A stretch of DNA of 64,000 nt, taken from Nitrospira sp. (GTDB taxonomy: Bacteria > Nitrospirota > Nitrospiria > Nitrospirales > Nitrospiraceae). A program made the translations under genes and the position numbers. Every line of letters begins with the position of its first letter. Positions within the stretch are counted from its first letter, which is position 1. The stretch is taken from assembly GCA_030123625.1 (NCBI GenBank), contig CP126121.1, forward strand, positions 2,086,179 to 2,150,178, given 5' to 3'. This document shows positions 1-64,000 of this stretch, piece by piece. The notes under the pieces are model-generated. The model was not told where the DNA came from. It made no database searches and worked only from the letters and a program-made list of their open reading frames with translations.

Positions 1-294
1 GATACGCGCTAGCATCCAATGTTGAAATTGTTGTGGGTCCGTAGTGTTGATGAGGGGACTGCGGTTGAAACTTACATATACAGGCAATACTCGTTGAGAT
101 TCGAATTCGGCGAGTAGCTCTGATTCAGCTACACGCAGAAGGAAAGACTTACCAACTCCTCGACTGCCAGAAAGGACCACCGGATTTCGAGCCTTGAGAG
201 CGTTGATGATCTCACGATCGCGCTTCGTTTCGACAAAGTACTTTGCCACCTCTTCAGGCTTGATGTCCTCGGTCCGATAGAAGAACTCAGCCAT
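1..294 (-). CDS. P-loop ATPase, partial (C-terminus outside window)
   Basis: The first 98 codons of a minus-strand gene are visible; its 3' part runs off the left edge. A Walker A motif, GSRGVGKS, lies at about residues 43-50, within a context typical of STAND/AAA-type or KAP-like NTPases that carry out signalling or defence roles. The start ATG (294-292) lies inside the last codons of the upstream HEPN-like frame, an 8-nt overlap that implies translational coupling. With no Walker B or sensor region in view, the family cannot be fixed. The pairing with a HEPN-like protein suggests a toxin/ATPase defence module, which is inference. Confidence 0.7.
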   Translation of the reverse strand, partial: MAEFFYRTEDIKPEEVAKYFVETKRDREIINALKARNPVVLSGSRGVGKSFLLRVAESELLAEFESQRVLPVYVSFNRSPLINTTDPQQFQHWMLARI

Positions 295-922
295 TGGTCA
301 CCTCATACGGTGCGCCAAGAAGTGCTCTCACTCCAACCGAATGACCAAGTTGGTCCATAAGCGTATTCTCGAGGCGTGACCGCTTAGCAACATCGAAGTC
401 GCATAGATATCTAGCCGCTAGAGCATAGGAGAGGGTTAGACGAACCACAGATGCTTTCTTTTACCAGGCATCGAATGAAGCGTGGTCGAACTTGAGCTGT
501 TCGGGTATTGAACGATGAGTGTGCGCATTACCATGGACATACTCTGAGCATTCTCGATAGACGGCGGCAGCGGAACGATACTGAACAGCCTCATCCGCTA
601 GCCCTTCGGAAAAGAGATGAATGAACTGCTTCGAGAGGATACCCTTCTCCGCGTCGATCAGCGACAACCAATTGGTATCCCGCTGACCCCTGAGCCATTC
701 TCGCAATTCACGTTCATTGGCTGACCATTGCACAGCTGCAAAACCGAGCTCAAGAGTCAGGCGAAGCGCCGAGAAAGCCGCGCGATAATGCCCCGCCGAT
801 AAAGTCAGAAGTGCGAACTGGTACTCTCTATGAGCTGCCTGGAACACTGGGACTTCAGGTCGCTTATCGAGTTCGACGATCCATAAGCCGAGATCGTCGA
901 TGAATGCATGGCTCTTTGCCAT
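287..922 (-). pseudogene. HEPN-like protein interrupted by an in-frame TAA
   Basis: The open part (922 down to 461) encodes 153 residues ending FDAW, then a TAA stop at 463-461. The same frame continues uninterrupted for another 57 codons to a TGA at 289-287, inside the start of the ATPase gene. That continuation has normal protein composition. The intact protein would be about 211 residues, so the TAA is probably a nonsense change of a TAT/TAC tyrosine codon or a sequencing error. An R-x6-H motif (RECSEYVH, near residues 123-130) in a helical context resembles the catalytic motif of HEPN ribonucleases. It could instead be a 153-residue functional protein with a non-coding gap. The HEPN assignment is by motif only. 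Confidence 0.6.
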
Positions 923-1221
923 TTACTCAGCACGTGAGCCAGCGAATGATTCAGCTAATACAACGCCAGACTCTGCATAAAGCCGCTTATAGTGATCGTT
1001 GCAGACATTGCTCATTGTGTTAGTACTTGCATAAAAGACTTTGTTTGGACACCCTGCCAATAACTCTACTCACAGGAACAATTTGACGAGACAGACCCAT
1101 CTGGCTCGAGATTGTCCTGTTCCTTTAAGTACTTGTCAATGCGGATAGCTATGATTCCGACCGCACAATGGTTTGCCGTAGTGGAGGCGCTCGTGTAAGC
1201 TGGGGCCGAAAGGGGCGTCTC

Positions 1222-1539
1222 ATGACGCAAGCGGCACTCCTGGAGCATGTGACAAAGACGATCGTTGAACGATTTCGCCCGAGGAGGATCATGGTATTCG
1301 GCAGCTATGCCCGCGGCGAAGCCGGCCCAGACAGCGATCTGGATTTGTTCATCGAAATGGACACACCCCATCGTCCGCCGGATCGCGCGATCGCAATCAG
1401 CGAAGTGTTTGGACTCCGTCCATGGCCGATGGATATCGTCGTGTACACGCCCGAAGAGGTCCGCCGGTTGCGAAATATCAACGGCACACTCCTATCCGTT
1501 ATCGAGAAGGAGGGCAAAGTGCTGTATGAGCAGCGCTGA
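1222..1539 (+). CDS. mntA: MntA-like nucleotidyltransferase antitoxin
   Basis: A 105-residue protein of the minimal nucleotidyltransferase (MNT) family. The motif GSYARGEAGPDSDLDLFIE near residues 28-46 is the G-S-x(n)-D-x-D signature whose two aspartates bind metal; a third acidic position lies in the PMDIVV segment. Members paired with HEPN toxins act as antitoxins by adenylylating the toxin. I chose the ATG at 1222 because the frame upstream has no family similarity. The gene overlaps the next gene by 14 nt, the normal arrangement for MntA/HepT operons. Antitoxin function is inferred from the family and the neighbour. Confidence 0.85.
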   Translation: MTQAALLEHVTKTIVERFRPRRIMVFGSYARGEAGPDSDLDLFIEMDTPHRPPDRAIAISEVFGLRPWPMDIVVYTPEEVRRLRNINGTLLSVIEKEGKVLYEQR

Positions 1540-1924
1540 GTCCAACTTCTCCGCATGGTTACGCAAGGCAGATCACGACCTCCTCAACATCGAGAATAAT
1601 CTCGCGGCGAAGGGCATTCCTTGGGATACGGTGTGTTTTCACGCTCAGCAAGTGGCGGAGAAAATGCTCAAGGCCTTTCTCGTCTATCATGGGCGCGACC
1701 TCTTAAAAACCCATGACCTCGTCGCGTTGCTCGCCCAATGTGTAACTATCGAGCACACACTCTCTGATCTCGAAGCCGATTGCCGCAAGCTGACTTCATA
1801 TGGCGTTGCGGCGCGCTATCCCGATGATCTCTTCGAACCGGGCGAAGCCGATGCACGTGAACTGGTGTCTGCAGCGCGTCGGCTTCGAGCGCGGATTCTC
1901 ACCTTGTTACCAAAAATCGGATAA
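1526..1924 (+). CDS. hepT: HepT-like HEPN toxin
   Basis: A 132-residue, mostly helical HEPN-domain protein. The segment FHAQQVAEKMLKAFLVYHG followed by R-D-L-L-K-T-H gives the family R-x(4-6)-H ribonuclease motif near residues 57-63. The start ATG at 1526 lies inside the end of the nucleotidyltransferase gene, so the two are translationally coupled. HepT proteins are RNases or RNA-binding toxins neutralised by MntA-mediated modification. Length and organisation match intact pairs, so this system looks functional. Located in an accessory stretch with another HEPN-like gene. Confidence 0.85.
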   Translation: MSSAESNFSAWLRKADHDLLNIENNLAAKGIPWDTVCFHAQQVAEKMLKAFLVYHGRDLLKTHDLVALLAQCVTIEHTLSDLEADCRKLTSYGVAARYPDDLFEPGEADARELVSAARRLRARILTLLPKIG

Positions 1925-1956
1925 GTATACACGGAACGCCGCGCAATATATTGAAA

Positions 1957-2655
1957 ATGCCTCGGATATCAATCCGTAACTCGACACGGCGTACGATCGC
2001 CAATGTATTTGACTGTCTCGATTATAAGCGCTTAGAGTCCGTGTACTGCTACGAGGGCGGCGATGAGTTCTGGCGCAGCAAGCGAGCTCCATGCCGACGA
2101 CTGGGAACGAAGGTGGCCGAAGCTCTCGTGCGAAAGTTGCCGCATGATGGTCGAAGTCTCTATGTTGGTGCCGGAGTGACTGAACTTCCGGCATTGCTCT
2201 GTGAAGCGATCGACCGTCAACGCCAGGTTGAGCCGTATAATCTCCGTCGGTCTGAGGTGGCAGTACTTAATCATGCTTGTCGTGGCCTGCCAGTCCATTT
2301 TCACCCACAAGATGCCTCCTCGGCACAAGGTCAATTCGATCATATCTGGATAGTGAGCGTCTTGAACGATCCGGAACGGTTTCCACACCTTTCTCCGCTG
2401 TCTTATGGCCGCGCTGATCCCATTACGTTTGATCCAGGACGATTTCAGAAGGAACGACGGATCATCCAATCCATCGTGGATCGCTGCATGCCAAAGTTAG
2501 GACTACCTGGCCTTGTGACGACTTCGACCGAGGAAGTCATCTGGATTGCAGACTGGTGTCACCGCCGCAAGATTCCGTATCGTGTAGAGCGGAAACAGTA
2601 CCCCACGGCGCTCGTCGGCGATCCGATTTGCTTCATCAAGGTTGGTAAGGGATGA
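1957..2655 (+). CDS. Uncharacterised protein, methyltransferase-like glycine motif
   Basis: A 232-residue protein that I do not recognise. The segment LYVGAGVTELPALL (about residues 67-80) resembles motif I of Rossmann-fold S-adenosylmethionine-dependent enzymes, and FDHIWIVSVLND (about residues 128-139) could be the strand-4 region, so a class I methyltransferase-like fold is possible. The motif is degenerate and no catalytic motif is visible. An in-frame TTG lies two codons upstream (1951); I prefer the ATG at 1957. It is followed convergently by the carbonic-anhydrase-like gene 26 bp away. Confidence 0.6.
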   Translation: MPRISIRNSTRRTIANVFDCLDYKRLESVYCYEGGDEFWRSKRAPCRRLGTKVAEALVRKLPHDGRSLYVGAGVTELPALLCEAIDRQRQVEPYNLRRSEVAVLNHACRGLPVHFHPQDASSAQGQFDHIWIVSVLNDPERFPHLSPLSYGRADPITFDPGRFQKERRIIQSIVDRCMPKLGLPGLVTTSTEEVIWIADWCHRRKIPYRVERKQYPTALVGDPICFIKVGKG

Positions 2656-2681
2656 GCTGTGATGGGTAAAGGCGATCATTC

Positions 2682-3218
2682 TCAAAGTTCAAAACCGGTT
2701 TTCTTTGTTGAATCGTCCATGTACTGCCTCGCGTACTTCACATAATTCTCCGCCGATTCTTTAAGCCAGGCCAACTCTTTGTCCGTGACCGGTCGCTTAA
2801 CCTTTGCCGGTGAGCCGAGGATCAAACTCTTCGGGGGAACGATCGTGCCCTCCACAATAAGTGCTCCGGCTCCTACCACGGAGTCTTCCCCGATTACCGC
2901 GCCGTCCATGATGATGGCACCCATGCCCACCAGCACGCGATCCTGAATCGTACAGCCGTGCAACACCACATGATGCCCGATTGTGACGTCATTGCCAATG
3001 ATGAGTGGATGGGTATCGTGAGTCACATGGAGCATGCAAAGGTCCTGGACATTCGTCCGTTCTCCGAGCCGGATGTAGTTCACATCGCCTCGGATCACGG
3101 CGTTGAACCAAACGCTGCAATGTTCTCCCATGACGACATCGCCGATCACGACGGCGGTCTCTTCGATAAAGCATGACTTGTGAACCGTCGGCTTAATGCC
3201 CTGAAAGGTTCGAATCAT
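2682..3218 (-). CDS. Gamma-carbonic anhydrase-like protein (left-handed beta-helix)
   Basis: A 178-residue protein with the hexapeptide-repeat pattern of the gamma-carbonic anhydrase/YrdA/PaaY group. The zinc-binding histidines lie in HVTHDTHPLIIGNDVTIGHH, with further HxxxHG spacing just after, as in Cam-like enzymes. The C-terminal helix follows the sequence LGSPAKVKRPVT, typical of the family. The start at 3218 gives MIRTFQGIKP, the usual N-terminus; longer upstream extensions lack similarity. It is divergent from rimO with an 81-bp gap. True carbonic anhydrase activity cannot be told from the sequence because many homologues are inactive or act on acyl substrates. Confidence 0.85.
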   Translation of the reverse strand: MIRTFQGIKPTVHKSCFIEETAVVIGDVVMGEHCSVWFNAVIRGDVNYIRLGERTNVQDLCMLHVTHDTHPLIIGNDVTIGHHVVLHGCTIQDRVLVGMGAIIMDGAVIGEDSVVGAGALIVEGTIVPPKSLILGSPAKVKRPVTDKELAWLKESAENYVKYARQYMDDSTKKTGFEL

Positions 3219-3262
3219 GCGGGCACTGTAGGCGAAGTGCGCCGGCTCCCGCAAGGGTCTAA

Positions 3263-3292
3263 TTGACAGACTTTTTGACCCTCCCGTAGACT
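3263..3292 (+). promoter_or_regulatory. Probable sigma-70 promoter of rimO, leaderless
   Basis: A perfect TTGACA (3263-3268) is followed after 18 bp by TAGACT (3287-3292). The rimO ATG begins only 7 nt after the -10-like hexamer, at the expected transcription start, and there is no Shine-Dalgarno sequence. This suggests a leaderless mRNA. Confidence 0.5.
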
Positions 3293-3299
3293 GCTTCCT

Positions 3300-4781
3300 A
3301 TGTCTCAGCCATTGATTATCCCAAGACGTACGAAACCAACGGCCCAAAGGGACAGGCATCGATCCTTGATCGGAGCCAGTCCCCAAAAGACGACGATCGG
3401 GTTTGTGAATCTTGGCTGCTCCAAAAATCAGGTCGATTCGGAAATCATGCTCGGGTCTCTCGTGACCGAGGGGTTTCAACTGACCGGTGACCCGAAACAA
3501 GCCGACGTGGTCATCGTCAATACCTGCGGCTTCATCGAAGAGGCCAAAGAAGAATCGATCAACACCATTCTCGAACATGGGCATCTGAAGAAGACAGGAA
3601 CCTGCCGTATCTTGATTGCGGCCGGTTGTTTAGCTCAGCGGTATCAAGGAGACTTACTGAAAGAGTTACCGGAGTTGGATGCCGTGGTCGGTACCGGGGA
3701 GTTCGGCAAGATCGCAGAGATTTGCAGAAACTTGTTGGCTCCTACAAAACGGCATCGACGTCTCTGGATCAGTCAACCGCCCTATCTCTACGACGAGCTC
3801 GCCCCTCGTCTCAGGCTCGGCAAGCAGCATAGCGCCTATGTGAAAATTGCGGAGGGGTGTAACCGCAACTGCACCTTTTGCGCTATTCCGCTGATGCGCG
3901 GGAAACAGCGCAGCAGGCCGGTGGAATCCATTGTTGCTGAGGCGCACCAGCTCGCCGCTGAAGGTGTCAAAGAGATCAATCTGATCTCGCAAGACACCAT
4001 CAACTACGGTGTAGATCTCGGTCTACGCCAGGGCTTGGTCCGTTTGCTTCGCGAGTTGGTTAGAGTTGAAGGCCTCCGATGGATCCGGCCGTTTTATCTC
4101 TACCCTCAGCAAATCACGGATGACCTGCTCGACCTCTACGCCGGGGAAGAGAAAATCACCAAGTACATCGACATGCCGCTTCAGCACATCAATGACCGGA
4201 TGCTCAAACGCATGCATCGTCTGGGTGACCGCACCGCTATCGAAACGCTGGTTGATCGTATCCGTACCCGTATTCCCGCGGTGACTTTCCGAACCGCCTT
4301 CATCGTCGGTTTCCCGGGAGAAACAGACGCCGCCTTCACCGAGTTGCGCGACTACGTGGAGCAGGCTGAGTTCGATCGTGTCGCGGTGTTTCTCTACTCC
4401 GATGAAGAAGGAACCTCGGCCGCCGACTTGGACGCCAAGGTTGATCGGGGAGTCATGGATGAACGGCGCAATGCCATCCTCTCAGTTCAGGAATCAATTA
4501 TGGCCGCTAAAGGAAGGGCCAAAATCGGCTCCATCCTCGATGTGCTCATCGATGAGCGATCCGCAGAAACGGAGGGTGTCCTGGAAGGACGCCATGAAGG
4601 ACTCGCCCCTGAAATCGACGGCGTCGTCTATGTCGACGAAGACTCGACCTCAAGCACCCACGTACATCATCCCCGCCCCGAAATGCCTTTTATCAAGCCA
4701 GGCGATTTCTGCACCATCGAAATCACCGATGCAGCAGGCTATGATCTCGTTGGACGCATCGTCGGGAAATCCGTGTCTTGA
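3300..4781 (+). CDS. rimO: Ribosomal protein uS12 methylthiotransferase RimO
   Basis: A 493-residue radical SAM methylthiotransferase that adds a methylthio group to an aspartate of ribosomal protein S12. The N-terminal UPF0004 domain starts FVNLGCSKNQVDSE and supplies cysteines for one 4Fe-4S cluster. The radical SAM motif CNRNCTFC gives C187, C191 and C194. A TRAM domain closes the protein. MPLQHINDRMLKRMHR is typical of RimO rather than MiaB. The first 30 residues are a short basic extension absent from many homologues. It appears to be transcribed from a leaderless promoter. Confidence 0.95.
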   Translation: MSQPLIIPRRTKPTAQRDRHRSLIGASPQKTTIGFVNLGCSKNQVDSEIMLGSLVTEGFQLTGDPKQADVVIVNTCGFIEEAKEESINTILEHGHLKKTGTCRILIAAGCLAQRYQGDLLKELPELDAVVGTGEFGKIAEICRNLLAPTKRHRRLWISQPPYLYDELAPRLRLGKQHSAYVKIAEGCNRNCTFCAIPLMRGKQRSRPVESIVAEAHQLAAEGVKEINLISQDTINYGVDLGLRQGLVRLLRELVRVEGLRWIRPFYLYPQQITDDLLDLYAGEEKITKYIDMPLQHINDRMLKRMHRLGDRTAIETLVDRIRTRIPAVTFRTAFIVGFPGETDAAFTELRDYVEQAEFDRVAVFLYSDEEGTSAADLDAKVDRGVMDERRNAILSVQESIMAAKGRAKIGSILDVLIDERSAETEGVLEGRHEGLAPEIDGVVYVDEDSTSSTHVHHPRPEMPFIKPGDFCTIEITDAAGYDLVGRIVGKSVS

Positions 4782-4917
4782 GTGTTCTATTATTCCAATC
4801 CACTCCACTGAAACGGTGGGACACCGGGATACGGTGGAGGATCTCGTGCGCAAAGGGCGGGACCTAGAAGTTGTACTGGCACGTGCCGTGCGGCGGCATA
4901 TCGAACGGCGTGTGTTA

Positions 4918-5732
4918 GGGCCTGTTAACACTAACGCAAGCCTTCGACGATCAATGCGAAATGAATGAACGCGACGAACATGACATCGAGTTTTTCAAAC
5001 CGCGAGAAGATGCGCCGAAATCCCTTGAGCCGGCGGAACAGCCGTTCAATCTCATTGCGTCGTTTATACATGGCTCGGTCATATTCCCATGGCGCGAGCC
5101 GATTGTGCTTGGGCGGCACCACTGGCACATAGCCTAACTCCAAGGCCAGGTGCCGCGTCGCATTGCCTTCATACGCCCGATCCATCAATAGGGGGATCGG
5201 GCGCGGCATTCTCCCGACGCGTTGTAACAGCTTTCGTCCCTCCGGTGCATCGTGGGCCTGGCCCGGGGACAGGGCAAAGGTTATGGCCGTTCGAGCATCC
5301 GCGGCAACCAGATGAATCTTGGTCGTCCATCCGCCACGGGACCGGCCAATGGCTTGCGGGCCGTTTTTTTTAATGCCCCCGTCCCATCCGGATGGACCTT
5401 GACGATGGTACTGTCTAAAGCCACGGCTTCGATCTTCACGCGGATGATCTGAGTATGTTGCAACTGTGCAAAGACGCGATCCAGCACCCCGCTCTTCGAC
5501 CACCGATTCATGCGAGTATAAATGGTGTGCCAGTTGCCGAACCGCTTGGGCAGCGCGCGCCATTTGCACCCCTGCTCGGCGACGTACAAGATGGCGTTCA
5601 GAACGTGTCGATTGTCGAGCGTCACGTTGCCGCGTGGCGTCGGCAAACACGGCGCGATGTGGCGATACTGGGCGTCGGTGATTTCCATGTGCGCAGTATC
5701 GCATAAACAGGGTCATTAGTGTTAACAGGCCC
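4918..5732 (-). mobile_element. IS5-family insertion sequence (IS427-like), 815 bp
   Basis: Bounded by perfect 17-bp inverted repeats, GGGCCTGTTAACACTAA at 4918-4934 and its complement at 5716-5732, flanked by a 2-bp TA target duplication (4916-4917 and 5733-5734). It carries a two-frame transposase on the minus strand. The size, TA target and frameshifted DDE transposase fit the IS427 subgroup of IS5. The perfect ends and intact frames suggest a recent, possibly active insertion. Confidence 0.9.
4931..5688 (-). CDS. IS5-family transposase, two frames joined by -1 frameshift
   Basis: The first frame (5688-5281) starts MEITDAQYRHIAPCLP and contains the N-terminal DUF4096-type domain and the first catalytic Asp (ALDSTIVKVH). 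The second frame, ending at 4931, supplies the second Asp (LLMDRAYEG) and the Glu (RRNEIERLFRRLK), completing the DDE triad. The frames overlap at a run of eight A on the coding strand (plus-strand T8 at about 5364-5371), reading LKK in one frame and IKK in the other. This matches programmed -1 slippage known in IS427-group elements. The stop codon lies inside the left inverted repeat. The fused protein is about 250 residues, normal for the family. Confidence 0.88.
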
Positions 5733-5826
5733 TAGTCTACGGAAGAAAAACGGCGGTGTTCGACTAGCGGCGGTCGAATAGGGAGCAGGTCATCCGACTC
5801 TGCTCCCATTTTTCTCCTTGCAAGGG

Positions 5827-7311
5827 TTACACTTTCGCCGATAGGAACAGCGAATTGCCACGCCGAGTGACAAGAATCAATACATTGCCGCCCTTTTTCA
5901 CATCCGAGGAGACCTTCTCAAAATCCTTCACGGACTTGATCGGTTGCCGGTTGATCTCTCGAATGACATCGCCCGGCATGAGTCCGGCCTTCTCAGCTCC
6001 GCTGTCCGGAGCAACCCTTGTCACCACTACCCCTCGTTTGCCATTGAGACCGAGTTCTTTGGCGGTCTCCTGATCCAAATCCTTGATGGCGAAACCGGAC
6101 AAGGCAACGTCCGCTTCAGCCTTTTCCATCTTGGCGACTTTGGTTTCATCCGGCTGCTCGCCAATCCTGACCGTCATCTCACGTTCCTGACCGTCGCGAA
6201 TCACTTTCAGCAACACTTTAGTGCCGACCGAGGTCTTAGTCACCAGCCGCTGCAAGGCGACCCCATCTTCCACCGGGATGCCGTCATACTGGATGATCAC
6301 GTCTCCCTGCTTCAGTCCGGCTTGCTCAGCCGGGCTGTCTTCTTTGACGTCGCTGATGAGAGCGCCCTTCGAATCCTTGATGTTGAAGGACTTCGCCAGA
6401 TCCTGATTCAGGTCCTGAATGCCGATGCCGAGAAAGCCACGGACAACCTTGCCGCTCTTGACGAGACTCTCATAGATGGGCTTGGCCATCGTCGTGGATA
6501 CAGCAAAACCAACGCCTTGATATCCGCCGGTCTGAGAGAAGATCGCGGTGTTGATACCGACGAGCTCTCCTTTGGTATTCACCAGTGCGCCGCCTGAGTT
6601 GCCCGGGTTAATGGCGGCATCTGTTTGAATGAAATCCTCATATTGTGTGATTCCCATATGGCCCCGCCCAACCGCACTCACAATTCCGAGGGTCACCGTG
6701 GAATTCAATCCGAACGGATTGCCGACGGCCAACACATACTCACCGACTTGCAGTTTTGATGCATCACCCCACAATACGGCAGGAAGATCCTGTGCGTCGA
6801 TCTTTACAACTGCGAGATCGCTTTTCGGGTCTGCCCCGACAATCTTCCCTTTAAATTCACGCTTGTCCGGAAGCGTGACATTGACCTCACGTGCCTTGGC
6901 AATCACATGATTGTTGGTCAAGATATAGCCATCCGAAGAAATGATGACGCCCGACCCTTGTCCTCTCCGAGGCCCTCGATGTTCAAAAGGGTCGGATGGT
7001 CCTCGCCCCTGAGGCCCAAAAGGTTTTCGGAAAAATTCTTCCATTCGGTCTCGTAACTCGTCCGGAACAGAGAATCCGTCCGAAACCTTCTCCGTCATGA
7101 CCGTCGTGATGTTGACGACCGCTGGAGTAACCTGCTTCGCAACCTCAGTAAAGCCGTTCGCCGGCGGAGCGACGGCAACAGGCATAGGCGTCGGTGACGG
7201 ATCATTGGAAGCATAGGACGTAGTGAGTGAGTGGTCGCCCCAGATGAGGGCACCGCTCACCAGACCGATTCCAATCACGGAACCGATGGTACGATACGGA
7301 TACGATAACAT
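5827..7311 (-). CDS. degP: DegP/HtrA-family periplasmic serine protease
   Basis: A 494-residue Do-type protease/chaperone for envelope protein quality control. An N-terminal hydrophobic segment (about residues 8-25) is a signal peptide or anchor. The trypsin-like domain has the triad H135 (NNHV), D165 (KSDLAVVKID) and S239 (GNSGGA). Two PDZ domains follow, at about residues 300-390 and 415-490. The ATG at 7311 is chosen because GGAGG lies 5 nt upstream; an in-frame ATG 12 nt earlier lacks this. The element downstream is an IS5-family insertion, so its own terminator region is altered. Confidence 0.95.
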   Translation of the reverse strand: MLSYPYRTIGSVIGIGLVSGALIWGDHSLTTSYASNDPSPTPMPVAVAPPANGFTEVAKQVTPAVVNITTVMTEKVSDGFSVPDELRDRMEEFFRKPFGPQGRGPSDPFEHRGPRRGQGSGVIISSDGYILTNNHVIAKAREVNVTLPDKREFKGKIVGADPKSDLAVVKIDAQDLPAVLWGDASKLQVGEYVLAVGNPFGLNSTVTLGIVSAVGRGHMGITQYEDFIQTDAAINPGNSGGALVNTKGELVGINTAIFSQTGGYQGVGFAVSTTMAKPIYESLVKSGKVVRGFLGIGIQDLNQDLAKSFNIKDSKGALISDVKEDSPAEQAGLKQGDVIIQYDGIPVEDGVALQRLVTKTSVGTKVLLKVIRDGQEREMTVRIGEQPDETKVAKMEKAEADVALSGFAIKDLDQETAKELGLNGKRGVVVTRVAPDSGAEKAGLMPGDVIREINRQPIKSVKDFEKVSSDVKKGGNVLILVTRRGNSLFLSAKV

Positions 7312-7471
7312 GACTTCCTCCATGTGAAGATGTGGATGAAATAATCGACGGAGAACGAGTTCATGACTGCAAGGGTGTTTGCCGGTTTCGAGTACAAAAG
7401 CTAACAACCGGTAATGAGAGGGAGATTAATCGGGGATTAAACTTCGCTAACAGGGTTGTTGACGAACTATT

Positions 7472-7697
7472 GCAGGCTGTTCCAAAAGGCCGTCCGGCAA
7501 GGCCGCAGCGAGGTCCGCGACGCGAAGAATAGTGAGCGTCACGTCTGCGGACGGGCGCGAGCCGGTGAGCGCCCAGTGTCTTAGAGGGCGAGGCGTATCT
7601 TTCTCACCCGACCCACCCCGAGCTGCTCTTAGCAGCTCTTGCCCGGTGGTACGTTGAGTCTCTGAGCGATGCGAGAACACCGCTGGCGGCCTTTTTC
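7472..7697. repeat. MITE-like repeat element, copy 1 (completed at 9069-9078)
   Basis: The left terminal repeat GCAGGCTGTTCCAAAAGGCC (7472-7491) is mirrored at the other end by GGCCTTTTTC (7688-7697) joined to AACAGCCTGC (9069-9078) once the IS is removed. The rebuilt element is about 236 bp, with no coding capacity and a conserved core at about 7501-7561. That core recurs in inverse orientation at about 31411-31471. The right end abuts the stop codon of the sensor kinase gene. Confidence 0.75.
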
Positions 7698-9068
7698 TAA
7701 TGGGATGGACTCCCCCATTTCGATACGATGGGCTCCACCGGAACGACGGTGCGAACCCACCACTACCAGAAGGAGGGAGTCCACATGATACAGATCACAC
7801 GCATGGGAATTGATGTGGCCAAGCATGTCTTCCAGCTCCACGGCGTCGATGGCCGAGGTCATACCGTGGTGCGCCGCCGCCTCGCGCGGACCCAGCTGTG
7901 CACGTTCTTCGCTCAGCTCCGACCTTGTCTCGTGGGAATCGAAGCCTGGGGCAGTGCGCATTACTGGGCGCGGGAGTTGCGGGCACTCGGCCATGACGTG
8001 CGGCTGATCGCACCCCAGTTCGTCGCGCCGTATCGGAAGAACGACAAGAATGATGGGAACGATGCCGAGGCCATCTGCGAAGCGGTCGGGCGGCCCCCCA
8101 TGCGGTTTGTGCCGGTCAAGGACGTGGGGCAGCAGGCGGTGTTGACCGTCCATCGGGCACGACAACTTCTGGTGGCGGAACGGACCGCCTTGGTCAACCA
8201 AACCCGCGGGTTGCTGGCCGAATACGGGCTCATCGTGTCCACCGGCGTTGGGAAGTTGCGGCATGCACTGCCCGAGCTGCTGGAGTCGCCAGCGCTGCCG
8301 GTGCTGGCTCGTGAAGTCTTCGCCGATCTGGCCGATCGCCTGCGGGCACTGGACGAGCGGATTATTACCTATGATCGTCGTGTGGCGCCGGTCGCTCGTC
8401 AGACGGAGCCCGCGCAGCGGCTGATGCAGGTCCCCGGCGTGGGACCGGTCACCGCCACAGCGCTGGTGGCCACAGTCGGCGATGCCTGCGCCTTCAAGAA
8501 CGGCCGTCAGTTTGCGGCGTGGCTGGGGTTGGTCCCCCGGCAACATTCCAGTGGCGGTACCCGGCGGCTGGGTCGAATCACTAAGCGGGGGGATGTGTAC
8601 CTCCGCACGTTGTTGATTCACGGCGCGCGCGCTGTCATGCGGCAGTTGACTCGGCGTGCCGATACCACGAGCCGCTGGGTCACAGCGCTCAAGGCCCGGC
8701 GCGGGTTCAATAAAGCGGTGGTCGCCCTGGCCGCCAAGCAGGCTCGCATCGTGTGGGCGTTGCTGGCCACGGGCCGACCCTATCAGTCTGCAGTCGCAGG
8801 CCCCTGAGCGGAAGCGAGGGAACGAGGGCTCGTCGGGATGACGGAGGGCGAGGCTCATGAGCTGATGGTATGACCGGTCGGACCGGCGCCGGGGAACCCT
8901 GCTAGCAGGACTGGCCATCACAGGCCGCTTTTCTGATGAGGACTCGGTGCGCGAATGTCCATCAGGGCCCGAACCCGAAGATGGGTTCACGAGGAGACCG
9001 AATATATGCGTGCAGTCAGACCTTCTTGCCATAACTCGTGACCTTGCATTGAAGGGGGAGTCCATATA
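7698..9068 (+). mobile_element. IS110-family element, IS1111 type, 1371 bp
   Basis: Sub-terminal inverted repeats ATGGACTCCCCC (7705-7716) and GGGGGAGTCCAT (9054-9065) lie 7 bp and 3 bp from the deduced ends, the spacing described for the IS1111 subgroup. There is no target duplication. Excision restores a perfect terminal repeat of the surrounding MITE-like element, which fixes the boundaries. The 260 bp downstream of the transposase is non-coding. Confidence 0.85.
7785..8807 (+). CDS. IS110-family (IS1111 group) DEDD transposase
   Basis: A 340-residue transposase. The N-terminal RuvC-like DEDD domain shows GIDVAKH (first Asp), GIEAWGSAHYWAREL (Glu) and KNDKNDGNDAEAICEA (last two Asp). The C-terminal Transposase_20 domain has PGVGPVTATALVA followed by FAAWLGLVPRQHSSGG with its conserved serine. 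The ATG at 7785 is preceded by AGGAGGGAG. Full length and undamaged, so possibly active. Confidence 0.95.
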   Translation: MIQITRMGIDVAKHVFQLHGVDGRGHTVVRRRLARTQLCTFFAQLRPCLVGIEAWGSAHYWARELRALGHDVRLIAPQFVAPYRKNDKNDGNDAEAICEAVGRPPMRFVPVKDVGQQAVLTVHRARQLLVAERTALVNQTRGLLAEYGLIVSTGVGKLRHALPELLESPALPVLAREVFADLADRLRALDERIITYDRRVAPVARQTEPAQRLMQVPGVGPVTATALVATVGDACAFKNGRQFAAWLGLVPRQHSSGGTRRLGRITKRGDVYLRTLLIHGARAVMRQLTRRADTTSRWVTALKARRGFNKAVVALAAKQARIVWALLATGRPYQSAVAGP

Positions 9069-9077
9069 AACAGCCTG

Positions 9078-10481
9078 CTAAGCAGCGGGATGAGCGAGCG
9101 GCAACACAACCGTGAAGGACGATCCCTGGCCAAGTTCGCTTTTGACTTCTACTCGGCCCTTGTGCAGATCGGCGATCCAGGAACAAATGGCGAGGCCGAG
9201 ACCCGTCCCTTTCTTTGTGTGCGCGCGGGCGACATCGGTACGGAAAAACCGCTGAAAAATCCGCTTGTGGTCAGCCGGGGCGATGCCGATCCCGTGGTCT
9301 GTGACCGACAGTCGAGCCTCTCGACCGTCATTCAACAGCGAAATCTCGACCTTTCCGCCCGGGTACGAATACTTCATCGCATTCTCGACCAGATTGAGCA
9401 GCAACTCGCGAAGCCGCAAGTCGTCGCCCTGCACAACCGCCGGCATAACCGTTCCCAGTACAACCTCGATATTTCGTTCTTGTCCGAGCAGGGTGGCCTG
9501 GCGATGAATATCTTCGACGAGAGACTCCATTGCAACGGGCAACGACTCCATTTTGACTTCCCCCATGTCGGCACGGGAAAGGAACAACAGTTCGTCGACG
9601 ATTCTGGTCATTCGATCAATTTCTTCCAAATTGCTCTCAAGCACCGACTTATAGTCTTCGACTGCACGAGGCCGCCGCAGAACCAAGTCCGTTTCGCCTT
9701 TCATCACCGTGAGAGGGGTCCGCAGCTCATGCGACGCGTCACTGGTAAATTGACGGATTTGGCGGAACGAGACATCCAGCCGGCCGATCATATTGTTGAA
9801 GATGGCGGCCAAGCGACCGATTTCGTCGTGAGCCGCCGGCATGCTGAGGCGCTGGCTGAGATCTCCCGCGGCAATGCGTTGTGCGGCAAGGGTGATCTTA
9901 TCGACAGGACGTAACGCTCGTCCCGCCAGAAACCATCCTCCGGCGAGAGAAACGGTCAGGGCGATCGGGATTGCCACCACAAGCAGAATCAGGAATCGAC
10001 GGAGGGTCTCGCCGACCGATTCCATCGACGTGCCTACTTGCACGATATACAAGAGATTGCCCCGATACATAATCGGCACGGAGATCAGCCGCAATGGAGG
10101 TTCATTGGGATATTTGGCTGACTCAAAAATGCTCTGTCCGGCAAACGCGGTATCGAGGGCGGTCCGGCTGAGCGGCACTTCATGCTGTTTAATGTTGGGA
10201 GAACGGATCGAGATGGTGCCTGAGGGGCTGAAGATCTGGAAAAACTTATCGATGCGCGTCAGTTCAGGAAATTGAGAGAGCAGTTCCTCTTCATTGATCA
10301 AAGGGAGAAACCCTCGGGCTTCGAGTGAACGCACAGCCGTAGTCGCCGTTTCTTCCAGGGATTGATCGACGGCATCACGCAAATTACGTGCGGTTATGGC
10401 GTACAGAACCACGGAGAAAATCATCAAGACCACGGCAAGGGCTGTCCCGTACCAAAGGGTCAGCCGAACACGCAAGGGCAT
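9078..10481 (-). CDS. Sensor histidine kinase, HAMP type
   Basis: A 467-residue membrane sensor kinase. It has a transmembrane segment at about residues 10-30, a periplasmic sensing domain to about 150, a second transmembrane segment at about 155-180, HAMP, then a HisKA domain with the phospho-acceptor in SHELRTPLTVMKGE (about residue 250). The HATPase domain has NLVENAMKYS, DHGIGI and GTGLGLAI boxes. It lies 97 nt after the response regulator gene in the same direction; that gap holds an inverted-repeat element. The signal sensed is unknown; it resembles heavy-metal/CusS-type kinases. Its stop codon touches the end of a MITE-like repeat. Confidence 0.92.
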   Translation of the reverse strand: MPLRVRLTLWYGTALAVVLMIFSVVLYAITARNLRDAVDQSLEETATTAVRSLEARGFLPLINEEELLSQFPELTRIDKFFQIFSPSGTISIRSPNIKQHEVPLSRTALDTAFAGQSIFESAKYPNEPPLRLISVPIMYRGNLLYIVQVGTSMESVGETLRRFLILLVVAIPIALTVSLAGGWFLAGRALRPVDKITLAAQRIAAGDLSQRLSMPAAHDEIGRLAAIFNNMIGRLDVSFRQIRQFTSDASHELRTPLTVMKGETDLVLRRPRAVEDYKSVLESNLEEIDRMTRIVDELLFLSRADMGEVKMESLPVAMESLVEDIHRQATLLGQERNIEVVLGTVMPAVVQGDDLRLRELLLNLVENAMKYSYPGGKVEISLLNDGREARLSVTDHGIGIAPADHKRIFQRFFRTDVARAHTKKGTGLGLAICSWIADLHKGRVEVKSELGQGSSFTVVLPLAHPAA

Positions 10482-10493
10482 GAAGACATTCCT

Positions 10494-10564
10494 GGGCTGA
10501 GGTTGAGGTTAAGGTTAAGGTTGAGCGCCGGTCCGGCTCTGCGCTGAGCCTCGACCCTCAGCCT
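10494..10564. repeat. Inverted GAGGTT/TAAGGT repeat between regulator and kinase
   Basis: One arm is a run of 6-bp units (GGCTGAGGTTGAGG followed by two TTAAGG units) and the other arm is CCTCGACCCTCAGCC, so the RNA can fold into a hairpin between the regulator and kinase cistrons. A related element lies at 56494-56568. Confidence 0.6.
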
Positions 10565-10578
10565 TCCAGCGAATCCCG

Positions 10579-11250
10579 CTAATCGGCCTTCAGCATATAC
10601 CCGCTACCGCGAATGGTATGGATCAATTTCTTGGTTCGGCCTCGATCGATTTTATTCCGAAGGTAATTGACATAGACATCAATGACGTTGGTGAAGGTAT
10701 CGAAGTCTTGATTCCACACGTGTTCGGAGATCATGGGTCTGGTGAGCACGCGACCGGTATGGCGCATCAAATATTCAAGCAACGCGTACTCTTTCAGCGT
10801 CAAATCGATGCGTTGTCCCCCTCGGGTTACGTCACGGGTCGCCGGGTTGAGAATCAGATCGTCCACTTGAAGGAGTCCCGGACTTTCGGATGCCCCACGT
10901 CGCAACAGGGCCCGAACACGCGCCAAGAGTTCATCGATCGCAAACGGTTTGGTCAGGTAATCGTCGGCACCGGCATCCAGTCCTTTGACCCGCTGATCGA
11001 TTTGGGATTGAGCCGAGAGGATCAACACCGGTGTGTGGATCCGTTCGCGGCGAATATTCTTCAATACATCCAAACCGGACATGGACGGCAACATCACGTC
11101 GACGACCAGGAGATCATAATTGATCGCCAGAGCCATCTCCAACCCCTTGGCTCCGTCCTCACAGAGATCGACGGCATAGCTTTCTTCTTCTAACGCTCGC
11201 TTAATAAAACAGCCGACTTTGGTTTCATCTTCTATGACAAGCACCCGCAT
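10579..11250 (-). CDS. OmpR-family response regulator
   Basis: A 223-residue regulator with a receiver domain and a winged-helix DNA-binding domain. The receiver contains acidic VIEDE, the phospho-acceptor in DLLVVDVMLPSMSGLD and the conserved Lys in DDYLTKPF. The effector shows LTLKEYALLEYLMRH and the C-terminal GSGYML. The ATG at 11250 has GGAG 5 nt upstream; a GTG two codons earlier is possible. It is the partner of the downstream kinase. The targets cannot be told from here. Confidence 0.93.
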   Translation of the reverse strand: MRVLVIEDETKVGCFIKRALEEESYAVDLCEDGAKGLEMALAINYDLLVVDVMLPSMSGLDVLKNIRRERIHTPVLILSAQSQIDQRVKGLDAGADDYLTKPFAIDELLARVRALLRRGASESPGLLQVDDLILNPATRDVTRGGQRIDLTLKEYALLEYLMRHTGRVLTRPMISEHVWNQDFDTFTNVIDVYVNYLRNKIDRGRTKKLIHTIRGSGYMLKAD

Positions 11251-11349
11251 ACACACTCCAACAAATGTTGAATGGCGCGTAATTATACCAGACCGATGGA
11301 TGTGAATCTTGCAGCGTACGGATACTTTCGATCGTTCACGAAGCCGTGA

Positions 11350-11940
11350 CTAGGTCGAATCGCCGGGGAAGGTCTGTTCCAGAGAGGTAATCATGGGCTT
11401 GCCGTCGCGGATATTGAGGACCAGCGTTTCTTCGCCTTCCGTCTTGAATTCACGATTGGCTTGCCGAAGCGTCTCTGTCGACTTGAAAGACACTTTCGCG
11501 CTCCGCTCATCCGAGGCCAACGAGACGGATGTATTCGTACGAGAAAAGTCATTGGCGCTGGGAAAGGCGAAACTCATGGCGAGAGTCTTCCGATATTCTT
11601 CCCGCGTCAGCAGAGCCATTTGTTGTTGGGGGCCATGTTTCAAATGTATGGTGATCGTCGCGTCGTAAGTCATATGGCGCATGACGCCGTCGACATCCTT
11701 TCGCCGAACAGCCTCGTCGAGTGCGTTGAGAAGAAGGTCGATCCCTTCCCGAGTCAGACGGACATCGGGCTGAAAAGGCTTCGACCGCGAATCTATGAGG
11801 CCCACGCCGGGCTTATTTGTCGGTAAATGGGGAGCCACAAGCTCCGTCACCGGACTCTGGTTCTTGAAAATCGCGTATCCCGCGTATCCGACGCCGACCA
11901 CGGTCATGAAAACAAGCACCATGACGACCGCCTTTACCAT
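11350..11940 (-). CDS. Membrane-anchored protein with NTF2-like domain, uncharacterised
   Basis: 196 residues with one N-terminal transmembrane helix (about residues 3-24). After a proline-rich linker, the region at about residues 65-190 has the alternating helix/strand pattern of the NTF2/SnoaL-like fold (LLNALDEAVRRKDVDGVMRHM then several beta strands). Such domains bind small ligands or peptides, but no catalytic residues are evident. It lies 99 bp upstream of the response regulator in the same direction, so it may belong to that operon. Function unknown. Confidence 0.65.
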   Translation of the reverse strand: MVKAVVMVLVFMTVVGVGYAGYAIFKNQSPVTELVAPHLPTNKPGVGLIDSRSKPFQPDVRLTREGIDLLLNALDEAVRRKDVDGVMRHMTYDATITIHLKHGPQQQMALLTREEYRKTLAMSFAFPSANDFSRTNTSVSLASDERSAKVSFKSTETLRQANREFKTEGEETLVLNIRDGKPMITSLEQTFPGDST

Positions 11941-12297
11941 GGAGAACCTCTGCGGTATTCCTTCTCTATTCTTTCATCGAGGCCGGCTTCGGGACAACTA
12001 TAGGTCAACTCTCCGAACTGAGGCATGAACTAACAATAGCGTGAATTATGCGAAAAGCAATCAAAGCCGGCTGCTGTGCAAGATGATATACGCCGCTGAG
12101 TACGTTCCGAATCCAAATGGTTGCTTCAGACAAGGTCTTCCCCGCAACCGAGCTCTTGTAACGACGACCATGAAATCATCTCCAAAACGCGAGTCCTGGT
12201 CTCTTGGAAAAAGAGCTGAGAGCGTGGTACGTTGCCTTATTGGCAGGGGTATGACGCAACCACCTCTGCGAAGCAACCAGAGGGGGTAGCCGGCTCC
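11941..12297. other. Intergenic region upstream of gcvP, no gene seen
   Basis: 357 bp between divergent genes. I searched for a glycine or TPP riboswitch and small genes and found none I can support. A short GCC-TTATT-GGC hairpin occurs at about 12234-12244. It must hold the promoters of gcvP and of the minus-strand gene. Confidence 0.5.
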
Positions 12298-15186
12298 ATG
12301 ACCACTCAGAATTGGCTCCAACCGACTGATGATTTTGTTCATCGACATCTGGGGCTCACAAAGGCCGATATTCAAGAAATGCTGGCCGTGTTGAGTCTCC
12401 CCTCGCTCGACACGTTGACCGATGCGGCCATTCCCCCCGACCTTCGTTTACGTCGATCCCTTGACCTTCCGGCCGGCGACGGCGAACAGGCCGTCCTGAC
12501 CCGCCTGAACAGCATCGCATCCCAAAATAAGGTCTATCGATCGCTGATCGGCATGGGATACTACGATTGCGTGACTCCGGGAGTAATTCAACGCAATATT
12601 CTAGAAAATCCGGCATGGTATACGCAATACACCCCATACCAAGCCGAGATCTCCCAAGGCCGCTTAGAAGCGCTCGTAAACTTCCAGACCATGGTGGCAG
12701 ACTTGACTGGTCTGCCGCTGGCCAATGCCTCGCTGCTGGATGAAGCGACCGCGGCAGCCGAAGCGATGGCGATGTGTTACACGATCGCCCGCAACGCAGG
12801 AGAGGAACGAAAGGAATTTTTTGTTTCGCGCGACTGCCATCCACAAACTTTGGCGGTGTTGCAGACCAGGGCCGAACCTCTGGGTCTTGTCATCAAGACC
12901 GGTCTTGCCTCGTCCGTTGATTATTCGCGTCCTCAGCTCTGCGGCATTCTGTTGCAGTACCCGGCTACGGACGGCTATGTGGGTGATTTCAGCGCATTGG
13001 CCGCGCAGGCTCATGAGGCCGGTGTTCGAGTGGCTGTTGCGACCGACCTTCTCGCCTTGACCTTGCTCCGCTCGCCCGGAGAATTCGGCGCTGATATCGC
13101 CGTTGGTTCGACACAACGGTTCGGTGTCCCGATCGGCTTCGGTGGACCCCATGCCGCGTTTCTCGCCACCAGAGAAGAGTACAAACGGCAGGTGCCGGGC
13201 CGCCTCGTCGGTATCTCAAAAGATGTGACCGGCAAACCGGCCATTAGGCTTTCACTTCAGACTCGGGAGCAACACATTCGACGGGAGAAGGCCACCAGCA
13301 ATATTTGTACGGCTCAAGTCTTGTTGGCCGTCATGGCCGCCATGTATACGGTGTACCATGGGCCGGACGGGCTGCGTCGGATCGCCGAACGTGTGCACGG
13401 TCTCACATTGCTGCTGGCTGAAGGTCTGCGTCGACTCGGATTCGATGTCCTACCGAAAGTCTTCTTCGATACGGTTCGTATACCATTATCCAAGGCCCAA
13501 GCGGATCAGATTGCGACGCGCGCGGATGCACAAAGAATCAATTTGCGACGCTATGAAGACGGCTCGATCGGCATCTCGCTCGACGAAGTCAGCTCCGAGG
13601 AGGAAGTCCAGCGCCTCCTGCACATCTTTGTCGGTCATGATCACCTGCCGTTCCACCTCTCCGATCTCGCTGCGGTCATCGATCTCAACTACTCTTCCAT
13701 CTTAGCTAGAACCAGTAAATACCTGACGCACGAGGTTTTCCATCGCTATCATTCCGAGCACGAGATGCTCCGCTATCTTCATAGGTTGCAAGCCAAAGAC
13801 CTGTCCCTTGTCCATTCGATGATCCCGCTGGGTTCCTGCACGATGAAACTCAATGCTACCGCTGAAATGCTGCCGGTGAGCTGGCCGGAGTTCGCTCACC
13901 TGCATCCTTTCGCGCCGGCTGAGCAAACGCTTGGCTATCGAACCTTGTTTGGACAGCTCGAATCATGGCTGGCAGAAATTGCCGGATTTTCGGCCTTCTC
14001 GCTTCAACCGAACGCGGGCTCTCAGGGAGAATATGCGGGTCTAATGGTAATCCGGGCCTATCATCGATCGAAGGGAGAAACACACCGAGACGTCTGCTTG
14101 ATTCCTGTATCGGCCCACGGCACGAACCCCGCCAGCGCCGCCATGGTCGGCATGGAGGTTGTCGTCGTCGCGTGCGATCGGAATGGAAATGTTGATATCG
14201 ACGATCTGGAGACCAAGGCCGCTCAGTATCGAGATCGATTGTCGGCTCTGATGCTCACGTATCCCTCCACCCACGGAGTATTTGAGGCAGGCGTCAGACG
14301 TATTTGTCAAATCGTCCATACCCATGGTGGTCAAGTCTATATCGACGGGGCCAACATGAATGCCATGGTGGGCCTTTGCCGTCTGGGCGACATCGGGGCC
14401 GATGTCTGCCATCTCAACCTCCATAAGACGTTTTGCATTCCCCATGGGGGTGGAGGACCTGGCGTGGGGCCGATCGGAGTGGCACGACATCTCGTGCCGT
14501 TTCTTCCTGGACATCCAGTGGTCCAGCTTGGTACGCCTCAAGCCATCGGTCCTGTCTCGGCGGCTCCGTTCGGCAGTCCGAGCATCCTTCCGATTTCCTG
14601 GGTGTACATTGCGTTGATGGGCCGTGACGGATTGACCAAAGCCACACAGGTGGCCATCCTCAATGCCAATTACATGGCCAAGCGGTTGGAAAAGCATTAC
14701 TCCATTTTGTACAAAGGAGACTCCGGACTGGTGGCTCATGAGTTCATCCTCGATCTACGTGAATTCAAGGAAAGTGCCGGCATCGAGGCGATGGATGTCG
14801 CCAAGCGATTGATGGACTACGGCTTCCATGCGCCGACCGTTTCATTCCCGGTGGTCGGCACGCTCATGATTGAACCGACCGAAAGTGAATCCAAGAGCGA
14901 ACTCGATCGGTTCTGCGAAGCCCTCATCCTCATCCGTGCCGAGATTCAAGAGATTGTCGACGGACGCCAACCGCGAACGAACAATGTGCTGAAGAATGCG
15001 CCTCATACCGCCGCGATCGTGACGGCCACGGAGTGGAATCGCCCCTATAGCCGGGAACAAGCGGTCTTTCCGGCCCCTTGGCTCAGAAGCAGCAAGTTCT
15101 GGCCGAGCGTCAGCCGCATCGATGAGGCCTACGGCGATCGCCATCTCATCTGCAGTTGTCCTCCCATGGAGAGCTATCAGCCCTAA
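12298..15186 (+). CDS. gcvP: Glycine dehydrogenase (decarboxylating), P-protein
   Basis: A 962-residue single-chain P-protein of the glycine cleavage system. It decarboxylates glycine and passes the aminomethyl group to the lipoyl H-protein. The PLP lysine is in [19 protein letters not shown] (K710), next to the glycine-rich loop. Both halves of the fused alpha2-type chain are complete, matching the usual 950-970 residues. The start [19 protein letters not shown] at 12298 aligns with family N-termini. gcvH and gcvT are not adjacent here. In autotrophic Nitrospira it can serve glycine/one-carbon flow in either direction. Confidence 0.95.
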
Positions 15187-15304
15187 CAGGATCGTCTCCT
15201 TTATTGCTGCTGTCCCTGAGTCCGCTGGAATGGTCCGATCACTCCTTGCCTACCTTTCTGGCAAACAGTAGAGTAAAGCTGTCAGCTCTGACCCGGAGGT
15301 TCGT

Positions 15305-16624
15305 ATGAACGATGTTGGACGTCGCGGCTTTCTGGTGCGTACGGGTTTGGCCTTGAGTGCAGCGGTGCTGGCAGGTGCGTACGACCCAACTTTTGCCGAT
15401 CAGCAGTCCCCGCAGAGCCGGTTCAAGAATTGGGATGATTTGCGGGCGCAGTTCCTTCTATCTCCGCAGCTCATCCATCTCGCGGCGTTTTTTCTCGCGT
15501 CCCATCCTACACCGGTGCGTGAAGCAATCGAACGACATCGCGCTGGTCTTGATGCCGATCCCATCGGCTATTGGCAAGAGCACGAAGAAAAACAAGAAGC
15601 GAAGGTCCTTCGTGCCGCGGCCGACTATCTGAGCGTTGAACCAACCGATATCGCCTTGACCGACAGCACGACCATGGGTTTGGGGTTGCTCTATGGGGGA
15701 TTGGCACTTCGCAAGGGACAGGAAATTCTGACAACGACACACGACCATTATTCGACGGAGATTTCTTTGCGCCTTCGTGCCGAACGCACGGGTGCCTCCG
15801 TGCGGCAGATCACCCTCTACCGTTCACTCAAAACAATGTCCCGTGACGAGATCGTCGATTCTCTGCGAAAAGGTGTCACCCCCGCAACACGCATTGTGGC
15901 CGTCACCTGGGTTCATTCCAGCACGGGGCTTAAGCTGCCGATTCAGGAGATGGCTCAGGCCATTCAATCCATCAATCGCTCACGAGGTGAGCAGGATCAT
16001 GTCATCTTCTGTGTGGATGGAGTTCACGCGTTGGGAGTCGAAGATTTCCGACTGAGGGAGCTCGGCTGCGACTTTCTGATCGCCGGAACCCACAAATGGA
16101 TGTTCGGGCCACGTGGAACCGGTCTTGTCTGGGGCAGTCCAAAAGCCTGGCCGATCGCACAGGCGATCATTCCGACTTTTAACTCTCGCGCTTTCGATCA
16201 ATGGATAGAGCACGGTTCGTCGGGCAATCTGCCCCAGTCTATTTACATGACGCCGGGCGGATTCCATTCCTTCGAACATCGATGGGCACTCGATGAAGCG
16301 TTCAAGCTCCATCAGGCGATCGGAAAATCCAGAGTGACGCAGCGCATCTTTGAATTGAACCAACAGCTCAAGCAAGGCTTGACGGCCATGCCGCACGTCA
16401 CTCTGCACACACCGGTATCGCAGGATCTTTCGGCCGGGATCGTCTGTTTCGAGGTGGGTGGGATGACTCCCCGTCAGATCGTTGAGAAGCTCCGCCAACG
16501 CGGCATTGTCGGCAGCGTGACGCCGTACGCGACGCAGTATGCCAGACTCGCACCGAGCCTCCTGAATTCACCGCAGGACATCGAAACAACTTTGGGAGAG
16601 ATCCGAAATCTTCGTTCCTCGTAA
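15305..16624 (+). CDS. Tat-exported class V aminotransferase-like PLP enzyme
   Basis: 439 residues. The N-terminus NDVGRRGFLVRTG, followed by a hydrophobic stretch and an alanine-rich cleavage region, is a twin-arginine signal. The rest has the fold of class V aminotransferases (isopenicillin N epimerase or cysteine desulfurase-like), with the PLP lysine in GTHKWMFGPRG (K264) and FCVDGVHALG as the PLP-ring Asp/His region. Tat export fits a cofactor-loaded enzyme folded before transport to the periplasm. The substrate cannot be told. It is 118 bp downstream of gcvP and could be cotranscribed. Confidence 0.85.
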   Translation: MNDVGRRGFLVRTGLALSAAVLAGAYDPTFADQQSPQSRFKNWDDLRAQFLLSPQLIHLAAFFLASHPTPVREAIERHRAGLDADPIGYWQEHEEKQEAKVLRAAADYLSVEPTDIALTDSTTMGLGLLYGGLALRKGQEILTTTHDHYSTEISLRLRAERTGASVRQITLYRSLKTMSRDEIVDSLRKGVTPATRIVAVTWVHSSTGLKLPIQEMAQAIQSINRSRGEQDHVIFCVDGVHALGVEDFRLRELGCDFLIAGTHKWMFGPRGTGLVWGSPKAWPIAQAIIPTFNSRAFDQWIEHGSSGNLPQSIYMTPGGFHSFEHRWALDEAFKLHQAIGKSRVTQRIFELNQQLKQGLTAMPHVTLHTPVSQDLSAGIVCFEVGGMTPRQIVEKLRQRGIVGSVTPYATQYARLAPSLLNSPQDIETTLGEIRNLRSS

Positions 16625-16671
16625 ATAGGAGCTGTCAGGCACAAGTTCCGTAATAGAGGAAGGGATTCGCT

Positions 16672-18939
16672 TCAACGCCGGTGATAGGGAACGCAGAAGC
16701 TATTGGAGCAGTGCGCCACTTTCAAATCCCCGTCCGTCACATCGTAGTAACTGATGAGGCCGCGACCGTCCGTCCCTATGGTAATCGTCGTGAACTGACC
16801 GACGTCCCCCTGGCTTTGAACGACAGTATGGGTCGCCTTGTGACAGTCAACATCAGCGCAATGAGCGACTCGTAAATCTCCGTTCGTCGCATCGTAATAG
16901 CTAATCAGACCACGACCGTCCGTGCCGACGGTGATAGAAGTAAATTGGCCAATGTCGTCCTTGTTGTGAAGCGTGTTCACGTTGGCAGAGCGACATGGAA
17001 GGTCGGTGCAGTAAGCCACTTTCAGATCGCCGTTTGTCGCATCGTAGTAGCTGACCAGCGCGAATCCGTCCGACCCGATCGTCACAGAACTATGCTGCCC
17101 TACATTGCCCCTGCTGTCCAATGTGCTTTCCGTCGCAGATCCACAGACCACATCCACGCAATGCGCGACTTTCAGGTCTTCGTTCGTGACGTCATAATAG
17201 CTGATGAGTGCCAGCCCATCGGTACCTATGGCAATCGAGGTGAACTGACCGACGTCTCCCTTGCTGACCAAGGTGGTAATGCTGGCCGAACTACAAATGA
17301 CATCGTCGCAATGGGCCGCTTTCAGATCGCCGTTCGTGGCATCGTAATAGCTGATGAGGCCTCGCCCGTCCGTCCCGATCGTTATCGACGTAAACTGACC
17401 GACCTGATCCGCCTGGTCCAACGTAACGGCCGTCGCAATGGTGCAAGCGACGTCAGCACAGTGCGCGACTCGCAGATCGCCGTTCGTGGCATCATAGTAG
17501 CCGATGAGGGGAAGCCCATCCGAGCCGATCGTTACGGAACTGTACTGGCCAACATTGTCCTGGCTCTGAACGGTCGTCAGCGTGGCAGAGGCGCAGACGA
17601 GGTCGGCGCAGTGAACCACCCTGAGGTCGCCGTTCGTCGCATCGTAGTAACTGATCAACGCCTTGCCGTCGGCTCCCAGCGCCATCGAGGAGGATGCACC
17701 CACGTTAATAGCCGCTCCGTCCAGCGTAGTAATAGTCGCGTCGGTGCAGCCCACGTCGCCGCAATGGGCAACCTTCAGATCCCCATTGGTAACATCGTAA
17801 TAGCTGATGAAGGGCAGATCATCTCTCCCGATCGCAACGGACGTGTATGGGCCGACGTTGCCGGTACGGTCCGGCGTGGCCAGTGTGGCGGAGGTACAGG
17901 CGACATCGCCACAATGGGCGACCTTTAAATCCCCGTTCGTGGCATCGTAGTAGGTGATGAGACCCAAGCCATCGCTACCGATGACGATGGACGTGTATTG
18001 GCCGACATTGCCTTCGCTCTCAAGGACGGTGCGCGTCGGAGAGACGCACACGACCTCCTCGCAGTGGACGACTTTGAGATCGCCGTTGGTGGCATCGTAA
18101 TAGCTGATGAGGGGGCGACTATCCATCCCAATTGTCACCGAGCTGTACTGGCCCACATCAGCGGTTTTATCGGGAGTCGTAGTGAGAGTAGGCTCCGTAC
18201 AAGGCAAATCCGGACAGAGCGCCGATTTCAGGTAGTGATCGGTCGCGTCGTAATAGCTGATGAGACCCTGCCCTCCGGCAATGGTGACGGCGGTGTATTG
18301 ACCGACGTTCTCTTCCGCCTGTAAGAAGGTGAGGACAGTGACTGTCGCGGCCTCACAGGCCACATCGGTGCAGTGCGCAATCTTCAGGTCCCCGTTCGTG
18401 ACATCATAGTAGGTAATGAGGGGAAGCTTGTCGATGCCGATAGTCAGGGAACTGTACTGACCGACGTTTCCACCATGGTCGAGGGTCTTGAGCGTGGCCG
18501 ACGTGCATGCGATATTCACACAGTGAGCGATTTTCAGATCTCCGTTCGTCGAATCGTAGTAACTAATGAGGCCTAGATCGTCGCTCCCAAGCGCGATAGA
18601 GGTGTACCGGCCGACATCCCCAATGCGGTCCAGAGAGCTGATCGTCGCGGAGGTGCACATCCGGTTCGAACAGTGCGCCACTTTCAGATCCCGGTTTGTC
18701 GCATCATAGTAGCTGATAAGGCCGAGGCCGTCAGCCCCGATGGCGATGGAAGTGTATTGACCGGCATCGCCCGAACCATCCCGGGTGATAATCGAGAATC
18801 CTGGACGTTCCAGAGCCGGGCCGTCAGCTTCGGCACCAAGGTTCACCAGCAAGGTTGCACAAAGCGCCGTTCCTACAACGAGAGCGATTCTGCACAATAA
18901 AATCTTACTGGTTCTCAAGACCCTCATCGTGCGCCTCAT
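16672..18939 (-). CDS. Secreted protein of 14 tandem ~50-residue repeats
   Basis: 755 residues. After an N-terminal signal peptide (hydrophobic stretch to about residue 40, ending GAEADG) the protein is 14 repeats of about 49-50 residues. The consensus has VGQYTSIxIGxDGLxLISYY, then DATNGDLKVAHC and a second Cys 5-6 residues later. Each repeat carries this pair of cysteines, probably a disulfide. The repeat resembles a beta-propeller/beta-solenoid blade; no catalytic motif is seen. High repeat identity at the DNA level suggests expansion and recombination. It ends with a short HRR tail. Function unknown; an envelope adhesin or structural role is only a guess. Confidence 0.85.
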   Translation of the reverse strand: MRRTMRVLRTSKILLCRIALVVGTALCATLLVNLGAEADGPALERPGFSIITRDGSGDAGQYTSIAIGADGLGLISYYDATNRDLKVAHCSNRMCTSATISSLDRIGDVGRYTSIALGSDDLGLISYYDSTNGDLKIAHCVNIACTSATLKTLDHGGNVGQYSSLTIGIDKLPLITYYDVTNGDLKIAHCTDVACEAATVTVLTFLQAEENVGQYTAVTIAGGQGLISYYDATDHYLKSALCPDLPCTEPTLTTTPDKTADVGQYSSVTIGMDSRPLISYYDATNGDLKVVHCEEVVCVSPTRTVLESEGNVGQYTSIVIGSDGLGLITYYDATNGDLKVAHCGDVACTSATLATPDRTGNVGPYTSVAIGRDDLPFISYYDVTNGDLKVAHCGDVGCTDATITTLDGAAINVGASSSMALGADGKALISYYDATNGDLRVVHCADLVCASATLTTVQSQDNVGQYSSVTIGSDGLPLIGYYDATNGDLRVAHCADVACTIATAVTLDQADQVGQFTSITIGTDGRGLISYYDATNGDLKAAHCDDVICSSASITTLVSKGDVGQFTSIAIGTDGLALISYYDVTNEDLKVAHCVDVVCGSATESTLDSRGNVGQHSSVTIGSDGFALVSYYDATNGDLKVAYCTDLPCRSANVNTLHNKDDIGQFTSITVGTDGRGLISYYDATNGDLRVAHCADVDCHKATHTVVQSQGDVGQFTTITIGTDGRGLISYYDVTDGDLKVAHCSNSFCVPYHRR

Positions 18940-19170
18940 CACAATGGCTCTAAGTCAAGAGAGACGCGGGAATACTCAGTGAATTCTCGCCGTATGACTT
19001 TTACAGTCTATATCTCGACAAAGATGAGAGTCCACTGGTGGAGTTGGGTCCGTGAACCACCACGTCAACCTACGGGATGGAACTCTGCGAGAGGAATGTA
19101 TTCCACGATAAGACTGATGGTCGGGTAGGGTGCAGTCACTGGAACAGGAACATCAAACCTGGTGCAGGTT

Positions 19171-19710
19171 CTACTTCTCGTCACACTTCTTGAACTTCGA
19201 CTCCAAACAGCGTTGGGCCAGCTCCTGCGCTTTCTGGATCTGATCCGGAGTCATATGTGATGCCACATTTTTCCGATCCTTCATCAGCTCTTGTTTCGAC
19301 CCGCCGCTTAACGATTCCACTGCGATGCTGTACCACATATAGGCACGAACATAGTCTTGTGGAACGCCTTGTCCCTTGGCATACATTTGGGCTAATTCAT
19401 TTTGCGCTCCCGCGTGACCTTGCTTCGCAGCCATGCCATGCCATTTCAGTGCGGCTTGGTAGTCGTGCGTTACGCCCAGACCGCTGGCATATAGCAGTCC
19501 GAGGTTGTACTGCGCTCGCGCGTCTCCTTTTTCCGCCAGAGGGTAAAAGAGCCCCGCCGCGAGCCTGAAATCTCCACTCTTCAGCGCCTCGTATGGCTCC
19601 TCCCCGGACAGGGGTACCGCTTTCTTGGAATCACTCCGTAACGATTCCGCTGTCGCCGCGACAGACGCACCGGTCAGAATCCAAACACCTAGGACCACGA
19701 TTAGCCTCAT
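19171..19710 (-). CDS. Sel1-like repeat protein, exported
   Basis: A 179-residue protein beginning with a signal peptide (LIVVLGVWILTGASVAATA). Two to three Sel1-type repeats follow, e.g. DARAQYNLGLLYASGLGV and HAGAQNELAQMYAKGQGV, ending in a Cys-containing tail. These repeats mediate protein contacts. I chose the ATG at 19710 because AGG lies 7 nt upstream and it puts the signal peptide at the N-terminus; an ATG at 19779 would add 23 residues. Confidence 0.8.
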   Translation of the reverse strand: MRLIVVLGVWILTGASVAATAESLRSDSKKAVPLSGEEPYEALKSGDFRLAAGLFYPLAEKGDARAQYNLGLLYASGLGVTHDYQAALKWHGMAAKQGHAGAQNELAQMYAKGQGVPQDYVRAYMWYSIAVESLSGGSKQELMKDRKNVASHMTPDQIQKAQELAQRCLESKFKKCDEK

Positions 19711-19794
19711 CAATATACCTGCCTTTCGGCGTCGGCCTTGGAATTCAAGTGGCCTATGTTCAACAACCATTTCATTCATTGACGTTACTCCCAA

Positions 19795-20120
19795 AGAGCA
19801 CTGTTCGGTCGTCTTTGTTATTGACTAAGACCGCTGTATTGTCAATTATTGTTGTGCCACGAGCCTTCGAGACCTCATTGGCAAGGACCAATGCCGCCGG
19901 CTCACTCGCTTGTGCTTTCCATCCGCTGCAACGCTTCTTCCGTCCAAAGCGATCGTAGGCCTGCTGACACCACAGTGTCTGCCTCTTGCTCTATGGCCCC
20001 TACTTTGGCATGACACCTTTTGAGTTGTAGCAATTGACTTGCTCTGATAAGTACACGATCAGCCGGTAAGGACACAGTCGGAGAAACTCAGCTCGGGGAA
20101 AACGACGATCGAGGTAATCC
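19795..20120. other. Intergenic region, nothing recognised
   Basis: 326 bp between divergent genes. I see no gene, RNA or repeat. It probably holds two promoters. Confidence 0.4.
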
Positions 20121-20954
20121 ATGCCGACGACGTACCAAGAACGATTCGGGAATAACGACGATCTCATCCATGCTTACGCCAATGATAATTCTCCTCGTGC
20201 GTCCGAAATTCAATATCTCTATGGCCTGATCAAGCGTCTCAAAGCGCGACGGGTCCTGAATGTTCCCTTCGAAGGTAGTCTCATAAAGAGCGTCGCGACA
20301 AATGAGCAGGTCACGTTCGCGGATTTCGTTGTGCCGGCGACCTTGCGCAGGTGGAATATTCTCAAAACAGACTTCGGCTTGACCGGAATACGGAGGAGCT
20401 ATTTCGACGCGGTGATCTCCATTGCAGGGATACATCATCTTACGGATCAGGAACAGTTCGAATTCATCGCAGCCACTCGAAAGGCACTGAGAGCCGGCGG
20501 AAGGCTGCTAATGGTGGAGGTGACAACCGACTCGCCCACGAGCCGTTTCCTTGACGGTTTTGTGGGGCGACATACTGCTACGGGCCATGTCGGAAACTAC
20601 CTTAAAACTGACTTCACCCGAATGGTGAAGCTGGCCGGATATCAAAAGATCAGCAGGAAAACCGTCATCCATGAATGGGTGTTTCGGGACAAAGAGCATC
20701 TCTATACCTGGATGCTGAAGTTTTTTGGTTTCTCCGTTCCCAAAAAGAATCTCATCACTCAGGTCGACGGCATCTTGGGCATCAATCAGCGAAAAACGTG
20801 CTTGACGGTGAATTGGCCGTTGGACTTTGTCAGCGCGCAGGCCGAAAGAACACCTCAGAAAATATCTTCTCCCCATCCGCTGGATAAAATCGGCCGATCC
20901 CGCCTGCGGGCAAATTCGTCAGCTCGCCGAAAAGCACCCGTTCCGTATCGGTAA
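20121..20954 (+). CDS. Class I SAM-dependent methyltransferase-like protein
   Basis: 277 residues. The region VLNVPFEGS (about residues 45-53) sits where motif I would be but is degenerate. FDAVISIAGIHHLTD (about residues 95-109) is a typical methyltransferase motif IV/post-I pattern, and LRAGGRLLMVEV matches motif VI. The last 40 residues, rich in Ser, Arg and Pro, overlap the convergent neighbour and look non-conserved, so the ancestral stop may have been lost. The substrate is unknown; the TupA-like neighbour suggests cell-surface polymer modification, but this is inference. Confidence 0.6.
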   Translation: MPTTYQERFGNNDDLIHAYANDNSPRASEIQYLYGLIKRLKARRVLNVPFEGSLIKSVATNEQVTFADFVVPATLRRWNILKTDFGLTGIRRSYFDAVISIAGIHHLTDQEQFEFIAATRKALRAGGRLLMVEVTTDSPTSRFLDGFVGRHTATGHVGNYLKTDFTRMVKLAGYQKISRKTVIHEWVFRDKEHLYTWMLKFFGFSVPKKNLITQVDGILGINQRKTCLTVNWPLDFVSAQAERTPQKISSPHPLDKIGRSRLRANSSARRKAPVPYR

Positions 20955-21744
20955 AAAAGTCTACTCGGATATAGGAGAACTCTGCCGAAAGAATTCGCGA
21001 TTGGCTCAACAAGTTCGGCAAGAACCCCCAGCTAGCCGGCTCGAACTCTTGGAGGGGGTAAAACAAGCTTACTCCTAAAGGTGTTCCGTCTATGTCGAAC
21101 GTCTGCCGCGCTTTGGTGTACCGATCGATCAGGCTGACGAGCTTGGGCTCCCCCCTCAGGCAGTGCACTGATCCTTCAAGTGAAAAAGAGTCGTCGATGT
21201 ACTCCTCAACGATGACTTTCCGCTCAAGAGCGGCGTAGTTCTTTTCCAGATCAGACATAAAATAATCCTCATGAAACCAATTCTTAATCTTGGATAGCGC
21301 CGTCATGTATTCATCTTCCGAGCGCGCGATGATTACTCTCCCGGAGCTATTCGTGGGTTTAATTACGCAAGGAAATGTCGACGGCCTATACCGCTCAACT
21401 TCGCCCTCAGTCCGCAGGACATGGGTCGTTGGAGTGGTTGTTCCCGGACCGAGCCTCTCCTCCGTGTACAGCTTGCAGTACTCCTTGTCGGTCACGCGTC
21501 TTCGTAATGAGCCCTCCAGCTCAGCCCCGGATTTCACTTGAAAGAGGAAATCATTAAATAACCGGCCCGGTCTTATCGGAAGCCTGTGATGCGCTGCTAT
21601 AAACTGAAAGAGATACGTCGGATACAGAACGACATTGAGCATCGAAGGGGGAACGTTTCTTCTGTAGAGCGTCAGCGAGACCCGGCGAAAGCGTTTATAG
21701 AGAAAAACGGAGAGTTTCACCAAAGCGGCAGAGGATTGTTTCAT
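20830..21744 (-). CDS. TupA-like ATP-grasp protein
   Basis: 304 residues resembling the TupA-like ATP-grasp family of surface-polysaccharide/teichuronopeptide enzymes. YPTYLFQFIAAHHRLP, then FPCVIKPTNSSGRVIIARSE with the ATP-binding lysine and glycine-rich loop, VIVEEYI and SYIRVDFF (metal-binding Asp) follow the family order. It probably ligates an amino acid to a surface polymer. The gene overlaps the methyltransferase-like gene tail-to-tail by 125 nt. Confidence 0.7.
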   Translation of the reverse strand: MKQSSAALVKLSVFLYKRFRRVSLTLYRRNVPPSMLNVVLYPTYLFQFIAAHHRLPIRPGRLFNDFLFQVKSGAELEGSLRRRVTDKEYCKLYTEERLGPGTTTPTTHVLRTEGEVERYRPSTFPCVIKPTNSSGRVIIARSEDEYMTALSKIKNWFHEDYFMSDLEKNYAALERKVIVEEYIDDSFSLEGSVHCLRGEPKLVSLIDRYTKARQTFDIDGTPLGVSLFYPLQEFEPASWGFLPNLLSQSRILSAEFSYIRVDFFTDTERVLFGELTNLPAGGIGRFYPADGEKIFSEVFFRPAR

Positions 21745-22900
21745 TGCAGGAGCGCGATTTGTGAAGTCGCCGGTATATTATTATTCAGGGGGCCGTCGGC
21801 ACACTGTTAATCGATTGTTTCAGGCGTGCTGGCTAGCAGAGGATTACCAGCCATCCATAATGTCGCCGAAGAAGCCCGGATTGGCGATTTCCACTTAGAG
21901 CTCTCTCTTCGACATAGTAATTCACTCCTGCGCCCCGCCCATGATGGTAGAGGTGCTTTTAAATTCGTACATCTCATCAGGACCGAATCGGCATGGCATG
22001 CAATACCGAAGCTATTGGTCTCTGGAGGCAAGCAGGGAGCTACCTAGATCAGTCTGCATGGCCGGCAATCCGCAGTGCTCGCGGTGGAATACCCCTCAAG
22101 GGTTCCTAAACGAATACCTATTAACAAGGACTCTCTAAACAAAGAAACCCACCGCTGCAAACGATCTTTCACAAAAAATGATTATGCCGGTCATTCTACT
22201 TGTAGGGCTAAAGGATAGCCAGTTATGTAGAGAAGTACGAGACGAGTTCCTCCGTCCCTCCATGTTTCCACTCAGAGGTCCTAGTTCCGTCACCATACAA
22301 GACAGACCCTCCATCCCTACACTTCACTGTGTACTCTGGTAGACATACTCTTGGCGCCATGAGCAACTAATTGGTGTAACTTATGATAAACCGAGGAATT
22401 TTTCAGTGAGACCCATTGTCCAAATATCTCCTGACGTGCTGCTCTCATGGCATTCAACTTGCTGTAACAGAGCTCCATATTGAATGGCATCCGACGCCGA
22501 GTGTCCGGTGGTCGGTAAACGAACCTGTCGAACCACGGACGCCGCCACCGAACAATCCTGTTGAGATATGGATGACGACGGAAACTCCGTATGAGGACCA
22601 GATGAGGACCAGTGTGCTCCATTGCAAGAAGAAAAGCATACGGCTGCTATATGCTCAAGCAATTGCGGATCTGCAACACCGTCTATCTGGAGGTTATTCA
22701 CAAGTGAGGGAGGCGTATTTGCTGTATCACCTCATCGCTATCCCCTGTGCGCTCATCCTTGATTGTGCGGTGTGGCTCGGCAACCGCATCATGCCGAGGA
22801 TCAAATAATCTGCGATCTCCGCAACATGATCTTTGCGTGGGCTCGGGCAGTACCTTTCTCGCCATGGGCGATATTGTGTTCGCCGTGGCTGGGACCGCAT
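21745..22900. other. Gene-poor stretch left of integrative element
   Basis: About 1.15 kb with only short frames on both strands, none with recognisable family signatures, consistent initiation or good codon use. It lies between the ATP-grasp gene and a decayed integrase, so it is probably eroded remains of an older integrated element. I could not identify any parent genes. Confidence 0.5.
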
Positions 22901-23020
22901 CTTCCATGACCTGTGGCACTGTGCGGTAACAAACCTGGCCGACGAGGCGTTGAAATTGAAACCTTCATGAAGATCGTCGGGTATTCCTCTGTAGACATCC
23001 GCAACACGTGCTTCCCCACG
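22901..23020 (+). pseudogene. Decayed 3' end of a tyrosine integrase
   Basis: Nucleotides 22901-22994 match the intact integrase at about 30949-31042 (the HDLRH...VGHSS region). There is a one-base deletion, an Arg-to-Trp change in HDLRH and a stop. A deletion of roughly 80-100 bp then joins it to a stretch (22998-23020) matching 31124-31146. It lies directly before the left 18-bp att copy, as the intact integrase lies before tRNA-Leu, so it is the remnant of an earlier related element at the same site. Confidence 0.8.
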
Positions 23021-23057
23021 GATCTGTCACTTCTGGATAATGAGATAGGAAAAGAGT

Positions 23058-23075
23058 TGGTGCCGAAGCCGGGAT
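23058..23075 (+). other. attL, copy of tRNA-Leu 3' end
   Basis: The 18-bp sequence TGGTGCCGAAGCCGGGAT is identical to 31186-31203, the CCA end and acceptor/T-arm edge of tRNA-Leu on the minus strand. The flanks diverge on both sides. It marks the left junction of the integrated element. Confidence 0.8.
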
Positions 23076-23615
23076 AGTAAAGGTGGGAATCGTTGAAGCC
23101 TTTGATGGAAGCGGCGATTCCTGCCTATCCCCTTGATACACTAGGACCATGTTCTTGTTTCTCTTTGTCTGTCTCTGGTACGGTTCGGCTCGATCTGTCG
23201 CTAAAAGTAACACCCTAATAACACCTGGCAGAAGACCTCCCCGGCATGTTCCGGCAGCTAAGGGTGGCCTTTGGAGTCCTCTAGCGCTAGTCATTTATCC
23301 TTCGCGGTTCACCTGGACTACCCCCAGCCTTCCAAAACGAATCGCACGCCAAAAAGGAACCCACCAAAAAGGAAACCACCAACTGGCTTCACCGCCTACT
23401 ACTAAAACAATGGCGATGGAGAGGTAACCTGTCTAGGCGGCCTAGGGCTGCAGCGGTATGCTAAGTGGGCGTTCGCGAAGAACTCCTTTCGGGATGACAC
23501 TGCAGAATTTTGAACTGGCAAGTCGCTACTTATAACGATTTTCTATGCATCCGTAATAATGAAGGTGTATGCTTGGCCCAGTTTAATACCCTCAAATCCA
23601 TAAAAGGTTTATCAG
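23076..23615 (+). other. Non-coding lead upstream of the deaminase, candidate inhibitory RNA
   Basis: 540 bp without a convincing gene between attL and the deaminase start. Known DcdV/AvcD systems are preceded by a short inhibitory RNA (DifV/AvcI) immediately upstream. The last ~200 bp (about 23420-23615) is the natural place for such an RNA. I see no decisive structure; this is position-based inference only. Confidence 0.35.
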
Positions 23616-25130
23616 TTGATCAAGGATGCCGAGCTTTTCATAGGGTTAGTTGGTGCGGTTGGTTCTGAATTGGATCAAGTCGTGTCTGCACTTGAACATG
23701 CCCTACAGTTAGTAAGCTACAAGTGCAGAACGATCAACGTTATAGAGCAGCTTCGAGAATTTAGAGAATATGCCCCTGACCTCTCAGATGCAAAATCGCT
23801 GTATGACCGATACATGTGTCGAATGGATGCCGGTGATTGTTTTCGCCGATCCACTGAATTGGGCGATGCATTGGCAAGACTCTCAATTAGTTCAATAAGA
23901 AGGACGCAGCGAGCACCACATAGTAAACAAAATGATCCAGCAGAACCTATACCAAGAACTGCATATATTCTACGATCCCTCAAACATCCAGACGAAGTTG
24001 ATTTTTTGCGGAAGGTTTACGGACCAAACTTTTACCTGATTGCAGCCTATACACCAAGGGATCTCAGGGTTGCACGCCTCCGAACTCGTATTGCTTCATC
24101 AAGTCATGATAGCCAAACTGATCAATATAGGGTCGATGCTGAAAAGCTTGTTTCTCGCGATATGGATGATAGGGACAATAGGTACGGTCAAAAGGTAGGG
24201 TCAACATTCCCCAAAGCTGACTGTTTTATCAATGCTCAGGCAGGCGCTGACATTGATGGAGAAACTAAGCGTTTCGTCGAGCTTCTGTTCGGGAATACAT
24301 TTCGGACTCCTACTTACCACGAATTTGGGATGTTTCATGCTCAGGCCGCTGCTTTGCGCTCATCAGCCCTCGGTCGGCAAGTTGGTGCCGCTATCATGAC
24401 TCCGAACCGAGATGTCATCGCGATTGGAACTAATGAAGTTCCGAAATATGGTGGCGGACAATACTGGGAAGGAGACAACAATGACACCCGAGACTTCCAT
24501 CTTGGGGAAGACAGCAGCGACACAAAGAAACGAGAAGCACTTGCTGAATTGTTTCATAGGTTAAAAGAAAACAAATGGTTCACATCAGAAAAATCAGATG
24601 GATACTCCGTTGAAAAGATGGTCGAGCATGCACTCCCAGTACTAAAAGGTACCCGATTGGTTAATCTTACAGAGTTCGGCAGAGTAGTTCATGCTGAAAT
24701 GGCTGCACTTCTTGATGCTTCTAGAAGGGGTGCTTCTGTACAAAACTCGACAATGTACACTACGACTTTCCCATGCCATAACTGCGCTCGACACATTGTA
24801 GCGGCTGGAATTAGAGAAGTTATCTACATCGAACCATATCCGAAAACACTGGCCGCAGATTTTCATCCTGACTCTATAGCCGTTGATACCCCTGGACCAA
24901 CTACAGCTCAGGTTCACTTCCGTCCGTTCGTAGGGGTTGCTCCAAGGCTGTATATGCAACTATTCGAAATGTGCCTTAGGAAAGATGCCCACGGCAAAGT
25001 ACTCAAGTGGAAGAACATAGATGCAAATCCCAGACTTGCATTGTCTGCTAATTTCTATATAACTACTGAGGTAGCGGAAGTGAGCAACCTTTATGAAAAG
25101 ACGGGTCGTTTAGGTCTGACTCCATGCTAA
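23616..25130 (+). CDS. dcdV: DcdV/AvcD-type dCTP/dCMP deaminase, anti-phage defence
   Basis: 504 residues with two domains. The N-terminal nucleotide-kinase-like domain starts with a P-loop-like GLVGAVGS (residues 10-17) that has Ser where Walker A lysine is expected. The C-terminal zinc deaminase domain has HAE (359-361) and PCHNC (C387 and C390). This order and length match the defence deaminases that convert dC nucleotides to dU nucleotides upon phage infection and deplete dCTP. The start is TTG: an in-frame TAA lies five codons upstream, the next ATG is deep in the domain, and AAAGG sits 8 nt before it. A housekeeping dCMP deaminase is unlikely given its length and mobile context. Confidence 0.85.
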   Translation: MIKDAELFIGLVGAVGSELDQVVSALEHALQLVSYKCRTINVIEQLREFREYAPDLSDAKSLYDRYMCRMDAGDCFRRSTELGDALARLSISSIRRTQRAPHSKQNDPAEPIPRTAYILRSLKHPDEVDFLRKVYGPNFYLIAAYTPRDLRVARLRTRIASSSHDSQTDQYRVDAEKLVSRDMDDRDNRYGQKVGSTFPKADCFINAQAGADIDGETKRFVELLFGNTFRTPTYHEFGMFHAQAAALRSSALGRQVGAAIMTPNRDVIAIGTNEVPKYGGGQYWEGDNNDTRDFHLGEDSSDTKKREALAELFHRLKENKWFTSEKSDGYSVEKMVEHALPVLKGTRLVNLTEFGRVVHAEMAALLDASRRGASVQNSTMYTTTFPCHNCARHIVAAGIREVIYIEPYPKTLAADFHPDSIAVDTPGPTTAQVHFRPFVGVAPRLYMQLFEMCLRKDAHGKVLKWKNIDANPRLALSANFYITTEVAEVSNLYEKTGRLGLTPC

Positions 25131-25179
25131 ATAATCAGCATCGTTATTATATAGTTCACTGCCATAATGGAGGCCTATC

Positions 25180-25335
25180 ATGGAAGCTGGCTGGCTAAGG
25201 CAAGAAATAGAGAATGTCCAGCGTGAGGTCAGAGACTGGCCGGAATGGAAAAAGGGAACAGCAAGCGATGACCGATTGGAAGTGAAAGAGACATCCTTGA
25301 GAGAAAGTGATGACCAGCATCAACAACGGACTTAA
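25180..25335 (+). CDS. Small acidic protein, 51 aa, after the deaminase
   Basis: A short gene starting ATG at 25180 with GGAGG 6 nt upstream. It encodes a charged, helical protein starting MEAGWLRQEIENVQREVRDW and ending in a Glu/Gln/Asp-rich tail. It is 49 bp after the deaminase in the same direction and is likely cotranscribed. No known family is recognised; similar WLxxEIE..REV..WPxW small proteins exist in many genomes. The role could be defence accessory or unrelated. Confidence 0.6.
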   Translation: MEAGWLRQEIENVQREVRDWPEWKKGTASDDRLEVKETSLRESDDQHQQRT

Positions 25336-25407
25336 TAGTAAATGGGGTAGTATCCCAGCTTCCCCCTCCCTTCCTTTTTACCACAACATATAATCCCAAT
25401 AGTTGAG

Positions 25408-25713
25408 TCACTTGAATCGTCCTTTTTCGCACCAATACTTGACTTCAACTATACCAAAAGTGCCTCCCCGATAATGTGGCTGGTTTGCGGTGAATAGTTC
25501 TTGCGCAATTTCACAGTTCGCCCGATTGTATTTTGTGTCTTCATTGATACTGTTTAGTGGACGGGCATTGAAGGTTGCGACGTGAATCCTCAAAGTTTCA
25601 TCATGGTGCGCTGGGATGTCCATCCCACTACGATAAAGAGTGTATTCCACGCCATCTGATAATGCGCACGAGCTAAAGGCTCCAACAAAAATGACTACGA
25701 TAAACCACATCAT
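25408..25713 (-). CDS. Small lipoprotein, uncharacterised
   Basis: 101 residues. The N-terminus MMWFIVVIFVGAFSSCALSD has a lipobox-like FSSC, so it is likely a lipoprotein of about 85 mature residues, with one more Cys pair near the C-terminus. GGGGA lies 7 nt upstream of the ATG at 25713. No family is recognised. It is cargo of the integrative element. Confidence 0.6.
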   Translation of the reverse strand: MMWFIVVIFVGAFSSCALSDGVEYTLYRSGMDIPAHHDETLRIHVATFNARPLNSINEDTKYNRANCEIAQELFTANQPHYRGGTFGIVEVKYWCEKGRFK

Positions 25714-25805
25714 GATATTTTCCCCATGTCTAATGCTCCAGAGAGACGGCGGCATGGTATGCAAGTTTCTCAATGTCTAAGGATCCAGTCTCCTTAACCA
25801 CTGGT

Positions 25806-26180
25806 CTAATCAATTCTCCTACAAGCTCCCTGATAGTCAGAATCTAACCAAAACACAGCATGATTACTGAGGAAAGAAAATGTCCCCTTCAAGCGATTCT
25901 CAAAAGAGAATAGCTGAATCTGGTCTCCAATCCGTTTAAATACAAATAACCCGCCGTGACTAGCTCTACTTGGGACTTCTATATCGAATAGCCCGTCGTT
26001 ATCAGCCCAAAGGACCCACCATCTATTTTCCGTTAGTTTGAAATAGACTATTTCCTTTATTTCCTTTCCTTCAAACTGTCCATCACATTGATACGACGTT
26101 TTCTTTGTAGAGAAAAAGAAGAGAAACACAAACACCCCCGTGATGAAAACGGACAATCGCCAAGACCACGTCCGGGTCAT
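25806..26180 (-). CDS. Single-pass membrane protein, uncharacterised
   Basis: 124 residues with an N-terminal transmembrane segment rich in Phe and Val (about residues 8-25) and a beta-rich outer part. It lies just upstream of the lipoprotein gene in the same direction, so the two may form an operon. AT-rich like the neighbouring cargo. No function assigned. Confidence 0.6.
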   Translation of the reverse strand: MTRTWSWRLSVFITGVFVFLFFFSTKKTSYQCDGQFEGKEIKEIVYFKLTENRWWVLWADNDGLFDIEVPSRASHGGLFVFKRIGDQIQLFSFENRLKGTFSFLSNHAVFWLDSDYQGACRRID

Positions 26181-26289
26181 CTATTGAGCTTCTCCCTACT
26201 TGACCTTTCAGGAACATATAGAACCATTTTATTTAAAGGAGCAAGTACCAATTGTGTGTATTTAAGTTTTACGATATTGACACGCCTTT

Positions 26290-26323
26290 TTAGATTTGAT
26301 AAAAATCTAAGGTGTAATTACAC
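26290..26323. promoter_or_regulatory. Two adjacent palindromes between divergent element genes
   Basis: TTAGATTT-GATAA-AAATCTAA (26290-26310) is followed directly by the perfect palindrome GTGTAATTACAC (26312-26323). They lie in the 312-bp gap between the minus-strand cargo genes and the AlpA/primase operon, as operator sites of an element-encoded repressor would. A terminator is less likely because they are far from any gene end. Confidence 0.45.
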
Positions 26324-26492
26324 ATAGTCTTAGCCAGCGGAGAGGCCGACAGCCTCGCAGATCCTATGGACTTCCACTGGCGAGCACGGTAAGCCGACAG
26401 CTAGGCCGAGCGAGACGTGATCCAGGGTATTAACTGGTCACCTCCTCGGTCTTCTTTTTGTCCGACAGGTGGCCGTAACTAGGAGCCATGCT

Positions 26493-26711
26493 ATGCCGGA
26501 CAAAGCTCTCGTTCCTTCCGCAATTCTTCGCCTGAAAGATGTTCAAAGACAACTCGCTCTTAGTCGGAGCGCTATCTATTCGCGCCTAGCGGATAACGAT
26601 TTCCCTGAGCCGCTCCAATTAGGCCCCCGTGCGATCGGCTGGCTTCAAGCCGATATTGACGTCTGGATCGAAGGCCGAAGGCGACAGGGTCACACGGGGG
26701 GGCAGCCATGA
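26493..26711 (+). CDS. AlpA-like DNA-binding protein
   Basis: A 72-residue MerR/AlpA-type helix-turn-helix protein, with LRLKDVQRQLALSRSAIYSRL as the recognition fold and FPEPLQLGPRAIGW, DIDVWIE typical of AlpA regulators that control excision genes in satellites. The ATG at 26493 has AGGAG 7 nt upstream; a GTG at 26469 is less likely. Its stop overlaps the next ATG as ATGA. Confidence 0.8.
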   Translation: MPDKALVPSAILRLKDVQRQLALSRSAIYSRLADNDFPEPLQLGPRAIGWLQADIDVWIEGRRRQGHTGGQP

Positions 26712-28792
26712 GCCTCACACTATCAAGATTGCGTGCGCAAGATTATGCAGCGCTTGAAAGTGAATCATGGATTGATGCCGCCACAGCAGAGGCCTTCAAG
26801 CTCTCTCGTGTTTCGAGGATGGAAGGAGCGGAGCTGGTTGGACGAACTGACCGTGGAGACTACGCGGGCATCAGGTTCCCCATCTACTGGCCCGGTGATC
26901 CAACCCCTCGCGAACACCATCTCCGACGTGAGCATCCGCCGGTGGAGGACGGTAAGCAAAAACAGAAATACCTCGCGCCGCCTGGCCGAGGGAATATGTT
27001 GCTGTTTGGGCCAAATGAATCGGTGGAGGCCCTGACCGATCCCGCGTGCCCGATCATCCTTGTTGAAGGGCTCAAGAAGCTGTTAGCGGCCTATCGCCTA
27101 TCCCGTTGGGAGACGACCGAGCCCCGGTTTCTGCCCTGTGCGATCTCCGGCGTCTGGAATTGGCGTGGGAGGATTGGCAAGACATCGGATGCTACTGGCG
27201 CACGGGTCGATGAAAAAGGCCCAATTCCTGATCTAGCTCGGATCAGCTGGCCGGGGCGTGATGTTGTCGTCATTTTCGATAGCGACTGCGCCACCAACGA
27301 CAAGATTGCCGCTGCTCGGCGCGGGCTGGTGGCTGAACTACGGAAGCGTGGAGCCCGTGTGGGCGTGGTCGATCTTCCGGCGCTGGATGGACTGGACAAG
27401 ACTGGCTTCGATGATCTTGTCGCACAGCGCGGTCCAGAGGAGGCGCTAGTGCTAATTCAGAAGACGATTGCGGAACAGGTAGAGGCCAGGGCTGATATTA
27501 CCCCCTCTGCGGAGGCTGCACAGCTGCACACCCCTCCGGCACTGGCGCAAGAACCTAACATTCTAGCGAAGTTCGAGAAAGCCATCGGCGAGCGCGGCAT
27601 GGTGGGCGAAGAACGGTGTGCAAAGGTACTCTATCTCGCCTTCACCAGCCGCCTCCTCGATCAACCCGTTTCTGTGGCAATAAAAGGATTGTCAAGTAGT
27701 GGGAAATCCTTCACGACCGAAACGACGCTGAAGTTTTTTCCGGCGACAGCCTATATCTCCATGACGGCCATGAGCGAGCGGGCATTAATCTACATGAAGG
27801 ATGATTTTCAGCATCGGACGCTGGTGATTTTCGAGGCGGTGGCGCTACGAGAGGAGCGCGAGAAGAACGAGAGCAACCTGACTGCCTACTTTGTGCGATC
27901 GTTGCTCAGTGAAGGGCGCATCGCCTATCCCGTCACCGTGCGGGATAAGCAAGAAGGTTTCGTCACAAAGACCATCGTCAAGGAAGGACCGACCAATGTC
28001 ATCTTGACCACAACCTCCACGGAGCTACACGGCGAGAACGAAACGCGGTTGCTCTCCTTGCCGACGAATGACTCTCCGGAACAAACCAAGGCAGTCATGC
28101 GGCGTTTGGCGGAGGGTATGTCCCATGAGGTGAACGTTCAGGAATGGCACGCCTTACAGAATTGGCTTGCCGTAGCAGAGCATCGCGTCATTATTCCCTT
28201 CAGTACCTATCTTGCCGATGCTATTCCACCCATGGCAGTTCGCCTCCGACGTGATTTCAAGACACTCCTGCGGTTGATCGAGACGCATGCCCTACTACAG
28301 CAATGCTCTCGTGACCGTGATGCCGAGGGGCGTATTATCGCGACACCAGAGGACTACTTTACCGTGCGAGGACTTGTGGCAGATCTCTTCGCTGCAGGTG
28401 TTGGGGCGACCGTGCCACATACTATTCGCGAGACGGTGCAAGCGGTCCAGCGTATTGATAGCGGAGAGGGGGCGACTGTCCTCCAAATTGCGAAAGAATT
28501 GAAACTCGACCGATCAGCCGCACAGCGCCGCACCCAGGCAGCCCGAGAACGCGGCTATCTCGCAAACCTGGAAGAAAAGCGGGGACGGCCAGCACGCTAC
28601 GCGATCGGCGAGCCGCTTCCCCAGGAATTAGAACTCCTCCCGTCCACTCTACCAGGGTGTGCACGCAGTTTCGCATCGACGCATAGCTTCATGCACAGCG
28701 TAAGCTCTTCAGTAACCAAAGATTTTATGGAGGGTGTGCAGGTGTGCAGTGAATTCGGGGAGGAGATGGAGGTGATCACCGATGTTGCTTGA
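26708..28792 (+). CDS. Element replication protein, TOPRIM-like (DUF3854-type) and P-loop ATPase
   Basis: 694 residues. The N-terminal region (about residues 110-265) has ILVEGLKKLLAAYRL and VVVIFDSDCATN, matching TOPRIM/DUF3854-type primase-like folds. A P-loop GLSSSGKS lies at about residues 326-333, followed by a Walker-B-like VIFEAVALREE and an LTTTSTELHGENETRLLSL segment. The C-terminal part has a winged-helix-like region (LQIAKELKLDRSAAQRR). This suggests a primase/helicase acting in replication of the element. It is translationally coupled to the AlpA-like gene. Confidence 0.7.
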   Translation: MSLTLSRLRAQDYAALESESWIDAATAEAFKLSRVSRMEGAELVGRTDRGDYAGIRFPIYWPGDPTPREHHLRREHPPVEDGKQKQKYLAPPGRGNMLLFGPNESVEALTDPACPIILVEGLKKLLAAYRLSRWETTEPRFLPCAISGVWNWRGRIGKTSDATGARVDEKGPIPDLARISWPGRDVVVIFDSDCATNDKIAAARRGLVAELRKRGARVGVVDLPALDGLDKTGFDDLVAQRGPEEALVLIQKTIAEQVEARADITPSAEAAQLHTPPALAQEPNILAKFEKAIGERGMVGEERCAKVLYLAFTSRLLDQPVSVAIKGLSSSGKSFTTETTLKFFPATAYISMTAMSERALIYMKDDFQHRTLVIFEAVALREEREKNESNLTAYFVRSLLSEGRIAYPVTVRDKQEGFVTKTIVKEGPTNVILTTTSTELHGENETRLLSLPTNDSPEQTKAVMRRLAEGMSHEVNVQEWHALQNWLAVAEHRVIIPFSTYLADAIPPMAVRLRRDFKTLLRLIETHALLQQCSRDRDAEGRIIATPEDYFTVRGLVADLFAAGVGATVPHTIRETVQAVQRIDSGEGATVLQIAKELKLDRSAAQRRTQAARERGYLANLEEKRGRPARYAIGEPLPQELELLPSTLPGCARSFASTHSFMHSVSSSVTKDFMEGVQVCSEFGEEMEVITDVA

Positions 28793-29168
28793 GGCAATGG
28801 GAAAGCCGTTCTGTTACCGCTGGCCAGGCGGAGAAATCGTGTTGATTCCTGGGCATCCACGCGACCTGCCGGAGGACCGCGCCTGCCGATTGCTTGAAAA
28901 GATGGCAGGTAAAGTACGAGTGGTCGAACCGGCATCGGTAGTGGAACGCTTGCAGGCTGGGGTGTGGGTGGAATGGCTCAGCCCGGCTTTACCGAAGCAG
29001 CAAGGGGAAGTCCTTGCAGTATACCAGGACAGCACCTTTGAGGTGTTCCACCCACTTGCGGCGACGTTATGCAGACTGCCAATAGGATGGGTGATCAGGG
29101 TTTTGAGAAGCCCCATCAATCCTCAAGGGAGCGCTAGGCAGATGGAAGAAGGCCATCATGAGCGATGA
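28782..29168 (+). CDS. Uncharacterised element protein
   Basis: 128 residues, starting ATG at 28782 inside the end of the replication gene. The N-terminal FCYRWPGGEIVLIPGHPRDL and a later VEWLSPALPKQQGEVLAVY give a mixed beta/helix pattern. No family recognised. It overlaps the next gene by 11 nt, so it is part of one operon. Confidence 0.6.
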   Translation: MLLEAMGKPFCYRWPGGEIVLIPGHPRDLPEDRACRLLEKMAGKVRVVEPASVVERLQAGVWVEWLSPALPKQQGEVLAVYQDSTFEVFHPLAATLCRLPIGWVIRVLRSPINPQGSARQMEEGHHER

Positions 29169-29511
29169 AAATAATTCAAGATCAATCAAGAGCCATGGTG
29201 GAAAACGTCCTGGTGCCGGAAGGCCGCCGGGCAGCCCCAATAAGCTCACTCGGCCATTGAAGGAAGCAGCGGCATTGCATACCGAGGATTGTCTAGCCGT
29301 CCTTGTGCAGTTGCGAGACCATGCCGAGTCCGAACAAGTAAGACTAGCGGCTGCAATGGCACTCTTGGACCGAGGGCATGGAAGGCCGCGCCAAGAACTT
29401 GATATCAACAAGACTGAAGGCGTCACGGTCATCATTGATCGATGGCCTCCTATTAACCAGACGCACAGCGCCCCGGTGATGATCGAGAATCACTCCAACA
29501 ATACGCAATGA
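29158..29511 (+). CDS. Small phage-type DNA-binding protein (terminase small subunit-like)
   Basis: 117 residues. The basic N-terminus GGKRPGAGRPPGSPNKLTR is an AT-hook-like motif seen in phage small terminase and related proteins. The middle is helical (VRLAAAMALLDRGHGRP). There is no large terminase nearby. It could direct hijacking of a helper phage's packaging or simply bind DNA; this cannot be decided from sequence. Confidence 0.5.
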   Translation: MSDENNSRSIKSHGGKRPGAGRPPGSPNKLTRPLKEAAALHTEDCLAVLVQLRDHAESEQVRLAAAMALLDRGHGRPRQELDINKTEGVTVIIDRWPPINQTHSAPVMIENHSNNTQ

Positions 29512-29529
29512 CTGTAGTCACTAGCGATA

Positions 29530-29769
29530 ATGCCGCAAGAAATTTCATCCATGACCCGCCGCCTACTCAATATCAGGCAAGTGGCCGACTATACTGGCCT
29601 TTCTGTACACACTCTCTACACGATGGTATCGCAGCGGCGGATTCCCTTTGTGAAACTTGGACGGCTGACCAAATTTGACCGGTATGAACTTGACCGTTGG
29701 ATTGAATCGCACTCGGTGAAGGCACGTAAGCCTTTCACTGTCTCCACCCCATTGACTATTGGTAGTTAA
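29530..29769 (+). CDS. xis: Excisionase-family DNA-binding protein
   Basis: 79 residues with an HTH_17/MerR-like fold: LLNIRQVADYTGLSVHTLY, then VKLGRLTKFDRYELDRWIES. This is the usual excisionase (Xis-like) or AlpA-type module and fits an integrative element carrying an integrase. An internal ATG at 29551 is an alternative start. Confidence 0.8.
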   Translation: MPQEISSMTRRLLNIRQVADYTGLSVHTLYTMVSQRRIPFVKLGRLTKFDRYELDRWIESHSVKARKPFTVSTPLTIGS

Positions 29770-29778
29770 AACACTACC

Positions 29779-30021
29779 ATGGTGCCCATGCAGACGCGGC
29801 TTAGAGAATGGCGAGAGAAGCGGGGCTTGAGCCTTCGGAAGCTCGGAGCCTTGTCTGGTGTCCATTATGTCTCTCTGGTCAAGATGGAAGCCGGAAGGCT
29901 GGACCCGCAACTCTCAACCTTGCTGAAGCTGTGTCAGTCGCTCAGTATCACTCTTAGTCAACTCGTGGGAGAACCACGAGGAAAAGGAGGGCGTTCACAT
30001 GGGACTGACGCGAAGGGGTAA
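29779..30021 (+). CDS. XRE-family transcriptional regulator
   Basis: 80 residues forming a lambda-repressor-type helix-turn-helix: LREWREKRGLSLRKLGALSG, then SLVKMEAGRLDPQLSTLLKL. Its 3' end overlaps the integrase start by 23 nt. Likely represses the element's own genes; the palindromes at 26290-26323 are candidate operators. Starts at 29779 or 29788 are both possible. Confidence 0.85.
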   Translation: MVPMQTRLREWREKRGLSLRKLGALSGVHYVSLVKMEAGRLDPQLSTLLKLCQSLSITLSQLVGEPRGKGGRSHGTDAKG

Positions 30022-31171
30022 GTGTGCTCGGGGATGCCCGGACGGGATGAAGGGCCTGAAATGCCCTTGCCCGAAGTCCTGGGCCTATTATGTCGAGTTT
30101 TATGTGTTGGATGATGGCGAACGGCTGACGTTAACCAAACGCATGCCAGGGGCGAAGCTCAAACGCTGGAAGGTCGGTTGTGACAATAAGACGCTTGCCC
30201 GGCAACAGGAAGCCGTCATCAAGACCAAACTCTTAGCCGGAGCTATCGAGAGTGAGCGGGGCAAGCAAACGGTCATGACCTTATGGCAGTGGGCCGAGGA
30301 ATACAAGGCGACTGAGGAAGTCCGAAGGCTTCGCTCCTACAAAGAACGCTGTCAGAGAATAGACAAGGTTATTGTGCCTTTCTTCGGGACCAATCGCTTG
30401 CTTCAGGATTTGGCGGTAAAAGACGTAGAAGCCTTCCGGCAGGAACGAGGCAAGGGGCGTATGGTCGGAACCGTGAACGTCGATCATAATTACCTCAAAC
30501 ACATGCTGAAATTGGCGATGAAACGGGATCTGATTACGCGAAATGTCGCCTCTCTCGTGGCGGCTCCCAAACCGAAGAATGCAAGGAATCGAGTCCTTGA
30601 CCCCGAAGAATGGCAACGGCTCTATGGTGCCGCGCCTGACTGGTTCAAGCCCGTACTGTTAACCGGCTATCACACCGGCATGCGGTTAGAAGAGATTCTC
30701 ACTCTGACTTGGGATCGGGTGGACTTGGAGAAAGGCCGGATCTTCCTTCCTGGTCATTTGACGAAGACGGGGCAGGAGCGCCTTGTTCCGATCACGGCTA
30801 CCTTACGGCGAGAACTCCAACGTCATCGGAGCCTTGACGGGGTTACGCGCATTCAAGGCTTGGTGTTTCACAAGGACGGGCGAAAACTGAGCCATACCTA
30901 CCGGGAAGTTCAGCGGCTCTGCCAGGAACAGCAGATTGAAAATTTCGTCTTCCATGACCTTCGGCACTGTGCTGTGACGAACCTGGCCGATGAAGGTGTT
31001 GAAATCGAAACCATCATGAAGATCGTCGGTCATTCCTCGGTGGAAATGTTTCTTCGCTATCGCACAGTGAAGGCGGATCGGTTGGACGCTGCAATGGCCC
31101 GACTGGACGCCAGACTTAACACCCCCGCAACACGTGCTTCCGCACGGTTTTCTAACTCATTGAATAATTAG
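29999..31171 (+). CDS. int: Tyrosine integrase
   Basis: 390 residues. The N-terminus is Cys-rich (CARGCPDGMKGLKCPCP), then comes the SAM-like core-binding domain and the catalytic domain with TGMRLEEIL (first Arg), HDLRHCA (His and second Arg), VGHSSVEMFLRY (His and Tyr). The start ATG has AAGGAGG 8 nt upstream. The stop lies 15 bp from the 3' end of tRNA-Leu, the normal position for an element integrated there. Intact, in contrast to the decayed copy at 22901-23020. Confidence 0.95.
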   Translation: MGLTRRGKCARGCPDGMKGLKCPCPKSWAYYVEFYVLDDGERLTLTKRMPGAKLKRWKVGCDNKTLARQQEAVIKTKLLAGAIESERGKQTVMTLWQWAEEYKATEEVRRLRSYKERCQRIDKVIVPFFGTNRLLQDLAVKDVEAFRQERGKGRMVGTVNVDHNYLKHMLKLAMKRDLITRNVASLVAAPKPKNARNRVLDPEEWQRLYGAAPDWFKPVLLTGYHTGMRLEEILTLTWDRVDLEKGRIFLPGHLTKTGQERLVPITATLRRELQRHRSLDGVTRIQGLVFHKDGRKLSHTYREVQRLCQEQQIENFVFHDLRHCAVTNLADEGVEIETIMKIVGHSSVEMFLRYRTVKADRLDAAMARLDARLNTPATRASARFSNSLNN

Positions 31172-31185
31172 GCAGGAAAGGGTAG

Positions 31186-31203
31186 TGGTGCCGAAGCCGG
31201 GAT
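31186..31203 (+). other. attR inside the tRNA-Leu 3' end
   Basis: Same 18-bp sequence as 23058-23075. Integration keeps the tRNA complete because the copy rebuilds the CCA end. Confidence 0.8.
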
Positions 31204-31272
31204 TTGAACCCGGACACCCGTGAGGGCGCTAGACCCTGAATCTAGTGCGTCTGCCAGTTCCGCCACTTCGGC
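31186..31272 (-). tRNA. tRNA-Leu (anticodon CAG)
   Basis: 87 nt on the minus strand. The acceptor stem GCCGAAG/CTTCGGC, a long variable arm as in class II tRNAs, the TTCAAAT T-loop and an encoded CCA end are all present. The anticodon loop TTCAGGG gives CAG for Leu. It is the attachment site of the integrative element. Confidence 0.95.
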
Positions 31273-31278
31273 CTTGGG

Positions 31279-31493
31279 GGATGTTGGAAAAGCCCGTCAG
31301 CTTTGTTCTCGCGTCGACCGAAGGATATTGGCGCTCACGGGACATGGCCCGCTCACCCTCTCGCGGGCGTCCACAGATGTGCCATGCCTTATTCGGCATG
31401 GCGTGGACCTCGCGCCCGTCCACAAACGTGACGTCATTATTCTTCGCGTCGCGGACCTCACTGCGGCCTCGCTGAACGACCCTTCGAACATCC
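31279..31493. repeat. MITE-like repeat element, copy 2
   Basis: About 215 bp, opposite in orientation to copy 1. Its ends, GGATGTTGGAAAAGCCCG and the complement of GGATGTTCGAAGGG, form imperfect terminal repeats. The core (31411-31471) matches 7501-7561 closely, including CCGCGACGCGAAGAATA and GGACGGGCGCGAG on the minus strand. It starts only 6 bp beyond the tRNA 5' end and has no coding capacity. Confidence 0.75.
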
Positions 31494-31563
31494 GGGGACT
31501 ACAACCGCAAGGAGCTGGATTATCCTGAATTTTCCTCGCTCGCGTCAAGCAAGCGCCAACTGC

Positions 31564-33018
31564 TCACTGTGCGACAGGACTAGCCGGTTGAACCATGGCC
31601 CAGTGCCCAAGAGTAGCGATCTCACGTGGATCGCCGCTGACGATAATGCGTTCACGTACGAGCCCTGCCGCGGCTAGAAGTGAAGGCGCGGCAATCCTCG
31701 GAGCCTCATCGACCATTAAGACATCAAAGCGCACTCTGCCGAACAAGGGATCGCTCGCGACTCGAGTCGGGGTGGCAGCAACGACTCGCCGATTCTGAAT
31801 AAAAGCCTGGCGGTTCGGATTTTCTTCAGCCGCCAGTAACTCTCGGACTTTTTTGGTTCCTCCCAATTTCGTGACGTGCTCTTTAAGATCCTCAAACTCG
31901 GCCCTTGTCCCCCTCGGAACGGCCGCCTCCGGAGCAAGCTGTTGAATGCGCCCTTTGGCGACATCGAGTTCTTTGTTCACTTGATTCATCTGGTTTTGAT
32001 ACAACGCGCAGTACTGTTTGAGGGATTCTGCATTCTTTCCCACCGCCTGCATCGTGAGACGTTGAAACAGTGGTAGGTTTTCGAATTCCTCGAGCGTCTT
32101 CCGGACATCGGCTATCCTCACTTGAAGATCTCTCAATTGCGTGACAAGACGCCATTCCAATAGGCGGACTTCGTCTAGATCTTTCTGTTTCGCTTCTTTC
32201 TGAGACAAAAAAGGTATGAGCTCGCGGAAGCGGTCGTATTTATATTTCAAAGAGGCCTTGTCGCCTTGTGACTTGGCATAGAATTGATGCATTTGCGCTT
32301 CGAACGCCAATTCGTGAAGCTCCACACCGCCGGCGTGCGAGGCAATCGGGAATTCATACCGAGTAATCCACATTTTGTGGTTCAGTCCGCCGGCCTTCAT
32401 GGTACGCCCCACTATTCCCACAATCTCATCGCACTCTTGGTGATCCGCACTGATTAGGAGAATACGTTTGTTGATGCGAATGAGCTCCATTGCCAGATTT
32501 CCGAGTTTTTGACGACGGTATGCTCGGTCATCCGACCACACTGTTGTGAGGACGGATGAGGCGGAGGGTAATGCGGCTGTCTCACCTTCGTGCATCTGCA
32601 ACAGTGAAGTCAATCGCTCGACCGGCCCAAAGTGATACAGGCTCGGCTTCGCCAGCATGTCTCTCAGCCGCGAAGCCGACATGCTGACAAGACCCGCTTG
32701 GTCCGGAACAATGGTAACAGAAGGAACTTCGCGACCGAGGGCGTCGACCAGTTGGACCAGAAGGCTGTCGCCCGTTTGCCGCAGCACGATTCCCTCCGTC
32801 GCATCTGTCTCGCCGAAGGGAATGACGGATACCGGCAGGTCGACGGACCGTTGGACGCCTGCAGGCACGATAAATTCATACAGATGGAGTGCGCCGATCG
32901 TCTTGACCAAACGGCCTCGCGACGCCACGACAGGAGCATCCTGCCCTGTTTCAGTCAGACGAACTTGCGCCCCTTCGAGGCGCGTGATCCATAATTCGAT
33001 GAGTTCTGTTGCAGTCAT
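31564..33018 (-). CDS. Degenerate SF1-helicase-like protein with central coiled coil
   Basis: 484 residues. The C-terminal part shows DVLMVDEAPRIAAPSLLAAA (helicase motif II-like) and RIIVSGDPREI (motif III-like), as in UPF1/Dna2-type AAA_11 helicases. At the place of Walker A there is only SVLTTVWSDDRAYRRQKLGNL, with no GxxGxGKT. The middle (about residues 255-375) is a long heptad-patterned helical region. The chain ends soon after motif III, lacking motifs IV-VI. It may be a truncated or repurposed helicase without ATPase activity. Confidence 0.6.
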   Translation of the reverse strand: MTATELIELWITRLEGAQVRLTETGQDAPVVASRGRLVKTIGALHLYEFIVPAGVQRSVDLPVSVIPFGETDATEGIVLRQTGDSLLVQLVDALGREVPSVTIVPDQAGLVSMSASRLRDMLAKPSLYHFGPVERLTSLLQMHEGETAALPSASSVLTTVWSDDRAYRRQKLGNLAMELIRINKRILLISADHQECDEIVGIVGRTMKAGGLNHKMWITRYEFPIASHAGGVELHELAFEAQMHQFYAKSQGDKASLKYKYDRFRELIPFLSQKEAKQKDLDEVRLLEWRLVTQLRDLQVRIADVRKTLEEFENLPLFQRLTMQAVGKNAESLKQYCALYQNQMNQVNKELDVAKGRIQQLAPEAAVPRGTRAEFEDLKEHVTKLGGTKKVRELLAAEENPNRQAFIQNRRVVAATPTRVASDPLFGRVRFDVLMVDEAPRIAAPSLLAAAGLVRERIIVSGDPREIATLGHWAMVQPASPVAQ

Positions 33019-33160
33019 GAAGACGGAAATCTCTTCTCCATTTCATCCGGGTAAGGAATACGATGATAAATGCCCGCCGCGATGCCTGTCCACCATAGGA
33101 TCGATAGTGCCCTTGTCTTCGCGACCAGATCTTGTCTAGAATGAGCGCCTGGAGGAACCT

Positions 33161-33430
33161 GTGAAGGGCCTACGATTCGAGCGGATCGCTAATGGACGTC
33201 ACTACAATATTGTTTTCCACATCGGGAGTACGTATGTGCCGGTGAGTGACGACACGGTAGAAGAACTCAAAGAGCAAAGCCTGCTGCCGGCCGAACGATT
33301 TTTGGATCTCCTCATCGACCGTGTGGGTTATTCATCCTACCTGAAGGATCAGATCCGCAACGAACTGAAAGCGACGGGCGATCCCACCACGCAGATCACA
33401 GTGCTGCAGGGGGCAATCCGTGAGCTGTAA
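33161..33430 (+). CDS. Small uncharacterised protein, 89 aa
   Basis: GTG start with GGAGG 5 nt upstream. The sequence FERIANGRHYNIVFHIGSTYVPVSDDTV followed by helices has no family that I recognise. The strong ribosome site and good codon use support a real gene. It runs convergent with the TPR gene. Confidence 0.6.
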   Translation: MKGLRFERIANGRHYNIVFHIGSTYVPVSDDTVEELKEQSLLPAERFLDLLIDRVGYSSYLKDQIRNELKATGDPTTQITVLQGAIREL

Positions 33431-33462
33431 AGCCATATCCCGTCATTCATGGAGCGTACTCA

Positions 33463-34494
33463 TCAATCCCCCACCTGCCCCTCTTGGAACAGCTGGTTCA
33501 TGATCTGGTTCTTTTTCTCGGGATCGCGATAGTACTTCAGCGCCTTGGTGTAATTTTCCATCGCGCTCTGACGCTTCCCCCGCAAGGCATAGATTTCAGC
33601 GATACCGTGATACGCCCGCGCATCTTCCTCATTGCACTTGAGTGCCCGGCTGAAGATATCCGCCGCCTCTTGAAGCCGCTGCTTGCCTAATGCGAGCCAA
33701 CCGAGCGCGGAATGGGCTGCGCCAAAGTCCGGATCGGCATGGAGTGCATCTTGATAACTCTTGTGCGCGAGGTCCAGCCGCCCGCGTATTTCGTAGAGTC
33801 CGCCCAGCGCGAAGTGGACTTCGGCGTCCTGCGGGTTCAATTTTAAGGCGGTCTTGTAGGATTGCACCGCCGGTTCCATCTTCCCCTGTTCCGCGAGAGC
33901 GCAGGCGAGATTGGAATATACCGCCGAATCGTTGGGAGTGAGTTTGGCCACCTCTCGATATTCTTTGATCGCCATCTCCAGGCGCCCTTGATGTTGATAT
34001 GCGACTCCCAGATTCATTCGTGCCGGTGCAAAGCCCGGCGCGAGACGGACGGCTTCACGATACTCCTTAATCGCCATTTCAAGATGGCCGGCGCGTTCGT
34101 GAATCTGTGCCAGAAAGTAATGCGGATGCGCAGATTGCGGAAGCAACCGAGCGGCTTCCGCGTATGGTCTCATGGATTGCTCGGATTGACCCGATTGCGC
34201 CAGAAAAAGACCCATAACCAAATAGGTGTAGCCACTGTCCGTATGCCCATCGAGCAGATTCTTCACCCATGTTTGCACGGTCGCGATGTCCTTCTCAGCT
34301 TCCAGGCAGAGCGCATGGGTTTTCCAGGCATCGGCGAACCGACCCTGCAAGAGATACACGACGTTTCGTGCGAAGAGAGGACGTGGATCTTTCGCCCCTT
34401 CCGGATCCCGGCTCCAGGCCAACGACTCGGCCAGCAAAGTGTCCCATGCTCCGGCCACAATTGCAGCTTCGCATTGTTGCTGGTAGATGCTCAT
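33463..34494 (-). CDS. TPR-repeat protein
   Basis: 343 residues with about six tetratricopeptide repeats, e.g. LEMAIKEYREAVRLAPGFA and AVQSYKTALKLNPQDAE. No signal peptide or catalytic domain, so probably a cytoplasmic scaffold. It begins 15 bp after the end of the thymidylate synthase gene in the same direction, so the two are probably cotranscribed. Confidence 0.8.
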   Translation of the reverse strand: MSIYQQQCEAAIVAGAWDTLLAESLAWSRDPEGAKDPRPLFARNVVYLLQGRFADAWKTHALCLEAEKDIATVQTWVKNLLDGHTDSGYTYLVMGLFLAQSGQSEQSMRPYAEAARLLPQSAHPHYFLAQIHERAGHLEMAIKEYREAVRLAPGFAPARMNLGVAYQHQGRLEMAIKEYREVAKLTPNDSAVYSNLACALAEQGKMEPAVQSYKTALKLNPQDAEVHFALGGLYEIRGRLDLAHKSYQDALHADPDFGAAHSALGWLALGKQRLQEAADIFSRALKCNEEDARAYHGIAEIYALRGKRQSAMENYTKALKYYRDPEKKNQIMNQLFQEGQVGD

Positions 34495-34509
34495 CTAAGA
34501 GACAACGTC

Positions 34510-35997
34510 TTATCTAGTCAGTGCGTCTTCAATATCGGGTGGCGTCGCATGGATCTGTTCACCGAGGCAGGGATACCGTCGAGTGAGCTGCTGTTTCATC
34601 TTCCAAGCGACGGCTCGGTAGGACCAATGCCCTTTGACGCCGGACCTTAGCTTGCTGATGTATTCCGCTTCTGCATAATCCATTTTAAACAAACACCGGA
34701 CCTTGAAGCCGAACGGAATGGCGTAGAGTGCTGCTTCCTGGTCCTTTTTCTTGAGCGACTCGATATCCTGACGTACGGCATCCATCGCCTGCCGATACTC
34801 CTGATCCAGCCCTGCCTCAATAAGCGGCGGCGGGACATCATAGCCGTGAAGCGTCGTGAAGTTTTGTTGTATTTGCTGACACCGTCGATGACGGTGCATA
34901 TCTCGCCAGGCGCCGATGTCCATGAGGATATCGAAATTGAATGCATAGCCGCTGCGGAATTCTTTGATGAGTTCGTCGTACGGCCCACGCTGCCTTGTGG
35001 CCACTTCAATGGTCGCTTGTTTCTCCTTCTCAGACCATTCGCTCACGACCTCGAGGATCTTCCGGTACGGAGCCTGCGATACCCGATAGAGGAGCGTCGT
35101 GACGAGTTCGTCGAGCGGATGATGTGGGTCAATCAGCTCGACCGACTCCACGGCACCCCACGTACCAGGCTGATCCAATCCTGTGCCGCGTAACGCTTCT
35201 TTCGCATGGCAAGCCAAATCGGAGTAGACCGATTCCTGATACGCGTTCGCTTTGGCATGCCGGGCCAGCGTCGGCGCCAAAGGATCGTTCGAGCTTGAGG
35301 GCTGACCGCAGAGTTCGCTCCATAGGTTCACCGGCGGCCGTTGGCAAGCTTCTTTCAAATCTTCGCCGATCCCCCGCAGTTCCGGCAATTGCGACGACAA
35401 CAGACGCGTCATCTGTTTTTCCAAGGTCCGAATACTGACGACTTGTCCGACGTTGGTCTTGGCCGAAAGAGGAAGCAAGTAGCGGATGACATCAAAGGCG
35501 CGTGCCGCGATCGTCCGCTGATAATCGGCCTGTTTCATGGACTCCGGACAGGCGTCCCGCTCAGAGAGGTACGCGATCAAGGGATCGTGCATCAAGCGAT
35601 AAATTTCAGACAGACTGCGGAGAATGCCCTCATAGACCGCCTCGGTTTCGCTTCCTCGAATTCGGCCCGGCACAAACCACCTGCTTGAGGCGAAATTTTG
35701 ATAGCGGCTCGATTTCGCCTGGCCGTCCCAGAGCGACTCGTCCTCCAAGCGTATGGCGGCAAGTTCCGAAATCTCCTCAAAACAGACGATGACGTGGCCG
35801 AGGTCGGCGATCGACGCATGGCCGTAATCGAAATAGAACTGCTCCCAGAACTTTTCCGAAGAATGTCCGTGAACCCACCGGATGCTTTGTTCAATGGAGT
35901 CCGGCGATCGGCTGTACCGAGCCAGTGCGTAAGCAGACTTCTCCGGCGGCATGGGAGCGACGGCCACGACCCGGCGACCTGATTGATCCTGACTCAT
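34510..35997 (-). CDS. thyX: Long (two-domain) FAD-dependent thymidylate synthase ThyX
   Basis: 495 residues, roughly twice normal ThyX length, with two ThyX-like domains. The C-terminal one has RHRRCQQIQQ (about residues 369-378), matching the RHRxxSxNxxS-type motif but with Cys at the serine position. The N-terminal domain has YGHASIADLGH and AKSSRYQNF. ThyX makes dTMP from dUMP with NADPH and methylene-tetrahydrofolate. An in-frame TTG precedes the ATG by one codon. Whether one domain is catalytic and the other structural cannot be told. Confidence 0.8.
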   Translation of the reverse strand: MSQDQSGRRVVAVAPMPPEKSAYALARYSRSPDSIEQSIRWVHGHSSEKFWEQFYFDYGHASIADLGHVIVCFEEISELAAIRLEDESLWDGQAKSSRYQNFASSRWFVPGRIRGSETEAVYEGILRSLSEIYRLMHDPLIAYLSERDACPESMKQADYQRTIAARAFDVIRYLLPLSAKTNVGQVVSIRTLEKQMTRLLSSQLPELRGIGEDLKEACQRPPVNLWSELCGQPSSSNDPLAPTLARHAKANAYQESVYSDLACHAKEALRGTGLDQPGTWGAVESVELIDPHHPLDELVTTLLYRVSQAPYRKILEVVSEWSEKEKQATIEVATRQRGPYDELIKEFRSGYAFNFDILMDIGAWRDMHRHRRCQQIQQNFTTLHGYDVPPPLIEAGLDQEYRQAMDAVRQDIESLKKKDQEAALYAIPFGFKVRCLFKMDYAEAEYISKLRSGVKGHWSYRAVAWKMKQQLTRRYPCLGEQIHATPPDIEDALTR

Positions 35998-36154
35998 CAA
36001 AGGTCTTTCTTGTCGTATTGAACCCTAAGCCGCGCACTATACCGCTCACGTCGGTGCGGTGCAAGCTGCCGGTCCGTTGACTTGCCGCAGAAGCCGCCGC
36101 TATAGTCCGCGCGAACTGGGCAGTATGAGACGCACCGTCGTAAGGAGATGATCC

Positions 36155-37423
36155 GTGTCCATGATCAAAGGCATCAAAGGCGTCAAAGATCTGTTGCCGG
36201 AAGAGACGCCCCGTTGGCGCCTCATCGAAGAGGCCGCCAGACGGTGGGCAGGCCGGTATGGATTTCATGAGATTCGTATTCCGATCTTTGAAATGACGAC
36301 CTTGTTTGCACGGAGCATCGGTGCCTCGACCGATATTGTCGAGAAGGAGATGTATACATTCCAGGACCGGGACGGTACCTCGCTGACCCTTCGTCCTGAA
36401 GGGACTGCCGGGACAGTCCGAGCCTATATCGAGCACAATCGTTCCGCGATCCCCGTTCCTCAGAAGTATTTCTATTTTGGACCCATGTTTCGTCACGAGC
36501 GGCCGCAAGCAGGGCGTCTGCGACAATTTCATCAGTTCGGCGTCGAATCGCTCGGTATGGCCGACCCCCAAGCCGATATCGAAGTCATTGCCCTCCTTTG
36601 GCGAATTCTATCTGACCTTGGTCTACCCGGTCTCACTTTGGAAATGAACAATCTAGGCTACGTCGCTGATAGAGAAACCTATCGGCCTCAACTCGTGAGT
36701 TACCTCAAGCAACATGAATCCGGCCTTTGTGCAAATTGCCGCCATCGCATTGAAGCTAATCCTCTGCGGGTCCTAGACTGTAAAGTCCCCGAGTGTCGCG
36801 CAATTACGGAGACTGCACCCCGCTTAAGCGACTCACTTTCAGAGACAGCTCGTTCGTACTTCACAAAAGTCTTATCAGGCCTTGATCTTGTTAAGATTCC
36901 GTACTCGTTAAATCATCGGCTCGTTCGCGGGCTTGATTACTACAACCTCACCACGTTCGAAGTCACTGCGATCAATTTAGGCGCTCAAAATGCTGTAGGG
37001 GCCGGCGGACGCTACGACGGATTGGTCGAAACTCTCGGAGGACCGTCAACTCCGGCTGTTGGTTTTGCCGTCGGCCTTGAAAGAATATCTATGTTGCTGC
37101 CGGAGAATGTGATAAGGAAAGCAACGGATGACGTGGCTATCTATGTGGCCGGATTCGGTACTCAGGGTGCTATAGCCGGCCTCACCGTCCTGGAAGAGCT
37201 TCGTCTTGCCGGCCTCCAAGCAGTCTCCGATTTTAGGTCCGTAACTTTGAAGTCTCACTTACGGCAAGCTGATCGCCTCGGGTGTCGGTTCACTCTCATC
37301 ATCGGTGATGATGAAGTAGTAAAAGGGTCCGGTATTCTTCGGGATATGGAGACTAAAGTGCAGCATGACGTCAGTCTCTCTACTGTGCCTCTTCAGATTC
37401 ACTCTGTCCTTACCGGCTCCTGA
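36155..37423 (+). CDS. hisS: Histidyl-tRNA synthetase
   Basis: 422-residue class II synthetase. Motif 2 is in PQKYFYFGPMFRHERPQAGRLRQFHQFG, and the histidine-specific signatures LVRGLDYYNLTTFE and GGRYDGLV are present. The C-terminal anticodon domain is complete. GTG at 36155 has AAGGAG 7 nt upstream and is preferred over ATG at 36161. Confidence 0.97.
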   Translation: MSMIKGIKGVKDLLPEETPRWRLIEEAARRWAGRYGFHEIRIPIFEMTTLFARSIGASTDIVEKEMYTFQDRDGTSLTLRPEGTAGTVRAYIEHNRSAIPVPQKYFYFGPMFRHERPQAGRLRQFHQFGVESLGMADPQADIEVIALLWRILSDLGLPGLTLEMNNLGYVADRETYRPQLVSYLKQHESGLCANCRHRIEANPLRVLDCKVPECRAITETAPRLSDSLSETARSYFTKVLSGLDLVKIPYSLNHRLVRGLDYYNLTTFEVTAINLGAQNAVGAGGRYDGLVETLGGPSTPAVGFAVGLERISMLLPENVIRKATDDVAIYVAGFGTQGAIAGLTVLEELRLAGLQAVSDFRSVTLKSHLRQADRLGCRFTLIIGDDEVVKGSGILRDMETKVQHDVSLSTVPLQIHSVLTGS

Positions 37424-37517
37424 CACGGCATTTTTTCAAGTTGACTTTCTTCCCAAAACCTCTTAATCTCCCAAAGGATTGAATTTTATAACTATTTAAA
37501 ATTAATCATAAATTCCT

Positions 37518-37838
37518 GTGGATTTAAAGAAAATAGGTTTCCTCCTCGCTCTTCCTCCATCACACAACGGTGCCAAGACTGTTCACAGTCTTGCACGCGC
37601 GGCTCTTGATACCGGTCATGAGGTCTACTTGTACCTTATTGATGAAGGCGTAAAGAATATTCACACCGACTACTACCGAACTCTCGCACAAGCGGGAGTC
37701 CGCGTTTTTGTGTGTGCCTATGGGTGTCGGCAACATCACGTTCCAACGGCGACTATCGACCCGAAAATGTCTCTTTGCGGTCTCGTCATGCTGTCTGGAA
37801 TCATTGATGCCTGTGATCCATTTTTATCGTTTACCTGA
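37518..37838 (+). CDS. DsrE-family sulfur-carrier-like protein
   Basis: 106 residues with the DsrE/TusD-like fold: IGFLLALPPSHNGAKTVHSLARAALDTGHEVYLYLIDEGV. Cys residues at VFVCAYGCRQHH are in the region where active-site cysteines of this family lie. A GTG start is assumed. It overlaps the next frame or precedes it by 10 bp. Such proteins relay sulfur or regulate sulfur/redox metabolism. Confidence 0.7.
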   Translation: MDLKKIGFLLALPPSHNGAKTVHSLARAALDTGHEVYLYLIDEGVKNIHTDYYRTLAQAGVRVFVCAYGCRQHHVPTATIDPKMSLCGLVMLSGIIDACDPFLSFT

Positions 37839-37848
37839 TCATCTTTTT

Positions 37849-38190
37849 ATGGCAAAAAATATAGCGGTCGTTATTCAAGAAGATCCTCGAAAGACCCATC
37901 GGTCCGTCGAGGCTCTCCGTATTGCTCTTGGCCTTGCGTCGGGATCCCACGTGATAACTGTCGTTCTGCTCGGTGAGGCGGTCCGCCTCCTGGGAGATGA
38001 GACCGACGATCTCTTCGATGGAGAGATCCTCGAAACATATCTTCCTGCGATTAAACAGCTCAAAATCCCTTTTATTCTCCAAAATACATCTGATCGGATA
38101 CCGGTTCGAGACGAGTTCTTCGTCAGGCGAGAAAATGATGAAACCGTCACCTCATTCGTTCGATCCATGGATTGCGCACTCGTTTTTTGA
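37849..38190 (+). CDS. DsrF/TusC-like protein
   Basis: 113 residues, starting AKNIAVVIQEDPRKTHRSVEALRIALGLASG, the typical DsrE/F-type N-terminus. It has no conserved DsrE cysteine. An ATG at 37807 would add 14 residues and overlap the preceding gene. Likely forms a complex with its neighbours. Confidence 0.65.
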   Translation: MAKNIAVVIQEDPRKTHRSVEALRIALGLASGSHVITVVLLGEAVRLLGDETDDLFDGEILETYLPAIKQLKIPFILQNTSDRIPVRDEFFVRRENDETVTSFVRSMDCALVF

Positions 38191-38206
38191 ATCTGGAGTT
38201 TCTGTT

Positions 38207-38353
38207 ATGCTGGCGGTTGTCTATGCTGTCCGTTCTCCACTTCGTACCCTGATCCACGCACTGTTATCCGAGAACACTTCCGCCGTAGTCTTCTTTCTGG
38301 AAGATCCTCTTCTTCCAGGGAACGTATTTGATACAGGGAATATCCACGAATGA
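38207..38353 (+). CDS. Short protein, possible truncated DsrH/TusB-like
   Basis: 48 residues: MLAVVYAVRSPLRTLIHALL, then VVFFLEDPLLPG. The pattern of a short strand-helix-strand with a LLSEN...VVFFLED motif resembles TusB/DsrH, which are 90-100 residues. GGAG lies 9 nt upstream. It may be a degraded third member of the sulfur-relay set. Confidence 0.4.
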   Translation: MLAVVYAVRSPLRTLIHALLSENTSAVVFFLEDPLLPGNVFDTGNIHE

Positions 38354-38757
38354 ACAGAAGGGACCTGTTTCGCTTCTATGCAGGTATTGGCGATAGTCCG
38401 TGAAACTCAAAAGTTATAGCTCTGTGACTCCGAAGTCTTGTTAGAAAGAAAATTAGCAGTCGTCGAAGTAAGAGTAAGGAAGTGAATAAAGAGAATAAGT
38501 GTGACTGTATTGATTTTATTTATGAAATATTGGTTCCTAATGAAGGATAACATTGGGGATTGGTTCTCGATAGAAGAGCTGCAACCTGTGAAAAGCTTGT
38601 GAAGAGGGGACAGGAATGGGTGATGGCATTTTCGCACGGCTCGACATCACCGGGTGCGGCATGGTATTCACGTTTGCTTTTTGGCAAGCACGGAGCGGAT
38701 TGAAGGATTGTTATCCACAGGTGTGAATAATCCTGTGTATAGGAATTTTGAGATCTT
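38354..38757. other. oriC: Probable replication origin oriC
   Basis: 404-bp AT-rich gap directly upstream of dnaA. It contains the consensus DnaA box TTATCCACA (38711-38719) and, on the other strand, TTATTCACA (38722-38730), adjacent to each other and close to dnaA. An AT-rich stretch (about 38400-38540) could be the unwinding region. No gene is seen. Location before dnaA-dnaN-gyrB-gyrA is the classical origin context. Confidence 0.75.
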
Positions 38758-40101
38758 ATGAGTATTGATACTGTGTGGCAGGATGTATTGCAGTACATCC
38801 AAAGGAAGGTCCCGAAGCAGGTGTATGACACCTGGTTCATACCGGTTCGTCTGGACCGGATTGAGAACTCGACGGCGCACATTGGAGTTCCAAATAAATT
38901 CTTTGGAGAATGGTTGGACGCTCATTATGGATCCTTGTTGGCAGAAGCCATGGCCACGGCTCGTGGTGGGGAGCTGATGAGTGTTGCATTTACCGTCCGT
39001 GAGAAGGGAGCTACGCTGCAGGCTGAACCCCAAACGCTCATGAATGGGCCTCGCGGTGCCATGCAGCCCAAGCCTCGGCGGGGAATCCAGCTGAACCCAA
39101 AATATACATTCAAGAACTTTGTCGTTGGTGCTGGGAATCAATTCGCCCATGCGGCCTGCATGGCAGTTGCCGAGCAGCCCGGGCACACATATAACCCGCT
39201 CTTCATTTACGGCGGAGTGGGACTTGGAAAGACTCACCTCTTGAACGCCATAGGAAATCATGTGGCTGAAAAGAGCGATCTCCGCATCGCGTACTTAACC
39301 ACCGAACAGTTTACCAATGAAGTGATTAACTCCATTCGCTATGACAAGATGATGGACCTGCGAAAGCGCTACCGACATATCGATATGCTGATGATCGACG
39401 ATATTCAGTTCCTGGTCGGGAAAGAACGGACGCAGGAAGAGTTCTTCCATACATTCAATGCTTTGTACGAGGGGCATAAACAGATTGTCCTCTCCAGCGA
39501 TCGTTTTCCCAAAGATATGCCTGATATCGAAGAGCGTCTCCGATCTCGCTTCGAATGGGGGCTGATTGCGGACTTGCAGCCTCCCGATGTGGAGACCCGC
39601 ATCGCTATCCTGAGAAAAAAATCAGAAGATGAGGGAGTCACGCTGCCGGAAGACGTCATCCAATTCCTATCGACCACCATGAAGAGCAATATCCGAGAAT
39701 TGGAAGGTAGCCTGGTTCGATTAGGCGCCTATGCTTCGTTGACTGGACAAGTGATAACCCTTGATCTTGCTAAGAATGTCCTCCGCGATCTCATCGGGGA
39801 CAAGAAAAAAATCGTTGCAATGGATGATATTCAAGAGGCGGTCTGTGCCCAGTTTCATGTGAAGATGACGGAACTGAAATCCCGCCGTCGGAGCAAGACC
39901 CTCGTGCATCCTCGACAGATCGCCATGTATCTATGTCGCGAGTTGACCGACGCATCATACCCTGAAATCGGGCGCCAATTCGGAGGCAAGGACCATACGA
40001 CCATCATCCACGCCTGCCGTCAGGTTGCGAAGGCCAAGGAGACCGATACGATGTTGCAAACGACGATTGAAACATTGAAAGAGCAAATTCTTAGAAACTA
40101 A
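38758..40101 (+). CDS. dnaA: Chromosomal replication initiator DnaA
   Basis: 447 residues. Domain I starts with [21 protein letters not shown]. The AAA+ domain has [16 protein letters not shown] (Walker A) and [10 protein letters not shown] (Walker B). Domain IV ends with [26 protein letters not shown], the DnaA signature that binds DnaA boxes. Starts ATG at 38758 with no strong Shine-Dalgarno. Initiates replication at the oriC just upstream. Confidence 0.98.
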
Positions 40102-40124
40102 GAGCTTGGTCGGGAGAGGTCTCC

Positions 40125-41252
40125 ATGAAAGTACGTATCGGGCGGGATGAATTGCTGACGGGACTCCAACGGGTGCAAGGTGTCGTCGAAAAACGGAACA
40201 CGATGCCGATTCTATCGAACATACTATTGGAAGCCAAGCAAGATGGGGTAGAGATCGTAGCGACTGACCTCGAGATCGGCATGCGAGGTCTTTACAAAGG
40301 TACCGTCCTTTCGACCGGCGGTGTCACCATCTCAGCCCGAAAGTTGTTTGAAATCGTCAAAGAGCTACCTCCTGGTGAGATTGAACTGACGGCGACCGAT
40401 AATAACTGGACTACCATTCAGGCCGGGAAGAGCCAGTTCAAAGTCGTAGGCCTCCCCAGCAGCGAGTACCCCGCACTGCCGACGATCGAGCGTGAGGGGT
40501 TGACACCGCTCTCGGGAGAAGGACTTCTGGAATTGATCCGAAAGACCCTCTTTGCTGCAGGAGATAACGATGCTCGGTATATCTTGAACGGCCTCCTAGT
40601 CACCCTCATTGTCACTGACAAGAAGACCTCCCTTCGATTAGTCGGCACAGACGGCCATCGTTTGGCGGTGGCGGAGCAGGAAGTCGGCAAGGCCGGCAAC
40701 AAAAGTGTGCCCCAAGAAATGAAAGCGATTATACCCAAGAAGGCTGCGCATGAAATCCGCCATTTATTGGAGGAAGGCGGAGACGCCGACCCGCTCATCG
40801 GTTTCTCGAAGAATCTCATGATCTTCCGCAAGAGCGGCTTACTCCTCACATCGCGGTTAATGGAAGGCAACTACCCGAACTACCAACAGGTCATTCCAAA
40901 GGAAAGCGGCAAGAAGATCAGCGTGAGCCGAAGTGAATTAGAGAGCGCGCTGCGTCGGGTGTCGGTGCTGGCCAAAGACAAAGCCAGCGCGGTAAAGATT
41001 TCGTTCGCATCCGGTCAGATGACGTTGTTTTCCAGCAGCCCTGACTACGGAGAAGCCACGGAAGAATTGCCCGCTCGGTATGAAGGAGAGACTATCAATA
41101 CGGGATTCAATGCCCGTTATCTTCTGGATACCTTCAACGTGATGGAGGGGGAAACCATATCGCTTCAGATGGAAACCCCGCTGAGTCCTTGTCTGATTCA
41201 AGAGCCTGAAAGCCCGGGGTTCAAATGTGTGGTCATGCCGATCAAGGTTTAG
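40125..41252 (+). CDS. dnaN: DNA polymerase III beta sliding clamp
   Basis: 375 residues, three clamp domains in order (e.g. RNTMPILSNILLEAKQDGVEIVATDLEIG and SRLMEGNYPNYQQVIPKE). Complete length for the family. It follows dnaA by 23 bp, the usual origin operon order. Confidence 0.97.
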   Translation: MKVRIGRDELLTGLQRVQGVVEKRNTMPILSNILLEAKQDGVEIVATDLEIGMRGLYKGTVLSTGGVTISARKLFEIVKELPPGEIELTATDNNWTTIQAGKSQFKVVGLPSSEYPALPTIEREGLTPLSGEGLLELIRKTLFAAGDNDARYILNGLLVTLIVTDKKTSLRLVGTDGHRLAVAEQEVGKAGNKSVPQEMKAIIPKKAAHEIRHLLEEGGDADPLIGFSKNLMIFRKSGLLLTSRLMEGNYPNYQQVIPKESGKKISVSRSELESALRRVSVLAKDKASAVKISFASGQMTLFSSSPDYGEATEELPARYEGETINTGFNARYLLDTFNVMEGETISLQMETPLSPCLIQEPESPGFKCVVMPIKV

Positions 41253-41372
41253 CGGGATGCTCAGGAGGTCCGTCGGCACTATCCTCGTATCGCCGAAGGC
41301 TCAACGTACCACAGCGTACGATTCCTTCTCCGTCAGTCGTCACTTATCGAGCAACCTTTTCGAGCGTTCTGA

Positions 41373-43895
<2,523 letters not shown>

Positions 43896-43903
43896 CGGAA
43901 CGG

Positions 43904-43953
43904 AATGGTTCATGGGCAATGGATAAGGAAGAGGCGATTCACCATCAACCATT
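43904..43953. repeat. Inverted repeat between gyrB and gyrA
   Basis: AATGGTTCATGG (43904-43915) and CCATCAACCATT (43942-43953) can form a 12-bp stem with one mismatch. It lies 9-58 bp after the gyrB stop codon. It may be a local repeat remnant or a weak mRNA processing hairpin. Confidence 0.5.
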
Positions 43954-43973
43954 AATCATGGATTTGGAAACAC

Positions 43974-46451
43974 ATGCCCCCCGATGAACGACTAGAACAT
44001 ATCGACATCGAAGATGAAATGCGCTCGTCGTACTTGAGTTACGCGATGAGCGTGATCGTGGGGCGTGCGCTTCCTGATGTCCGCGACGGGCTCAAACCGG
44101 TTCATCGCCGCATCCTGTTCGGCATGAATGAAATGGGCCTCGCCTCCAATCGGGCCTACCGGAAATCCGCCAAGATCGTCGGCGAGGTCATGGGGAATTA
44201 TCATCCGCATGGAAACATGCCCATCTATGACGCGCTCGTTCGAATGGCGCAAGACTTCAACATGCGCTATCCGCTTATCGACGGGCAGGGCAATTATGGG
44301 TCGATGGATGGTGATCCTCCGGCCGCCGAGCGGTATACCGAAGCGCGCATGACCAAACTGGCCGAAGAGATGTTGGCCGACATCGACGAAGACACGGTCG
44401 ATTTTGGCCCGAATTACGACGAATCGCGACAGGAACCTCTCGTCCTACCGACTCGGGTGCCGAATCTTTTGATCAATGGAGCGGGCGGCATCGCGGTGGG
44501 CTATGCCACCAACATCCCCACACACAACATCGCCGAAATCATCGATGGGTTACTTCTGCTGTTGGAGCACCCGGAGGTGACGATCGCCCAGCTGATGAAG
44601 AAGATCCCGGGCCCTGATTTCCCCACGGCCGGATTTATTTACGGTATGAGTGGAATCAAAGAGGCTTACGAGACCGGCCGAGGCCTTCTCACTTTACGGG
44701 CGAAAGTCGTGGTGGAGACAGAGGAACGCACCGATCGCGAGCGCCTCATCGTCACGGAGATCCCATACCAAGTCAACAAGGTGACATTGATCAAAAAGAT
44801 TGCCGAGTTGGTTCAGGAAGACCGCATCAAAGGCATCTCGGATTTACGAGACGAATCATCGGATCGCGAAGGGGTAAGGGTGGTGATCGAGCTGAAGCGA
44901 GGTGAAATCCCCTTGGTGGTGTTGAACAATCTGTACAAGCACACACCGCTCGAAACCACCTTCGGGGTCATCATGCTGGCCCTGGTCAATAATCGACCTG
45001 AGATCCTGAATCTCAAGCAAATCCTCCATCATTTCCTTGAGCATCGACGCGAAGTCGTCGTGCGGCGGACAGCGTTCGAGCTCAGAAAAGCGGAAGAACG
45101 GGCGCACATCCTGGAAGGGCTCAAGATCGCGCTCGACCACCTCGATGCCGTGATCGCGCTCATCCGCAGATCACAATCACCGGACGAAGCGAGAGCCGGT
45201 TTGATGCAGCAATTCGGCCTTACCGAGATCCAAGCCAATGCGATCCTCGACATGCGGCTCCAGCGCCTGACACAGTTGGAGCGCGCCAAACTCGTCGAGG
45301 AATACCAGGACGTGCTCAAACAGATCGAATACCTGAAGTCCGTCCTCGCGAGCGAGGCACTGGTTCGGACCATCATCAAAGACGAGCTGACGGAAATCCA
45401 TGAGGCCTACAAGGACGAGCGTCGAACCCAGATCGTCAAAGAAGAGGCGGAGATCAACCTCGAAGACCTGATCGCGGAAGAAGAAGTGATCGTGACCATC
45501 TCGCACGCCGGCTACATCAAACGCAATGCCGTGTCCCTCTATCGCGCGCAGCGACGAGGCGGCAAGGGCAAGATCGGAATGGGCATCAAAGAAGAAGACT
45601 TCGTCGAGAATCTCTTTACCGCCTCCACCCATGACTCACTGCTTTTTTTCACGGACGCGGGGAAGGTCTATTGGTTGAAAGTCCATGAAATTCCGGAAGC
45701 CAGCCGGGCCGCAAAGGGCAAGGCCCTGGTCAATCTGCTCGCCCTGTCGGGAAGCGAAAAGGTCACGGCGACGTTGCCGGTGAAAGAGTTCCGAGAGGAC
45801 CGATATATCGTGATGGGCACTAAGAAGGGCATCATCAAGAAGACAGAACTGTCCGCCTTCAGCAATCCAAGGCAGGGCGGCATCATCGCCTTGGGGCTTG
45901 AGGGCGGCGATAGGCTGATCGGCGTACAATTGACCGATGGACAGCGGGAAATTCTTCTGGGAACCCGACAAGGCATTACCATTCGGTTTAAAGAGGAAGA
46001 AGTGAGGTCGATGGGCAGGACGGCATACGGTGTGAAAGGGATCACGCTTGAAGAGGGGAACGAAGTCATCGGCATGGAAACCATTACCCCTGATTCCACA
46101 ACTTCGATCTTGACCATCACGGAAGGCGGCTACGGTAAACGGACGCCCGTGGGCGAATATCGCGTTCAGGGTCGCGGCGGCAAGGGCATCATCAGCGTCA
46201 AGACGACTGAACGAAACGGACTGGCCGTCGGATTTCTGCAAGTACGAGACGGCGACGAAATCATGTTGATCGCCGCGCAGGGAAAAGTGCTTCGTTGCAA
46301 GGTGGACGATATTCGCGAAATCGGCCGGAATACCCAAGGTGTTCGTATTCTCGACCTCGACGGCGAAGGGGATCGAGTCGTAGGCGTCGCAAGACTCGCG
46401 GAAGCAGTCGAACGAGAGGACGCGGGTACGGAGGATGTGCCAGAGACCTAA
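43974..46451 (+). CDS. gyrA: DNA gyrase subunit A
   Basis: 825 residues. Has RALPDVRDGLKPVHRRILFGM near the start, the active-site tyrosine in AERYTEARMTKL, and six GyrA beta-propeller blades at the C-terminus with the GyrA box RGGKGKIG. Complete length for a gyrase. The quinolone-determining region contains ...GNYHPHGNMPIYDALVRMAQ, i.e. asparagine where E. coli has Ser83. Confidence 0.98.
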   Translation: MPPDERLEHIDIEDEMRSSYLSYAMSVIVGRALPDVRDGLKPVHRRILFGMNEMGLASNRAYRKSAKIVGEVMGNYHPHGNMPIYDALVRMAQDFNMRYPLIDGQGNYGSMDGDPPAAERYTEARMTKLAEEMLADIDEDTVDFGPNYDESRQEPLVLPTRVPNLLINGAGGIAVGYATNIPTHNIAEIIDGLLLLLEHPEVTIAQLMKKIPGPDFPTAGFIYGMSGIKEAYETGRGLLTLRAKVVVETEERTDRERLIVTEIPYQVNKVTLIKKIAELVQEDRIKGISDLRDESSDREGVRVVIELKRGEIPLVVLNNLYKHTPLETTFGVIMLALVNNRPEILNLKQILHHFLEHRREVVVRRTAFELRKAEERAHILEGLKIALDHLDAVIALIRRSQSPDEARAGLMQQFGLTEIQANAILDMRLQRLTQLERAKLVEEYQDVLKQIEYLKSVLASEALVRTIIKDELTEIHEAYKDERRTQIVKEEAEINLEDLIAEEEVIVTISHAGYIKRNAVSLYRAQRRGGKGKIGMGIKEEDFVENLFTASTHDSLLFFTDAGKVYWLKVHEIPEASRAAKGKALVNLLALSGSEKVTATLPVKEFREDRYIVMGTKKGIIKKTELSAFSNPRQGGIIALGLEGGDRLIGVQLTDGQREILLGTRQGITIRFKEEEVRSMGRTAYGVKGITLEEGNEVIGMETITPDSTTSILTITEGGYGKRTPVGEYRVQGRGGKGIISVKTTERNGLAVGFLQVRDGDEIMLIAAQGKVLRCKVDDIREIGRNTQGVRILDLDGEGDRVVGVARLAEAVEREDAGTEDVPET

Positions 46452-46491
46452 CCTGACAGAGCAGCTCAATACACGAGCAGGTACCTCTCCC

Positions 46492-47076
46492 ATGCCTTCC
46501 GGCAGTCCCAAGAACAAAAAGCCGCTGGACATCGTCGTAAAATTCGGGCTTGCCGTCTTTGTGGGATCCTTCGCCCTGATCTGGGGTGGCATGTACCTCA
46601 GCCGTCCCGACCGATCGATTCCTCCCTACACCGTTGGTTCTCAGTCAGGCCATGTCGTCGCGACGGATGTCCCCTCAGGGACGCAAGATGATCAAATCGC
46701 GAAATTACTGAATCGTTTCCGAAAGGTCGGTCATGAAACGCGTGATTTCGGTCGCATGAAAATTTATCCCACCACACCGGGTAATCCGGGAGGCCGGTAC
46801 AGCCGGATTGTGATTTATGTGTTCGACGATCATGGATGGACTGATCCGGACGTGCTGGCAAAATTTTTGACGGGGGATGCGGCAGCCATCAAGGACTATG
46901 AAAGATCCATGCGTGGATACTATCGATTGCTGGACCAGGAGGAAGAAGGAGGCTTGGGCCCTATCCCCAAGGATGGACGGACCAGTGGCACACGGATTCT
47001 CTTCAAGGGACTTGTGACGGACCCTTTGCCGGTCGAGGCGGAAGATGAGCCGGGTATCTCGATATCACCTCTCTAA
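46492..47076 (+). CDS. Membrane-anchored protein, uncharacterised
   Basis: 194 residues with one N-terminal transmembrane segment (about 16-35) after a short lysine-rich head. The rest is hydrophilic and contains a phosphatase-free, mixed fold that I do not recognise. It follows gyrA by 40 bp, and its last 74 nt overlap the convergent dciA gene. Confidence 0.65.
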   Translation: MPSGSPKNKKPLDIVVKFGLAVFVGSFALIWGGMYLSRPDRSIPPYTVGSQSGHVVATDVPSGTQDDQIAKLLNRFRKVGHETRDFGRMKIYPTTPGNPGGRYSRIVIYVFDDHGWTDPDVLAKFLTGDAAAIKDYERSMRGYYRLLDQEEEGGLGPIPKDGRTSGTRILFKGLVTDPLPVEAEDEPGISISPL

Positions 47077-47506
47077 ACCGCTCACGGATGGACGGATCTT
47101 GAATCATGGCGGTATGTGATACCAATTCAACCCAAGACTTCTCCGACAAAGTGGGCCTGATGCCGGAGGTAAGGGTTGCGGGGCAAGGCTCCGTCTCACT
47201 GGGAATCTCTCCGACGCGGAACGCAATCTCAGTGACAGACCCCGTTCCTAACTCCGCCTGCAGTTTCGCTAAGAGCGCCGGTTTGAGGAATGCCAGCTGT
47301 TGCAACCAGACGGAATTTCTGACGATCAGATAGAGCTTTTTGAAGCGAATTTGTGACGGCCAGGTGTGGGAAGCCATGGGCTCGCCCACGATGTCGCGCC
47401 AGCGACGCTGCAAACGAAGTTCCAGCATCCTCGATTCGAGACCAAGCCGCTTGGAAAGGCCGGAAAGGATGCTGCCGAGGGAATCAAGTGTACCTGGACC
47501 GATCAT
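47003..47506 (-). CDS. dciA: DciA-type DUF721 protein, helicase-loading role likely
   Basis: 167 residues. The N-terminal DUF721 pattern is clear: LGLESRMLELRLQRRWRDIVGEPMASHTWP, then LYLIVRNSVWLQQLAFLKPALL, with W-R-IVG and the hydrophobic KLYLIVRNSVW strand. DciA proteins load the replicative helicase DnaB at oriC in bacteria lacking DnaC. Its location next to dnaA-gyrA fits. Convergent overlap with the 3' end of the previous gene. Confidence 0.8.
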   Translation of the reverse strand: MIGPGTLDSLGSILSGLSKRLGLESRMLELRLQRRWRDIVGEPMASHTWPSQIRFKKLYLIVRNSVWLQQLAFLKPALLAKLQAELGTGSVTEIAFRVGEIPSETEPCPATLTSGIRPTLSEKSWVELVSHTAMIQDPSIRERFREVISRYPAHLPPRPAKGPSQVP

Positions 47507-47558
47507 GTGGCATCATAAGCGGTAGCCGAGAAATAGATCAAGGTGTCGGTGCCTGGTC

Positions 47559-48032
47559 ATGATTAAAGAGAAGGACGATCAGCGGAAAGTCGTCGCCACC
47601 AATCGGAAGGCCTACCACGATTATTTTATCGAAGAAAAGTTCGAGGCTGGGATTGTGCTTAAAGGCACCGAGGTGAAATCACTTCGGGAGAGGCGAGTGA
47701 ACTTGCAAGACAGTTATGCGGGCGTCAAAGAAGGCGAGGCCTTTCTCCATCATTGCCACATCAGTCCGTATAGTCATGGCAACATGATGAACCATGACCC
47801 GATCAGGACCCGCAAATTGCTCCTTCATCGAAAGGAAATCAACAAGCTCCTCGGGAAAACCCAGCAGAAAGGCCTCACGCTGATCCCCCTCCGGATCTAT
47901 TTTTCGGAACGGGGTCAAGCGAAGGTCGAACTTGGATTAGCAAAAGGAAAGAAACAGCATGATCGCCGAGAATCGATCAAGGCTCGAGAAGCCGGACGAG
48001 AAGTGGAACGAGCGATCAAAGAACGAAAGTAG
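47559..48032 (+). CDS. smpB: SsrA-binding protein SmpB
   Basis: 157 residues. Starts with [44 protein letters not shown], and the basic tail [26 protein letters not shown] is typical of SmpB. It binds tmRNA for ribosome rescue. No tmRNA gene is seen in the adjacent 1.7 kb. Confidence 0.96.
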
Positions 48033-48256
48033 GAAAAATTCACGATTTATTCAAAGTGCACTAACGCTTCAAAAGCCCCACCGCATCATCTCTATGACCT
48101 TCACCGATACAATAAGGAATCGCGCCGTGCCGCCACCACTACTCATGGACTGCGACGCGGCGCGCATAAGACACATCAGCACTCAGTGGTGCTCTTAACT
48201 CCTACCGATGACCCGACCCATTTTTTCTCGCCATAAGAGAAAAACGGCTTTATTTA

Positions 48257-48340
48257 TTATTCACCGTCAAGGAACACCGACTTATACATAAACCCAAAAA
48301 CAGCGGTCAGCGCGAGCAATGCAAAGAATATCGTCGTCAT
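48257..48340 (-). CDS. 27-aa single-pass membrane micro-protein (S1)
   Basis: Starts ATG at 48340 after GGGGGGTGA and encodes mostly a hydrophobic helix (FFALLALTAVFGFMY), ending with an acidic tail FLDGE. Its promoter-like block lies 26-78 bp upstream. The length and pattern resemble KdpF-type micro-proteins, but no kdp genes are nearby. I consider it a real micro-protein gene because of the shared promoter architecture and ribosome site. Confidence 0.6.
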   Translation of the reverse strand: MTTIFFALLALTAVFGFMYKSVFLDGE

Positions 48341-48365
48341 GGATTTTCACCCCCCTTCACGCGTA

Positions 48366-48418
48366 AGTATACTGCTCGAAAATGAATGGTCGATGATGGC
48401 ATCGTGAAGACATTTTCA
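48366..48418 (-). promoter_or_regulatory. Promoter block A with TTCA boxes, upstream of S1
   Basis: Read on the minus strand: TTCA (48408-48405) and TTCATT (48386-48381) are spaced by 22 bp with a partial intermediate box; after exactly 9 bp comes TATACT (48371-48366). The first TTCA is inside an imperfect palindrome TGAAGACATTTTCA (48405-48418). See blocks B and C. Confidence 0.7.
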
Positions 48419-48804
48419 TAATTCATCAGCCCGCGCTGTCCTGTGGGGAGATTCTGCGTATATGTGTATATTAAGAATTGGTCGTTACAGTTGACCAGTG
48501 AGCCAACGAATGGTTGATTCGTGAAGACCAGTCAAGCAAGGAGGGAGTGTCTAAAAGTGATGCTTCTTATGCAGGGGCTCGTACGATCATGTGAGCAACA
48601 TCGGGTTCCATGAAGCGACAGAACAAGATCCGATCAGGTACGCGCAATGTTGCAGACTATGGCCAACTCTCACAGCAGCATGACTCAGCGGCCGCTCTTT
48701 CCGCTGCAGCGAACCAATCATACAAAGAGATGAGATACCGGCAAGTCAGAGCCGCTATCCCCGACTCCGCTACAATGCATTAATCTACGTCGAATCGTGG
48801 GTCG
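48419..48804. other. Gap between micro-protein units, no gene seen
   Basis: 386 bp without supportable genes on either strand. A GGAGGGAG occurs at about 48540-48547 on the plus strand but no start codon follows at suitable spacing. Confidence 0.4.
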
Positions 48805-48885
48805 TCACCTACTGGCGAGCTGCAACATTGCGTACAACACTCCGAATATGGCGGCTAATAAGAACACTTCGATGAAGGAAACCAT
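48805..48885 (-). CDS. 26-aa membrane micro-protein (S2)
   Basis: ATG at 48885, preceded by GAGGGTGACC. Encodes a hydrophobic helix (MVSFIEVFLLAAIFGVLYAM) and ends LQLASR. It lies just downstream of a truncated duplicate of its own 5' end (48902-48958), and promoter block B lies further upstream. Confidence 0.6.
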   Translation of the reverse strand: MVSFIEVFLLAAIFGVLYAMLQLASR

Positions 48886-48970
48886 GTAAGGTCACCCTCG
48901 GTCATCCTCCCTGCGATTCGAATTCATCGAATAAGAACACTTCGATGAAGGAAACCATGTAAGGTCACCC
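48857..48970. repeat. 41-bp direct repeat (73-bp period) covering the S2 start
   Basis: 48857-48897 and 48930-48970 are identical over 41 bp, containing the ribosome site, ATG and first eight codons of S2. A 32-bp different sequence separates them. This is a partial tandem duplication, creating one complete and one truncated reading frame. Confidence 0.9.
48902..48958 (-). pseudogene. Truncated duplicate of S2 start, 18 codons
   Basis: ATG at 48958 with GGGGGTGACC upstream. Its first nine codons match S2, then it runs into unrelated sequence and stops at TGA. It is likely translated, perhaps as a leader ahead of S2, but carries no membrane helix. Confidence 0.5.
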
Positions 48971-48982
48971 CCTTTGGTCTCC

Positions 48983-49035
48983 TACATACACCTCCAAGAT
49001 GAAGTCTCCATAATGGGATTGTGAAGAGTTCTTCA
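48983..49035 (-). promoter_or_regulatory. Promoter block B with TTCA boxes, upstream of S2 unit
   Basis: Minus strand: TTCA (49025-49022) and TTCATC (49003-48998) are 22 bp apart; after exactly 9 bp comes TATGTA (48988-48983). The palindrome TGAAGAGTTCTTCA (49022-49035) overlaps the first box. It is 64 bp upstream of the first ATG (48958). Confidence 0.7.
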
Positions 49036-49128
49036 TTATTTTGATGCCAAAGTGTGATCTTGGAGGTTGTCTCGACTCCCAGGCATAACGCCTATCAGCC
49101 TAAGCAGTTCTTAATCATGAAGATGTAG

Positions 49129-49209
49129 TCAAAAACCGGCTTCCCTGATCGCCAACAGTATCAATCCAACAAAACTCATGACGAGGACCAGGAGTAAAAT
49201 CGCCATCAT
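49129..49209 (-). CDS. 26-aa membrane micro-protein (S3)
   Basis: ATG at 49209 (or 49206) directly after a perfect GGAGGTGACC plus TATC. The product is one hydrophobic helix, MMAILLLVLVMSFVGLILLA, ending IREAGF. It is 58 bp downstream of S4 and in the same direction, so it is probably cotranscribed with it. KdpF-like by length only. Confidence 0.65.
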   Translation of the reverse strand: MMAILLLVLVMSFVGLILLAIREAGF

Positions 49210-49267
49210 GATAGGTCACCTCCTTCACCGATTCTCGGCATGCTCCTCAAGCATGTTGTTGAAGTTC

Positions 49268-49504
49268 TCAACGCGGTGCAAATACGGGACACCCCGGTAT
49301 AAAGCAAACTTTGCAACGTGTATCTCCTTCACGTGATGCTGTACTATTCTCATCAAATGCCATGAGAGGAACCTTCCGACCAGCGGTCTCGGCTCTGTCA
49401 TGAACCGTTCTTCCGGCCGAGTGCGTCCCCATGATGATCGCTTGTCCTAGTCCCACCATGACGTACGGAAAACACACCATAGAAGCAGTGATTATATTTG
49501 CCAT
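49268..49504 (-). CDS. 78-aa small protein with N-terminal membrane helix (S4)
   Basis: ATG at 49504 with GAAGGAAGGGG upstream. N-terminal hydrophobic stretch ITASMVCFPYVMVGLGQAII, then a hydrophilic part and a Cys pair CKVCFIPGCPVF. It heads a unit with S3 and has promoter block C 35-87 bp upstream. No family recognised. Only the first third may be meaningful. Confidence 0.55.
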   Translation of the reverse strand: MANIITASMVCFPYVMVGLGQAIIMGTHSAGRTVHDRAETAGRKVPLMAFDENSTASREGDTRCKVCFIPGCPVFAPR

Positions 49505-49538
49505 GCATGCCCCTTCCTTCTTAAGCTAATTAGCAAGG

Positions 49539-49591
49539 AGCATAACCGGCTGATATGAAGTCATGATGAAATCATGGTGAAGAGCTCTTCA
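49539..49591 (-). promoter_or_regulatory. Promoter block C with three TTCA boxes, upstream of S4-S3
   Basis: Minus strand: three TTCA boxes (49581-49578, 49570-49567, 49559-49556) spaced by exactly 11 bp, with a repeat-like unit TTCAtNATGAN. After a 9-bp gap from TTCATA, TATGCT occurs (49544-49539). A perfect palindrome TGAAGAGCTCTTCA (49578-49591) overlaps the first box. 11-bp direct repeats are typical of OmpR/PhoB-family sites. Confidence 0.75.
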
Positions 49592-49768
49592 TTCTCCCGT
49601 GAGAATCACAGCTGCTGGATATTCCATGTGGCGACAATGAGCAGCCGTGGCGGTCATCATCGGCATGATGCTAACCTATTGGGAATTATTTCGCGCCGGT
49701 TCGGTCGTGTGAGTTTTGTGCGGCGAACGCCGTCGTTAAACAGGAGAGCCAAAGTAGTTTGAAAGCCG

Positions 49769-51205
49769 CTAGGCGGGAGTCATTTGCTGAGAGAGAGCCG
49801 GCAAACGTAGGGTGAAGACGGAGCCTTTGTTGACTTCGCTTGTGACGGAAATGCTCCCGCCGTGGGCATCCATGATTTCTTTCACAATGGGCAATCCAAG
49901 GCCGGTACCGGCGGAGTCTTTCGCTCGGGCCCAATCGGTGCGGTAGAATCGCTCAAACAGATGGGGAATATGCTCCGGCTCGATTCCATGGCCCGTGTCC
50001 TCCACCGCCACTGCAATCTCGTGTCCGGTCGCCTGTAGGCGAACCGTGACGGAACCGCCGGCCGGTGTGTACCGTAGCGCGTTATCGAGCAGATTGATCA
50101 GTGCTTGTTTGAGCCATTGCGCATCACCAAGAACGGATGGAACGGGTTGACATTCGAACGCTAGGGTGATCTGGCGGTCATCCGCCAAAAGGATCAACTC
50201 ATCCACGATCTCTTGAATCAGCGGTTCCAAGGCGAGCGGGACGAGATTGACGGGCGGCTTGCTACTGGTGAATTTCGCGAGGGTCAACAGTGGACGCGTC
50301 AAGGCGATGAGCCGATCCACTTGCTGGAGGTTGTTGAGCAACACTTCGCGATATTCTTCGACGGTCCTCGCTTTCATGAGTGCGACCTCCAGGTTGCCCT
50401 GCAGGATGGTCAGGGGGGTCCTCATCTCATGAGCGGCGATCTCGCAGAAGTTCCGTTGGACCTCGCTACCTCGCTGGAACTGATCCAATACCGAGTTGAC
50501 TGCCTGAGTAAGTCGTCGAAATTCTCGATAGGGTGAATCCATCGGCAGACGCTTCCCAAGGTCGGCTTCCGACATGGTTTCAGCGCCCGTACACAAAGCC
50601 TCGATCGGGGCCATTACTTTCTTTGCCAGCCAGAGGCTCCCGACCCAGGCCAGGATAAGAGTGGCCCCGGATCCGAGGGTGAGCAGGAACACAAGGCCAT
50701 ACAAGGTTTCCTGATAATGCAGCAACGAAGTTTCGGCCTGCAAGATGTACTGCGCACGACCCTTGCCGAGGAGATAGAGAAATACATGCCGCGCTGGCGT
50801 CCCATCAGGAGCCATGAGTGTCTCGAACAGGATATTTTTGAGACGGACCTGTTCCAACACGCGAGCAGGGAGCGATCCTTGCACAGTTGCGTGAGGACTT
50901 CTCCACAAGAGCGAGCCGTCGGTTGAAAAGACACGGAGGGCGTGGGTCACGTCGGGCAGTACGTGCTGTTCTGTTGTGTCTTGGGTCAACTCGTTGGTCG
51001 GGGGAGGGTCCTTGCCGCCGTGTTCAAAGAACTCGGGATACCGCTCGACAAACTCGGCCAGTGTTTCCGCCAACACCAGGAGTCGCCCATCCACTAATCG
51101 TTGTAACAAAACCTCGCTGGCGGCGTATACGAGCGCAGAGAACGCGAGAAGACCGGCCATCAACACGAAGGCTGACCAGCTGATCAAGGTTCGCAGGGAT
51201 TTCAT
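49769..51205 (-). CDS. Sensor histidine kinase of the micro-protein locus
   Basis: 478 residues. Two transmembrane segments (about 8-30 and 170-195) frame a periplasmic domain, followed by HAMP, a HisKA domain with AHEMRTPLTILQGNLEVAL (phospho-His), and a HATPase domain with NLLDNALRYT, DTGHGIEP and GTGLGLPIVKEIM. It overlaps the regulator gene by 4 nt (ATGA). It resembles CusS/heavy-metal type kinases. The ligand is unknown. Confidence 0.93.
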   Translation of the reverse strand: MKSLRTLISWSAFVLMAGLLAFSALVYAASEVLLQRLVDGRLLVLAETLAEFVERYPEFFEHGGKDPPPTNELTQDTTEQHVLPDVTHALRVFSTDGSLLWRSPHATVQGSLPARVLEQVRLKNILFETLMAPDGTPARHVFLYLLGKGRAQYILQAETSLLHYQETLYGLVFLLTLGSGATLILAWVGSLWLAKKVMAPIEALCTGAETMSEADLGKRLPMDSPYREFRRLTQAVNSVLDQFQRGSEVQRNFCEIAAHEMRTPLTILQGNLEVALMKARTVEEYREVLLNNLQQVDRLIALTRPLLTLAKFTSSKPPVNLVPLALEPLIQEIVDELILLADDRQITLAFECQPVPSVLGDAQWLKQALINLLDNALRYTPAGGSVTVRLQATGHEIAVAVEDTGHGIEPEHIPHLFERFYRTDWARAKDSAGTGLGLPIVKEIMDAHGGSISVTSEVNKGSVFTLRLPALSQQMTPA

Positions 51206-51885
51206 GCGGAGGCATCCGGCTCTTCGAGCATATATCCGGCGCCACGCACCGTGGCGATCAAAGGCGGCGAAAAGTCCCGGTCGATCTTCGCACGGAGGGC
51301 TCGAATGTGGGCATCGACGATATTCGTCATGGGATCATAACTGATGTCCCACACATGCTCGATGATTGCCGTTCGGGTAAGCACGCGATTCTTGTTTCGA
51401 AGTAGGAATTCGAGCAGGGCATATTCTTTATTCGTCAGAGAGATTTCCTGCCCTGCGCGCCAGACACGGTGGGAAGCCGGGTCTAACCGAAGGTCGGCCG
51501 CCTGAAGATGGGCGATTTGCTGGGAGCTGCCGCGGCGCAAGAGCGCCCTGATTCGTGCCAGCAATTCCGCGAAGGCGAACGGCTTCGGCAAAAACTGATC
51601 CGCGCCGGTATCAAAGCCGGAGACCTTCGTCTCCAAATTGTTTCGCGCGGTCAGTAGCAACACTGGAGTGGAGATGCCTTTGTCACGAACGCGGCGGCAG
51701 AGGGTCAGGCCGTCGAGCTTGGGTAACATGATGTCCAGGATCATCAGATCATAGGAATTGTCCAGAGCCAACGCCAAGCCGGCTTCTCCGTCGGCGGCGA
51801 CGTCCACCACATAGTGCTCTTCCTTCAACCCTTTTCTGATGAATTGCGCAAGGTCCGCATCATCTTCAACGAGCAGAATTCTCAT
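51202..51885 (-). CDS. OmpR-family response regulator of the micro-protein locus
   Basis: 227 residues. The receiver domain has LLVEDDADLA, DLMILDIMLPKLDGL (phospho-Asp) and DQFLPKPF; the winged-helix domain has SLTNKEYALLEFLLRNKNRVLTR and GAGYMLEEP. This is the best candidate to bind the 11-bp TTCA repeats at 48366-49591 because they lie next door and this family recognises such repeats. That link is inference. Confidence 0.93.
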   Translation of the reverse strand: MRILLVEDDADLAQFIRKGLKEEHYVVDVAADGEAGLALALDNSYDLMILDIMLPKLDGLTLCRRVRDKGISTPVLLLTARNNLETKVSGFDTGADQFLPKPFAFAELLARIRALLRRGSSQQIAHLQAADLRLDPASHRVWRAGQEISLTNKEYALLEFLLRNKNRVLTRTAIIEHVWDISYDPMTNIVDAHIRALRAKIDRDFSPPLIATVRGAGYMLEEPDASA

Positions 51886-51924
51886 GATTTACCTCAACCG
51901 GGTCGGCAGCAAAGAACCAGTTGC

Positions 51925-52542
51925 TCAACAGAGACTACCCTTACAATCTGTGACCACCAGATTCATTGCTTTTTCGTCAGCATCGAGATCAATGGTCAGC
52001 CAGGCTATTCCCATCACTCGCTCATCCTGGCGGGCTCCACCGCTCCCCTCAAGGGGACTGACAACATAATAGCGGCCGGCCGGAACTTTCGTGAACCAAA
52101 AGTGGCCGGTTGGATTGGCCCTAGTCGTGCGGAGATAGGGAATAAGGCGCTTGTCGGCCAGCAGTTGGGCTATGACCGTGCGGAGGCATTCCGCAGACGA
52201 CTCCTGAGCCACTGGGGATTCTGAAGACGAGGCCCCATTTTTTAAAGGGCAGGAGTAATCCCGCACATTTCTGTCGAACCAATAGCGAGTATATGAAACA
52301 ATTGGAATCAAATAGATTGAAGCTCCGGCCTGAGTCACGGCTTTTCCAGAGGTTGCGCGCAAGAACACCTGGCCAGCCGCACTGCTCCGACCTTTAGCCC
52401 GGTAGGCGAAGAGCTCTTTTTCGTTGAAGATCGGTGAGATCGATGAACCCAATGCCGCCGCCTGTGCCGATACCACGTGGAAGCTGCTGATCAGCAGTAG
52501 ACAGATGAAGCAGCACCGGAGTTGCTTGCCACGCCGCGTCAT
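51925..52542 (-). CDS. Exported protein, transthyretin-like fold possible
   Basis: 205 residues. An N-terminal signal peptide (CFICLLLISSFHVVSAQA) is followed by an internal region with GQVFLRATSGKAVTQAGASIYLIP and ANPTGHFWFTKVPAGRYYVVSP, resembling carboxypeptidase-regulatory/transthyretin-like beta-sandwich domains. It ends with CKGSLC. The ATG overlaps the stop of the FTR gene (ATGA), so the two are coupled. Confidence 0.7.
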   Translation of the reverse strand: MTRRGKQLRCCFICLLLISSFHVVSAQAAALGSSISPIFNEKELFAYRAKGRSSAAGQVFLRATSGKAVTQAGASIYLIPIVSYTRYWFDRNVRDYSCPLKNGASSSESPVAQESSAECLRTVIAQLLADKRLIPYLRTTRANPTGHFWFTKVPAGRYYVVSPLEGSGGARQDERVMGIAWLTIDLDADEKAMNLVVTDCKGSLC

Positions 52543-52979
52543 GTCGAGGAGGCTGACGTCGCCGTGGGCTCGCCGGGTACGGTTGCAGTTGGGACGGCCT
52601 TGTGTTTGAGGGCGCGACCTTTGTCGGGAGTCGGATCGGTGACCACGCCATACACTTCGCGCCCTTCATGGCCGTCCGGCAAATATTCCGTAATCGGCAT
52701 TCCATCTTCGCGGACAAAAAGGAGACAATGACAGTATTTGTAGATCTGCATTTCGTCGCATGCGCAGATCCACCGCCGGAGCTTGGCTTCGGCTTCTTTG
52801 TCCTTATAGAAGTTACAAGGGCAGAGCGGTTTCCCGAGTTCGTCGATATGAGACGCTAATCCCTTGACCACTGCCTCGGTTACAGCGGTATTGGGATGCA
52901 TCGCGGTTCCGCTTTTCTCGGCAAAACCCTGTACGAACTTCCGGATTTTATCGAGACTTTCCTGCGTTGGTTCGGCCAT
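52539..52979 (-). CDS. Ferredoxin:thioredoxin reductase catalytic chain
   Basis: 146 residues. Cysteines follow exactly CPC-x16-CxC-x8-CHC, the pattern of FTR catalytic subunits that use a 4Fe-4S cluster to reduce thioredoxin with ferredoxin electrons. There is an N-terminal helix and a proline/threonine-rich tail of unknown role. No partner variable chain is seen here. Might feed reducing power from ferredoxin into redox regulation. Confidence 0.85.
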   Translation of the reverse strand: MAEPTQESLDKIRKFVQGFAEKSGTAMHPNTAVTEAVVKGLASHIDELGKPLCPCNFYKDKEAEAKLRRWICACDEMQIYKYCHCLLFVREDGMPITEYLPDGHEGREVYGVVTDPTPDKGRALKHKAVPTATVPGEPTATSASST

Positions 52980-53085
52980 GACCTTCCTCCTCCAGCGATG
53001 AGAGGCAGAATCGCTAGTTTACAAGGATAATTCGCTGCTTTACAATCCGTCCCTTCGGCTGATTCTCGTCTGAGTCAGGAAGGAC

Positions 53086-56076
53086 ATGTCAAGTCGACAG
53101 ATCTTACTACAACGACTGGCCTCCGAGTTGAGTCCGGCGATTGCACAGACACTGGTGGCTGGTTTGCGGCAGGCCACCGGTAAACCGGATACCGAGGCAC
53201 GGGTACTGACTTTGTTGGACGAGCTCCAACAATTGTCCACAAAGGCAGCCGGCTCGGCGGTGACGGCATTGCCCGAGCTTGCTCGGCGGGCCGGCCTCTC
53301 GCACAGTATTTTGTGGCTCGATCTCGGAGTGGCACTGGCTCAGTCCTCCGGGGCATCCGCGCTCAAATATTTTAAAGATAGTCCCTTCGTCCTCGGGCTG
53401 ATCGAACCGGCCGATACCCGCGCAGAAGTCTTAACAATCGGTCTGGAAATCGCTGAGCAGGATGCCAACGTTGCGCTTGAATACATCCGGCACGCCCCCC
53501 AAATTTTGTCCGGTGTTCCTGTCTCGCAATTGCGGCGCTGGCTCGATATCGGCATTGAACTGACCGAGGTCAATGTCGTCGTCGGACTTGAGTTCATCCG
53601 ACAAATCCCCAAGCTGGTTGCCGTGCTTCCTTTGGACAGTGTGCGCAGCTGGGCCACAGTGGGCATGAGGTTGATTGTGCCGAATAGCCTGGGGAAGCCG
53701 GACTATGTGGCACCCATGGAGTTTCTCAGGACCAGCCCATCGATACTGGGGAATATTGAAGACCTTCCCGTTCGGGAAAAGGTCGTATCTCTGTGCCTCC
53801 TGTTGGTCGAACATTCCCCCGAGTCCGGCATAATTTGGCTCGCAGAGTCTCCCAACCTCTTGAGAGCGCTGCCGTCTATGGAATGGCGGCTCCGGTTGTT
53901 GCAGTACGGCGCCTTGCTTGCCGAGCAGCACGCTGCCCTCACACTCGAGTACCTGCGCCGCGCCTCCGAACTCGTCGGACTCATTGGAAATGGACCCGAA
54001 GCGCCCACGCGATTTGAAAATTGGTTTAGGGCCGGGATGGAAGTAGCGGCCTACAGCTCGGACGGAGCGCGCGCTTACTTTTCAGTGGAATCACGGAAGG
54101 CCCTGGCCTCGGTCGAACAAGCCTTGAGCGGGGTGCCGTTTCGACAGGTCGCGCGACGAGTGAAACTGTTCGTCCAGGGACTCTGTGGAACCGACGCCGA
54201 CGTCACGGCGCTTCCGGACTCTGTGACTTCCCCGGTCCGCGCGACGGTCAGCGGCGATGGAAAAACCATTTCGTTGCCGGCGCTGCTCCGCCGGTATCCA
54301 ACGGCCGAGGAAAATGAGCGTCTCTATCTCGTGATGGCGGCACATGAAGCCGGACATTTAGAATTCGGAACCTATCGCCTCCGGCTTGAATCCCTCATCG
54401 ATTTGATTGAGACTGTACGATACCGGTATGGTCGGTCCAATGAAGCCATGCCAGGCACACTGGCCGCCGTCTTTCAGATGTATCCGAACCCCGCGCTGGT
54501 GCAGGACCTTTGGACCGTGCTGGAAGACGCGCGTATCGAATTCTTGCTGCAAACCGAGTATCCAGGACTCCGGTGCGACCTTGCACGATTCGCTGCTGAA
54601 TCCATCGCCCCACGCGACCCGGCTCAAGGAGTGACGCCTCAGGAACTGATCGTCGATGGGCTCCTGAGGCTCTCCACCGGTGAAGCGGAAGATACCGCAG
54701 TACCAAAGGCTGTCAGGAAAGAAGTCTCCATCCTCTGGAGCATGTGCCGTTCCATGCTCAAGACCACCGCCACGGCAGAAGAAGCGGTTCGTGTGGTCGA
54801 TCTAGTGTATGTTCGGTTGGAAGAACTGCTGATAGCTCGCGGCGACATGATACGCGAAGAACGGCGCGAGGAGACGAAGGATGCAGAAACGGGACAGACG
54901 GAACCGGAGCGGCCGGATGATCAGTATCGCGCAGTGACCGATTTGCCTCATCGTGGCTCGATGAACCCGGAGTTCATCACGTGGAGTCAGGAACAATTCG
55001 ACCGGCAACACGGGTCTCCGGCACAATCGGATGGTCGAACGAAGGAGAATGTCCGGAGCGGCGAACAAAATCCCGGAAGCAGAGATAGTATGTTGAGCGA
55101 GGGGCGTTCATTGCCGTCCATTGTGGAAGAGTGCCTCGCAGTTGAGATGGAAACACAATCGATTCGGGAGATCAGCGCTCATGACGGGCGAGCCACCCTC
55201 TACGGTGAGTGGGACTATCGGATTGAGGATTACCGGATGAATTGGTGTCGCGTGGTGGAACAGCCCGCGGATCTGGGATCGGACGACTTCGTCACGGAGA
55301 CATTGGCCTCCCACCGGAGTACTGTCAAGTCACTGCGCCGGGTTTTTGAATGTCTGCGTCCGCCGGCCTTCCGTCGCGTCGCGGGGCAATCTGATGGGGA
55401 AGAAGTGGATCTGGATGCCGTTGTCCGACGAACAGCGGAACAGCGGGCAGGCATGGAAGGCGACGATCGATCGTACATCCGGCGGGAAAAGCGAGAACGC
55501 GACGTGGCGGTGGCCTTCCTCATCGATATCAGCGGGTCTACAAGCCGCGACCTCGGAACCGGCCGACGTGTAATCGATATTGAAAAAGAAGGCTTGGTGT
55601 TGCTCTGTGAAGCATTGGATGCCGTCGGCGATCAGTATGGGCTCTATGCCTATTCGGGCCAAGGACGAGCGAGGATCGAGTTTTTCACGATCAAAGACTT
55701 TGACGATCGGCTTGGGGCGACGACGGCTCATCGGCTTGGCGGCTTGGCTCCTCGTCATCAGAATCGCGACGGTGCGGCTATTCGACACGCGACGGCGAAG
55801 CTACTGGCACGGGAAGCCAAGCACCGTGTCCTCATGCTGTTGAGCGACGGAAGACCATTAGACGACCAGTACAAGGACGACTATTCGTTGGAAGATACGA
55901 AAGCGGCACTCCGGGAGGCAAAACAACGGAGAATCGAAACCTACTGTATTACGATTGATCGGGAAGCCGAGAAGTATCTCCGCCGTATGTACGCCGAGGC
56001 CCGGTACTGCGTCATAGACCGTGTCGAGGCCCTTCCGACGAAGTTGCCTGGAATTTACAGGCGATTGACGGCGTAG
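53086..56076 (+). CDS. NorD/CbbO-like VWA-domain protein
   Basis: 996 residues. The N-terminal half (to about residue 370) is made of helical repeats, such as LDIGIELTEVNVVVGLEFIRQIP. The segment HEAGH at residues 420-424 is a possible metal site. The C-terminal VWA domain has a MIDAS in FLIDISGSTSRD (D814) and later SDGRP. NorD/CbbO proteins work with a MoxR-type ATPase to activate or repair metalloenzymes; no MoxR gene is adjacent. The target is unknown. Confidence 0.8.
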   Translation: MSSRQILLQRLASELSPAIAQTLVAGLRQATGKPDTEARVLTLLDELQQLSTKAAGSAVTALPELARRAGLSHSILWLDLGVALAQSSGASALKYFKDSPFVLGLIEPADTRAEVLTIGLEIAEQDANVALEYIRHAPQILSGVPVSQLRRWLDIGIELTEVNVVVGLEFIRQIPKLVAVLPLDSVRSWATVGMRLIVPNSLGKPDYVAPMEFLRTSPSILGNIEDLPVREKVVSLCLLLVEHSPESGIIWLAESPNLLRALPSMEWRLRLLQYGALLAEQHAALTLEYLRRASELVGLIGNGPEAPTRFENWFRAGMEVAAYSSDGARAYFSVESRKALASVEQALSGVPFRQVARRVKLFVQGLCGTDADVTALPDSVTSPVRATVSGDGKTISLPALLRRYPTAEENERLYLVMAAHEAGHLEFGTYRLRLESLIDLIETVRYRYGRSNEAMPGTLAAVFQMYPNPALVQDLWTVLEDARIEFLLQTEYPGLRCDLARFAAESIAPRDPAQGVTPQELIVDGLLRLSTGEAEDTAVPKAVRKEVSILWSMCRSMLKTTATAEEAVRVVDLVYVRLEELLIARGDMIREERREETKDAETGQTEPERPDDQYRAVTDLPHRGSMNPEFITWSQEQFDRQHGSPAQSDGRTKENVRSGEQNPGSRDSMLSEGRSLPSIVEECLAVEMETQSIREISAHDGRATLYGEWDYRIEDYRMNWCRVVEQPADLGSDDFVTETLASHRSTVKSLRRVFECLRPPAFRRVAGQSDGEEVDLDAVVRRTAEQRAGMEGDDRSYIRREKRERDVAVAFLIDISGSTSRDLGTGRRVIDIEKEGLVLLCEALDAVGDQYGLYAYSGQGRARIEFFTIKDFDDRLGATTAHRLGGLAPRHQNRDGAAIRHATAKLLAREAKHRVLMLLSDGRPLDDQYKDDYSLEDTKAALREAKQRRIETYCITIDREAEKYLRRMYAEARYCVIDRVEALPTKLPGIYRRLTA

Positions 56077-56088
56077 GAACTAAAGAAC

Positions 56089-56499
56089 ATGACCAATTCG
56101 GTCGGAAAACCGACGATTCCTCCATGGTTATATAAACTCTTCACAGGACATCAGTATCCCTACGTCCGTCGATTAGCCAAGTTCGGACAGACGTTGAAAC
56201 CCGGTGAAGATCGTCCGGAACCGACGAGGGAAATGATTGAAGCCAAGTTCTGGGAAGTCTATCCGCGTTGCCGGGTAAAGGTCCTCCAGGAAGTTAAAGA
56301 AGGGATGATCGTGGTCTTTCACGACCTGGGTGAATATCCTCCAGGGGGCTTTCAGGAACTCGTCGACAATCCGGAAGAGTTTCTGGCAAAAACATTCGGC
56401 AAGAAGAAGATCAAGGTCAATTTTTATGACGGGGATAATTTCGTCTGCACGATCAACTTCAAAGTTGCGGGTTGGACAGAGCATGAACATGCAGGCTGA
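56089..56499 (+). CDS. Uncharacterised 136-aa protein
   Basis: Starts 12 bp after the VWA gene in the same direction. Contains [16 protein letters not shown], then [25 protein letters not shown] and a small beta-rich C-terminus. No family recognised; the tight spacing suggests it belongs with the VWA protein. Its stop codon lies in a repeat element. Confidence 0.65.
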
Positions 56500-56568
56500 G
56501 GTTTAGGCTAAGGTCGAGGCCGAATCAAACGGGCGATATCTTCCTAGACCCCAACCTAAGCCTTACCC
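56494..56568. repeat. Inverted GAGGTT/TAAGGT repeat before mdh
   Basis: GGCTGAGGTTTAGGCTAAGG on one side and CCCCAACCTAAGCCTTACCC on the other can pair. The same 6-bp vocabulary as at 10494-10564. It includes the TGA stop of the upstream gene. Confidence 0.6.
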
Positions 56569-56588
56569 TACGTGTAGGAGGAACGAGA

Positions 56589-57527
56589 ATGGGGCGTCCA
56601 AAGATCACCGTGGTAGGCGCGGGGAACGTCGGAGGGACGACGGCGCAGCGGCTGGCCGAGAAGAATCTCTACGATGTGGTATTGATTGATATTGTCCCAG
56701 GGGTTCCACAGGGTAAGGCACTGGATATTTCCCAGGCTGGTCCGGTCTGTGGGTACAGCACGCAGGTAGTCGGCACCAACGATTACGGGGAAACCGCCGG
56801 GTCGTCGATCGCCGTAATCACTTCGGGTATTCCGAGAAAGCCGGGTATGAGTCGAGATGAGTTGTTGGGGACGAATGCGAAAATCGTGAAATCCGTCGTC
56901 ATGGAGCTCGTCTCACGTTCTCCGGACATTGTTCTGATCCTCGTCACCAATCCATTGGATGCCATGGTCCATGTGGCGCGTTCGGTCAGCGGTCTCCCTA
57001 AATCGAGAATCATCGGGATGGCCGGAGTGTTGGATTCCGCAAGAATGCGGACGTTCATTGCCGCTGAACTCAACGTACGGGCCACCGAGGTGCAAGCCAT
57101 GGTGTTGGGCGGACACGGCGATACGATGGTGCCGCTGCCGCGCTATACAACCGTGGGAGGTCGGCCGGTGTCGGAACTGATGCCGAAGGAGAAACTCGAC
57201 GCCATCGTCAAACGAACGCGGGAGGGCGGAGCCGAAATCGTGGGCCTTTTGAAAACGGGCAGTGCCTTCTATGCTCCGTCCGCTTCAGCAGTGGCGATGG
57301 TTGAATCGATCCATAAGGACGAGAAGCAGGTCATGCCCTGTGCGGTGCTGTGCGAAGGAGAGTACGGACTCAAAAACGTCGTCGTGGGGGTTCCGGTGAA
57401 GATCGGACGCGGAGGAGCCGAACAGATTATCGAGTATGAATTGACCCCTGATGAACGGGCGGCGTTGGAAACGTCGGCCGGGGCGGTGCGTGAATTGTGC
57501 GCCGCAGTGGATCGGTTGATGATATAG
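56589..57527 (+). CDS. mdh: Malate dehydrogenase (LDH-like type)
   Basis: 312 residues. Rossmann motif GAGNVGG, then [27 protein letters not shown], and the catalytic region [18 protein letters not shown] (with His). The Arg in the 80-90 loop gives malate specificity. AGGAGGAACGAGA precedes the ATG. Interconverts malate and oxaloacetate, a step of the (reductive) TCA cycle. Confidence 0.95.
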
Positions 57528-57551
57528 GATCCATAAAGATAAGCCAGTGGA

Positions 57552-57573
57552 CATTAGTCATCGGTGACCAATG
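57552..57573. repeat. Small hairpin repeat after mdh
   Basis: CATTAGTCA-TCGG-TGACCAATG forms a 9-bp stem with one mismatch. It has no T-run, so it is not a clear terminator. Confidence 0.5.
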
Positions 57574-57665
57574 ACCGCTCCGGCGACGTGTCGGCTTGAC
57601 AATCGGAGAAAAGCTGCAGTACAGACATGGGGCTAGACAGTCAACTGTTCAGAGGAGAGAAAGCA

Positions 57666-58253
57666 ATGAAATTTCTTGAAGATCCGATGCAGACGATGGT
57701 GGCGGGGTTTGCGCTGTCCATCGTATTGATCGTCATATATTTAGGTTTAACTGGAATTGGCGCGGGTGAAGCCGAATGGGCATCCCTGATTCTTCGTTGG
57801 GTGCACTTCCTGGCTGGGATCACGTGGATCGGGCTCTTGTATTTCTTCAATCTGATCAATGCCTCCTTCTTGAAAAGCCTGGATGGCCCTACCAAGAATA
57901 TCGTGATTCCAAAGCTCATGCCGGCCGCCCTCAATTGGTTCCGGCACGGAGCGACTGTGACCGTGCTTGCGGGGGTGTTATTGTATGGCCATATGTATCA
58001 CAAAGGCGGAACAGGAGCGGTGGCCTTGGCAATCGGTGGGCTGCTCGGGATCATCATGATGGGCAACGTCCATGGGATTATCTGGCCGAACCAGAAGAAA
58101 ATTATCGCCGCAGTGACTGCGGCGGCACAGGGCACCCCTGCACCGCCGGAGATGGCTCAATGGGGGCGGACAGCATTACTGGCTTCTCGTGTAAATTTCC
58201 TGCTCTCGATTCCCATGTTGTTTTTCATGGGAGCGGGTAGCCATCTTAGGTAG
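57666..58253 (+). CDS. Urate-oxidase N-terminal-domain (PuuD-like) membrane protein
   Basis: 195 residues with about four transmembrane helices. WVHFLAGITWIGLLYFFNLINASFL and FRHGATVTVLAGVLLYG resemble the N-terminal domain of PuuD-type integral-membrane proteins. The cytochrome-c part of PuuD is absent. The start at 57666 (GAGGAGAG upstream) is chosen over 57627. Confidence 0.75.
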   Translation: MKFLEDPMQTMVAGFALSIVLIVIYLGLTGIGAGEAEWASLILRWVHFLAGITWIGLLYFFNLINASFLKSLDGPTKNIVIPKLMPAALNWFRHGATVTVLAGVLLYGHMYHKGGTGAVALAIGGLLGIIMMGNVHGIIWPNQKKIIAAVTAAAQGTPAPPEMAQWGRTALLASRVNFLLSIPMLFFMGAGSHLR

Positions 58254-58270
58254 AACCTGTACCTTTTCGC

Positions 58271-58304
58271 GGCCGGTGGAGTAAATCCCGCCGGCCGGAT
58301 TTTA
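58271..58304 (+). terminator. Probable rho-independent terminator
   Basis: GGCCGGTGG pairs with CCGCCGGCC around a short loop, followed by ATTTTAC. It ends the PuuD-like gene unit. Confidence 0.55.
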
Positions 58305-58458
58305 CATTCATTGGCATTACCCTCTTTACCCAACTTCAAGTAGGCCCCTAGCCCTAACTGATTGAGATTCAGGCCCATTTAGCTCGGGTCGCCTTGACGG
58401 AAGAAGCGATGGAGCCGTATAGTACGACCTCTACATTGAGAACGTAGATCGGCTTAAT

Positions 58459-59763
58459 ATGCCTACAGTTGTAGAACCACGCCTTGTCCAACAAACGGAA
58501 GGTGCCCCTTGGGAGATCGAGGGATATCTCAAAATCGGTGGTTATGAAGCCTGGAAGCGTTGTGTGAAAGAGCTGAAGGCCACTCAAATAATTGATGAGT
58601 TGAAGAAATCCGGCCTGAGAGGGCGAGGGGGAGCAGGGTTTCCAACAGGAATCAAATGGGACAAAGTCCTCAACCACCGGGTAAAAGAGCGTTATTTTGT
58701 CTGTAACGCCGGGGAACATGAACCGGGAACGTTTAAAGATCGTCATCTGTTGAAAACGCTGCCCCACCAATTGATCGAAGGCTGTCTGATCGCTTCCCAT
58801 ACAGTACAGGCGAAAGCCTCCTTCATCTATGTGAATCATGAGTACCATGAGGAGCGGCAAAATCTTAAGAAAGCCTTGGCGCAAGCGAAAGAGCGGGGGT
58901 TGCTCGGTAAGAATGTGTTAGGAAGCGGTTTGGATATAGAATTGGAAGTGTTTGAAGGCCATGGAAGCTATGTAGCCGGCGAAGAAACCGCTATGCTCGA
59001 GTCGATGCAGGGTCGTCCAGCGATGCCGCGGCAGAAACCACCATTTTATCCGACCGATTTCGGTCTCTACGGCAAACCGACCTTGGTCAATAACGTTGAG
59101 ACGCTGTGCAACATTCCGCGGATTCTGTATAAAGGCGCCGGATGGTTCATCCAGACGGGGACGGAAAAGTGTCCGGGCACGATGATGTTCTCGCTGAGTG
59201 GAGCGATCAATCGACCTGGTGTGTACGAGATGCCGATGGGCGTGACGATTCGAGATCTGATCGAGCAATGCGGCGGTGGAGTGCCCAACGGCCGCAAGAT
59301 CAAAGCGGTCTTTCCGGGTGGTCCGGCATTTCCAATGGTGACGGCGGATCAGCTCAATCTTCCCATGGACTTCGATTCATTGAAAAGGGCCGGCACGGGA
59401 CTAGGGTCGGCCGGGGTCATCGTGGTCGATGATGCGACCTGCATGGTGGCCAAGACGCTGCATTTTTCCAATTTTTTCAAGAATGAGAGTTGCGGGCAGT
59501 GTCCACCGTGTCGAATGGGGACCATCAATTTAGCCGCACTGATGACCAAAATTGAATCGGGGCAGGGTACTCAAAAAGACCTGGACAGCCTGCTCCAACT
59601 ATGCGGATTCGTGAAAGGGACGGGGTACTGCACTCTCGTGACCGGAGCCTCAGTATTGGTGCAAAGCAGTCTGAAGCTGTTCCGCCACGAATATGAAGAT
59701 CATATTCGGCTGCAGAGGTGTCCCTATCAGGAAGCACCGGCAGGGGTTGTTGCTCATTCATAG
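58459..59763 (+). CDS. nuoF: NuoF-like NADH-dehydrogenase subunit
   Basis: 434 residues. NAD/FMN site GRGGAGFPTGIKW, FVCNAGEHEPGTFKDRHL, SYVAGEETAMLESMQGRPAMPRQKPPF and the 4Fe-4S motif CGQCPPCRMGT with a distant Cys are in the family order. It is followed by a ferredoxin gene, so it probably acts as an NAD(P)H:ferredoxin diaphorase or flavoprotein partner. Other Nuo subunits are not in view. Confidence 0.9.
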   Translation: MPTVVEPRLVQQTEGAPWEIEGYLKIGGYEAWKRCVKELKATQIIDELKKSGLRGRGGAGFPTGIKWDKVLNHRVKERYFVCNAGEHEPGTFKDRHLLKTLPHQLIEGCLIASHTVQAKASFIYVNHEYHEERQNLKKALAQAKERGLLGKNVLGSGLDIELEVFEGHGSYVAGEETAMLESMQGRPAMPRQKPPFYPTDFGLYGKPTLVNNVETLCNIPRILYKGAGWFIQTGTEKCPGTMMFSLSGAINRPGVYEMPMGVTIRDLIEQCGGGVPNGRKIKAVFPGGPAFPMVTADQLNLPMDFDSLKRAGTGLGSAGVIVVDDATCMVAKTLHFSNFFKNESCGQCPPCRMGTINLAALMTKIESGQGTQKDLDSLLQLCGFVKGTGYCTLVTGASVLVQSSLKLFRHEYEDHIRLQRCPYQEAPAGVVAHS

Positions 59764-59771
59764 GAGGAGCC

Positions 59772-60107
59772 ATGCCGCGGGTGACTTTTCTTCATTCGGA
59801 CGGGCGAAGCGGAGAAGTGGAAGAGAACATTTCCCTTCTTGATGCTGCAAAAGAAGTAGGGTTTCGGTTGAACCACGACTGTGGAGGAAACGCCTCTTGC
59901 ACGACCTGCCGAGTGGAGGTCCAGATGGGGCATGAGCACCTCTCGGAGGTTGATTTCGACGAGCAAGATTTGCTGGATCGAGAAGCATTGACGGAGCCGT
60001 GGCATCGCCTTGCATGTCAGGCACGTGTCTTGGGAGATGTCGTGGTACGCGTGCCGGAAGCCAAATGGGAGAATCCAACAACAACGACCACGGAAGCATG
60101 GGGTTGA
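59772..60107 (+). CDS. 2Fe-2S ferredoxin
   Basis: 111 residues. Adrenodoxin-like signature CGGNASCTTC with a later Cys in RLACQA. AGGAGGAGCC precedes the ATG, 8 bp after the NuoF-like gene, so the two are cotranscribed. The C-terminus is threonine-rich. Confidence 0.92.
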   Translation: MPRVTFLHSDGRSGEVEENISLLDAAKEVGFRLNHDCGGNASCTTCRVEVQMGHEHLSEVDFDEQDLLDREALTEPWHRLACQARVLGDVVVRVPEAKWENPTTTTTEAWG

Positions 60108-60186
60108 TATTCGAGAGAGAGATGTTAGACTAACGTTCTAGCCCGTTGATGCGGGCCGGACAGATCTATAGAGGAGGAAGAAGACG

Positions 60187-60507
60187 ATGGTTACTATCAC
60201 GACGGTGGCGGAGCAGAAAATAAAGGAATTGATGGCCGAGGAAAAAGATGTCGTCGGATTGCGAGTGTATGTCCGCGGCGGCGGGTGTCACGGCTATCAA
60301 TATGGGATGGCCTTTGAATCCAAAATGGCCGAAGACGATACCGTCATCGAAAAGGGGGATGTGAAGCTCATTATGGATTCTCAAAGCGCGCCGTTGCTTC
60401 AAGGTGCGGAAGTCGACTATGTCGACAGTGTGCAAGGCTCCGGCTTTTCGATCAAGAATCCTCAGGCCAAGACTACGTGCGGTTGCGGCAGCTCGTTCAG
60501 CGCATAA
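60187..60507 (+). CDS. erpA: Iron-sulfur cluster insertion protein (ErpA/IscA family)
   Basis: 106 residues. A-type carrier with RGGGCHGYQYGMAF and the C-terminal CGCGSSF, giving the three cluster-binding cysteines. Preceded by GAGGAGG. Follows the ferredoxin gene by 79 bp. Confidence 0.9.
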   Translation: MVTITTVAEQKIKELMAEEKDVVGLRVYVRGGGCHGYQYGMAFESKMAEDDTVIEKGDVKLIMDSQSAPLLQGAEVDYVDSVQGSGFSIKNPQAKTTCGCGSSFSA

Positions 60508-60553
60508 GCGCCGATACGGATCGCCCTACGAAAGCTGATAAAGGACCTCCATG

Positions 60554-60590
60554 CCGAGACCGCTCGCCTCGGAGCGGTCTCGGGTTTTGA
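60554..60590 (+). terminator. Strong rho-independent terminator after erpA
   Basis: Perfect 12-bp stem CCGAGACCGCTC/GAGCGGTCTCGG around a 6-nt loop, followed by GTTTTGATT. Confidence 0.8.
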
Positions 60591-60615
60591 TTCCACTCCA
60601 GAGACACACGATTGA

Positions 60616-61020
60616 ATGTCACAGATTTATGTGACAAGGCGCTATCGGTTTTGCGCCGCACACCGGCTTCACACGGACCAACTGTCGCCCGAAGAGAACT
60701 GGGCGGCGTTCGGAAAATGTAACAACCCGAACGGGCATGGGCATAACTATGTCGTGCTGGTCACTGTAAAGAGCGGAGGAACAGAAGAAGCTTGTGACCT
60801 CAACCGTCTCGACGAGTTGGTCAATGAGAGGATTATTGAGCGGTTCGACCATCGTGACCTTAATAGCGACTCGGCGCTGGCGGAACTCACGACCACCGGT
60901 GAGAACATCGTCAAATTGGTCTGGGACATTTTGGAGCCTCAATTGCCGACGGGGCGTCTGCACAAGGTCGGTGTCATCGAGACGAGAGACAACTACTTCG
61001 AATATGCAGGCGTTGCGTGA
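60616..61020 (+). CDS. queD: 6-carboxy-5,6,7,8-tetrahydropterin synthase QueD (or PTPS)
   Basis: 134 residues. Zinc ligands in AAHRL and NGHGHNY, with the catalytic Cys in [11 protein letters not shown], and catalytic Asp/His pair near FDHRDLN. Makes a precursor of queuosine from dihydroneopterin triphosphate, the product of FolE encoded next. Overlaps folE start (GTGA). Confidence 0.9.
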
Positions 61021-61685
61021 AACGACGAGGGAGCGCAGTGAGGAAGCCACAGAAGAGAGAGAACAAACGAGAACTCATTGAGGACACCAGCGGGAGTGGG
61101 AAGCCGGCGGACTTACCGGTGCTCCAGTCATTGGTTAACGAAATGCTGGTCGCCCTAGGAGAAAGACCGGGCCGCAACGGCTTGCTGAAAACGCCTGAGC
61201 GCGTGGCCAAAGCACTGGCGTTTATGACGCAGGGCTATCAGCGTGATATCGACCATCTGTTGAACGGCGCGCTGTTTCCGATCGAATACGACGAGATGGT
61301 CATCGTCAAAGACATCGATTTCTTCAGTATGTGTGAACACCATCTGCTCCCGTTTTTTGGCAGAGTCCATGTCGGCTATTTGCCGAATAAAAAAGTCGTC
61401 GGCCTCAGTAAGATCCCGCGGATCGTCGATACATTTTCGAGGCGACTACAAGTACAGGAACGGTTGACGGTTCAAATCGCCGAAACGCTGAGCAGCAAGT
61501 TGAACGCGCACGGCGTCGGAGTCGTCGTCGAAGCGCGACATCTTTGCATGATGATGCGCGGTGTGGAAAAACAGAATACGATCGCCGTCACCAGTTCCAT
61601 GCTGGGAGCATTTCGCAGCCAATCGCAGACCCGTCTGGAATTCTTAAAATTGATCCGACACGGCAGTGTCGGCGATCCAGACTGA
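61017..61685 (+). CDS. folE: GTP cyclohydrolase I
   Basis: 222 residues with [26 protein letters not shown] (zinc Cys and His), [12 protein letters not shown] and the second Cys/His pair [14 protein letters not shown]. Starts with GTG overlapping the queD stop (coupled); an alternative GTG at 61038 has GAGGGAG upstream. Produces dihydroneopterin triphosphate for QueD and folate. Confidence 0.95.
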
Positions 61686-61715
61686 GTCCAGCAATCGTGC
61701 TCTCGATTCCCCTTA

Positions 61716-62510
61716 TCATCTCGTGATATTCACAACAAAAGAACGGACAGTTTCGTTGAACAGGTCGGGCCGTTCCAGATTCGAAAGATGGGCGGCTCCT
61801 GGAATAACGGCCAAGTGGACATTGGGAATCCGGTCTGCCATAAGCGTGGCGTCGGAAGGTGGGGTGGGAAGATCCAGTTCACCGACGATAATTTGAGCAG
61901 GACAAGTCATCCGTTGTAGGAGCGGGATGGAATCGGGCCTCTCTGCCATTGCCATTAAGCCCCCCGCTATCCCGCTGACTTGGTTGCCCTCGATCATTGT
62001 ACGCACGTGTTGAACAAGCTCCGGTCTCGTTTGGATCGTTGCGGGACTTAGCAGCTTGGGAATCATAATGTCGGCGATCGCCCTCGCCCCTTGTTTATAC
62101 GCGATCTGAGCCATCTCAAACCGCGCCTGTTTCCCCTCGTCGGTATCTGCCTGGGCTCTCGTATCAGCCAAGACCATACCTTTCACACGGTCGGCAAATT
62201 TTCGATGGAACGCAAACAGAATGTACCCTCCCATGGAAAGTCCGACAAAGACCGCTTGCCGGATCGACAGGTAATCAAGCAGACCATGGACGTCATCGGC
62301 TGCTTGATCAAGAGAATAGCACCAGAGCGGTGCATCGGATTCACCATGTCCGCGCAGATCCATCGTAATCACTCGGAACTGTGACGAAAGCGCGTCCTCC
62401 TGCTTTGCCCACATCGTTCGATTGAGCGGGAAGGCATGGAGAAAGACAATGGGAAAACCGGTTCCCCGATCGTTGAACGCGAGAGTCATGCCGTTGATCT
62501 TGGTGTGCAT
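61716..62510 (-). CDS. Alpha/beta hydrolase
   Basis: 264 residues. Has HAFPLNRTMW oxyanion region, nucleophile elbow GLSMGGY with Ser, acid in GELDLPTPPSDA and catalytic His in PGAAHLSNLERPD. Resembles 3-oxoadipate enol-lactonase-like hydrolases; the substrate is unknown. The start at 62510 has GGAGGAG upstream. Confidence 0.9.
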   Translation of the reverse strand: MHTKINGMTLAFNDRGTGFPIVFLHAFPLNRTMWAKQEDALSSQFRVITMDLRGHGESDAPLWCYSLDQAADDVHGLLDYLSIRQAVFVGLSMGGYILFAFHRKFADRVKGMVLADTRAQADTDEGKQARFEMAQIAYKQGARAIADIMIPKLLSPATIQTRPELVQHVRTMIEGNQVSGIAGGLMAMAERPDSIPLLQRMTCPAQIIVGELDLPTPPSDATLMADRIPNVHLAVIPGAAHLSNLERPDLFNETVRSFVVNITR

Positions 62511-62622
62511 CGTCTCCTCCGCAGGCTGCGGTTTTCGTATCATTGGTTGTCTGCACGGTCAAGAGGCGATTTGCGATCATGCCAAGGGGCGTATACAATC
62601 CCGCTATCCTGGAGGAGTGGAG

Positions 62623-63921
62623 ATGACTCGCTTTCATGATCAAGCCCCTGATCTGTTCACCTCGTCCGGAAGCTTCCAAGATGCGGTTGAGGCCCCACTT
62701 GCCGAACGGATGCGGCCGCGTGAGTTTGTCGATTTCGTCGGGCAAGAAGAGCTTGTCGGTCCGGATTGTCCCTTGCGAAGAGCGATTGAAGCCGACCGGC
62801 TTTCTTCCGTCATTTTTTGGGGACCTCCGGGGTCGGGGAAGACGACCCTGGCCCATCTCATTGCCCGACATACCAAGGCCCAGTTTGTTCCCTTTTCGGC
62901 CGTGACAAGCGGCGTGCCGGAATTGCGCATGATCATCAAAGCAGCCGAGCAACGCCGGACGAGTAATGGTCAGCGGACGATTCTCTTTGTGGACGAGATC
63001 CATCGCTTCAACAAGTCGCAGCAAGATGCCTTTCTCCCTCATGTCGAACGAGGCACGATTATTCTGGTCGGTGCGACTACCGAGAATCCTTCTTTTGAAG
63101 TCATCAGCCCGTTGCTGTCGCGATCTTTGGTTGTTGTTCTGAAGTCGCTTACCGAGGAGGCGTTGGGTCGGATTCTTGATCGCGCGCTGACCGATGTCGA
63201 GCAGGGGCTGGGAAAATGGCAAGCGCACTTCTTACCGGATGCTCGGCAAGGACTGATCTCGTTCGGTAATGGTGATGCGCGGGCGTTGCTCACATCGCTG
63301 GAATTTGTGGTCATGCAAGCGCCGGCTGGGGCTGATGGTGTGCGTGTGATAAATGGAGCGATGTTGGAAGCAGCGCTGGGCAAGAAGGCGCTCCGGTACG
63401 ACAAGACAGGCGAAGAACACTACAATGTCATCTCGGCCTACATCAAAAGCCTTCGCGATTCTGATGCGAACGGGGCGCTCTACTGGTTGGCTCGGATGCT
63501 GGATGCCGGCGAAGATCCGAAATTCATCGCCAGACGGATGGTCATTTTCGCGTCGGAGGATATCGGCAATGCCGATCCGTCGGCCCTTCTCGTGGCCACA
63601 TCCGTGGCACAAGCCGTCCAGTTCGTAGGACTCCCGGAGGCGCAGATCAATTTGGCTCAAGGCACTACGTACCTGGCATCGCGACCCAAAGACAATGCGT
63701 CTTACGTCGGTCTCATGGAAGCCCTCAAAGATACGAAAACACATGGTAATCTGGCTGTTCCGCTCCATCTCAGAAATGCCGTGACTTCTCTGATGAGGGA
63801 TCTAGGGTATGGAACGGAATATCGCTATGCCCATGACGACCCCGCGGCACGAACCGAACAAACCCACCTACCGGCGGCACTGAAAGATCGACGGTATTAC
63901 CGCCCTAAGCCGCTGGAATAG
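62623..63921 (+). CDS. rarA: Replication-associated recombination protein RarA (MgsA)
   Basis: 432 residues. AAA+ Walker A GPPGSGKTT, Walker B LFVDEIHRFNKSQQDAFLP, sensor 1 GATTENPSFEV and the C-terminal MgsA domain (YNVISAYIKSLRDSD). Acts at stalled forks. GGAGGAGTGGAG precedes the ATG at 62623. Confidence 0.95.
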   Translation: MTRFHDQAPDLFTSSGSFQDAVEAPLAERMRPREFVDFVGQEELVGPDCPLRRAIEADRLSSVIFWGPPGSGKTTLAHLIARHTKAQFVPFSAVTSGVPELRMIIKAAEQRRTSNGQRTILFVDEIHRFNKSQQDAFLPHVERGTIILVGATTENPSFEVISPLLSRSLVVVLKSLTEEALGRILDRALTDVEQGLGKWQAHFLPDARQGLISFGNGDARALLTSLEFVVMQAPAGADGVRVINGAMLEAALGKKALRYDKTGEEHYNVISAYIKSLRDSDANGALYWLARMLDAGEDPKFIARRMVIFASEDIGNADPSALLVATSVAQAVQFVGLPEAQINLAQGTTYLASRPKDNASYVGLMEALKDTKTHGNLAVPLHLRNAVTSLMRDLGYGTEYRYAHDDPAARTEQTHLPAALKDRRYYRPKPLE

Positions 63922-63936
63922 GGCCAATTATCCTAG

Positions 63937-63964
63937 TTTACATTCTTGTCTAATCGGTTATACT
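63937..63964 (+). promoter_or_regulatory. Probable promoter of the following gene
   Basis: TTTACA (63937-63942), 16 bp, TATACT (63959-63964). The ATG is 7 nt after the -10 hexamer, as at rimO, so the mRNA may be leaderless. Confidence 0.45.
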
Positions 63965-63971
63965 TAGAGCA

Positions 63972-64000
63972 ATGAAACGAGGGGAAGGCAAACCGTCAGC
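63972..64000 (+). CDS. Start of a gene cut by the window edge
   Basis: Only nine codons are visible, starting MKRGEGKPS. Product unknown. A promoter-like sequence lies directly upstream. Confidence 0.4.

Follow-up and report, generated by a model that had tools for sequence, protein, structure and literature searches.

A conserved 51-residue protein gene follows an anti-phage dCTP deaminase on an integrated element of Nitrospira and may encode its inhibitor

Results and discussion

Integrated element

The window analysed here is a 64,000-nucleotide stretch of Nitrospira sp. DNA (contig CP126121.1). It holds an integrated element of approximately 8.1 kb, located between two identical 18-bp repeats, which carries a deaminase gene as cargo. 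The left repeat (attL, TGGTGCCGAAGCCGGGAT) is found at 23058-23075, directly followed by the DNA leading to the deaminase gene. Its perfect copy (attR, 31186-31203) forms the 3' end of a minus-strand tRNA-Leu(CAG) gene (31186-31272), the integration site. The chance expectation for such a perfect 18-bp match is 0.04. On the plus strand, the element encodes an AlpA-type regulator (26469-26711; PF05930, 1.2e-17), a DUF3854 protein of 694 aa (26708-28792; PF12965, 7.2e-13) and a tyrosine integrase (29999-31171; PF00589, 2e-25). Judging from the make-up of the element, the DUF3854 protein is probably replication-related. The original prediction placed the deaminase on a mobile element, which is confirmed by the repeats, the tRNA gene, the integrase and the AlpA-type regulator.

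The deaminase gene and the small gene behind it, with a GC content of 46% and 48%, respectively, are poorer in GC than the remainder of the element (55%). Together, the two genes are probably AT-rich cargo of a satellite-like element and lie at its att-side end. In E. coli, relatives occupy a similar position in P4-like satellites integrated at tRNA-Sec, namely between psu and int.

Deaminase

The deaminase gene (23616-25130, plus strand) encodes a protein of 504 aa and starts with TTG. An in-frame TAA at 23601-23603 leaves this TTG as the sole usual start codon before the core of the fold, and an AAAAGG motif (23602-23607) lies 8 bases 5' of it, so the TTG start proposed earlier is retained. 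The protein matches the NCBIfam model for anti-phage dCTP deaminases (NF041025) over its full length with 446.4 bits, above the cut-off of 400, and the dCTPase model of PADLOC with an E-value of 5.9e-155. The predicted structure (AlphaFold, 36 aligned rows, mean pLDDT 91.2) combines a P-loop kinase-like N-domain with a dCMP deaminase-like cytidine deaminase C-domain. Foldseek relates the deaminase domain to human dCMP deaminase (4.6e-9) and the kinase-like domain to an adenylate-kinase-related protein (2.9e-6). Since no part of the fold is missing from the model, beginning with its first strand, the short N-terminus is not a truncation of the fold.

The catalytic motifs HAE (residues 359-361) and PCHNC (residues 386-390, PCxxC in the family) are intact, and both are invariant. 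The P-loop-like motif GLVGAVGS lacks the Walker lysine, as do the other members inspected. The two-domain DcdV/AvcD-type architecture read from the sequence at the outset is thereby borne out, and the enzyme is an ordinary member of this known family. When active, enzymes of the family convert dCTP/dCMP to dUTP/dUMP and starve phage DNA synthesis of its precursor; this activity is established for the family, and the Nitrospira enzyme would be expected to share it.

Alternatively, the protein might be a metabolic dCMP/dCTP deaminase with no part in defence, and the small gene a passenger. The related short deaminases (dCMP deaminase, ComEB) are indeed metabolic. However, it is the defence-specific model that is matched full-length above its cut-off, while the ComEB model reaches only 55 of the required 219 bits. 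The distribution among relatives is sporadic, plasmids, phage-like contigs and P4-like satellites are where relatives reside, and the partner described below is subject to selection and linked to the enzyme. A metabolic role is thus highly improbable.

Lead upstream of the deaminase

According to PMC10511110, the enzyme of the Vibrio AvcID system deaminates both dCTP and dCMP, and is held off by an adjacent labile RNA, AvcI. When a phage stops transcription, AvcI decays and the enzyme is released. A comparable RNA had been suggested for the 540-bp lead between attL and the TTG (23076-23615, plus strand). The description of this lead as gene-free stands: attL ends at 23075, and the lead contains no recognised gene, only short ORFs without support.

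The suggested RNA fared less well. At the gathering threshold, no Rfam family is found anywhere in the window, and relaxing the limit to E-values up to 1 gives a single meaningless match within the lead. Folding of the lead is unremarkable, with z-scores between -1.2 and +2.2 for five 150-base folds compared to shuffled sequences. A model built from nine upstream regions of the AvcID clade has no match in the window; this is a test of sequence only, because RNAalifold finds no consensus base pair in the underlying alignment. An alignment with the leads of the three nearest relatives reveals no conserved block, although at about 50% protein identity unconstrained DNA is expected to show little conservation anyway. 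Nor was a promoter-like site found in the 540 bp. These comparisons give no support for a structured or AvcI/DifV-type inhibitory RNA in the lead. An RNA unrelated to these would be conceivable, with nothing in its favour.

A type III system, in which an RNA from the lead would inhibit the deaminase and the small protein would have another role, is therefore improbable. Speaking for it are the length of the gene-free lead, which also holds a 2.3-copy tandem repeat of 15 bp (23349-23382) and a hairpin (23081-23126), and the precedent of the upstream RNA of AvcID (PMC10511110). Against it stand the negative Rfam, folding, upstream-model and alignment results, as well as the position of this deaminase outside the AvcID clade. 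Moreover, much of the lead adjoins attL and may be mere element-end DNA.

A conserved small gene behind the deaminase

The small gene (25180-25335, plus strand) encodes a protein of 51 aa. It lies on the same strand as the deaminase gene, 49 bp behind it, and starts with an ATG preceded at six bases by GGAGG (25169-25173). The protein is predicted to have an N-terminal helix ending in WPxWK, followed by a charged tail that is probably disordered.

The first relative of this protein was found in a search of Nitrospirota, directly behind another deaminase. Deaminase loci were then gathered from relatives, GTDB genomes, plasmids, phage records and IMG/VR, and the downstream region of each was read. 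Viral contigs gave nothing when scanned with a single protein as query, and 59 loci with an alignment query. About 20 distinct deaminase loci carry a gene of 45-75 aa at the same downstream place, most with a helix-like stretch that ends in a WPxW motif plus a basic residue; a few divergent members were assigned by position and helix pattern. They come from Nitrospirota, gamma- and alphaproteobacteria and P4-like satellites of E. coli. In five relatives (L041, L042, L045, L094 and L095), the ATG of the partner overlaps the deaminase stop codon by 4 bp, suggesting that both proteins are made together. Co-transcription of the small gene with the gene for the toxic enzyme, as in type II toxin-antitoxin systems, is predicted from the shared strand, the 49-bp gap and these overlaps.

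A profile HMM of eleven seeds was used to search the deaminase loci, which yield 12,055 stop-to-stop ORFs. Further members were retrieved at the same position in loci outside the seed set, with chance matches mixed in only from an E-value of about 0.5. In a leave-one-out analysis, the partner was always the top ORF of its locus (E-values of 1e-9 to 0.01), with the next best ORF at 9 or above. The window's own protein, scored with a model built without it, ranks first in its locus with an E-value of 2e-7, followed by an ORF at 9. Codon comparison gave a dN/dS of 0.145 for the partner pair of L039 and L040 (Fisher p 0.010) and 0.10 for that of L085 and L092 (Fisher p 0.0013), indicating purifying selection on the WPxW partner.

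The family is nearly exclusive to deaminase loci. Among 395 Nitrospirota genomes, the HMM has matches in four, all beside a deaminase. Among 369 gammaproteobacterial genomes, it has one strong match, also beside a deaminase, and two weak ones (E-values of 0.003 and 0.009) that are chance-like. Across the 764 genomes sampled, the family is thus confidently seen beside a deaminase only, with counts that are lower bounds since divergent members (e.g. those of G456 and G756) fall below the reach of the search. Based on these data, the 51-aa ORF is a real gene, tied to this deaminase family as far as sampled. The original prediction had pointed out a small, well-initiated gene at this place that known systems do not require; the gene is indeed present, and the described systems have none there, the AvcID element lying upstream of its enzyme and the WPxW gene downstream.

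Pfam, NCBIfam and PADLOC contain no family for the WPxW partners and gave only unrelated single matches. Eight members match an unnamed PHROGs family, the window's own protein not being among them. A description of the partner was not found in the searchable literature, in a search that did not cover the two primary Nature Microbiology papers on DcdV/AvcID.

Deaminase tree and other partner types

A tree of 79 deaminases was constructed, in which the deep nodes are weak. Partner type tracks this tree, with 14 changes compared to 37 when labels are shuffled. The window's deaminase groups with those of L039, L040 and L002, all of them WPxW loci. It falls outside the AvcID clade (18 rows, SH-aLRT 99), which unites loci with a small upstream ORF, including the Vibrio and E. 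coli types and the ETEC plasmid p58. A single clade (97) comprises the loci with DUF488-like partners, and a third type of small protein, characterised by QLELDF, clusters beside the AvcID clade. For 37 of the 79 rows no partner was assigned, in part owing to contig ends or partner divergence, so a partner is not obligatory for every member of the family. Due to the weak deep nodes, the WPxW partner may either be ancestral or have been gained several times. When compared by hhalign, the WPxW proteins have no relationship to the small proteins of the other clades (E-value of about 0.5).

Some further observations were made on these other partners. In the AvcID clade, the upstream (AvcI) region contains an ORF of 56-65 aa in seven loci (L051, L055, L056, L057, L064, L106 and L137) and a longer one in L065 and L108. 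Its C-terminus is conserved and ends in tryptophan (AxKLxW-like), and its dN/dS is 0.29 between L055 and L065. Published as the source of a non-coding antitoxin RNA, this region may also encode a protein. The QLELDF-like motif stands at the start of a downstream protein of 63-82 aa in L116, L119, L121, L122, L125, L132 and L133, and in L109 a start of this kind is combined with the AxKLxW end seen in the ORF of the AvcID clade. A hint from hhalign links these two types with an E-value of 0.0013, at a probability of only 18%. Finally, a downstream protein of 172-184 aa (L004, L005, L058, L061, L115, L118 and L120) is DUF488-like by eye and has a QxxLF-like motif near its start; its gene often overlaps the deaminase gene. 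In Rhizobium (L059), the DUF488-like partner belongs to a protein whose annotation includes a TIR domain.

Proposed mechanism

The locus is best explained as a two-gene anti-phage module whose small protein holds the deaminase in check, a reading to which we assign a probability of roughly 60%. In this model, which relies on analogy with AvcID, the 51-aa WPxW protein would bind the deaminase and silence it in healthy cells. Given its small size and probable lability, it would disappear once a phage stops host gene expression. Its loss would release the deaminase, which would then convert dCTP/dCMP to dUTP/dUMP and thereby starve phage DNA synthesis. The protein would thus take the role that AvcI RNA has in the Vibrio AvcID system. 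Given that precedent (PMC10511110), an inhibitor is the most economical role to transfer to the WPxW protein; the binding, inhibition, lability and trigger are what we infer by this analogy. A single case fits an inhibitor role: in one genome (G114, L014/L018), the deaminase is broken into two reading frames, but the WPxW gene that follows is whole.

In the main rival reading, the partner would act as a positive cofactor or as a sensor of phage: it would bind a phage product or stabilise an active oligomer, and the deaminase would be inactive without it. Conservation, coupling and exclusivity would look the same in that case. In addition, accessory subunits are commonly encoded downstream, and larger DUF488-like accessory genes occupy the same place in other clades. 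In the AvcID branch, however, it is an inhibitor that is encoded next to the enzyme, which is active alone once released (PMC10511110). A cofactor or sensor is rather unlikely, yet the strongest competitor of the inhibitor. The pair was also modelled as an AlphaFold read-through of a homologous locus (L093), where the spacing is naturally in frame. The partner, covered by two alignment rows only, is disordered in this model (pLDDT 33-50) and no interface is seen, a result that counts neither for nor against a complex.

Comparison with known systems

The AvcID/DcdV systems of Vibrio and E. coli (PMC10511110) resemble the Nitrospira pair in enzyme family, two-domain architecture, an adjacent small regulatory element and their presence as mobile-element cargo. 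In contrast, no AvcI-like RNA or upstream ORF was found here, the deaminase branches elsewhere, and the downstream WPxW gene is unrelated to the upstream ORF of the AvcID clade. What is new is the partner, by which the system departs from the described branch: a conserved protein gene is present where AvcID has an RNA.

The same gene order is found in an integrated P4-like satellite of E. coli O157:H7 FRIK944 (L148), in which the deaminase gene lies 1 bp from a gene for a 57-aa hypothetical protein (WP_000021256.1). Element and host differ from those in Nitrospira, and the deaminase is about 35% identical to that of the window; L098 is a 95% relative. No published test of the L148 pair was found. 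The proposed logic, in which a small labile protein would restrain a toxic enzyme, is that of type II toxin-antitoxin systems, except that here the partner gene comes second instead of first and no DNA-binding domain is seen in the partner.

Only one branch of the family has a known means of keeping its nucleotide-depleting defence enzyme off in healthy cells, and there an RNA is responsible. The dedicated, widespread protein that accompanies another large branch, E. coli included, is a concrete candidate for such an off-switch. If this holds, the same enzyme family would be controlled by RNA in some lineages and by protein in others. It is conceivable, though slightly less probable than the opposite, that anti-phage dCTP deaminases are commonly under the control of clade-specific small proteins. 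The WPxW protein would then be the antitoxin of this branch and RNA-run AvcID one special case, and even there a conserved small protein with a KxxW end may be encoded in the upstream region. The partner can also be used as a marker for such operons, as a gene of about 50 codons is easily missed or left unnamed.

Other features of the window

Left of attL, positions 22808-23057 retain the degraded 3' end of another integrase, which shares about 85% identity with that of the element. It is probably the remnant of an earlier element of this type at the same tRNA. Between the two-gene module and the AlpA-type regulator (25408-26180), two minus-strand ORFs of 121 and 124 aa each have a hydrophobic stretch near the N-terminus; neither has a match in Pfam. 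Outside the element, five imperfect 39-bp repeats with a spacing of about 150 bp are present at 18073-18720, within a minus-strand ORF (16672-18942) that probably encodes a repeat protein.

Follow-up and report, generated by a model that had tools for sequence, protein, structure and literature searches.

Pho boxes stand at a 10-bp distance from the -10 hexamer. In E. coli they are built of 11-nt direct-repeat half-sites (PMC4415409). The sigmaE regulon table of E. coli lists yeaY, which is of the Slp type (PMC2731931); and MgrB is a small membrane protein within a two-component (PhoQ/PhoP) regulon (PMC8404706). Among ammonia oxidizers, AmoC3 of Nitrosomonas is stress-controlled through an alternative sigma factor, given as sigma32 in a review that also reports a non-operonal amoC in all comammox genomes (PMC6311188). 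In the papers searched we found no description of how this comammox stand-alone amoC is regulated. A preliminary description of the DNA studied here knew of no described system of its kind. The promoter geometry is the known one of the E. coli pho boxes; it is the regulon itself, including the micro-proteins in it and the connection with ammonia oxidation, for which we found no earlier description in the open-access papers searched.

We analyzed a 64-kb stretch (the window; positions 2086179-2150178) of the 4.69-Mb genome of a Nitrospira sp., in which small membrane-protein genes and their promoter blocks lie between smpB and a two-component system (Table 1). We consider it probable that this locus belongs to a Nitrospirales two-component system for membrane/envelope stress. 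Its output would be mostly membrane micro-proteins, joined by Slp lipoproteins, by a PAS kinase and, in comammox members, by a spare AmoC; judged from sequence, it may best be read as a Cpx-like system with pho-box geometry. A 1.4-kb region of the locus, used as a DNA query, gave matches in 45 of the 79 genomes of the genus. The usual gene order in relatives is p46435 - p47003 - smpB - micro-protein genes - kinase - regulator - two conserved genes - p53086; in two relatives (G033 and G077) a stand-alone amoC with its own box is inserted within the locus. The two conserved genes (205 and 146 aa) are syntenic with the regulator at most of the genus loci inspected and probably form one operon with it; the 205-aa protein shows just sub-threshold similarity to SdrD_B and carboxypeptidase-regulatory-like domains.

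Table 1. Features of the locus in the window, and targets in the same genome that follow a box carrying the ATGAAGA arm (kb and Mb positions refer to the whole genome).
Feature	Position	Strand	Description	Basis or remark
smpB	47559..48032	+	Fixed flank on the other side of the locus	Named from sequence; syntenic beside the micro-protein genes
P27	48257..48340	-	Single-helix micro-protein, 27 aa, MTTIFFALLALTAVFGFMYKSVFLDGE	Ribosome site GGGGGGTGA
Promoter block A	48366..48419	-	ATGAA arm, TTCAC, ATCAT, TTCAT, N10, TATACT; serves the 27-aa gene	Weight matrix, spacing, kept in relatives
P26a	48805..48885	-	Single-helix micro-protein, 26 aa, MVSFIEVFLLAAIFGVLYAMLQLASR	
Truncated P26a duplicate	48902..48958	-	MVSFIEVFLFDEFESQGG followed by a stop, 18 aa	Belongs to the 41-nt direct repeat
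Promoter block B	48983..49036	-	ATGAAGA arm, TTCAC, ATTAT, TTCAT, N10, TATGTA; serves the 26-aa gene	Weight matrix, P26a loci of relatives
P26b	49129..49209	-	Micro-protein, 26 aa, MMAILLLVLVMSFVGLILLAIREAGF; downstream of P78	Strong ribosome site AAGGAGGTGA
P78	49268..49504	-	78 aa; hydrophobic N-terminus, C-terminal CKVCFIPGC-VFAPR	
Promoter block C	49539..49592	-	ATGAAGA arm, three perfect TTCAY repeats, N10, TATGCT; serves the P78-P26b unit	Weight matrix
Sensor histidine kinase	49769..51205	-	Two helices flanking a PAS/PDC-like extracytoplasmic domain, HAMP, HisKA, HATPase	
OmpR/PhoB-family response regulator	51202..51885	-	Predicted binder of the TTCAT boxes	
Two conserved genes	51925..52979	-	Products of 205 and 146 aa; on the upstream side of the regulator gene	
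Targets in the window			P27, P26a, P78	
Target	70 kb		Dead P27-like copy, then Slp lipoprotein gene	
Target	0.48 Mb		Multi-PAS kinase	
Target	997 kb		29-aa protein MDANWLTFGAAILGLVVAAAFVYKKGQQP	
Target	1.17 Mb		38-aa ORF and divergent amoC	
Target	1.25 Mb		Further lipoprotein-like gene	
Target	1.26 Mb		Second Slp lipoprotein	
Target	1.657 Mb		217-aa membrane protein	Box 757 nt ahead of an amoC of the amo cluster

The preliminary description had pointed to three minus-strand blocks of a shared layout, with 22 bp between a first TTCA and a TTCAT and with a palindrome at the first TTCA, and all of this is present (first TTCA at 48408 in block A, 49025 in block B, and 49581 in block C). The gap between the last TTCAT and the -10 hexamer, claimed to be 9 bp, measures 10 bp in each of the blocks. 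The additional repeat in 11-bp phase, mentioned for block C only, is found there but also in phase in block A (ATCAT) and, degenerate, in block B (ATTAT), which makes every block a triple repeat. The distance from block to ATG had been given as 64-74 bp; measured from the first TTCA it is 68 bp in A, 67 bp in B and 77 bp in C, and the ATG behind block B is the one that opens the 18-aa truncated duplicate, the intact 26-aa gene lying another 73 bp on, at 140 bp from the first TTCA of block B, with a ribosome site of its own.

A weight matrix of 54 columns, built on 75 distinct sites of the genus, gives the box consensus ATGAAGANNTCTTCAY-N6-WTCAY-N6-TTCAT-N10-TANNNT. With this matrix the window holds exactly three copies of the box, scoring 64.0 (A), 40.1 (B) and 49.1 bits (C), with the runner-up position at -4.5 bits and a top score of 9.2 bits in 20 shuffles; the three sites belong to the training set, so their scores are somewhat flattered, which does not affect the gap to the runner-up. 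All 75 profiled sites have a spacing of 10 to the -10 hexamer, the search having permitted 9 or 10; and the ATGAAGA arm, although absent from the search pattern, is conserved, with roughly 70-90% agreement at every one of the seven positions. The profiled sites show no TTGACA-like hexamer 17 bp upstream of the -10; the third TTCAT ends 10 bp upstream of the -10, and the second sits roughly at the location of a -35 element. The box thus has the features of a class-II pho-box-type promoter, namely 11-bp repeats, the final one 10 bp before the -10, and no -35 hexamer.

Absence of the blocks from relatives had been named beforehand as an outcome that would speak against the proposal; they are conserved in both the genus and the order. 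The loose pattern of the preliminary description finds 8 sites in the 4.69-Mb genome (0 for reversed controls), and a stricter version confined to the core (TTCAY-N6-WTCAY-N6-TTCAY-N9/10-TANNNT) has matches in 42 of 79 genomes of the genus and in 94 of 236 Nitrospirales genomes, with 0 occurrences of the reversed pattern in either set. Reversed-pattern controls and shuffles together rule out a chance origin of the motif. A relaxed box (40-62 bits) stands at all 17 rescanned P26a-type loci, mostly in genomes that lack a strict site.

The box is not a trait of the genus only, as it occurs elsewhere in the order and in other classes of the Nitrospirota. In the stretches of these other classes that were examined, the core box precedes the genes of two PDZ proteases of the HtrA type, of two proteins weakly similar to Metal_resist (PF13801), and of other periplasmic proteins; the boxes there lack the ATGAAGA arm, and there is no close regulator homologue beside them. 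At five such loci (L309, L311, L313, L316, and L318) the TTCAT box, without an ATGAA arm, is often a longer array. The TTCAT box is possibly a phylum-wide envelope-stress box.

The small frames of 27, 26, 26, and 78 aa exist at the lengths first reported. The strong GGxGGTGAcc-type ribosome sites ascribed to them are found for the three shortest (GGGTGA/AGGAGGTGA-type), while the 78-aa gene has AAGGAAGGGG instead. For P26a, dN/dS is 0.20 over 38 distinct homologous genes; its paralogues lie at unlinked loci, each with its own box, and the block at the P26a loci of relatives corresponds to block B. P27, kept in many members of the genus, has a dN/dS of 0.23 in a small sample (5 sequences); P78, with homologues at at least eight loci and 22 invariant columns, has a dN/dS of 0.36, likewise in a small sample (4 sequences). 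P26b is the weakest of the four, recognizable by sequence in just three relatives (59-64% identity). Purifying selection at the protein level on three of the four (P26a, P27, and P78, the latter two from small samples) suggests that these three are translated, as the preliminary description had supposed. An ORF led by a Shine-Dalgarno sequence and containing a transmembrane helix lies 50-180 nt downstream of 69 of 135 distinct sites, as against 1 of 135 when the opposite strand is read and 3.8% for random positions by the same criterion; this count is biased, since some of the loci were retrieved through similarity to the micro-genes, and the motif-only subset gives the less biased figure of 12 of 41 vs 0 of 41. 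The four micro-proteins of the window have no Pfam or NCBIfam match at E 1, a PHROGs search with them returned insignificant matches alone, and a P26a profile matched nothing among solved structures.

Copying is evident for some of the modules. The start of the 26-aa gene is duplicated in a perfect direct repeat of 41 nt, spaced by 73 bp (48857-48970), the first copy being broken in frame after 18 codons; the duplicated segment is absent from relatives (query 712-754 unmatched). At 70 kb (L120:3033-3878), a P27-type promoter and a degenerate P27 frame stand upstream of the Slp lipoprotein gene, which suggests that the promoter spread through copying of promoter/micro-gene modules. A 13-nt perfect inverted repeat, CGCAATGTTGCAG, combines an arm within the 26-aa gene with a second arm some 170 bp downstream (48643-48655 / 48820-48832). 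The dead P27-like copy with its promoter and the truncated P26a duplicate, together with the shortness of the transcripts, would fit micro-genes that go untranslated, their promoters driving small RNAs or being a by-product of spreading repeat modules. Non-translation is rejected by the dN/dS values of the 38 distinct P26a genes and of P27, and ribosome sites and ATG distances are maintained, while in other genera unrelated sequences of like form follow the box; we regard the untranslated reading as highly improbable. The C-terminal tail of the P78 type (CKVCFIPGC-VFAPR, C-x2-C-x5-C) is conserved, being lost in one paralogue (L128), and is possibly a metal or redox site.

A regulon of membrane micro-proteins, as first proposed, is right but incomplete, for the box is likewise found in front of a PAS kinase gene, a divergent amoC, genes for Slp lipoproteins, and others (Table 1). 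At least eight families of single-helix proteins of 26-80 aa are among the targets: further families follow the box in relatives within the genus (MAVIVLGAIGATLLFGVLYKALSAGSE, MPALIILGLAVTVILGIGYKVFSMEEE, and MIALMVGVLAGSVVLVAMYSALVYTVSQASKK), and box-led micro-proteins of other genera include MKQILTLAPALLLMVVVMAAIGSMVFWGLSLLDLSE, MSDIFGPAVLLTLLLVAMAALVWWGMSLLA, and MFNPALVLGAWTVVLLGIAMWAMATREGED, among others. The envelope proteins behind the box are Slp lipoproteins and PepSY proteins in the Nitrospirales, the HtrA and Metal_resist types being confined to the other classes. Slp lipoproteins, PepSY, the spare AmoC, and HtrA behind the core box elsewhere argue for a response to envelope or membrane stress; the PAS kinase among the targets is by itself no sign of stress.

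The box is present at all five divergent stand-alone amoC genes examined, whose products form a group of their own, 89-92% identical to the copy in the genome of the window and 84-88% identical to operon-type copies. None of the operon-type amoC genes examined has a box directly in front, the only one nearby being the 1.657-Mb box, which lies 757 nt upstream across the 217-aa gene. The stand-alone gene resembles amoC3: it is divergent, lies apart from the amoCAB operon, and has a promoter other than that of the operon. The 217-aa membrane protein (L236:1655-2305, minus strand, about 1656.7-1657.4 kb of the genome) has no Pfam match and a 45.7-bit box ahead of it; its gene directly precedes an amoC of the amo cluster, beside an FtsH-like gene. 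Another divergent kind of AmoC (L239:1372 and L240:1519) has a WYHNM N-terminus and 78% identity to the box-bearing kind. One could go further and suppose that in comammox organisms the regulator serves to rebuild ammonia monooxygenase and the membrane under stress, with AmoC and single-helix micro-subunits stabilizing or replacing parts of AMO or of respiratory complexes, so that a toolkit of micro-proteins found order-wide would have been turned to ammonia oxidation; we think this rather unlikely.

The regulator next door, described beforehand as OmpR/PhoB-type, does carry the domains of that family, a receiver (Response_reg, PF00072, E 7.6e-29) and a C-terminal winged helix (Trans_reg_C, PF00486, E 4.7e-27), and the kinase gene overlaps the end of its gene. 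The extracytoplasmic domain of the kinase was modelled as a PAS/PDC-like fold (best match KinD, WalK also), an assignment to be read with an only fair pLDDT of 74. Identity of the regulator is 81-100% in most of the genus and 64-88% in the remaining order, and some genera have at least two paralogous regulator groups. The preliminary description proposed looking for co-occurrence of box and regulator, and among 236 genomes of the order, with boxes counted by the strict core pattern, 84 have both, 10 the box alone, 42 the regulator alone, and 100 neither (Fisher P ∼6e-21, odds ratio 20; the statistic ignores shared ancestry). Outside the genus, 26 of the 48 sites listed lie within 5 kb of the regulator, vs 0.13 expected with shared ancestry ignored; boxes closer than 5 kb are found in 20 of 28 non-genus genomes, and in the set counted this adjacency spans two families of the order. 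In three genera (g15, g16, and g17) boxes stand immediately upstream of the regulator operon, so that the regulator itself is sometimes a box target. No box lies ahead of the 146-aa, 205-aa or regulator genes in the window, which rejects autoregulation there, and autoregulation is therefore not general. Within the genus the regulator tracks amoC (52/5/8/14, P 2e-6, again ignoring shared ancestry).

Because of this co-occurrence, the placement of boxes near the regulator, and the boxes ahead of the operon in g15-g17, the sequence comparisons point to the boxes belonging to this regulator family. The boxes might instead be bound by a different OmpR/PhoB-family regulator, for example a true PhoB, with the neighboring pair a bystander. 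The TTCAT half-site and the geometry are indeed reminiscent of pho boxes, another gene of the genome, at 1080059, matches PhoB better (242 bits, likewise below the cut-off, vs 190.8 for the window regulator, whose identity as PhoB by TIGR02154 is rejected at a cut-off of 296.2), and in 10 box-positive genomes, several of them incomplete drafts, the regulator was not detected; set against this are the clustering of non-genus boxes beside this regulator in two families, the g15-g17 boxes, and the absence of phosphate-uptake genes among the targets examined, and we judge another binder to be quite unlikely.

The main rival to envelope stress is a copper-specific response, or more broadly a response to metals (copper, silver or zinc, of the Cop/Cus/Czc type) in which the micro-proteins and AmoC would take part in copper homeostasis. 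In its favor, AMO itself uses copper, a C-x2-C-x5-C motif closes P78, the box of other classes is followed by Metal_resist-type proteins, and the named families nearest to the regulator and the kinase are the heavy-metal families TIGR01387 and TIGR01386. Both proteins nevertheless fall under the curated cut-offs (261.3 vs 279.2 for the regulator and 248.4 vs 292.55 for the kinase), so identity as a heavy-metal pair is rejected; the invariant residues of the sensor domain include no His or Cys, and Met solely at the start, and so show no metal-ligand signature; and no P-type ATPase, CusCBA set or other metal-efflux gene was recognized among the targets examined, save the start of one RND-type transporter in another genus (L284). 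A metal response therefore appears unlikely, and we retain the envelope-stress reading.

In the mechanism that we propose for envelope stress, the kinase would monitor the membrane or the periplasm by means of its PAS-like extracytoplasmic domain and phosphorylate the regulator, which would bind the TTCAT half-sites at 11-bp spacing on a single face of the DNA and also contact the inverted ATGAA half-site lying another 11 bp upstream. Ending 10 bp before the -10 hexamer, the last TTCAT would substitute for the -35 element as with PhoB; and because the layout is that of pho boxes, tandem regulator dimers most likely recruit RNA polymerase directly. The products induced in this way would comprise the single-helix proteins (26-78 aa), outer-membrane lipoproteins of the Slp type, the PAS kinase and, in comammox, the divergent stand-alone AmoC. 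The micro-proteins most likely reside in the inner membrane, where, under stress, they would stabilize or adjust membrane complexes. The architecture of the promoter, its conservation, the targets, the association with the regulator, and the protein-level selection on the micro-genes are computational results; that the regulator binds the boxes and activates rather than represses, that the signal is stress, and what the micro-proteins do are inferred.

Comammox and other Nitrospirales thereby gain a testable regulon, with a single regulator, a box for which any genome can be scanned, and a list of targets, in which the stand-alone amoC has a promoter in common with micro-proteins and stress-type lipoproteins. 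At least eight families of membrane proteins of 26-80 aa are added, which lie below the usual size of annotation and can be found by their promoter, with selection seen in those tested; the box therefore offers a route into the small proteins of uncultured lineages.

Compared with known systems, the regulator and kinase are likest to CopR/CusR and CopS/CusS, their top-scoring named families, from which they differ in scores below the cut-offs, in a sensor lacking the metal-ligand signature, and in other boxes and targets. As with MgrB, small membrane proteins would be under two-component control; MgrB, however, has 47 aa and feeds back on PhoQ, whereas here there are many families of 26-39 aa. 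AmoC3 of Nitrosomonas europaea offers the parallel of a divergent stand-alone amoC with stress control, predicted in our case, but is governed by a sigma factor, where here a box of two-component type is common to amoC and the micro-proteins. Likeness to the Cpx, Bae, and sigmaE systems lies in the PAS-like extracytoplasmic sensor fold, the Slp-type lipoprotein targets, and HtrA under the same box elsewhere; the box is unlike the CpxR site, and many of the Nitrospirales targets are lineage-specific micro-proteins. With PhoB and its pho boxes the system shares 11-nt repeats, a regulator of one structural family, and an activator site replacing the -35 element, although the target genes are others and the regulator scores far under the PhoB cut-off. 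The half-site here is TTCAT and theirs TGTCA, and here three direct repeats are joined by an inverted fourth arm: it is in this ATGAA arm, placed another helical turn upstream, that the box departs from the pho-box layout.
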